DNA of 29,577 bases. It comes from Acholeplasmataceae bacterium. GTDB lineage: Bacteria > Bacillota_I > Bacilli_A > Acholeplasmatales > Acholeplasmataceae. The stretch lies in assembly GCA_023230825.1 (NCBI GenBank), contig JALNWO010000007.1, positions 1-29,577 on the forward strand. Direction: 5' to 3'. Below the pieces are notes generated by a model. The model saw only the letters and a program-made list of their open reading frames with translations, ran no database searches and was not told the origin of the DNA. Position 1 is the stretch's first letter; every line of letters starts with the position of its first letter. The position numbers and the translations under genes were made by a program. This document shows, piece by piece, positions 1 to 29,577 of the stretch.

Positions 1-1
1 T

Positions 2-1756
2 AGTTTTTTAATTGCCATTACGAAAAAATATAGTAATTATATATGGTTAGGTTTTGATGTCACCAACGTAGAAATGATAAAAGAACAACTTCGAGTTGCT
101 GAAAAGTCAATTAAAGAAATTACTAAAGAAACGATTAAAGTCGTTGATTATACGAAAGAAATTATCGTTGTTTTTGATACGAAAGGTCATGTTGTTGAAG
201 CATCTAAAAACTACTTAACAACTTTTAATTTAACCGAAAAAGAAGTGATTGGTAAACATGTGAATGAAATTGGTATTAAAAACATGGAAGATTATCGCTC
301 GTGGTTTCAAAAAGCGTTAACGGAAAAAATCTCATTTGCAACAACAGAATACACCGATAACTCCAAACCACTTATTATTTCATGGCGCAATGTCTTATTA
401 GAAGATGAACATCAACAACCTTATCGGATTTTAAGTATTGGTGAAGATATTACCGAAAAAATTCAATTAACAACTCTATTAGAACAACCCGCTCATTATG
501 ACTCAGTCACGCATTTACTAAACCGATTTGGTCTAGAAGAAAAACTTCACGACGTGCCGAAAACAAAACAAGCGACGGTCTTTGTTATCAATATTGATAA
601 TCTTCATGAAATCGATGATTATTATGGCAATGAATTTACTAATAAATTATTAGTTTTAATTACGAAACCTTATCAACAACTACTACAAGATACTGATTTA
701 ATGGCGATGTTTACAAGAAAACAGTACGTTTTAATCTTCTTTAATCGAACCGATGAAGAAGTAGTTCAGATTAAAGAAACGTTAGAAACTTATTTTATTC
801 GTAGTTACCTTGTGGAAGAAACCCACGTTCAAGTCAAATTAAGTATGGGCTTAGCTCAACATTTAACTTCTGAATCAACGCTTACTGAAACCATTCAAAA
901 TGCAAGTATTGCCGCGACGCATGAACAAGAAACACTCTATTTATCCGTTGTATTATACGAACCAAAAATGAAAGTAGAATTAGAAAGAAACCTCTTAATT
1001 TCAAATCATTTATTTAATGCAATTGAAAACGATGAAATCAACGTCTATTTTCAGAAAATAGTTGATGGACGTACCCAAGCTGTTGTTTACGTTGAGACGT
1101 TAGCACGGTGGAAAAGCCCCACATTGGGTAATATTCCCCCCAACCATTTTATTGAAATCGCACGCAAATCTAATTTAATTGAGATGTTAGAAGCTCAGTT
1201 GGTTGTAAAAAGTCTTCAACAATTTAGTCAATTAAAGCTAGATCCTTATTACCGAAAGACAAAATTGACGTTAAACTTAACACCAGAAATGTTTCTAGAC
1301 AGACAATTCATTGAACACATTAATACACATGTTGAATTAAATGATCTTCATCAACAAGATGTTGTAATCGAAGTATCAGAACAAACATTCATTCATAATT
1401 TAGCAACTTGTCAAGAACGGATTTTGCAATACCGTAAACAAGGTTATTTAATAGCGATTGATGATTTTGGCAGTCAATATTCCTCTCTGATGGTGCTTGG
1501 TGATGTATCTTATGATATGATTAAGATTGATAAACAATTTATTCAAAACATTAGTCAAGGTCATCACTTAAACATTGTTAAGTTTATTTGGCAACTAGGA
1601 AAAGATTTAGGAAAGACGATTATTGCTGAAGGTGTAGAGACTGAAGAAGCCAGTCAAAAATTGATTGAACTTGGTATTACCGTTCATCAAGGCTTTTATT
1701 ATCACGTTCCTGAACCACTAACGACTTTACTGATGAAAACGAAGAAAGAGGCATAA
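2..1756 (+). CDS. PAS-GGDEF-EAL cyclic-di-GMP signalling protein, 5' end outside window
   Basis: This is a soluble c-di-GMP turnover or sensing protein. The frame is open to base 2, and the residues before the Met at 74 (ending LGFDVTNVEM) look like the end of an earlier PAS domain. That Met has no Shine-Dalgarno, so the true start lies outside the window. Numbering from it: PAS about 20-130, GGDEF-like 140-295, EAL 305-555. The cyclase signature is replaced by FTRKQY near 213, so cyclase activity is unlikely. The EAL domain reads ETL at 341-343 but keeps the residues expected for metal binding and catalysis: E341, N401, E436, D463, D464, K484, E519 and Q539. Loop 6 reads DDFGSQYSS instead of the usual DDFGTGYSS. 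I infer a phosphodiesterase controlled by PAS and a degenerate GGDEF; a pure c-di-GMP receptor is the alternative. The next gene follows after 2 nt. Confidence 0.9.
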   Translation, partial: SFLIAITKKYSNYIWLGFDVTNVEMIKEQLRVAEKSIKEITKETIKVVDYTKEIIVVFDTKGHVVEASKNYLTTFNLTEKEVIGKHVNEIGIKNMEDYRSWFQKALTEKISFATTEYTDNSKPLIISWRNVLLEDEHQQPYRILSIGEDITEKIQLTTLLEQPAHYDSVTHLLNRFGLEEKLHDVPKTKQATVFVINIDNLHEIDDYYGNEFTNKLLVLITKPYQQLLQDTDLMAMFTRKQYVLIFFNRTDEEVVQIKETLETYFIRSYLVEETHVQVKLSMGLAQHLTSESTLTETIQNASIAATHEQETLYLSVVLYEPKMKVELERNLLISNHLFNAIENDEINVYFQKIVDGRTQAVVYVETLARWKSPTLGNIPPNHFIEIARKSNLIEMLEAQLVVKSLQQFSQLKLDPYYRKTKLTLNLTPEMFLDRQFIEHINTHVELNDLHQQDVVIEVSEQTFIHNLATCQERILQYRKQGYLIAIDDFGSQYSSLMVLGDVSYDMIKIDKQFIQNISQGHHLNIVKFIWQLGKDLGKTIIAEGVETEEASQKLIELGITVHQGFYYHVPEPLTTLLMKTKKEA

Positions 1757-1758
1757 AG

Positions 1759-2442
1759 ATGATTCATATTTTATTAAGCCGAGGTATTTTAGGAGATTCT
1801 AAATGGGTCCAGCAATTTCAACCATACATTTTACCAAAACACCGTGTGTGTATTGTCGCCCTTTCATATTTTGAAGAACATATTCCCCATTTTGACGCGT
1901 ATGACTTGTATTATCGAAAAGGGGGTGAATACTATCAAAAAATGATTGATAGTTTTGCACCTTATGGAATTAAAGAAGATCAGATTACTTGGATTTATCA
2001 CAATGATAAAAATATTGATATGATGAAAAAACAGATTCAAAGTGCCGATATTTTGTATTTTCCGGGAGGCGCACCCGATTTAATGATGAAACGAATGGAT
2101 GAACTAGGACTCATTGAAACAATCGAAAAACACAAAAAGATTGTTATTGGTTCATCGGCTGGAGCGATGATCCAATTTGCTGAATATCATATATCACCTG
2201 ATAATGAATACCACCGTTTTTCTTTAAATAAAGGTTTAAATTGGCTTGATCAGTTTATTATAGAAGTTCACTATCGACGTCGTAAGAAACAAAAAAGTTC
2301 TTTAAGAAAAAGACACCGCGAAACAAAAAAAGATATTTATGGCATTCCCGATGATGGAGCAATTATTTTTGATGGTCAAACAGTTCGTTGTTTAGGTGGT
2401 GCTCGCCAACTTTATAATAAAAAAGGTGTTATTCCTAAATGA
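1759..2442 (+). CDS. Peptidase S51 (dipeptidase E-like) / type 1 glutamine amidotransferase-like protein
   Basis: A 227-residue protein of the S51 peptidase fold, which includes alpha-aspartyl dipeptidase (PepE) and cyanophycinase. Visible motifs are the FPGG strand-turn at 101-104, the nucleophile elbow GSSAGAM with Ser133, and a candidate catalytic His170 in EVHY. A basic stretch (RRRKKQK and RKRHR) follows at about 172-187, and the protein ends with the family-like pattern DDGAIIFDG. An AGAGG ribosome site lies 8 nt before the ATG. The stop overlaps the next gene as ATGA, so the two are translationally coupled. The substrate cannot be read from sequence: a small acidic dipeptide is typical for PepE, but many Firmicutes paralogues have no known substrate. 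Cytoplasmic, no signal peptide. Confidence 0.8.
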   Translation: MIHILLSRGILGDSKWVQQFQPYILPKHRVCIVALSYFEEHIPHFDAYDLYYRKGGEYYQKMIDSFAPYGIKEDQITWIYHNDKNIDMMKKQIQSADILYFPGGAPDLMMKRMDELGLIETIEKHKKIVIGSSAGAMIQFAEYHISPDNEYHRFSLNKGLNWLDQFIIEVHYRRRKKQKSSLRKRHRETKKDIYGIPDDGAIIFDGQTVRCLGGARQLYNKKGVIPK

Positions 2443-3365
2443 AAAAATTTCTTATTATCCTAAGTATTATTGGATTGCTTTTTAGTATTATTGTTTACTA
2501 TACAACAAACAACATCGCTTACCATCAGCGGCTATCTACCATTTACAACGAAAAAGCAGCTCACGCTTATGAAACAGGCGATTTTTCTAATTTTGTTGCT
2601 TTACAGGCTATTTATTATCAACATCTTAAAACCGTTGAAACTGATGACTACCGTTTAATTGCTTATCAAGTGATTGGTCGGGAAAACAAAAAAGAGATGA
2701 ACCAAGTAGGACTGTTTGTTGTCCCTAAGACAGATGTTCCTTTTGCGACGACACCCAATGATAACGAAGACCAAACAGCCATGAAAGTTTATCAGTTTAC
2801 TGGGACTGCTGAACCATTAAAAAATGGTGATATTTACCAAATTGAAAGTAACGTCATCGGTATTTTTTATGCATCTAGTGATGAAACCATTTTAACCGTA
2901 AGTGAAACTGGGGAAGTCCAAGCTCTTAAAAAAGGAGAAGCGACCGTTCAACTCATCCATCCCGATAGTCTCCTTGTTATCGATGAAATCACTTTTCAAG
3001 TTTTTGATCCTCTTTATGACTCCAATCTCGATCCAAACTATCAATCGATTAGTTACGGTATCGCGATGTTAAATTTTTATTTTTATGCGATCCGTTTTGA
3101 TGAATCCGTTATCTTTCATTTTGTATTATTCGATTATGACGGCAAGTTGATTGACCAATTGGACCTTGTTTTAACATATGAAGAAGATTTAAACGAGATT
3201 ACTAGCACATTTCAACCAGGGAGTACTGAAGAAGAACTCAACATCATGATCAACGCTCATGACACCATCATGCCGAAAATTGTAAGAAATATGACAATTT
3301 ATGCTTTGGCTATCCTTTTGGTAGGATTCGCTGGTTCTTGGGTCATAAAAAAACGACAAAGATAA
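2439..3365 (+). CDS. Two-helix membrane protein with a Big_2-like extracellular segment
   Basis: A 308-residue protein that I do not recognise as a named family. It has an N-terminal hydrophobic segment (about 4-23), a long polar region, and a C-terminal membrane helix (about 282-302) followed by KKRQR. The two anchors and the basic tail suggest that the middle lies outside the cell. Residues about 134-190 resemble a bacterial Ig-like Big_2 repeat: a YASSD turn, then ILTVSETGEV, then ALKKGEATVQ, matching the family's pattern of Ser-Asp, Val-Ser-x-x-Gly-x-Val and Lys-Gly-x-Ala-x-Val. Big_2 domains are usually found in surface proteins and bind carbohydrate or protein. The gene starts inside the stop of the S51 peptidase gene (ATGA) and ends the cluster; only a weak AATC/GATT hairpin with six T follows. 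Confidence 0.75.
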   Translation: MKKFLIILSIIGLLFSIIVYYTTNNIAYHQRLSTIYNEKAAHAYETGDFSNFVALQAIYYQHLKTVETDDYRLIAYQVIGRENKKEMNQVGLFVVPKTDVPFATTPNDNEDQTAMKVYQFTGTAEPLKNGDIYQIESNVIGIFYASSDETILTVSETGEVQALKKGEATVQLIHPDSLLVIDEITFQVFDPLYDSNLDPNYQSISYGIAMLNFYFYAIRFDESVIFHFVLFDYDGKLIDQLDLVLTYEEDLNEITSTFQPGSTEEELNIMINAHDTIMPKIVRNMTIYALAILLVGFAGSWVIKKRQR

Positions 3366-3374
3366 TCATAAAGA

Positions 3375-3404
3375 TTGTTTTTTATTTAAAAAGTTTGTTA
3401 TAAT
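3375..3404 (+). promoter_or_regulatory. Sigma-A-type promoter of the candidate small RNA
   Basis: TTGTTT at 3375-3380 and TATAAT at 3399-3404 are separated by 18 nt. The predicted start is A3411 or G3412. No open reading frame with a ribosome site follows before the terminator at 3541-3567, so this promoter seems to serve a non-coding transcript. Confidence 0.55.
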
Positions 3405-3410
3405 AAAGAT

Positions 3411-3567
3411 AGTTGATAATAACAAGATATGAAAACGTCGCTTACCCTTTTTGTATCGATTGTTTATCTTGTGATTTATTAACATGGCCCCAGTGATAAT
3501 CTCCCCCCCACATCACTGGGGATTTCATTCATAAACAAAAAAGGACATCTCGTTGTCCTTTTTTTTT
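3411..3567 (+). ncRNA. Candidate stand-alone small RNA with two C-rich hairpin loops
   Basis: A predicted transcript of about 157 nt with its own promoter and an intrinsic terminator. Hairpin 1 pairs 3422-3429 (ACAAGATA) with 3465-3472 (TATCTTGT), extended inside by 3434-3440 with 3457-3464 around one bulged base; its 16-nt apical loop is CUUACCCUUUUUGUAU (3441-3456). Hairpin 2 pairs CCCCAGTGA (3488-3496) with TCACTGGGG (3513-3521), nine perfect pairs, around another 16-nt loop containing CUCCCCCCC (3497-3512). Hairpin 3 is the terminator. I do not recognise it as 6S, tmRNA, SRP RNA, RNase P or a known riboswitch. Exposed C-rich loops are typical of Firmicutes small RNAs that base-pair with Shine-Dalgarno sequences (RsaE/RoxS type), so a trans-acting regulator is the best guess. 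No target is claimed. Confidence 0.55.
3536..3567. terminator. Bidirectional intrinsic terminator (small RNA / tRNA-Lys)
   Basis: The stem AAGGACA (3541-3547) pairs with TGTCCTT (3554-3560) around the loop TCTCGT. It is followed by nine T on + (3559-3567) and by six T on - (the A run at 3537-3542). It ends the candidate small RNA on + and the tRNA-Lys transcript on -, whose 3' end is 2 nt away. Confidence 0.85.
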
Positions 3568-3569
3568 AT

Positions 3570-3645
3570 TGGTACCCCCTGTAGGGATTGAACCTACGAC
3601 CCACTGATTAAGAGTCAGTTGCTCTACCAACTGAGCTAAGGGGGC
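3570..3645 (-). tRNA. tRNA-Lys (anticodon CUU)
   Basis: A 76-nt cloverleaf on the minus strand. The acceptor strand GCCCCCU (3645-3639) pairs with AGGGGGU, with a G-U closing pair, followed by discriminator A and an encoded CCA ending at 3570. The D-arm reads AGCUCAGUUGGUAGAGC. The anticodon stem ACUGA/UCAGU encloses the loop CUCUUAA, which places CUU at positions 34-36 and so reads AAG (Lys). The T-arm contains GGUUCAAUCC. A -10 box lies just upstream on the minus strand and the terminator follows almost directly. Confidence 0.95.
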
Positions 3646-3660
3646 GCTTTAACGTTTTTA

Positions 3661-3666
3661 ATTATA
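3661..3666 (-). promoter_or_regulatory. -10 box of the tRNA-Lys promoter
   Basis: A perfect TATAAT on the minus strand lies 15 nt before the first tRNA base. No good -35 hexamer is visible 16-18 nt further upstream (TTTTCT at 17 nt). Confidence 0.5.
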
Positions 3667-3745
3667 GCACAACATAAATAAAAAGAAAATAATAAATGAC
3701 CAAAAGAAGAAAAGATAAGTCCTTTATCCCGCTTTTTGTTTCTTA

Positions 3746-3754
3746 TGGTATAAT
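3746..3754 (+). promoter_or_regulatory. Extended -10 promoter of the Nudix to ABC-F operon
   Basis: TGGTATAAT is a perfect TGN-TATAAT extended -10, about 30 nt before the Nudix gene. The -35 region is poor, as expected for an extended -10 promoter. It is the only clear promoter ahead of the seven coupled genes from 3784 to 8145. Confidence 0.6.
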
Positions 3755-3783
3755 TTTTTTAAAGAGATTTATAAGGAGAACGT

Positions 3784-4287
3784 ATGTTTAAATACACCCT
3801 TGCTTTTTTAATCCATCAAGACAATGTTTTACTCATTAACCGAAATAAAGCACCATGGATGGGTTCATGGAACGGTTTAGGTGGTAAAATTAAAAACGGA
3901 GAAACACCACAAGAATGTATTTATCGAGAAGTGCGTGAAGAAACGGGTCTTGATTTAGATATCAATCGTTTTATTTATAAAGGTTGTGTGACATGGAACG
4001 TTTTTCACGCACAGGGACAAGGATTATATGTCTACCTTTATTATTTGCCCGATAACTTCACTTTCAATACACCTGTTCGTGTTCAAGAAGGCATTTTGGA
4101 TTTTAAAACAATTGCTTGGACAACGAATTTGGAAAATGAAGGGATTGCAAAAAACATTCCTTATTTTTTACCAACGCTTTTAGAAGATGAGAAAAATTAT
4201 CAGTTTCATTGTCTTTTTAAAAAAGGTCAGTTGAAAAAAGTCATTGTGAAGGAGGGGAATCCATGCCAGAAATCATCATCGTCTTAG
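3784..4287 (+). CDS. Nudix hydrolase (MutT-like)
   Basis: A 167-residue Nudix pyrophosphohydrolase. The Nudix box G-x5-E-x7-REVREETGL is complete in about residues 38-60 and begins with GGKIKNGE. The sequence before it (NKAPWMGSWNGLGGK) resembles MutT/MutX-type 8-oxo-(d)GTP diphosphatases, which clean oxidised nucleotides from the pool, but substrate assignment within Nudix proteins is unreliable. The start has an AAGGAGA ribosome site 5 nt upstream. The end overlaps the next gene by 25 nt, and that gene's strong GGAGGGG site lies inside this coding region, so the overlap looks real. First gene of the operon. Confidence 0.88.
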   Translation: MFKYTLAFLIHQDNVLLINRNKAPWMGSWNGLGGKIKNGETPQECIYREVREETGLDLDINRFIYKGCVTWNVFHAQGQGLYVYLYYLPDNFTFNTPVRVQEGILDFKTIAWTTNLENEGIAKNIPYFLPTLLEDEKNYQFHCLFKKGQLKKVIVKEGNPCQKSSSS

Positions 4288-4721
4288 CGCTTTTAATTGT
4301 TGTTTACGTTGTGATTTTATCGATTTCTTACCAACAAACGAAAAAGGTTCGTTTAGAGGTAATTGAAACATTAAAAAAATATGGTGAACTCGTTTTAGAA
4401 AATAAGCGTTCTCTATTAAAAATAAAAGATCAAACATATGAAATTTTGTTTTATAAAATAAGAAAAAATGATGAATTGACGATTAATAGTGCAACGATGT
4501 GGGAAGTTCATAGGACCGGGGGCAGCTTTTTAATTAACCAAAGTCAATTTCTCGAATCACCCTATCCTAAAATTGTAATTGTTTATCCCTTAGAGACACA
4601 AATTAAACGATATATCAACGAAAACGAATTGGTTTTTGTTGATGAAAAAGATGTCTTTTATCAAATGCGTATTGTAAAGAAAAACCAATTAGAAAATGTT
4701 CTGCAGGAGTTGAGTTTATGA
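4263..4721 (+). CDS. Hypothetical single-pass membrane protein
   Basis: A 152-residue protein I do not recognise. Residues 2-24 form one strongly hydrophobic helix (IIIVLALLIVVYVVILSI), followed by a charged cytoplasmic-type region with alternating beta-rich segments: ILFYKI, GGSFLINQ, KIVIVYPLE and LVFVDEKDVFYQMRIV. This pattern resembles a small membrane-anchored alpha/beta domain; a restriction-endonuclease-like fold is possible but not shown. It has a strong RBS inside the Nudix gene and ends with an ATGA overlap with the lipoprotein gene, so the three are coupled. Confidence 0.7.
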   Translation: MPEIIIVLALLIVVYVVILSISYQQTKKVRLEVIETLKKYGELVLENKRSLLKIKDQTYEILFYKIRKNDELTINSATMWEVHRTGGSFLINQSQFLESPYPKIVIVYPLETQIKRYINENELVFVDEKDVFYQMRIVKKNQLENVLQELSL

Positions 4722-5668
4722 AAAAAAGTTTATTGATTCTTTTTTTAGTCTTAACAATAATGACGCTCGCATCATGTCAAAAAAAAGGAAGTTATACATA
4801 TTCTGATAACGACCCCATCATTTTAGAAGTCGACTCAGAAACTATTAAAATTTTACAACTAACCGATTTACACTATGCATACGGGATTAGTCACCGAGAT
4901 CATCAAACCGACAGTCTAATCCGCGATCTTGCCAATTCTGATCAGTACGATTTGATCGTTTTAACAGGTGACGTAGTGATGAGCCCGCAAGCACCACGAC
5001 TCTTTCGCCAACTCGTTCAAAAAATGGAAGCGTTAAAAATCCCGTGGACATTTGTTTTTGGTAACCATGAAAGCGACCATCATCACTTACAAAAATTACT
5101 TGATCAAACAAAAGACACCGAATATTTATTATTTAAAACAGGTCCAGAGATAGAAGATGGTGGCGTTGGTAATTTTAAAATTACGTTTACCTATGAAAAT
5201 AACCCACTTTATCATGCATACTTTTTAGATTCAAAAGACGAAGTTCCAAACGACCCTGAAGCAGATGGCATTTATGACTATTTATCGGTTGCGCAAGTCC
5301 AGTGGTATGAAACATCAGTTCAAAATGACACTCATGATTCAATTGCCTTTATGCATATGCCGCTTAGACAATATATTGAAGTTGGCGATGATTATGACGG
5401 CGTTTTTAAAGAAGGAAAAGTGTATGCCCAAGGGAAAGACACTGGTTTCTTTGATGCCATGGTTACTTATAATAGAACCAAGGGTGTCTTTGTTGGTCAT
5501 GACCATTTAAACGATTTTTCTTTTACTCATACTGGCATATTACTAGCATATGGAAGAAATTCAGGCTATTCAGCATATGGCTACTTAGACCGTGGAGGTC
5601 GCCATATTGAAATTAATAGTGGCGTCTTATCGACACGAGTTGTCCTTCATAAAGAGGTGAGACCATGA
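4718..5668 (+). CDS. Lipoprotein calcineurin-like metallophosphoesterase
   Basis: A 316-residue surface lipoprotein. The signal peptide ends in the lipobox LASC with Cys20 as the lipid-attachment residue, so the enzyme should be anchored on the outer face of the membrane. The catalytic motifs of the calcineurin-like phosphoesterase family follow in order: LTDLH (about 50-54), LTGDVV (about 86), FGNHES (about 114), a His in FMHMP (about 212) and GHDH (about 261). These supply the Asp, His and Asn ligands of a two-metal centre. The substrate is unknown; related proteins act on phosphodiesters, nucleotides or phospholipid headgroups. The gene overlaps both neighbours as ATGA, which ties it to two very small membrane proteins downstream. 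Confidence 0.88.
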   Translation: MKKSLLILFLVLTIMTLASCQKKGSYTYSDNDPIILEVDSETIKILQLTDLHYAYGISHRDHQTDSLIRDLANSDQYDLIVLTGDVVMSPQAPRLFRQLVQKMEALKIPWTFVFGNHESDHHHLQKLLDQTKDTEYLLFKTGPEIEDGGVGNFKITFTYENNPLYHAYFLDSKDEVPNDPEADGIYDYLSVAQVQWYETSVQNDTHDSIAFMHMPLRQYIEVGDDYDGVFKEGKVYAQGKDTGFFDAMVTYNRTKGVFVGHDHLNDFSFTHTGILLAYGRNSGYSAYGYLDRGGRHIEINSGVLSTRVVLHKEVRP

Positions 5669-5814
5669 TTAAGAAAAAAGATCGTTGGCTGATTGTATTA
5701 TCGTCCTTGTTTTATGTCATGTTAGGTGTCTTTTTTACGGGCTCCTTTTTATGGCTTTTACTTTTGGTTCCAGGTTTGTACTATATCGTTAAAGGAGGGA
5801 AAGAAAATGTTTGA
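5665..5814 (+). CDS. Small two-segment membrane protein, 49 aa
   Basis: A 49-residue protein beginning MIKKKDRWLIVLSS. The ATG lies in the stop of the lipoprotein gene (ATGA) and has a good AAAGAGGTGA site about 4 nt upstream. One long or two short hydrophobic segments (about 8-27 and 27-42) are separated by a Thr-Gly-Ser turn, and the tail is KGGKENV. No family is recognised. The tight overlap on both sides, the RBS and the codon use like the neighbours support it as a real gene. The RBS of the next gene (AAAGGAGG) lies inside its last codons. Confidence 0.7.
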   Translation: MIKKKDRWLIVLSSLFYVMLGVFFTGSFLWLLLLVPGLYYIVKGGKENV

Positions 5815-6091
5815 TTTTCTTGTTTTTATTCTTATTAATGCTTTTTGGTTTACCCTCTTTTTAGGTCCTGTAACGGTTGTAACATATCGTTTGATTTATG
5901 CTTTGAAATTTGGTGAAACACCTAAAGAAAAATGGCTTATGGTTTGTTTACCTCTTTCTGTTGGTTTCTTTCAGTATGAAAAAAACCAACCTCGCTGGGG
6001 TTTGATCTATCGTATCATCTTAATTGTCTTTATTACATCAACAATTTTGGCATCATTTTTCATTTATTTTACTGAAGTGGAGTTTATTTAA
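5807..6091 (+). CDS. Small membrane protein, 94 aa
   Basis: A 94-residue protein with two hydrophobic regions, about 2-26 (FDFLVFILINAFWFTLFLG) and 72-90 (YRIILIVFITSTILASFFIY), joined by a polar loop holding GETPKEKW. The start at 5807 is chosen over an in-frame ATG at 5726 because AAAGGAGG lies 8 nt before it, and 5726 lies deep inside the previous gene without a site. It overlaps the 49-residue gene by 8 nt and is followed directly by the thioesterase gene. No family is recognised. With the preceding small protein it could form a membrane complex with the phosphoesterase (inference). Confidence 0.7.
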   Translation: MFDFLVFILINAFWFTLFLGPVTVVTYRLIYALKFGETPKEKWLMVCLPLSVGFFQYEKNQPRWGLIYRIILIVFITSTILASFFIYFTEVEFI

Positions 6092-6604
6092 ATGGAATAT
6101 CGTGTCATTAAAAAACAATATAACGGAACGTTGTGTTATGTTTGTGGTATTCATAATGATCATGGCATCCAAGCACAGTTTTATCAACTTGAAAATGACC
6201 ATGTCGTAGGTATCTTTAAGCCCGAAGAACACCACCAAGGCTATCCAGGCATTATGCATGGTGGCTTATCAGCGGCAATGCTAGATGAAACCATTGGTCG
6301 CTCAATCCAAGCTGCAAATGAAAACACATGGTGGATGACCATTGAATTAACAACGAAGTATTTAAAGCCTGTACCACTTTATAAGAAGTTATACTGTGTT
6401 GGCTATTTAACGAAAAAAACCTCGCGAATTTTTACTGGTGAAGGTTATATTTATGATGAGGACGATAACATCTACGTGACCGCAACATCAAAATACATTA
6501 TTAAAGACTTAGATCAAATTGTCCAAACTGAAAATTTTGTAAAGGAACAATGGTTTTTTGTTAAAGATGATGAAGACATCAAAACCTTGAAAGTGCCTAA
6601 ATGA
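6092..6604 (+). CDS. Hotdog-fold thioesterase (PaaI/YbgC-type)
   Basis: A 170-residue hotdog-fold protein. The N-terminal CYVCGIHNDHGIQ (about 15-27) fits the family pattern Cys-x-x-Cys-Gly-x-x-Asn-x-x-Gly. The central helix motif MHGGLSAAMLDETIG (about 55-69) holds the expected His-Gly-Gly and Asp/Glu. TIELTTKYLKPVP follows as the next strand. These enzymes hydrolyse acyl-CoA or acyl-ACP thioesters; the acyl chain cannot be inferred. The ATG directly follows the previous stop, with GTGGAG upstream. The end overlaps the ABC-F gene by ATGA. Confidence 0.85.
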   Translation: MEYRVIKKQYNGTLCYVCGIHNDHGIQAQFYQLENDHVVGIFKPEEHHQGYPGIMHGGLSAAMLDETIGRSIQAANENTWWMTIELTTKYLKPVPLYKKLYCVGYLTKKTSRIFTGEGYIYDEDDNIYVTATSKYIIKDLDQIVQTENFVKEQWFFVKDDEDIKTLKVPK

Positions 6605-8145
6605 GTTTGTTAGATGTTAAAAATTTAACCTTTAGTTACGGACAAGAGCCGCTTTATTTGCATGCTTCGATGCGGTTGTTCGCGAACGAACATGCAGTTT
6701 TAGTTGGTCCAAATGGTTCTGGGAAATCAACACTTTTAAAACTGATTGAAAAACAACTCCGTCCCGACAAAGGTCAGATCACATGGTTACCAAATAAAAA
6801 AATTGGCTATCTTGATCAGTATCAAAAACTAAATTTGAACCAAACGGTAAAACATTATTTATATGATGTTTTTTTACCACTTTTTGAAAAAGAAAAGGAA
6901 ATGGAAACTTTATATCACCAAGCATCAATCGCTGATTCAAAAGACCAAAGTCGTTACCTACAATGGGCTTCGGACTTACAAGAACAACTGATGGAAGATA
7001 ATTTTTACCAAATTAAATCACAAATTGGCAACGTAATTCATGGGTTGGGTTTAGAAATGTCGGTTTTAGACCAACCTTTTAAATATTTATCTGGTGGGAT
7101 GCGAGCTAAAATTATTTTAGGAAAACTGTTGTTAGAAGAAGCAGATGTTTTATTATTGGATGAGCCAACTAACTTTTTAGATGTTAAACATATAGAGTGG
7201 CTCATCAAGTTTTTAAACCAATACGAAAAGGCCTTTATTGTTGTCTCTCACCACGAAGAGTTTTTAAGTTCAATTGCCCAAACTGTGTTCGCGATTGAAG
7301 GGCAAAAGATTGAGCGCTACAAAGGTGACTTTAATTTTTATTTAAAAGAAAGAGAATTACGTCATCGTCAACAAACTCAAGCCTTTGTCAATCAACAAAA
7401 ACTAATTGAAAAGACAGAAGCCTTTATTCAAAAGAACATTGTCCGAGCCTCGACAACTAAAAGAGCACAGAGTCGCCGGAAAATGTTAAAGAAAATTGAA
7501 CGGATCCGTCCTCCTCAACAATCACGAGTCTATCATTTTCGTTTCCCCTTTTCTAAAACCACAGGAAAAGATGTTTTTCATTCTAAGGCTTTAGAAATTG
7601 GTTATGATGAGCCACTCATTGAGCCGTTAGATTTTGCCATTCTTAAGGAAGATAAAGTTGTTATTACAGGTAAAAATGGAGTTGGAAAAACAAGCTTTTT
7701 AAAAACTATTCTAGGCATCATTCCAGCTTTATCAGGTTCTTTTCATTGGATCGATACGGCCGACATTGCTTATTTTTCCCAAGATGAAACATATGATGAA
7801 ATGGTAACTCCCTTTCAATATATCCATCATTTATACCCGCGTTTTACTAAAAAAGAAATTTATGCTTTGTTAGGTGCTCATGGGATTTCTTATGAAATGG
7901 CCGAAAGGCCGCTTAAGAAACTTTCTGGTGGTGAACAAACAAAAGTTCGTCTCGCTAAACTAAGACATCATCAAAGCAATGTCTTAATAATGGACGAACC
8001 AACGAACCACCTAGATGTTGAAGCAAAAGAAGCGCTGAAAGAAGCGTTGATTGAATACGAAGGAACACTGATTTTAGTATCTCACGAAAAAGAATTTTAT
8101 GAAGCAATTTGTGATTACGAAATATCGTTATACGAAAGTGATTAA
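6601..8145 (+). CDS. ABC-F family ATPase (ribosome-associated)
   Basis: A 514-residue protein with two ABC domains in one chain and no membrane segment, the mark of ABC-F proteins, which bind the ribosomal E site and act in translation or antibiotic protection. Domain 1 has Walker A GPNGSGKST (36-44), signature LSGGMRAK and Walker B VLLLDEPTNFLD. Domain 2 has GKNGVGKTS, LSGGEQTKVRLAK and VLIMDEPTNHLD. Between them is a basic linker (about 250-310, with NIVRASTTKRAQSRRK), the region that reaches toward the peptidyl-tRNA in this family. Assignment to one subfamily, housekeeping or resistance, is not safe by eye. It is the last gene of the operon, and its stop lies inside the terminator hairpin. 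Confidence 0.9.
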   Translation: MSLLDVKNLTFSYGQEPLYLHASMRLFANEHAVLVGPNGSGKSTLLKLIEKQLRPDKGQITWLPNKKIGYLDQYQKLNLNQTVKHYLYDVFLPLFEKEKEMETLYHQASIADSKDQSRYLQWASDLQEQLMEDNFYQIKSQIGNVIHGLGLEMSVLDQPFKYLSGGMRAKIILGKLLLEEADVLLLDEPTNFLDVKHIEWLIKFLNQYEKAFIVVSHHEEFLSSIAQTVFAIEGQKIERYKGDFNFYLKERELRHRQQTQAFVNQQKLIEKTEAFIQKNIVRASTTKRAQSRRKMLKKIERIRPPQQSRVYHFRFPFSKTTGKDVFHSKALEIGYDEPLIEPLDFAILKEDKVVITGKNGVGKTSFLKTILGIIPALSGSFHWIDTADIAYFSQDETYDEMVTPFQYIHHLYPRFTKKEIYALLGAHGISYEMAERPLKKLSGGEQTKVRLAKLRHHQSNVLIMDEPTNHLDVEAKEALKEALIEYEGTLILVSHEKEFYEAICDYEISLYESD

Positions 8146-8171
8146 TTTTTTATAAAAAAAATCACTTTTTT
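8136..8171 (+). terminator. Intrinsic terminator after the ABC-F gene
   Basis: AAGTGATT (8136-8143) pairs with AATCACTT (8160-8167), with additional A-T pairs inside the loop, and is followed by T. The 5' arm overlaps the last codons and precedes the TAA stop of the ABC-F gene. Confidence 0.75.
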
Positions 8172-8172
8172 C

Positions 8173-8201
8173 TTTACAAATCTAAACAATGGTGATAAAA
8201 T
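8173..8201 (+). promoter_or_regulatory. copZ: Promoter of the copper operon
   Basis: TTTACA (8173-8178) and TAAAAT (8196-8201) are spaced by 17 nt, and TGA before the -10 gives an extended -10. Transcription should start near 8208, exactly at the C/G-rich operator. Confidence 0.7.
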
Positions 8202-8208
8202 AAAAATG

Positions 8209-8226
8209 ACCCCCCCTATGAGGGGT
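8209..8226 (+). promoter_or_regulatory. Candidate CsoR operator
   Basis: A run of seven C followed by TATGA and GGGGT forms a G/C-rich pseudo-palindrome (ACCCC ... GGGGT) in an otherwise A+T-rich leader. Known CsoR operators are G/C-tract inverted repeats of this kind over copper promoters. It covers the predicted transcription start of copZ, and csoR lies in the same operon, so copper-relieved repression is likely. Confidence 0.65.
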
Positions 8227-8244
8227 AAAGAAAGGTGATAAAAG

Positions 8245-8460
8245 ATGAAAACAGTAGAATTTTCTGTTCAAGGTATGACATGTTTTGGTTGCGCACAAGG
8301 TGTTCAACGCGCAGTATCTAGACATAAAGGTGTTCAAGAAGCAATTGCTAGTAACATCGATAAAAACGTCATTGTTAAATATGACGAAACTTTAGTTAAA
8401 GATGAAGACATTACGCATTTAATCGGCCGTCTTGGCTATCAGGCGACTCCTGTCAAATGA
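8245..8460 (+). CDS. copZ: CopZ-like copper chaperone
   Basis: A 71-residue single heavy-metal-associated (HMA) domain. The Cu(I) site is GMTCFGC with Cys13 and Cys16, near the N-terminus as in CopZ and Atx1. It binds cytosolic Cu(I) and passes it to the metal-binding domains of CopA. An AAAGGTG site precedes the ATG. The stop overlaps copA as ATGA, giving coupled translation. First gene of the operon, directly behind the candidate CsoR operator. Confidence 0.9.
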
Positions 8461-10940
8461 CGACGATTAAACTTAAAATATCAGGAATGACTTGTGCAAC
8501 ATGTGCCAACAGCATTGATAAAGTCTTAAATAGTGAGCCGGGAATTGTTGAAGCAAAAATTAATTTGGCCAACGATACCGGCAGCATTGTTTTTGATGAG
8601 GCTCAAATTCAAAGCGATGCTGTTTTAGATTTAATTGAAACCATTGGCTATTCAGCAGAAATCATCAATGAAAACATTAAGAAAATTACTGTTCGTGTTG
8701 ATGGCATGACGTGTGCAAGTTGTGCCGGCAGTGTCGATGACGCTGTTCGTGAACTTAAAGGCGTTCAAGAAGTTTCGGTGAATGTTGCAACTGATAAAAT
8801 GACGGTTGTATATGATCAAACAGAACTTAAACTGAGCCAAATTAAAAAAGCTGTTCAAGATGTGGGTTATGATCTTGTTTTAGAAGAAGAACTTGACGAC
8901 GCCGTTGATCCTGATGTTCTCAAAACGCAAAAAGCAAAGAAAAATTTAATTTATGCTTTAGTCATCTCGACATCGATGATGATTTTAATGATACTTCATA
9001 TGGTTGGGATAAATATTCCTTTTTATACGATTATTGAAGCCGCTTTGGGTTTCCCCGTGATTTTCATTTTAGGTCGTCGTGTGCATCGTGGGAGCTATCG
9101 TTCACTTAAAGCCAAACGAGCAACAATGGATGTTTTAGTTTCTTTAGGAACCATTCCGCCATACTTTGTTGGCTTACTCGGTCTCTTTTTTCCGATGCCA
9201 ACATTTATTGAAATGGCAGCTTCAATTATGACATTTCATTTATTAGGTAAATACTTAGAAACGAGAGCTAAAGGTAAATCGGCTTCCGCCATTAAGAAGC
9301 TCGTCAACCTAGGTTCTAAAACCGCGCAAATTATTGTTGATGGTGTTGAACTTGAAGTTTTGACTTCTGAATTGTCTGTGGGTGATGTGATGATTGTTCG
9401 CCCTGGTGAGAAAATTCCTTCTGATGGAAAGATTATTGAAGGTGAATCACTCGTTGATGAATCACTTGCAACTGGTGAATCCATGCCTGTTTTAAGAGGT
9501 GTTGGTGATCCTGTTATTGGTGCAACCATTAACAAACAAGGGCTCTTAAAAGTTGAAGTAACAAAAATTGGTAACGATACCTTTTTAGCACAAATCATTG
9601 AACTGGTCGAAGCTTGTCAAGGGTCAAAGGTACCCATTCAAGCGTTTGCTGACCGGATTACCGGTTACTTTGTTCCTGCCGTTTTAGTATTAACCATTTT
9701 AACTTTCTTATCGTTTAATCTTTTCTCAGGTTTCCACTTTAACATTCTTCGCTTTTTTGAAAATGCACTACCGTGGGTGAACACAACAAGCCCCGTATGG
9801 CAAACTGCATTCGTGTCCGCAACCGCTGTTTTAGTTATTTCCTGCCCCTGTGCTTTAGGATTAGGGACACCAACCGCATTGATGGTCGGTAGTGGCTTAG
9901 GCGCCGAAAACGGCATTTTAATTAAAAACGGTGAAGCCGTTCAAACGTTAAAAGATATTAAAGTCATTGCTTTTGATAAAACAGGAACCTTAACATATGG
10001 TGAACCTGTTGTTACAGATATAGTTGCTAAAGATGAAAATCATCTTTTAAAAATTGCTCAAGCCATTGAAAATGGATCCGAACACGTTTTAGCATCAGCA
10101 ATTATAGATAAAGCCAAAGCAATGGATATTCCTCTTCTACAAGCTGAACAAGTTGAGGCTGTTATCGGTAAAGGAATCCAAGGTCAAGTAGATGGTAAGA
10201 TGTATTATATTGGTAATGAAAAATTGATGGATGACCATGCGATTGATATCACTGCATATGCAGAAGAGCTTGACCGTTTGGAAAGTGAAGCAAAAACAGT
10301 GATGATTGTTGCTTCGGCTGAAGCTGTTCTTGGTTTAATAGCTGTTGCTGATGAACTTAAAGAAAACGTAAAAGTCGTTATTTCAGCGTTAGAAAGACAA
10401 GGCATTAAAACAGCGATGATTACCGGGGATAACGAAAAAACAGCTCGTGCTATAGCAGAAAGAGCTGGAATCACGCATGTAATCGCAAGCGTTTTACCCG
10501 ATGGTAAAGTCGATGAAATTATCAACCTTCAACAACAATATGGTCTCACTGCGATGGTCGGCGATGGTATTAATGATGCCCCTGCTTTAAAACAAGCCAA
10601 TGTTGGTATTGCCATTGGTACGGGGACAGATATTGCGATTGAGTCATCTGATGTTACACTTGTTAGAGGCGATTTAGAGGCAATTTTACAAGCCGTTGAA
10701 CTTTCAAAAGCCATTTTTAAAAAGATTAAACAAAACTACTTCTGGGCATGGTTTTACAATGCTGTTGCCATTCCTTTTGCTGTCTTTGGTTTATTACACC
10801 CAATGATTGGTGCTGCAGCGATGTCTTTAAGTAGTCTCAATGTCATTTACAACTCTTTAAGACTAAAAAAGGTCAACTTACAAAAAACGTTGGAGGTGGA
10901 ACGTGAAGCACGATCATCGAAGCTCATTGAATCTACTTAA
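8457..10940 (+). CDS. copA: Copper-exporting P1B-type ATPase
   Basis: An 827-residue Cu(I)-exporting P-type ATPase of the cytoplasmic membrane. It has two N-terminal HMA domains, GMTCATC (Cys13, Cys16) and GMTCASC (Cys86, Cys89), followed by the membrane domain. The transport motif is SCPCAL (Cys463, Cys465), the phosphorylated residue is Asp507 in DKTGT, and the P and N domains show MITGDN and [10 protein letters not shown]. The YN motif in helix 7 (FYNAVAIPF) and the M-x-x-S-S motif in helix 8 (MSLSSLNV) are the residues expected for Cu(I) specificity, which argues against a Zn/Cd pump. Length and domain order are normal. It overlaps copZ by 4 nt and csoR by 38 nt. Confidence 0.95.
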
Positions 10941-11166
10941 AACAGCGAAGGGTCAAATTGAAGCCGTTATTCGCATGACAGAAGAAGACCGTTACTGTGT
11001 CGACATTGCGAATCAAATTATGGCTGTTGAAGCCTTATTAAAAAAGGCAAATTTACAAATCTTACAACAACACATTGAAAGTTGTGTCCGTGAATCTTTT
11101 GTCGATGGCACCCGTGATGAAAAAATCAATGAAGTTTTAGGCATTTTAAAGAAATATGTTCGTTAA
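10903..11166 (+). CDS. csoR: CsoR-type copper-sensing repressor
   Basis: An 87-residue all-helical repressor of the CsoR/RcnR family. The Cu(I) ligand set Cys-His-Cys is present as Cys32 (in RYCVDI), His57 and Cys61 (in QQHIESCV), which is the copper-sensing arrangement. The start is GTG with a strong GGAGGTGG site 3-5 nt upstream, inside the end of copA, giving a 38-nt overlap. Apo-CsoR should bind the operator at the copZ promoter and leave it on binding Cu(I). Placing the regulator last makes the operon self-limiting (inference). A bidirectional terminator follows. Confidence 0.93.
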
Positions 11167-11169
11167 GTA

Positions 11170-11195
11170 AAAAGAGGCTAGCTAGCCTCTTTTTT
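11170..11195. terminator. Bidirectional terminator between csoR and ispG
   Basis: AAAAGAGGCT and AGCCTCTTTT form a near-perfect hairpin, with T runs on both strands. The genes are convergent. The ispG stop codon (TAG on the minus strand, 11178-11180) lies inside the stem, so the terminator is partly coding for ispG. Confidence 0.88.
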
Positions 11196-12248
11196 ATCGT
11201 AAATTGAATCATCAAAATTATCGATTTCTTTAATCAATTCATCATAAATTTCTGATTCTTTCACTTTTTTAATAATTTCACCTTTTCTAAATAAAGCAGC
11301 TGTGCCTCCGCCTCCAGCAATACCAATGTCGGCGTGTTTTGCTTCTCCAGGTCCATTGACTAAACAACCCATAATAGCAACGTTAATATTTTTATTTACT
11401 TTAAGAAGGTAAGCTTCAACTTTTTTAGCAATATCAATCATATTAAATTGAATTCGGCCACAAGTCGGACAACTAATCAAGTTAGGAACTTTATCCTTGA
11501 GCCCTAAATTTTTCAAAATTTCTTTTGCGGCTTGAATTTCTAAAACGGGATTGTCAGTTAAAGAAACACGAATGGTATTCCCGATGCCTTCATAAAGAAG
11601 AATGCCGATTCCCATCGCACTTTTTATGCCGCCAGTAAAAGCAGTTCCCGCTTCAGTAACACCTAAATGAAGCGGATAGGGGAACACTTTAGCAGCTTCC
11701 CGATATGTTTCAATCATTAAATTCATATCTGTTGCCTTCAATGAAAGAGCGATGTCATAAAAATCAAGCGATTCTAAAATATCGACATGATGTTTTGCCG
11801 TTTCAATCATTAAAGCCACGGTAGGCTCTGCGCGATTGGGTAAAGATCCACTATTGACACCAATGCGAATAGGAATCTTTTTTTCTTTACAAGCTTGAAC
11901 TACTTTTTTAACATGTTCACGTTTAGGGATATTACCGGGATTCAGACGAATTTTATCGACACCACTTTTAATCGACTCTAAAGCCAATCGGTAGTCAAAA
12001 TGAATATCAGCAACAATAGGAATAGAAATTTGCTTTTTAATTTCTTTAATGGCTTGAGCGTCTTCCTTATCTAAAACAGCCACTCGAATAATTTCGCACC
12101 CAGCTCGTTCTAACGTCTGGATTTGCTTAACGGTTGCGGCAACATCTTTTGTGTATGTATTTGTCATTGATTGAATATATACTTTATTGTCTCCTCCCAT
12201 TTGGAGAGGGCCAATTTGAATTGTTCTTGTCGTTTCTCTTTGTTTCAC
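11178..12248 (-). CDS. ispG: 4-hydroxy-3-methylbut-2-enyl diphosphate synthase
   Basis: A 356-residue IspG (GcpE). It converts ME-cPP to HMBPP in the non-mevalonate (MEP) isoprenoid pathway, using a [4Fe-4S] cluster. The N-terminal TIM-barrel half begins with the family start TRTIQIGPLQMGGDN and continues through DIHFDYRLAL and RLNPGNI. The cluster ligands are Cys260 and Cys263 (CPTCGR), Cys295 (MGCLVNGPGE) and Glu302. The start is GTG with AGGTGAT upstream. It is a single-gene unit, divergent from rpmG. Its presence means this organism makes isoprenoid precursors through the MEP route. Confidence 0.95.
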   Translation of the reverse strand: MKQRETTRTIQIGPLQMGGDNKVYIQSMTNTYTKDVAATVKQIQTLERAGCEIIRVAVLDKEDAQAIKEIKKQISIPIVADIHFDYRLALESIKSGVDKIRLNPGNIPKREHVKKVVQACKEKKIPIRIGVNSGSLPNRAEPTVALMIETAKHHVDILESLDFYDIALSLKATDMNLMIETYREAAKVFPYPLHLGVTEAGTAFTGGIKSAMGIGILLYEGIGNTIRVSLTDNPVLEIQAAKEILKNLGLKDKVPNLISCPTCGRIQFNMIDIAKKVEAYLLKVNKNINVAIMGCLVNGPGEAKHADIGIAGGGGTAALFRKGEIIKKVKESEIYDELIKEIDNFDDSIYDKKEAS

Positions 12249-12264
12249 TTTATCACCTGGTTTT

Positions 12265-12270
12265 ATTATA
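12265..12270 (-). promoter_or_regulatory. -10 box for ispG
   Basis: A perfect TATAAT on the minus strand, about 17 nt before the GTG start. The -35 region is weak (TATCAT at 17 nt). Confidence 0.45.
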
Positions 12271-12328
12271 ATCGAAGGAAGATGAAAATGATAGTTATTT
12301 TACTTATTCACAAAAAGTATCAAAAGCA

Positions 12329-12357
12329 TTGAAAACAAGGTAACCTTTTGATATAAT
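12329..12357 (+). promoter_or_regulatory. rpmG: Promoter of rpmG
   Basis: TTGAAA (12329-12334), a 17-nt spacer and TATAAT (12352-12357), with TGA before the -10. A near-consensus extended promoter, as expected for a ribosomal protein gene. Confidence 0.8.
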
Positions 12358-12383
12358 ACACTCGTATGTACGGAGGGATGAAC

Positions 12384-12533
12384 ATGAGAGAACTCGTAAA
12401 ATTGGTATGTACTTCATGTGGCAATGAAAATTATCATACAGACAAAAATAAAAAAACCAAACCCGAAAGAATTGAATTTAAAAAATATTGCCCAAATGAA
12501 AGAAAACACACCATTCATAGAGAAAAGAGATAA
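12384..12533 (+). CDS. rpmG: Ribosomal protein L33
   Basis: A 49-residue L33 protein of the large subunit. It begins [19 protein letters not shown] and has the family middle [11 protein letters not shown] and end [17 protein letters not shown] precedes the ATG. Zinc-ribbon L33 has two Cys-x-x-Cys pairs. Here the first is kept (Cys9, Cys12) but the second reads CPNE (Cys36, Glu39), so one ligand is missing; His42 or Glu39 might replace it. The gene is monocistronic between its own promoter and a strong hairpin. Confidence 0.93.
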
Positions 12534-12556
12534 ACTATTCACGGAATAGTTTTTTT
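12532..12556 (+). terminator. Terminator of rpmG
   Basis: AAACTATTC (12532-12540) pairs with GAATAGTTT (12544-12552) around a 3-nt loop and is followed by T to 12556. The stem starts within the rpmG stop codon. Confidence 0.85.
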
Positions 12557-12561
12557 CTTGC

Positions 12562-12594
12562 AAAAAAAGAGGTTCAAGACAGAGCCTTTTTTTT
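12562..12594. terminator. Second, weaker terminator before hrcA
   Basis: GGTTC (12571-12575) pairs with GAGCC (12582-12586), with flanking A and T runs on both sides. It lies just after the rpmG terminator and may act as a backup that insulates the heat-shock operon. Confidence 0.55.
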
Positions 12595-12604
12595 AATAGA
12601 TAAA

Positions 12605-12631
12605 ATAGCACATTTGACTTGACAGTGCCAA
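12605..12631 (+). promoter_or_regulatory. Upstream CIRCE-like HrcA operator
   Basis: ATAGCACAT-N9-CAGTGCCAA matches the CIRCE consensus TTAGCACTC-N9-GAGTGCTAA at 6 of 9 bases on the left and 7 of 9 on the right, with the exact 9-nt spacer. It covers the -35 hexamer of the hrcA promoter. It is weaker than a textbook site and is proposed because of its spacing and position. Confidence 0.5.
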
Positions 12632-12647
12632 TCAAATGGTTTACAAT
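12619..12647 (+). promoter_or_regulatory. hrcA: Promoter of hrcA-grpE-dnaK-dnaJ
   Basis: TTGACA (12619-12624), a 17-nt spacer and TACAAT (12642-12647), a near-consensus sigma-A promoter. It sits between two CIRCE-like sites. Confidence 0.88.
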
Positions 12648-12651
12648 AATA

Positions 12652-12678
12652 TTGGCACATTATTATTTGGAGTGCAAG
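12652..12678 (+). promoter_or_regulatory. CIRCE operator at the hrcA transcription start
   Basis: TTGGCACAT-N9-GAGTGCAAG matches CIRCE at 6 of 9 and 7 of 9 bases with the exact 9-nt spacer. It covers the predicted start of transcription and lies 12 nt before the hrcA ATG, the usual location in Firmicutes. HrcA with GroE support should repress here until heat stress. Confidence 0.85.
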
Positions 12679-12690
12679 CGGGGTGTTACG

Positions 12691-13704
12691 ATGATTACAA
12701 GTCGTCAAAAACTGATCTTAAAAGCCATTATTGAAATCTATGTTAAAGACGGAATGCCTGTGGGTTCGAAGGCTTTAACACACTTACCATACCTTAATTT
12801 CTCAAGTGCGACTTTGAGATATGATATGGCGAGTTTAGAAGATCTTGGCTTCTTAGAAAAAACTCATACATCGAGTGGGAGAATCCCTTCAGAACATGGT
12901 TTGCGGTACTATGTTGAAAATTTAGTGACCCGTGACCAAGACGTTCTTGAATCATTCCCTTTGATTGATGAGATTTTTTTAAGAGGAAAACTAGGTCGTG
13001 AAAGAACGATTGAAGAAGCGATTACATTATTATCAAATTTAACGAACTACACAGCTTTAGCAATCGGTCCAAGTAGTGAAACAGCGAAAATTAAAAAGAT
13101 TGACTTTATTCATTTAGGCCCAACAGAAGCAGTCATATTAATTGTAACTGACCAAGGCCATGTTGAGCATCAATCGATTCAAATTCCAGCCAATGGTGAT
13201 TTCAGTGGGGTTCAAAAAGTGATTCAAACTTTAAATGACTTACTTAAAAACCGAACGGTTTTAGAAGCAGAAGCGATTTTACATGACTCTGTTTCTAAAC
13301 GCCAAATCGATTCATTCATGGCTTATCAAGAACACATATTTGATTCATTCATCGATGCTTTTTCTAAATTTGCGCAAGAAAATTATTATTTATCAGGGAT
13401 ATCAAACATTTTAAATCAGCCTGAATTTGATAATCGCGATCAAATTAAAAGTTTCGTTGAGATGTTAAACAGGCGGGAACTCTTAACCGTCATTGGCGAA
13501 GAAGACGGCCTAGCCGTGCGTTTTGGAAGCGACTTAAAGTTAATTCCCATGGAAAACTGCACTGTAGTTTCAATTCCTTATCGCATTAGCGAAGAGGAAC
13601 ACGGAACGATTGCGGTTGTAGGACCCACAAGAATGCAATACAGTAAAGTGATTCCTTTAGTTGAATATATTGCCAGCAACTTTAGTAAACTATATAAAAA
13701 ATAA
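12691..13704 (+). CDS. hrcA: Heat-inducible transcription repressor HrcA
   Basis: A 337-residue repressor of the class I heat-shock genes. The N-terminal winged helix starts with SRQKLILKAIIEIYVKDG and GSKAL, continuing to LRYDMASLEDLGFLEKTH and SSGRIPSEHGLRYYV, which are family hallmarks. The GAF-like effector domain follows, and the end VVGPTRMQYSKVIPLVEYI is typical. I chose the ATG at 12691, preceded by GGGGTG, rather than a TTG at 12619, because that TTG is part of the -35 box and extension would run translation through the promoter and CIRCE. First gene of the operon; grpE follows after 17 nt. Confidence 0.95.
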   Translation: MITSRQKLILKAIIEIYVKDGMPVGSKALTHLPYLNFSSATLRYDMASLEDLGFLEKTHTSSGRIPSEHGLRYYVENLVTRDQDVLESFPLIDEIFLRGKLGRERTIEEAITLLSNLTNYTALAIGPSSETAKIKKIDFIHLGPTEAVILIVTDQGHVEHQSIQIPANGDFSGVQKVIQTLNDLLKNRTVLEAEAILHDSVSKRQIDSFMAYQEHIFDSFIDAFSKFAQENYYLSGISNILNQPEFDNRDQIKSFVEMLNRRELLTVIGEEDGLAVRFGSDLKLIPMENCTVVSIPYRISEEEHGTIAVVGPTRMQYSKVIPLVEYIASNFSKLYKK

Positions 13705-13721
13705 GCAAAGGAAGTTATTAA

Positions 13722-14291
13722 ATGGAAGAAAAGAAAGTAGAACAATTCAACGGTCCTAGCGAGGATGAAAAAAATGTTGAAGAAACACCAAAAAAAGAAA
13801 AGAAAAGCAAGCAAAAATTACATCTTGAATCATTAGAGTTAGAAATTGGAGTTTTAAAAGATAAGTTATTAAGAAACACTGCCGAGCTTGAGAATTTCAA
13901 AAGGCGAATGACTCAAGAGCGAATTAACGACAGAAAGTTTGCCTCAAAAAATTTAATCCTAGATCTTTTACAACCTTTAGATCAAATGGATAAAATCGTG
14001 AATATGCCGACAGATAATGAAATGCTTAAAAACTTTTTGTATGGATTCAAAATGTTAAATGATCAATTTTTTCAAATTTTAACAAATGATGGCCTCAAAG
14101 AAATCGAAGCCCTCAATCAGCAATTTGATCCCAAGTTTCATCACGCAGTTGAAAAAGAAGCCGATGAAACAAAAGCGAACGGAATCAATTTAGCTGTGAT
14201 TCAAAAAGGTTACTTATACAAAGATCAATTATTAAGACCAGCCATGGTAAAAATCAATGAATGGAGTGAAAAAAATGGCAAAAACAAATAA
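13722..14291 (+). CDS. grpE: Nucleotide exchange factor GrpE
   Basis: A 189-residue co-chaperone that releases ADP from DnaK. The acidic and lysine-rich N-terminus (1-40) leads into a coiled-coil (about 40-90) containing the conserved [14 protein letters not shown]. The beta-domain follows, with the family motif FDPKFHHAV and the end [24 protein letters not shown] precedes the start. It overlaps the dnaK start by 17 nt, and the dnaK ribosome site GGAGTG lies in its last codons. Confidence 0.94.
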
Positions 14292-16092
14292 AATTATTGG
14301 TATTGACTTAGGAACTACAAACTCTGTTGTCTCCGTCATGGAAGGTGGCGAACCGAAAGTTATTACAAACGCTGAAGGGGGAAGAACAACCCCATCCGTT
14401 ATTTCCTTTAAAGGGGAAGACATCAGTGTTGGCGAAGTTGCTAAAAGACAATCAATTACAAACTTAAACACAGTATCATCCATTAAAAGACATATGGGTG
14501 AAAAAAATTACACGGTTGATATTGATGGAAAAAAATATACACCGCAACAACTTTCAGCGATGATTTTGCAAAACTTAAAGAAAACCGCTGAAGATTATTT
14601 AGGTGCTGAAGTGACGCAAGCCGTTATTACAGTTCCTGCTTATTTTAACGATGCAGAACGTCAAGCAACTAAAGATGCTGGTCGGATTGCAGGTTTAGAT
14701 GTAAAACGGATTATTAACGAGCCTACTGCAGCTGCTTTAGCTTATGGTATCGATAAAACCGATAAAGAACAAGTCATCTTAGTCTTTGACCTCGGTGGGG
14801 GAACATTTGACGTCTCCATTTTAAGACTTGCAGACGCAACATTCGAAGTCATTTCAACAGCAGGAAATAACAAACTTGGTGGCGATGACTTTGATACAGA
14901 AGTGATGAATTACTTAGTCGCGGAATTTAGAAGAGAAAATGGTGTTGATTTATCCAAAGATAAAATGGCAACACAGCGATTAAAAGATGCTGCTGAAAAA
15001 GCGAAAAAAGAATTAAGCGGCCTAACTACTACACAAATAAGCTTACCGTTTATTACGATGGGTGATGCAGGTCCACTTCATTTAGAAATGAATTTAACAC
15101 GAGCAAAGTTTGATGAGTTAACTGCTCATCTAGTGCAAAAGATTCAAACACCTTTAAGAAGAGCAATGTCAGACGCTAAATTAACTGCAAACGACATTAA
15201 TCAAGTGATATTAGTTGGTGGATCAACAAGAATTCCAGCGATTCAAGACGCTGTTAAACGTGAACTCGGAAAAGAACCAAACCGCAGTGTGAACCCAGAC
15301 GAAGTTGTTGCGATGGGTGCAGCCATTCAAGGTGGCGTTTTAGCGGGTGACGTAAAAGACGTTTTATTATTAGATGTTACCCCATTATCACTAGGTATTG
15401 AAACACTTGGTGGTGTTTTCACAAAATTAATTGAAAGAAACACAACCATTCCAACAACTAAATCACAAGTATTCTCAACAGCAGCTGACAATCAGCCAGC
15501 AGTTGATATTCATGTTTTACAAGGAGAACGCTCCATGGCTCAAGATAATAAAACCTTAGGACGTTTCCAATTAACTGATATTCCACCAGCACCTCGTGGT
15601 GTTCCCCAAATTGAAGTATCGTTTGATATTGATGCCAATGGTATTGTTTCTGTTAAAGCAAAAGATTTAGGAACAAATAAAGAACAAAGTATTACAGTCA
15701 CGGGTACAGGTGCCTTATCAGAAGCTGAAATCGATCGTTTAGTTAGAGAAGCTGAAGAACAAGCAGAAGCTGACCAACAAAAACGTGAAGCAGCCGATAC
15801 GAAAAATGAAGCTTCAAGTTTAATTTTCCAAACAAATAAAGCAATGAACGATTTAAAAGATGAAATTGATGAACCAACAAAAACAAAACTTGAAGGTCAA
15901 ATTAAAGATTTAGAAGAAGCCTTAAAAACCGATGATATCGCAGACATTCGTGCGAAAATTGAGATTTTAGAAAAAGACGCTCAAGAAATTGCTGTCAAAG
16001 CATATCAAAAGAACCAAGAAAACACGGCAACAACTGATGAAAAAGATGATGATAATCATAAAACAGTTGATGCTGAATTCGAAGAAAAATAA
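14275..16092 (+). CDS. dnaK: Chaperone DnaK (Hsp70)
   Basis: A 605-residue Hsp70, full length. The ATPase domain opens with [12 protein letters not shown] (phosphate loop from Asp11) and continues with the Hsp70 signatures [13 protein letters not shown] and [12 protein letters not shown]. The substrate-binding domain follows from about 390 ([13 protein letters not shown]), then the helical lid and an acidic tail ending in VDAEFEEK. The ATG at 14275 is used because GGAGTG lies 6 nt upstream and [11 protein letters not shown] is the family start; an in-frame ATG six codons earlier has no site. It overlaps grpE by 17 nt. Confidence 0.97.
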
Positions 16093-16136
16093 GCCAAAGC
16101 AAAATGTTTCTTGGCATAATTGGAGTTGATGCTTAA

Positions 16137-17252
16137 ATGGCAAAAAGAGATTACTACGATGTATTAGGAATAAAAAAAGGCGCAACTGAAGAAGAAATTA
16201 AAAAAGCATATCGCACCCTAGCAAAAAAATATCATCCTGATATTTCTAAAGAAGACGACGCAGAAGCAAAATTTAAAGAAGTTCAAGAAGCGTATGACAC
16301 ACTAGGGGATGCTCAAAAACGGTCACAATATGACCGTTTTGGCCATCAAGAAGGTCCTTTTCAAAATGGTCAAGGTTTTGGTGGTTTTGGTGGATTCGGC
16401 GATTTTGGCGATATCTTTTCCCAGTTTTTTGGCGGTGGTCAACGGACGCAACGCTATGGTCAATCAACGGGACCTCAACGCGGTAACGATTTAGAAAAAG
16501 GCATGACCATCGATTTTATGGAAGCGGCTTTGGGAACGAAAAAAACCATTTCCGTACAAATTGATGAGGAATGTCATGTTTGTCACGGCTTAGGAGCGGA
16601 GTCTGCTAAGGATATCGAAGTGTGTGATCGCTGTCATGGTGATGGCTTTATTAACGTCGATCAAAGAACGATGTTTGGAACCATGCGATCTCAACAAGTG
16701 TGTCCTAAATGTGGTGGACAAGGTAAAATTATTACGAAAAAATGTAATCACTGTAAAGGCAGTGGTCGTGAAAAAGTGACTAAGACGGTTGATGTTAATA
16801 TCCCAGCCGGTGTTGATACCAACATGAGTCTTAAAGTCGCAGGTTATGGTGATGGTGGCAGCCGTGGAGGTTCGAAAGGTGACTTATATTTAAACTTCCG
16901 CGTTCGTCCCCATAAATTTTTTAGACGAAACCATGACGATGTGATTTTAGAAGTCCCCCTTTCGCTCACACAAGCTGTCTTAGGGACTACAGTCGAAGTG
17001 CCAACGATTTATGGCGATGTTAACTTAAAGATACCTGCTGGAATTGAGCATGGAACCATTTTAAGAATGCGTGATAAAGGGATTGCTAATGTCCGTACCA
17101 AACGAAAAGGTGATCAACAAGTCGTTGTTCAAATTAAAACACCGAAGTCGTTAACGAGCGAAGAAAAGACTCTTTATGAAAAATTAGCGAAGCTTGAAGC
17201 GAAACAAAAAGATTCTGTTTGGGACAAATTTAAAAACATGTTTAAAAATTAA
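16137..17252 (+). CDS. dnaJ: Chaperone DnaJ (Hsp40, type I)
   Basis: A 371-residue type I J-protein that delivers clients to DnaK and stimulates its ATPase. The J domain (1-70) has the HPD motif at 33-35. A Gly/Phe-rich linker follows at about 75-105. The zinc region has four CxxCxGxG repeats: [24 protein letters not shown] and CNHCKGSG, all with Cys intact. C-terminal beta-domains complete it. The 44-nt gap after dnaK holds only a weak GCCAA/TTGGC hairpin, which may adjust the dnaJ level. The RBS is TTGGAG. Last gene of the heat-shock operon. Confidence 0.96.
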
Positions 17253-17268
17253 AGACCAAAATGATAAG

Positions 17269-17311
17269 GGAACCAAATGAAAGCGACTGATTGCTTAATG
17301 GTTCCTTTTTT
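17269..17311 (+). terminator. Terminator of the hrcA-dnaJ operon
   Basis: GGAACCA (17269-17275) pairs with TGGTTCC (17299-17305), with an inner AAGC/GCTT helix in the loop, and is followed by six T. Confidence 0.85.
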
Positions 17312-17325
17312 GCATGTCATTATTC

Positions 17326-17354
17326 TTGGGAAAGAAATGAAAAAATGATATAAT
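17326..17354 (+). promoter_or_regulatory. lplA: Promoter of lplA
   Basis: TTGGGA (17326-17331), a 17-nt spacer and TATAAT (17349-17354), with TGA forming an extended -10. AAGGAGG and the lplA start follow. Confidence 0.72.
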
Positions 17355-17382
17355 TTTGGTAGGTCAATAAGGAGGAAATGAG

Positions 17383-18375
17383 ATGATCTTAATTCGCCAT
17401 CATAACGAAGGCAATTTAAAACCTTATTTTTATTTTGCCCTTGAGGAATATCTTTTAAATGAAAAATTGAAACCAGGAGAAACTTATTTTTTTACTTGGG
17501 AAATTCATGGCGTCGTTGTCGGTAAAAACCAAGTGATAGAAAATGAAGTGAATCTAGAGTTTTTACGAGAAAATAATATTGATGTCTACCGCCGTCCAAC
17601 AGGTGGTGGTTGTGTTTATGCCGACCATCGCAACACGATGTTTTCCATTATTACTAAACGAGAAGATAACACGTTTAGCTTTAAAACCTATTTATCAAAA
17701 ATTATAGAATCGATGCGCTTACTAAATGTTGAAATCGAATTTAGTGGCCGAAATGACCTCCTTTTTGAAGGAAAGAAAATTTCTGGAAACGCCTTTTTAC
17801 AAAACAAAAACGGCATGTTAATGCATGGAACGTTTTTATATGATTGTGATTTAGAAACGATGGTTCGTGCTATTACTCCATCCGATGAAAAACTTGTAAG
17901 TAAAGGGGTTCAAAGTGTCCGTTCTCGTGTGGTTAATTTAAAGCCTTATTTAAATGGTATGACTCAAGAACAACTCATTAAACACTTTGAAAATACTTTA
18001 ACAAACAAAACCATCGAAATCACTCCAGAAGAAGTTGTAAAAATTAAAGAGATGGCAAAAAAATATGAAACAACGGATTGGATTTACAAAAAACAACCAC
18101 CCCACACAAAAACAATTAAAAAACGAATTCAAGGTGGTCTTTTTGAAGTCATGCTTGATTTACGAGAAGGTAAGATCCAAGGTTTCAAAATTTTAGGTGA
18201 TTATTTTGATATTCAACCAATTGAACCGTTTGAAAAACAGTTTATTGGCTTAGAATACACAGCAAAAACAATCAATGAAGTGATGGCTAAAAATAATCTT
18301 GCTAATTATATCTTAGATATAAACCAGCAACAATTCCACGATTTATTGTTAGAAGGCGTCCTTGTTGCAGAGTAA
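17383..18375 (+). CDS. lplA: Lipoate-protein ligase A
   Basis: A 330-residue ligase that activates free lipoate with ATP and attaches it to the lipoyl domains of 2-oxoacid dehydrogenases or GcvH. The core motif YRRPTGGGCVYAD (about 72-84) is the lipoyl-AMP binding loop. GRNDLLFEGKKISGNAF and MLMHGTFLYDCD follow, then KGVQSVRSRVVNL. The C-terminal accessory domain (about 245-330) is present, so this is a full-length two-domain LplA and not an LplJ-like truncation. AAGGAGG lies 7 nt before the ATG. It implies use of external or recycled lipoate. Confidence 0.93.
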   Translation: MILIRHHNEGNLKPYFYFALEEYLLNEKLKPGETYFFTWEIHGVVVGKNQVIENEVNLEFLRENNIDVYRRPTGGGCVYADHRNTMFSIITKREDNTFSFKTYLSKIIESMRLLNVEIEFSGRNDLLFEGKKISGNAFLQNKNGMLMHGTFLYDCDLETMVRAITPSDEKLVSKGVQSVRSRVVNLKPYLNGMTQEQLIKHFENTLTNKTIEITPEEVVKIKEMAKKYETTDWIYKKQPPHTKTIKKRIQGGLFEVMLDLREGKIQGFKILGDYFDIQPIEPFEKQFIGLEYTAKTINEVMAKNNLANYILDINQQQFHDLLLEGVLVAE

Positions 18376-18408
18376 TCTGACTGAAAAAGAAGAAATACCG
18401 AAAAATGT

Positions 18409-18438
18409 TTGACTAGTTATTCATACATTTGTTAAAAT
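18409..18438 (+). promoter_or_regulatory. Promoter of the 18466 gene
   Basis: TTGACT (18409-18414), an 18-nt spacer and TAAAAT (18433-18438), with TGT before the -10. It lies in the gap after lplA, where no terminator is visible, so read-through from lplA is also possible. Confidence 0.65.
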
Positions 18439-18465
18439 AAGATATAGATGAAAGGTGGTTGTCAA

Positions 18466-19161
18466 ATGAAAAAAGAGCGAACCAATCCAAAAAATGAGAA
18501 ACTCGAACCAGAAATTGATGTGACTAATCTCCAAGAAAATCCTGTTAAAAAAACTAAACCTAGAAGACAAAGAAAAAGACCAAAATATTCTAAAAAATAT
18601 TTCCGGAAGATGATTGGGAAACGGAAGAAAGCTTTTTATGAGTTTATCCAAGCTGATTATCAAACCGCAATTGCTCGTGGTGAACAACTATCAAGTCTAG
18701 AAAGCAAAGACTATGATCAAGCAATTGTCTTAACTGTTCCAGAGCCTTTTTATCCGGGCTCACGTGTCAATTATCGCCTCGATAAAACAGGTAAAAACAA
18801 CTACAACCAAATCCATGACCAAGCGTTGGTGACGATTTTATACTTTGGTGAAGATCACTTACATTACTATCAATCACAAATTGATCACCGGACCGGTCAT
18901 ATTGCCAATGACGTTTCTGGCGAAGTCAATTACTTTGACATCGTCCACATTCAGACGTATTTGAACTATGATAATATCGAAAAGCCAAAATACTTAATTT
19001 TAGATCTCTTTTTAGGATTAAGTGATGGAACCGATGTGACATTCCACTTAAGAAATCACCAACTTTTTGAAGGTTATGAACTAGAAGGGTTGTTAACACC
19101 AACCGAGCAAAGCATTCTCGATTTAATTAAACTTAAAGTCCGTCAAGCAAAACAAATTTAA
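18466..19161 (+). CDS. Unrecognised protein with a strongly basic N-terminus
   Basis: A 231-residue soluble protein with no family that I recognise. The first 60 residues are rich in Lys and Arg (KKTKPRRQRKRPKYSKKY, then KMIGKRKKAFYEF) and are probably disordered and nucleic-acid or ribosome binding (inference). The remaining 170 residues are an ordinary mixed fold with acidic segments, including PFYPGSRVNYRLD, ITLYFGEDHLHYY-like strands (read as ILYFGEDHLHYY), DIVHIQTYLNYDN and LILDLFLGLSDGTDVTFHL. The ATG at 18466 is used because AAAGGTGG lies 8 nt upstream; an earlier ATG at 18448 has no site. Its place between lplA and the DUF177-rpmF pair suggests, but does not prove, a translation-related role. 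Confidence 0.75.
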   Translation: MKKERTNPKNEKLEPEIDVTNLQENPVKKTKPRRQRKRPKYSKKYFRKMIGKRKKAFYEFIQADYQTAIARGEQLSSLESKDYDQAIVLTVPEPFYPGSRVNYRLDKTGKNNYNQIHDQALVTILYFGEDHLHYYQSQIDHRTGHIANDVSGEVNYFDIVHIQTYLNYDNIEKPKYLILDLFLGLSDGTDVTFHLRNHQLFEGYELEGLLTPTEQSILDLIKLKVRQAKQI

Positions 19162-19174
19162 ACCTACTTAATGA

Positions 19175-19203
19175 TTGACTTTTCTCCTTATCTTCTGTAT
19201 AAT
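19175..19203 (+). promoter_or_regulatory. Promoter of DUF177-rpmF
   Basis: TTGACT (19175-19180), a 17-nt spacer and a perfect TATAAT (19198-19203), 15-20 nt before the ribosome site of the DUF177 gene. Confidence 0.85.
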
Positions 19204-19224
19204 TGGTCCGTTGAGGTGATGTTT

Positions 19225-19656
19225 ATGAAAATTTCACTTGAGTCACTCAAAGATAAAACCTCATTGACTTTTACGTATGATTTTCAAGACTATATTAAAA
19301 ATGTAGAAGATATTTTAGAGATAGAGCCAGCAAAAATTCATCTTAAGTTACAACACGAAGAGGCGCAACTATCGGTCGTTTTAACGGTAGATGTTAAAAT
19401 GACCCTTGCTTGTGCAAAAACCTTTTTGCCTGTGCCCTACCATTTACAATTTACTGAAGATGTCATCTTTGGTTCAAACAATGATGTTGATTACGCTTTA
19501 TCTGATGACTTAGATCTTGCTGATATCATCTTTGGTTATATTATGAGTGAAAAACCATATGTAGTTTATCATCCAGATGCAAAAGAACTCCTTTTTGAAA
19601 AGGAAAAGAGTCCACATCCTGCATTTGCTGAGTTAACAGAATACTTGAAAAAATAG
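19225..19656 (+). CDS. DUF177 (YceD-family) protein
   Basis: A 143-residue DUF177 protein. The family mark is the segment [20 protein letters not shown], a strand followed by a Cys and a short basic/proline turn, then FTEDVIF and an acidic run [13 protein letters not shown], with the end [14 protein letters not shown]177 proteins are found next to rpmF in most bacteria and are linked to 23S rRNA and ribosome assembly. The ATG at 19225 has GAGGTG 6 nt upstream; the frame extends further 5' to 19171 but would cover the promoter. rpmF follows 11 nt later. Confidence 0.9.
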
Positions 19657-19667
19657 GAGGTGAACAG

Positions 19668-19859
19668 ATGGCTGTTCCATTTAGACGAACGGGAAAAACT
19701 GCGAAAAGAAAACGCCGTACGCATTACAAACTTAAAGCACCGGCACTCGTTGTTTGCCCACAAACTGGTGAATTCACACTTCCGCATCGTGTAACACCAA
19801 ACAGTGGTTATTACAAAGGTCAACAAGTATTAACCAAAAAAGAGGCGAAAGCTGACTAA
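19668..19859 (+). CDS. rpmF: Ribosomal protein L32, zinc-ligand-poor form
   Basis: A 63-residue L32 of the large subunit. The start [20 protein letters not shown] is the family signature. The zinc ribbon of canonical L32 (CxxC ... CxxC) is degraded: Cys30 remains, but the other three ligand positions are Thr33, Thr43 and Ser46 (CPQT and TPNS). It is therefore predicted not to bind zinc. AGGAGGTGA precedes the ATG. It forms a two-gene unit with DUF177 and ends in a terminator. Confidence 0.94.
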
Positions 19860-19861
19860 AA

Positions 19862-19885
19862 GAAAGGGTACATCGGTACCTTTTT
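19862..19885 (+). terminator. Terminator of rpmF
   Basis: GGGTAC (19866-19871) pairs with GTACC (19876-19880) around a short loop, with flanking A/T pairs and five T. Confidence 0.82.
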
Positions 19886-19897
19886 CTTTTGCATAAA

Positions 19898-19926
19898 TTG
19901 ACAATACTTTCACTTTTCGTTATAGT
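19898..19926 (+). promoter_or_regulatory. rsmH: Promoter of rsmH
   Basis: A perfect TTGACA (19898-19903), a 17-nt spacer and TATAGT (19921-19926). It is one of the strongest promoters in the window. Confidence 0.88.
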
Positions 19927-19934
19927 AAAAGTGA
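19910..19934 (+). promoter_or_regulatory. Inverted repeat over the rsmH promoter, possible operator
   Basis: TCACTTTT (19910-19917) and AAAAGTGA (19927-19934) are perfect 8-bp arms with a 9-nt spacer. They surround the -10 box. The AAAGTG core is like the half-boxes described for MraZ in Mollicutes, but those are direct repeats and no mraZ is present here. Confidence 0.45.
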
Positions 19935-19955
19935 TATTTAAAAGGAAGAACGACT

Positions 19956-20852
19956 ATGAAACATGATTCAGTTTTATTAAATGAAGCGATTGAAGGTTTA
20001 AGAATTCAACCAAACGGAATATATGTTGATGGAACTTTAGGCGGCGGCGGTCATGCTGAAGCTATATTAAAACAACTAAAAACAGGTTTTTTATTTGCTT
20101 TTGATCAAGATCCATTTGCCATTGCTTATGCCCAAAAACGGTTAGAAAAATATCCACATTTTCAATTAATTAATCGTAATTTTATCCATCTTGAGGAAAG
20201 TCTCAATGAACTCGGTGTCACTCTAATCGATGGTTTACTTTTAGATTTAGGAATGTCCAGTTTTCAAATCGATGATGCAAATAGAGGGTTTAGCTATTTA
20301 GAGGAAACCTCCCTTGATATGAGAATGGATCCAAACCAAACCTTAACAGCTGAAACCATTGTCAATACATACGAATTTGCTGAACTTAGACGGATTTTTA
20401 CCGTTTATGGTGAAGAAAAGATGGCTCATCAAATTGCGAAACGTATTGTTGATTCAAGACCACTTAAAACAACGAGTGATTTAGTCAAAATTACTGATCA
20501 AGTTAATCGTAATCAAAAAGGTCATAGTGCCAAACGGGTGTTTCAAGCATTAAGAATTGCAGTTAACAATGAACTCGACGTTTTAGAAGCTGTTTTAAAA
20601 CAAGCACTCCGTGTTGTTAAACCAGGTGGTCGAATTGTCGTGATTTCTTTCCATTCATTAGAAGATCGAATTGTCAAACATTTCTTTAAAGAAGAAAGCA
20701 CATCAAAACTTCCAAAGAATTTTCCTGGTTTAATCGATGAAACATTTAATTTAAAAGTAATCACAAGAAAACCCATTTTACCAACAGAAGCAGAAATGAA
20801 CGAAAATCCTCGAGCAAAGTCAGCAAAACTTAGAATTGCTGAGCGAATATAA
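19956..20852 (+). CDS. rsmH: 16S rRNA (cytosine-1402-N4) methyltransferase
   Basis: A 298-residue RsmH (MraW), which methylates the base N4 of C1402 in the ribosomal P site. It starts with the family KHDSVLLNEAIEGL. The SAM-binding loop is DGTLGGGGHAEAIL (about 25-38), followed by GLLLDLGMSSFQIDD and NRGFSY. The end has GGRIVVISFHSLEDRIVK and ENPRAKSAKLRIAER, both typical. AAGGAAG precedes the ATG. In most Firmicutes rsmH sits between mraZ and ftsL-pbp; here it has its own promoter and terminator and no cell-division neighbours. Confidence 0.96.
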   Translation: MKHDSVLLNEAIEGLRIQPNGIYVDGTLGGGGHAEAILKQLKTGFLFAFDQDPFAIAYAQKRLEKYPHFQLINRNFIHLEESLNELGVTLIDGLLLDLGMSSFQIDDANRGFSYLEETSLDMRMDPNQTLTAETIVNTYEFAELRRIFTVYGEEKMAHQIAKRIVDSRPLKTTSDLVKITDQVNRNQKGHSAKRVFQALRIAVNNELDVLEAVLKQALRVVKPGGRIVVISFHSLEDRIVKHFFKEESTSKLPKNFPGLIDETFNLKVITRKPILPTEAEMNENPRAKSAKLRIAERI

Positions 20853-20877
20853 AAAAAAGGCGCATGCCTTTTTTTGT
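20853..20877. terminator. Bidirectional terminator between rsmH and the Fur-family gene
   Basis: AAAAAGGC and GCCTTTTT form a hairpin around GCAT, with T runs on both strands. The genes are convergent. Confidence 0.8.
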
Positions 20878-20897
20878 TAAACTTCACCAATATTGTT

Positions 20898-21317
20898 TTA
20901 TTTCTTTTTATGCGCTGAAACAATAATACGGATATATTCTAAGTCAAGATCTTGAAAAGCTTCATGATTGACTAAATAATCAAAGATTTCAGGGCTGTTC
21001 ACTTCAGTAATTTCATTCGTTTCTTTATTGAGAATATGGATATGGCTATCAACACTGTGCATCGGGTTGTCCATCGCCAAATCGTAATATTTTACATTGT
21101 CAATATATATTTCGACAACCATTTTATGTTCCATTAAAAACTCAAGGTTATTATAAATGGTTGATACATTATAAAAGCCACGGCTTGCTAAAGCCTTTTG
21201 AATTTCTTTGAAAGTCAAGTGCTTATTTTCAAGAATCTCTATCATCGCTTTACGAGATTTTGTTAGTCGGAGTCGTTCTGATCTAATTTTATTAAAATAT
21301 CTTTCTTTTAAATCCAT
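20898..21317 (-). CDS. Fur-family metalloregulator without cysteines
   Basis: A 139-residue Fur/PerR-type repressor. The winged helix is RLTKSRKAMIEILE, HLTFKEIQKALASRG and NVSTIYNNLEFLMEHKMV. The regulatory metal ligands of PerR/Fur appear to be kept: His33, Asp79, His92, His94 and Glu105. The Cys4 structural zinc site is absent: both Cys of the CxxC after HxHxx are Asn97 and Thr100, and the whole protein has no Cys. Glu at 105 is Fur-like; PerR has Asp there, which matters for peroxide sensing. The ATG at 21317 is chosen because AAGGGTG lies 6 nt upstream; a GTG 3 codons earlier is the alternative. Monocistronic, divergent from nadD. The metal sensed is unknown. Confidence 0.88.
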   Translation of the reverse strand: MDLKERYFNKIRSERLRLTKSRKAMIEILENKHLTFKEIQKALASRGFYNVSTIYNNLEFLMEHKMVVEIYIDNVKYYDLAMDNPMHSVDSHIHILNKETNEITEVNSPEIFDYLVNHEAFQDLDLEYIRIIVSAHKKK

Positions 21318-21365
21318 ATGTCGCACCCTTTCGTTCTTTTTTCTAGCTTCAATTATTGCACCTAC

Positions 21366-21393
21366 ATTATATCAATTATAGTTATTAATACAA
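21366..21393 (-). promoter_or_regulatory. Promoter of the Fur-family gene
   Basis: On the minus strand TTGTAT (21393-21388), a 16-nt spacer and TATAAT (21371-21366), with TGA before the -10. The interval contains a second TATAAT-like block, and the A+T-rich repeats could be an operator for self-regulation, but no clear Fur or Per box is seen. Confidence 0.55.
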
Positions 21394-21435
21394 AGCAAAA
21401 CGCTTGATTGTCGACTCTTAAAGCGGTTTTAAAAT

Positions 21436-21459
21436 GGTATAAAAGTGATGATTTTTACC
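21436..21459 (+). promoter_or_regulatory. Imperfect palindrome upstream of nadD
   Basis: GGTATAAA at 21436-21443 faces TTTTTACC at 21452-21459, giving seven of eight matching arm positions in a 24-bp element 42 nt before the nadD start. It may be an operator for NAD synthesis. It does not obviously match a NiaR or NrtR site. Confidence 0.35.
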
Positions 21460-21476
21460 AACATTAAGATGAATTA

Positions 21477-21485
21477 TGTTATAAT
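21477..21485 (+). promoter_or_regulatory. Extended -10 promoter of nadD-nadE-mnmA
   Basis: TGTTATAAT is a perfect TGN-TATAAT with a poor -35. The predicted start, about 7 nt downstream, leaves a leader of only about 8-10 nt before the nadD ATG at 21501. Confidence 0.5.
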
Positions 21486-21500
21486 ATGGTTGGTGATTTT

Positions 21501-22067
21501 ATGAATATCGTTTATGGGGGATCCTTTAATCCACCCACCCTTGCCCACTTGAAAATTGTTGAAACTTTATGGCAACATTTTCCTGAGGCTCACATAATTA
21601 TTTTGCCGGTAGGAAATGATTATCGCAAGCCAGAACTTGCGCCCTTTAAGCACCGACAAGAGATGCTTAAACTCTTATTTAAAGACTATCTCAATAAAAT
21701 CACAATTTCTTCTTTAGAGGCTGATGTTGGCTTTAAAGGTACAGTTTATGCTCTAGATAAGTTAAAAGAGTCTTATGATAACCTTGCCTTTGTTGTAGGT
21801 TATGATCACTTGCAACAGCTAGATACATGGATTGAAGCAAAACGATTACTAGCAACATATCCTTTGATTTTAATTGATCGTAATTTAAAATTAAACCGAG
21901 CTTTAATTGAAGAAAAATTTAAAGCTTTTGACCATCAATTTTATTATTTAGAATTTGATATGGATGTTTCGGCATCAAAAATCAGAGAAAATAGCGAACA
22001 ATATCGACACTTTACAACTGATCCTGTTTATCGTTATTTAAAAAAATATCGTTTGTATGAGGAGTAA
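21501..22067 (+). CDS. nadD: Nicotinate-nucleotide adenylyltransferase
   Basis: A 188-residue NadD that makes deamido-NAD from nicotinate mononucleotide and ATP. The nucleotidyltransferase loop is GGSFNPPTLAHL (6-17), with Thr and His at the conserved positions. FVVGYDHLQQLDTWIEAKRLL follows, and SASKIREN near residue 160 is the ISSTxIR-like motif that binds the phosphates. GGTTGGTG is a modest ribosome site before 21501; an ATG at 21486 overlaps the -10 box and is rejected. First gene of the nadD-nadE-mnmA unit. Confidence 0.93.
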   Translation: MNIVYGGSFNPPTLAHLKIVETLWQHFPEAHIIILPVGNDYRKPELAPFKHRQEMLKLLFKDYLNKITISSLEADVGFKGTVYALDKLKESYDNLAFVVGYDHLQQLDTWIEAKRLLATYPLILIDRNLKLNRALIEEKFKAFDHQFYYLEFDMDVSASKIRENSEQYRHFTTDPVYRYLKKYRLYEE

Positions 22068-22069
22068 TT

Positions 22070-23935
22070 ATGTTTAAACACGGCTTTCTCAAAGTTGCAG
22101 CTGCAACACCCCCAATTGAAGTGGGTCATATTGAACACAATCAAAATGAAATCATTCGTCTTTTAGACCAAACGAAAGCAGGGATGATTGTTTTTCCTGA
22201 ATTAACGATAACTGGCTATACAGCAAGTGATCTCTTTTTTCAAGAAAGCTTTATTAAAGAAGCAAAAGAAACTTTAAAAACGATTATGGACACAACAACT
22301 TATCAAGGTGTTTATCTTTTAGGAATGCCCTTAGAAATTAAGGGAACGCTTTATAATTGTGCTGTTGTTGTGCAACAAAAACAAATATTAGGTGTCATTC
22401 CTAAATATTTTTTACCAAACCATCACGAGTTTTATGAAAAAAGATGGTTTCATTCAGGTAAAGATGTTGGTTTAACAGCGATTGAGTTATGGGGACAAAT
22501 CGTTCCTTTTGGCAGACTCCTTTTTGAAGATAACCATTTAGGGATTCGTTTTGGAGTTGAAATTTGTCAAGATTTATGGTCACCATATCCACCCAGTGAT
22601 GAAATGAGTTTAGCAGGTGCCAACCTGATCTTTAATTTATCTGCCTCAACAGAATACATTGGCAAAGAACATTTACGCCGCCAAGTTGTTTTAGATCACT
22701 CACGAAAACAGATCGCCGCGTATGTTTATACAACAACAGGCCATTATGAATCAAGTAGTGAAACTATCTTTTCTAGTCATAAGATGGTTGCCTCTATGGG
22801 CGAGATGATTGCCGAAAGTCAACCTTTTTCACTCACAGAAGAAATCTTGGTAGCTGATATTGACCTCACGAGTATTAATTATCAAAAGCGACAAGATAGC
22901 ACATTTAAAGATTTGCAGTCACACCATGAAAGTCAATATCAAATCGTGCCTTTTACGATAATAGAAGCGGATACTTACGTTTTTGAAACACCGCTTGAGC
23001 GTTATCCTTTTTTACCGATTAAAGATCAACAACATCAACTAAAAACAGCTAGAAATATCCAAGTGTATGCTTTAATGAAAAAAATCATGTCGTTACCAAA
23101 AGAAGTCCAAAAACTTGTCATTGGTGTTTCTGGAGGTGTCGATTCGACATGGGCGTTGTTGGTGGCGCACGAAGCAATGAAAAGATTAGGCCTTGATTCT
23201 AAAAAGATTATTGGTGTCTTAATGCCCGCTGAAGCGACCCGGAAAGAATCGATGAACAATGCTTTAGAACTTGTTCAAAAACTGGGTGTAACTATCTTAG
23301 ATATTTCGATTAAAGATGCAGTCGAACAACATCTAAAAGACATCGACCATCAAGAAGAAGATGTGACATATGAAAATGTTCAAGCACGAATTCGCACTTT
23401 AACATTAATGAATTTAGCAAATAAACATGGTGGCATTGTTTTAGGGACAAGCGACTTATCTGAAATTGCTTTAGGATGGATGACTTATAATGGTGATCAG
23501 ATGAGCATGTATGCCATTAACGCTGGTTTACCAAAAACTGTGGTTAGAAGTTTGTTAATGTATTTTAAAGATACTGAATATCGTGATCTTAAAACAACGA
23601 TTGGTGAAATTATCGATCAGCCAATTTCACCTGAACTTATTAAAAACCAAGAAACAGAAATGACGTTAGGCCGTTATATTATTAACGATTTTATGTTGTA
23701 CCACCATTTACAATGTGGTGCGGATGAGATGAAAATGAAATGGCTTTTAGAAATGGCCTTTGCTTTATCAGACAAAGAAGCTAAAGCGTATGTTAATCGC
23801 TTCTTTACCCGCTTTTATAACAATCAGTTTAAGCGACAAACATTACCCGAAGGACCTAAAGTACTAGGCGTTAGCCTCTCCCCAAGGGGAGAATATCGTT
23901 TACCTAGCGACATAAAAAAGAAAGTGAAACTATGA
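22070..23935 (+). CDS. nadE: Glutamine-dependent NAD+ synthetase
   Basis: A 621-residue two-domain NAD synthetase, the last step of NAD synthesis from deamido-NAD. The N-terminal nitrilase-type glutaminase (1-280) has the catalytic triad Glu44 (FPELTITGY), Lys112 (IPKYFLPN) and Cys166 (VEICQDLW). The C-terminal synthetase has the ATP pyrophosphatase loop SGGVDS (354-359), then GTSDLSEIALGW and the C-terminal FKRQTLPEGPKV. The large form can use Gln directly, unlike the short ammonia-dependent enzyme. It follows nadD after 2 nt and overlaps mnmA as ATGA. Linking it to tRNA thiolation in one operon is unusual in function but probably just gene packing. Confidence 0.95.
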   Translation: MFKHGFLKVAAATPPIEVGHIEHNQNEIIRLLDQTKAGMIVFPELTITGYTASDLFFQESFIKEAKETLKTIMDTTTYQGVYLLGMPLEIKGTLYNCAVVVQQKQILGVIPKYFLPNHHEFYEKRWFHSGKDVGLTAIELWGQIVPFGRLLFEDNHLGIRFGVEICQDLWSPYPPSDEMSLAGANLIFNLSASTEYIGKEHLRRQVVLDHSRKQIAAYVYTTTGHYESSSETIFSSHKMVASMGEMIAESQPFSLTEEILVADIDLTSINYQKRQDSTFKDLQSHHESQYQIVPFTIIEADTYVFETPLERYPFLPIKDQQHQLKTARNIQVYALMKKIMSLPKEVQKLVIGVSGGVDSTWALLVAHEAMKRLGLDSKKIIGVLMPAEATRKESMNNALELVQKLGVTILDISIKDAVEQHLKDIDHQEEDVTYENVQARIRTLTLMNLANKHGGIVLGTSDLSEIALGWMTYNGDQMSMYAINAGLPKTVVRSLLMYFKDTEYRDLKTTIGEIIDQPISPELIKNQETEMTLGRYIINDFMLYHHLQCGADEMKMKWLLEMAFALSDKEAKAYVNRFFTRFYNNQFKRQTLPEGPKVLGVSLSPRGEYRLPSDIKKKVKL

Positions 23936-25068
23936 ATCAAAAAAATAAAAAAGTAATGATTGGCTTAAGTGGCGGCGTTGATAGTAGTGTTGCTGCTTAC
24001 CTTCTAAAAAAAGAAGGCTACCATGTAGAAGCCGTTTTTATGCGCAACTGGGACAGTGCAACAAACCAAGATTTAAAAGGTAATCCGACAGCTTTTGATG
24101 AGCTATGTGAACAAGAAAAAGATTACCAAGATGCTGTTAAAGTTGCTGAAAAACTCCAAATCAAGTTGCATCGCGTCGATTTTATTGAAGATTATTGGAA
24201 TCGTGTTTTTACGTATTTTCTTGATGAATACAAAAAAAACCGAACTCCAAATCCTGATGTTTTATGTAATAATGAAATTAAATTTAAAGCATTTATTGAT
24301 TATGTTCAACAATTTGACGCAGATTATATTGCCATGGGTCATTATGCTCAAATTCGTCATGAAAACGGGTTACCTCTTTTAGTTAGAGGTCGCGATACCA
24401 ATAAAGACCAAACGTATTTTTTATCACAATTAAAAACCGAACAGTTAGAAAATGTGCTTTTTCCTATTGGTCATTTAACTAAAAAAGAAGTTCGTGATAT
24501 TGCTCACGATCAAGGACTTATAACAGCAGAGAAAAAAGATTCAACGGGTATTTGCTTTATTGGCGAGCGCCATTTTAGCGAATTTTTAAGCAATTACCTT
24601 CCTGCTCAACCCGGTGATATGCGCACTTTATCAGGGGTCTTTATTAAAAAACATCAAGGATTAATGAATTACACCATCGGACAAAGAAAAGGGTTAGGTA
24701 TTGGAGGATCTCAAGATTTTAGTGGAGCTTGGTATGTAGTGGGTAAAGACTTAAAGACTAACACATTATTTGTTGAGCCTGATAAAGAACATCCACACTT
24801 ATATTCTGACGAAGCAATTATTACCGATGTTATTTGGCGTGGACCAAAAACAGATGGAAAAATGACCGCTAAATTTAGATACCGTCAACCCGATCAAGAT
24901 GTGGTCGTAACTTGGATAAATGAGACAACCATTCGGGTTCGTTACCCTCAAAAAGTAAAAGCGGTGACACCGGGACAGGTGTGTGCTTTTTATCAAAAAG
25001 AAGTCTGTGTCGGATCTGGCTTTATCGAAGAAGTCTTTATGGATGGAAAAGAAAGAGCTTATCGATAA
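23932..25068 (+). CDS. mnmA: tRNA-specific 2-thiouridylase
   Basis: A 378-residue MnmA (TrmU). It adds sulfur to C2 of the wobble uridine U34 in tRNA-Lys, -Glu and -Gln. The ATP loop is IGLSGGVDSSV (10-20). The catalytic cysteines are Cys112 (PDVLCNNEIKF) and Cys208 (TGICFIGER). The middle domain follows with YTIGQRKGLGIGG, and the beta-barrel ends with GQVCAFYQKEVCVGSGFI. It overlaps nadE by 4 nt and ends in a terminator. The tRNA-Lys(CUU) in this window has C34 and is not a substrate. Confidence 0.95.
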   Translation: MNQKNKKVMIGLSGGVDSSVAAYLLKKEGYHVEAVFMRNWDSATNQDLKGNPTAFDELCEQEKDYQDAVKVAEKLQIKLHRVDFIEDYWNRVFTYFLDEYKKNRTPNPDVLCNNEIKFKAFIDYVQQFDADYIAMGHYAQIRHENGLPLLVRGRDTNKDQTYFLSQLKTEQLENVLFPIGHLTKKEVRDIAHDQGLITAEKKDSTGICFIGERHFSEFLSNYLPAQPGDMRTLSGVFIKKHQGLMNYTIGQRKGLGIGGSQDFSGAWYVVGKDLKTNTLFVEPDKEHPHLYSDEAIITDVIWRGPKTDGKMTAKFRYRQPDQDVVVTWINETTIRVRYPQKVKAVTPGQVCAFYQKEVCVGSGFIEEVFMDGKERAYR

Positions 25069-25091
25069 AAGGAACGAAGGTTCCTTTTTTT
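25067..25091 (+). terminator. Terminator of the nadD-mnmA operon
   Basis: AAAAGGAAC (25067-25075) pairs with GTTCCTTTT (25080-25088) around GAAG, followed by further T to 25091. The stem starts at the mnmA stop. Confidence 0.87.
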
Positions 25092-25102
25092 GCAATTAAT
25101 CA

Positions 25103-25111
25103 TGTTATAAT
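25103..25111 (+). promoter_or_regulatory. recD2: Extended -10 promoter of recD2
   Basis: TGTTATAAT forms a perfect TGN-TATAAT just after the mnmA terminator; the -35 region is the T run of the terminator and is weak. AAAGAGG follows, then the recD2 start. Confidence 0.55.
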
Positions 25112-25136
25112 TTGTTTGATAGCGAAAGAGGTATTT

Positions 25137-27341
25137 ATGGATCGTTTAAACGGCAAAATTAAAAATTATGTATATCATAACGAAGAAAATAGTTACTCCA
25201 TTGCTAGAGTAATTACGGATACCGATGAGCAAATTACCATTGTCGGTTATTTTCCTAAGTTAAGCGAAGATGTCATGTATGAATTTGTTGGTGAATGGAC
25301 GACTCATTCAACGTATGGCGAACAATTTAAACTGACGTCTTTTCATAAATCAGAAAAACAATCAAGACTGGGTTTAATCAGTTATTTATCAAGTGATTTT
25401 TTTACCGGTATTGGTCCAAAAACAGCGGCGAAAATAGTCGATTACTTAGGAGAAAAAGCAATCCAAGAAATTTTAGATAATCCCGAAGTCCTTGGCGAGG
25501 TTGGTCTTAACCGAATTCGGATTGCTAAATTCCACCAACAACTACAAGAGAACCAGATGTATGAACGGATATTGGTTCACCTTTATGGCTACGAAATTAC
25601 TGCAAATGTCGCGATGAAGTTACTCAACAAATACCAATTTAAAACAATTGAAGTTTTAGAAGAAAATCCTTATCAACTCATTGATGATATTGAAGGTATT
25701 GGCTTTATTAAAGCAGACCAAATTGCCCAAAAATTGGGATTAGAAAAAAATGATGTTAAGCGCATTCAAGCAGCCATTATTTATACATTAGACCATTTGA
25801 CTTATCAAAATGGTGATATTTATTTAACGGCTGAACAACTTCAAGACCGAGTTCATTATGTTTTGGGAGAACCCATGGTTTTAGATGAAGCCATTGAAAT
25901 TTTAATCGATAAGAAGAAAATTATTTTTGATGACGATAAATACTATTTAGCGTTGTCTTATCATACAGAAATTAAATTAGCGGAAAAAATATTAACTATC
26001 CAGGAACACCCATTTAAACAACCAGATATTGAAGCCATCGAAACCTTCATTGATTTGATTCAAGTTCAACAAAACATCGCTTATACTGATATTCAAAAAG
26101 AAGCTATTAAAGTTGCCTTGACCAATAAAATTACAGTTATTACAGGTGGGCCAGGGACCGGAAAAACAACGATCATTGAAGGCCTTCTTCAAGTTTATTT
26201 TCGTTATCATCGACTTAAAGCTGAAAATCCATCTTTGGTTGAAAAGATTGCTTGTTTAGCGCCAACAGGACGAGCTGCTAAACGGATGGAAGAAATTCTT
26301 GATTTTCCCGCCTCAACGATTCACCGCCATTTAGGGTATAACTATGAAGGCATGTTTATGTACGATGAAAGTCATTTGCTGAGCCAAGAACTCATTATTA
26401 TCGATGAGTCATCAATGATTGATTTATTTTTAGCCTTAAGGCTGTTTTCTGCAATTAAACCAGATGCCCAAATCGTTATCGTGGGCGACGTTGATCAACT
26501 CCCTTCTGTGGGACCAGGACAAGTTTTACAAGATATAATTGAATCGAACAAACTTCCTGTGATTCGTCTTGATGAAATTCATCGACAAGCGAAAGATTCT
26601 AGTATTGTTCATCTGGCTCAACTTGTAAATCAACAAACAATTTCCAAGGCAGATCTAAAAACAGAAAATGATGTGTATTTATACAGTGCACAAGCCGATA
26701 AAATTAAACAGACCATGATCCAACAAATTAGTGGAGCTTTAAAACAAGGCTATGACATGGTCGAAGACATTCAAGTGCTTGTTCCTTTATATAAAGGTGA
26801 TTTAGGGATTGATGCGTTTAACGAATTATTACAAAAAGCTTTTAACCCTAACCAAACAAGAAAAATGGTTTATCAAGAAACGACCTTTTATGAAAACGAT
26901 AAAGTTATCCAACTTGTCAATGACCCTAAACGAGGGATTATGAATGGTGATATTGGTCTTGTTGAGGCGATTATTACCGATGAAAACGATAAGCCAAAAA
27001 TGATTGTTACTTTTGATGGTAATCGTGTTATTTATGAACAACAAGATTTATCTGAGCTCAGTTTAGCATATGCAGTATCGATTCATAAAGCGCAAGGAAG
27101 TGAATATAAAATTGTGATTATTCCAATGGTTAGAAGTCATATCCATATGCTAAAAAAAGAATTGCTTTACACAGCAATTACGCGCGCAAAACAATTTCTC
27201 ATTATTTTAGGGGATATGAATTTACTTGTTTATGCCTCAACTCATTTACAAACAAAACGACAAACGACGTTGGCTTATCGTCTGAACCACCAACTTGAGG
27301 TAGACTTAGAGGATGAGATATCACCGTATGATTTCTTATAA
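25137..27341 (+). CDS. recD2: ATP-dependent DNA helicase RecD2
   Basis: A 734-residue SF1 helicase of the RecD2 type, which works without RecB and RecC in DNA repair. The long N-terminal region (1-320) holds an OB-like start and helix-hairpin-helix repeats: FFTGIGPKTAAKIVDYLG and IEGIGFIKADQIAQKLG. The motor has Walker A TGGPGTGKTT (about 335), Walker B LIIIDESSMIDL, motif III VGDVDQLPSVG and the C-terminal AVSIHKAQGSEY and YTAITRAKQFLI. I use the ATG at 25137 with AAAGAGG upstream; the frame is open further 5' but would overlap the mnmA end and its terminator. Confidence 0.94.
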   Translation: MDRLNGKIKNYVYHNEENSYSIARVITDTDEQITIVGYFPKLSEDVMYEFVGEWTTHSTYGEQFKLTSFHKSEKQSRLGLISYLSSDFFTGIGPKTAAKIVDYLGEKAIQEILDNPEVLGEVGLNRIRIAKFHQQLQENQMYERILVHLYGYEITANVAMKLLNKYQFKTIEVLEENPYQLIDDIEGIGFIKADQIAQKLGLEKNDVKRIQAAIIYTLDHLTYQNGDIYLTAEQLQDRVHYVLGEPMVLDEAIEILIDKKKIIFDDDKYYLALSYHTEIKLAEKILTIQEHPFKQPDIEAIETFIDLIQVQQNIAYTDIQKEAIKVALTNKITVITGGPGTGKTTIIEGLLQVYFRYHRLKAENPSLVEKIACLAPTGRAAKRMEEILDFPASTIHRHLGYNYEGMFMYDESHLLSQELIIIDESSMIDLFLALRLFSAIKPDAQIVIVGDVDQLPSVGPGQVLQDIIESNKLPVIRLDEIHRQAKDSSIVHLAQLVNQQTISKADLKTENDVYLYSAQADKIKQTMIQQISGALKQGYDMVEDIQVLVPLYKGDLGIDAFNELLQKAFNPNQTRKMVYQETTFYENDKVIQLVNDPKRGIMNGDIGLVEAIITDENDKPKMIVTFDGNRVIYEQQDLSELSLAYAVSIHKAQGSEYKIVIIPMVRSHIHMLKKELLYTAITRAKQFLIILGDMNLLVYASTHLQTKRQTTLAYRLNHQLEVDLEDEISPYDFL

Positions 27342-27364
27342 AAAACGCTTATTAGCGTTTTTTT
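27341..27364. terminator. Bidirectional terminator between recD2 and the DUF975 gene
   Basis: AACGCT (27344-27349) pairs with AGCGTT (27354-27359) around TATT, with A and T runs on both sides. The genes are convergent. Confidence 0.85.
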
Positions 27365-27365
27365 A

Positions 27366-27968
27366 TTAATTAAAATCGATCATCTTCGTTGTTTTTTTGT
27401 TTCTTTGGCCTGATAAGTGGCGGTAGTAATTGACGTTGGCTGCTACAATATAAGGAATAATATAAAGGAAATATAAACCAAACGTTAAAACGCCCAAAAC
27501 AAAATGGAAGAAAAAAGAAAGATGAAAGAAAAATAGATTCATTTTATATCCACGCATCATTTCTTGGGATTGTTTCATCGCTTCAGTCACAGATAAATCA
27601 GGATTTTCAGCCATAATATAAAGCGCTTGAGAATAACGATAGGCAAAAATAATGCCGGGAATAACAAATAGTAAAGTACCAAGTAAAACGAAGATTGCCG
27701 TTAAAAAGGCGACACCAATGAGTTTAGCAGCGTGGTTAAAATCTTTGAAAAAAATGAAAAGATGGTAAAAATCAATTTCTTTTGTCTCAAATAACTTGAG
27801 TGATAACCAAAAGAGTCCACCAACTAAAATAGGGGCAATGATAGAACCAATAATTGTTGCGGCAGTTAAAGCACCAAGTGCTCCGACAACAATGATCGCG
27901 ACTAACATCATCAACCGATTTCCAGATAAAACATCTTTCGCTTCAAGTTTAATTTCAGAAAAATTCAT
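27366..27968 (-). CDS. DUF975-family integral membrane protein
   Basis: A 200-residue membrane protein with four or five hydrophobic segments. The family-type pattern is the central LLFVIPGIIFAYRYSQALYI, then AENPDLSVTEAMKQSQEMMRGYK, a Glu-Ala-Met-x-x-Ser helix that recurs in DUF975. The function is unknown; related proteins are often near envelope or carbohydrate genes. Two adjacent ATG codons are possible starts, and the second (27968) is used because it gives 6 nt spacing from AGGAG. A 50-nt gap without a terminator follows glgC, so it may be co-transcribed with glgA-glgC. Confidence 0.82.
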   Translation of the reverse strand: MNFSEIKLEAKDVLSGNRLMMLVAIIVVGALGALTAATIIGSIIAPILVGGLFWLSLKLFETKEIDFYHLFIFFKDFNHAAKLIGVAFLTAIFVLLGTLLFVIPGIIFAYRYSQALYIMAENPDLSVTEAMKQSQEMMRGYKMNLFFFHLSFFFHFVLGVLTFGLYFLYIIPYIVAANVNYYRHLSGQRNKKTTKMIDFN

Positions 27969-28021
27969 CATAATCTCCTGTTAAATTTTTATTATTTCTT
28001 TTTAATGATAATTAATAAACA

Positions 28022-29248
28022 TTAGCGAACAGTTTCACCGCTTGCAATGACTTTATTTGGAAATGTGTATGTGCTGAAAACGCGAACGTTACGACCAATA
28101 ATAACTCCCTCTGGTATTTGTGCTCGTTTTTCAACAACGGTGATTCCTGATGATAGTAAATCAGGTTTTTCTTTATTTGGTGTATAGTCGTTTCCATGTC
28201 CAAGTCTTGCCTCGTGACCGACGACGACACGCTTATCTAGAATGCATTTATCAATATAGGCATTTTCTCCAATAATGGCATTGTTTAAAATGACGCTATC
28301 TTTAACAACTGTTCCGGCACCAATGCGAACACCTGGGCTAATGACAGAGTTAATTACCGTTCCTTCAATGACTGAACCGTTGGACACAAGTGATGTTTGG
28401 ACGACGGCATTTTTACCAATTTTAACGGGTGGTAAATCCTCACTCTTTGTAAAGACTTTCCATGTTGGATCGTGTAAGTCGAGCTTCGTAAAGTCTTGAG
28501 CCATTTGGAGATTGGTCTCCCAATAGGCATCGTATGTCCCGACATCGACCCAGTAGCCATCAAATTGATAAGCGAAGACTTCTTCACTAGTCGTGTCAAT
28601 TAAATGCGGGATGATGTGTTTTCCAAAATCTAAATCATCGCGATCTACGGCGAGCAATACTTTTTCTAATAATTCTAAATTAAATAAATAAATTCCCATA
28701 GATGCCAAATTAGATTTAGACGTTTCTGGTTTTTCCTCAAAAGCGATGATTTCATCGTTTTCATTAATCGACATAATACCAAAACGACTCACATCCTTAG
28801 GATCTACGGGTTGAGTCGCAATCGTTAAAGATGCATTTTTTTCTTTGTGTTTTTGAATTAGCTTTCGGTAATCCATTTTATAAATATGATCACCCGATAA
28901 AATGAGAACATATTTTGGATTTCGTCTTTGAATGAATTCTAAGTTCTTTAAGACAGCATCCGCAGTTCCTAAATACCAGTAGTTGTGTGGCTGTAACAAA
29001 GTAATGCTCGAATCACGTCGGTCTAAGTCCCACGCTTTACCACTCCCAATGTGTTCGTTTAAGGAAAGTGGTAAATATTGCGTTAAAATCCCAATATCGA
29101 ATAAGTTCGATTGGGTGCAGTTAGATAAACAAAAATCAATGATACGAAACTTACCTGCAAAAGGCATTGCTGGTTTGGATCGTCTTTCGGAAAGGATATC
29201 GAGGCGGCTCCCTTTACCACCTGCTAAGATTAACGTTAAAACTTCCAT
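28022..29248 (-). CDS. glgC: Glucose-1-phosphate adenylyltransferase (ADP-glucose pyrophosphorylase)
   Basis: A 408-residue GlgC that makes ADP-glucose from glucose-1-phosphate and ATP, the committed step of glycogen synthesis. The nucleotide loop is [11 protein letters not shown] (6-16), followed by [15 protein letters not shown] and the substrate motifs [21 protein letters not shown] and FEEKP. The C-terminal left-handed beta-helix has the hexapeptide pattern ([20 protein letters not shown]). TAGGAG precedes the ATG. It starts 2 nt after the glgA stop, so the two genes are coupled. No glgD or glgB lies between the visible genes. Confidence 0.95.
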
Positions 29249-29250
29249 CT

Positions 29251-29577
29251 TTACACTCCTATAATCGTATGATATATTTGTTCATATGCTAAAGCCATTT
29301 GTTTAAGGCTATAATCTTTATCCATTGCTTGTTTCATCAATTGTTTAAAAATAGGCAGTTGTTTTTCATATAAATTGAGTGCACTAAAAAGTTGTTCTTT
29401 AAATTCGTGAGCATCATAGTGGCGGAAGGAGAAGCCTGTTCCTTCGTGGTTGTATTGATTGTAAGGAATAACAGTGTCTTTTAAGCCACCTGTTTCTCTA
29501 ACAATGGGTAGAGTTCCATAACGCATCGCGATCATTTGACCGAGACCGCATGGCTCAAAACGACTTGGCATCATAAA
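29251..29577 (-). CDS. glgA: Glycogen synthase, C-terminal part (5' end outside window)
   Basis: Only the last 108 residues are in the window; the frame is open to base 29577 with Phe before the first Met. The stretch [20 protein letters not shown] is the strongly conserved GT5 glycogen synthase motif, with the Glu and Cys-Gly-Leu of the ADP-glucose site, followed by [15 protein letters not shown] and GTGFSF. It extends glycogen chains from ADP-glucose made by GlgC. It is immediately upstream of glgC on the minus strand. Confidence 0.93.

Follow-up and report, generated by a model that had tools for sequence, protein, structure and literature searches.

Layout of the locus

The window (the whole 29,577-nucleotide stretch analyzed) carries a hairpin-rich region between a gene for a 308-aa protein and a convergent tRNA-Lys gene (Table 1). 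In the promoter-like site that precedes the hairpins, TTGTTT (3375 to 3380), which agrees with the consensus TTGACA at three of six positions, is separated by 18 nt from TATAAT (3399 to 3404). The preliminary description of this locus had pointed out the TTGTTT-N18-TATAAT arrangement; it is indeed present, with a weak -35 element and with TATAAT forming part of an extended -10 element, TGTTATAAT (3396 to 3404). A consensus promoter scan of the window did not list the site at 3375 to 3404. We infer that the RNA starts near position 3411.

Table 1 Features of the small RNA locus in the window
Feature	Position	Strand	Basis and remarks
Promoter-like site	3375..3404	+	Weak -35, 18-nt spacer, and extended -10; read from the sequence
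Conserved small RNA (hairpin 1, linker, hairpin 2)	3411..3533 (about 3530)	+	Covariance-model matches; fold z of -6.47
Hairpin 1	3412..3483	+	Single long interrupted stem; fold
17-codon ORF, MKTSLTLFVSIVYLVIY	3429..3482	+	Inside hairpin 1; judged not functional
Hairpin 2	3488..3521	+	10-bp stem, loop AAUCUCCCCCCCAC; C7 at 3503-3509
Terminator-like hairpin with U-tract	3537..3564	+	Terminator scan; between the small RNA and the convergent tRNA-Lys; window-specific
tRNA-Lys (CTT)	3570..3645	-	ARAGORN; Rfam RF00005 at 3573-3645; convergent neighbor, outside the small RNA

The plus strand of the stretch from 3411 to 3571 was predicted to fold at -48.5 kcal/mol, compared with a mean of -25.3 kcal/mol for shuffled sequences (z = -6.47), and none of 200 shuffles equaled this value; the z score of the minus strand of the same stretch was -3.27. 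At the tip of hairpin 1, the fold places the loop CCUUUUU (3446 to 3452) on closing pairs UAC/GUA. Hairpin 2 consists of nine pairs and a 16-nt loop, and the fold adds a tenth pair that reduces the loop to 14 nt. Two 16-nt loops had been described previously; the one on the nine-pair stem of hairpin 2 is as stated, but the tip of hairpin 1 has 7 nt in the fold. Likewise, two stable hairpins followed by a U-tract terminator had been read from the sequence, and they agree with the fold score and with the terminator-like hairpin detected by the scan, except that this third hairpin is particular to the window. It is not common to the aligned relatives, one of which (L077) has an unrelated hairpin. 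In genomes G023 to G027, a T-run directly follows hairpin 2; the corresponding T-run of the window is poor (6 T in 12 bases), and the window RNA probably ends at the terminator that follows. The terminator part of the window covariance model matches the opposite strand at this site too, and the third hairpin also reads as a terminator for the convergent tRNA-Lys gene, so that it may serve both.

The region had been described as devoid of a coding frame. This is literally untrue, given the 17-codon ORF inside hairpin 1, yet no frame is common to the copies of the RNA presented below. Comparable short frames occur in the type A copies of G023, G024, and G025 and, with a TTG start, of G027. The frame of G026 stops early, and neither the type B copies nor those of type A whose hairpin 1 has a different sequence contain one. 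As the frame is not shared and no Shine-Dalgarno sequence was seen upstream of it, we rejected the ORF as a peptide gene.

The upstream 308-aa protein (encoded at 2439 to 3365) contains a match to a Big_2 Ig-like domain at residues 142 to 173. Its relatives, mostly of 240 to 280 aa, match only its parts 1 to 124 and 175 to 308, and from these sequences the protein looks like a case of domain insertion.

Relatives and covariation

The Nudix protein encoded in the neighborhood of the RNA led us to two loci, one of which (L001) comes from an Acholeplasmataceae MAG, and the 160 genomes of the order containing L001 served as the set of relatives. L001 shares the tRNA-Lys (CTT) and Nudix genes with the window; inspected by eye, its gap beside tRNA-Lys showed no visible small RNA. 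A plain DNA search yielded short matches in 117 of the 160 genomes (E ≤ 0.05), and among the matches listed, none spans the RNA. A first covariance model, built from the single window copy, found a match in 14/160 genomes at E ≤ 0.5. Full-length matches were obtained in G023 to G027 (E values of 1.8e-13 to 2.9e-10), G044 (4.1e-7), and G031 (6.1e-6), while the E values in the other seven genomes ranged from 0.009 to 0.34, with five matches covering the terminator part only.

We built a second model, R2, from the hairpin 2 regions of seven sequences, five of them distinct. R2 matched 28 of the 160 genomes at E ≤ 0.1. Once G443, G261, G087, and a second match in G023, presumably a SAM riboswitch, had been left out, 34 copies were counted in 27/160 genomes at E < 1e-3. 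Applied to 395 genomes drawn from the class, R2 matched 11 at E ≤ 0.1, seven of them within the 160 and four outside (G170, G203, G261, and G443, with E values of 4.0e-4 to 0.011). G170 and G203, which look like another C-loop RNA, were retained in the large alignment described below. Two genomes outside the order (L091 and L092) have in common a stretch resembling another C-loop RNA, which lies at and upstream of the R2 match; at about 1380 to 1540 in match orientation, it comprises a hairpin with a C-run loop followed by T's, and a second C-rich hairpin upstream.

The copies fall mostly into two types. Twelve copies (type A) are located upstream of a response-regulator gene, always on the same strand, and follow a GH16 gene in ten cases and a PfkB gene in two. 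Eighteen copies (type B) occupy a gap between ABC permease and esterase genes: the esterase gene lies downstream on the same strand in 17/18, and the permease gene lies upstream in 16/18, the exceptions being one copy at a contig end and one with another gene. Both types coexist in G033, G035, G044, and G046. The remaining four copies are found after pdxT (two), after another gene (one), and between genes of the other strand (one, in G088). These assignments rest on domain tests of one example per neighbor type plus PfkB and on likeness for the rest, with pdxT named by eye.

The loop of hairpin 2 contains a C-run in all 35 copies (the 34 plus the window), namely, C7 in 29, C8 in five, and C5 in one; the run at the tip is mostly UCCCCCCCA. 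We evaluated the stem with two alignments. In A4, hairpin 2 of the seven sequences (five distinct) was aligned by sequence, with the structure set by the analyst; 50/50 cells were paired and 6/10 pairs had changed on both sides, a measure that one of 500 shuffles equaled, while the remaining measures were equaled by none. A7 contains 37 matches (the 34 copies, the window, and the two weaker matches outside the order) in 25 distinct rows and was fitted to R2, so that it is biased toward the R2 structure. With this bias, 99.2% of its 248 cells pair, 9/10 pairs have changed on both sides, none of 500 shuffles reached any of the measures, and slid versions pair at 29 to 45%. Only two cells of the 248 are nonstandard, and 16 cells are G-U pairs; since the latter would be A-C mismatches on the other strand, the plus strand is the structured one. 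Within type B (17 sequences), hairpin 2 is 100% paired, 7/11 pairs are invariant, and two have changed on both sides.

In an 8-sequence alignment, 10 of the 26 pairs predicted for hairpin 1 had changed on both sides with pairing kept, and these accounted for all but one of the 11/36 predicted pairs with such changes. The RNAalifold covariation term of this alignment, in which hairpin 2 is out of register in two rows, was unfavorable (+1.55 kcal/mol). When the 17 type B sequences were aligned by sequence, 89.2% of the hairpin 1 cells were paired and 7/11 pairs had changed on both sides. A CCUUU-like core is kept at the hairpin 1 tips, as judged by eye. The compared sequences thus show compensatory changes that support both hairpins, the 8-sequence alignment giving a mixed result; the stems singled out in the preliminary description are kept and covary. 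We conclude that the element is almost certainly a real conserved RNA.

Genomic settings and flanking signals

An exact TATAAT is found upstream of 29/30 copies of types A and B; a contig end cuts the remaining one. A -35 element within two mismatches accompanies it in 17/18 type B copies and in 3/12 type A copies. After the stem of hairpin 2, at least 7 T's occur in 12 bases in 28/30 copies. Neither signal, the TATAAT upstream or the T-run, is present at the two pdxT copies or at G039:C25. With its hairpin 2 and T-run in terminator form in these 28 copies, the element might be taken for a mere chance fold or strong terminator that regulates nothing. We regard this as very improbable, as a terminator requires no conserved loop, nor does it need another covarying hairpin preceded by a promoter-like site.

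A further exact TATAAT is present within 90 bases after hairpin 2 in 27/30 type A and B copies, which suggests that the gene behind it is transcribed from a promoter of its own. From these sequence signals, the type A/B RNA is probably a separate unit that ends at hairpin 2. The same signals bear on the idea of a cis-acting leader, in which a terminator-embedded aptamer would control the downstream gene, as in HMP-PP and guanidine-IV riboswitches. These riboswitches and the HRC-8-4 motif have conserved nucleotides at the tip of a terminator stem (PMC8632094), and a terminator stem with a conserved tip is indeed what they have in common with our RNA. A leader would also suit the same-strand genes that follow 12/12 type A copies (response regulator) and 17/18 type B copies (esterase). 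However, the RNA differs from these motifs by the promoter-like TATAAT that follows the terminator in 27/30 copies, and several copies have no downstream gene on the same strand: the window copy is followed by the convergent tRNA gene, and the G088 copy and the two located past pdxT are each followed by an ORF of the opposite strand. As the downstream genes are moreover of two unrelated types, we consider a leader quite improbable. The uORFC-13-1 motif of Acholeplasma, which comparative genomics revealed and which is described as a uORF located upstream of aroF (PMC8632094), belongs to the same bacterial group as our RNA and differs from it in form and place.

The promoter-like site, the terminator-like end, and the differing gene neighborhoods together favor an independent trans-acting RNA. 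Sequence comparison shows two covarying hairpins with CCUUU-type and C-run tips in unrelated neighborhoods, and all but a few of the type A and B copies are flanked by promoter-like and terminator-like signals. In silico, the element is thus a noncoding, conserved structure with a promoter-like start and a terminator-like end.

Known RNAs and candidate targets

At gathering scores, Rfam 15 returned only the tRNA over the whole window. With E values up to 10, the region from 3350 to 3660 gave the tRNA together with a second match overlapping it and weak matches far below gathering, and nine related loci gave zero matches at E values up to 1. The earlier remark that the RNA had not been matched to any family known to its reader agrees with these searches, in which no family matched the stretches tried (the window and nine loci). 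RsaE was absent from the nine Rfam rows obtained for 3350 to 3660 at E values up to 10, and it was not found at the related loci. The hairpin arrangement of RsaE/RoxS presumably differs from that of this RNA. Among the matches listed, the available portions of the open-licence literature on Acholeplasma and Acholeplasmatales sRNAs and on structured-RNA motifs contained no RNA family that we recognized as this one. As far as we could see, the family is new and its kind is already known.

LhrC is the nearest RNA by form, with several copies per genome and pyrimidine loops; we do not count our RNA as a member of that family. LhrC has been presented as a multicopy sRNA family of Listeria with CUCCC(...)UUUU at three sites, namely, loop A, a single-stranded stretch, and the loop of the terminator; it acts on Shine-Dalgarno regions, UCCC motifs in both of its loops contribute to target binding, and its induction requires the response regulator LisR (PMC4132741, PMC5880928). 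In contrast to LhrC, our RNA has CCUUU in loop 1 and a run of Cs, mostly C7, in loop 2, and the link to a response regulator consists here of gene neighborhood only. C-rich regions are also common to our RNA and RsaE/RoxS, whose C-rich regions pair with G-rich sequences and Shine-Dalgarno regions (PMC5419742). By analogy, an independent RNA made of two hairpins with pyrimidine loops matches the pattern of the UCCC-motif sRNAs of low-GC Gram-positive bacteria, which are a kind rather than a family, and a C-rich motif exposed in a loop, a trait of such sRNAs, occurs in all 35 copies.

We propose, by analogy with these systems, that the element is a conserved trans-acting sRNA, belonging to a lineage within the order of L001, that would function by base pairing like LhrC or RsaE/RoxS, a reading to which we assign a probability of about 0.65. 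The sRNA would be transcribed alone, with hairpin 2 as its end (the window copy probably stops at the terminator that follows). Its exposed pyrimidine loops would begin pairing with purine-rich stretches of mRNAs, mainly Shine-Dalgarno regions, and pairing would block translation or alter decay, as with LhrC and RsaE/RoxS. It would then represent a comparatively well-supported trans-acting sRNA family for the Acholeplasma group, for which none turned up in the surveyed portions of the open-licence literature.

Pairing with start regions appeared generic. Loops 1 and 2 paired with 27 start regions of the window at mean energies of -6.77 and -5.84 kcal/mol, respectively, better than with 645 internal stretches (-4.35 and -3.41 kcal/mol). 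Shuffled loops of the same letters equaled or surpassed this pairing with start regions in 44/100 cases for loop 1 and in 82/100 for loop 2, and therefore, the letter order of the loops is not tuned to ordinary start regions.

Several candidate targets were rejected. The pattern GGGGGG-N3-13-ATG exceeded its backward control 1.96-fold in the 27 carriers (371 versus 189) and 1.66-fold in 132 non-carriers (845 versus 510), with G087 left out and overlapping matches counted more than once; the excess was small in G023 to G027 alone. Given the nearly equal enrichment in non-carriers, Shine-Dalgarno sequences with G-runs do not clearly form a carrier-specific target class. At the loci compared for khpA (L186 to L239), its start is preceded by five or six Gs in 25/26 carriers (26 of the 27 were covered, without G088, and G079 has GGAGGGG) and in 18/27 non-carrier loci (of 30 loci fetched, 27 were placed by script and three were unplaced). 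Runs of at least five Gs before khpA are thus also found in non-carriers, and this gene does not clearly set carriers apart. In 5/26 carriers, G023 to G027 only, we found a small membrane protein whose start has a G-run, and in four of these five, a run of five or more Gs lies upstream. The pairing, G-run, and khpA tests yielded no specific mRNA target. The idea of a trans-acting riboregulator using C-rich loops, put forward in the preliminary description, is partly supported: an independent RNA is favored, and the target tests gave null or nonspecific results. Separately, G024 and G025 contain genes that look TnpB-like by eye (L128, L140, and L147) and whose start codons follow runs of six to eight Gs.

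The C7 loop kept in AT-rich genomes raises the question of its binding partner. It might mainly dock a protein, or be the site for one dedicated G-rich RNA, with the RNA acting as a decoy or scaffold. This would account for a C-run that is kept although same-letter shuffled loops pair equally with start regions, and for the C7-tipped hairpins found past pdxT in two genomes and past another gene in a third. We think it unlikely, as neither a protein nor an RNA came up as a candidate partner and as loop 1, with its CCUUU, also resembles a pairing loop. The C7-tipped hairpin could also be a portable recognition module, all carriers of which would be captured by one C-tract-binding protein or G-tract RNA. 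Its carriers would be a few mRNA 3' ends and the two types of sRNA, which occur together in four genomes; the idea is doubtful in our estimation. If true, the module would be a hub of posttranscriptional control in a lineage for which we found no sRNA network described in the accessible parts of the literature. Compared with both, base pairing by a trans-acting sRNA remains our preferred reading.

In L120 and L121, a C7-loop hairpin lies 8 nt past a pdxT-like gene, and both genomes also carry a type B copy; the pdxT-linked hairpin is possibly a 3'UTR member of the family. Elsewhere in the window, CCCCCCCTATGAGGGG (8203 to 8230) stands directly upstream of copZ-, copA-, and csoR-like genes (8245 to 11166; named by eye). 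We take it to resemble the CsoR operator motif, and a similar palindrome is located upstream of the copZ-like gene in G024 (L132).
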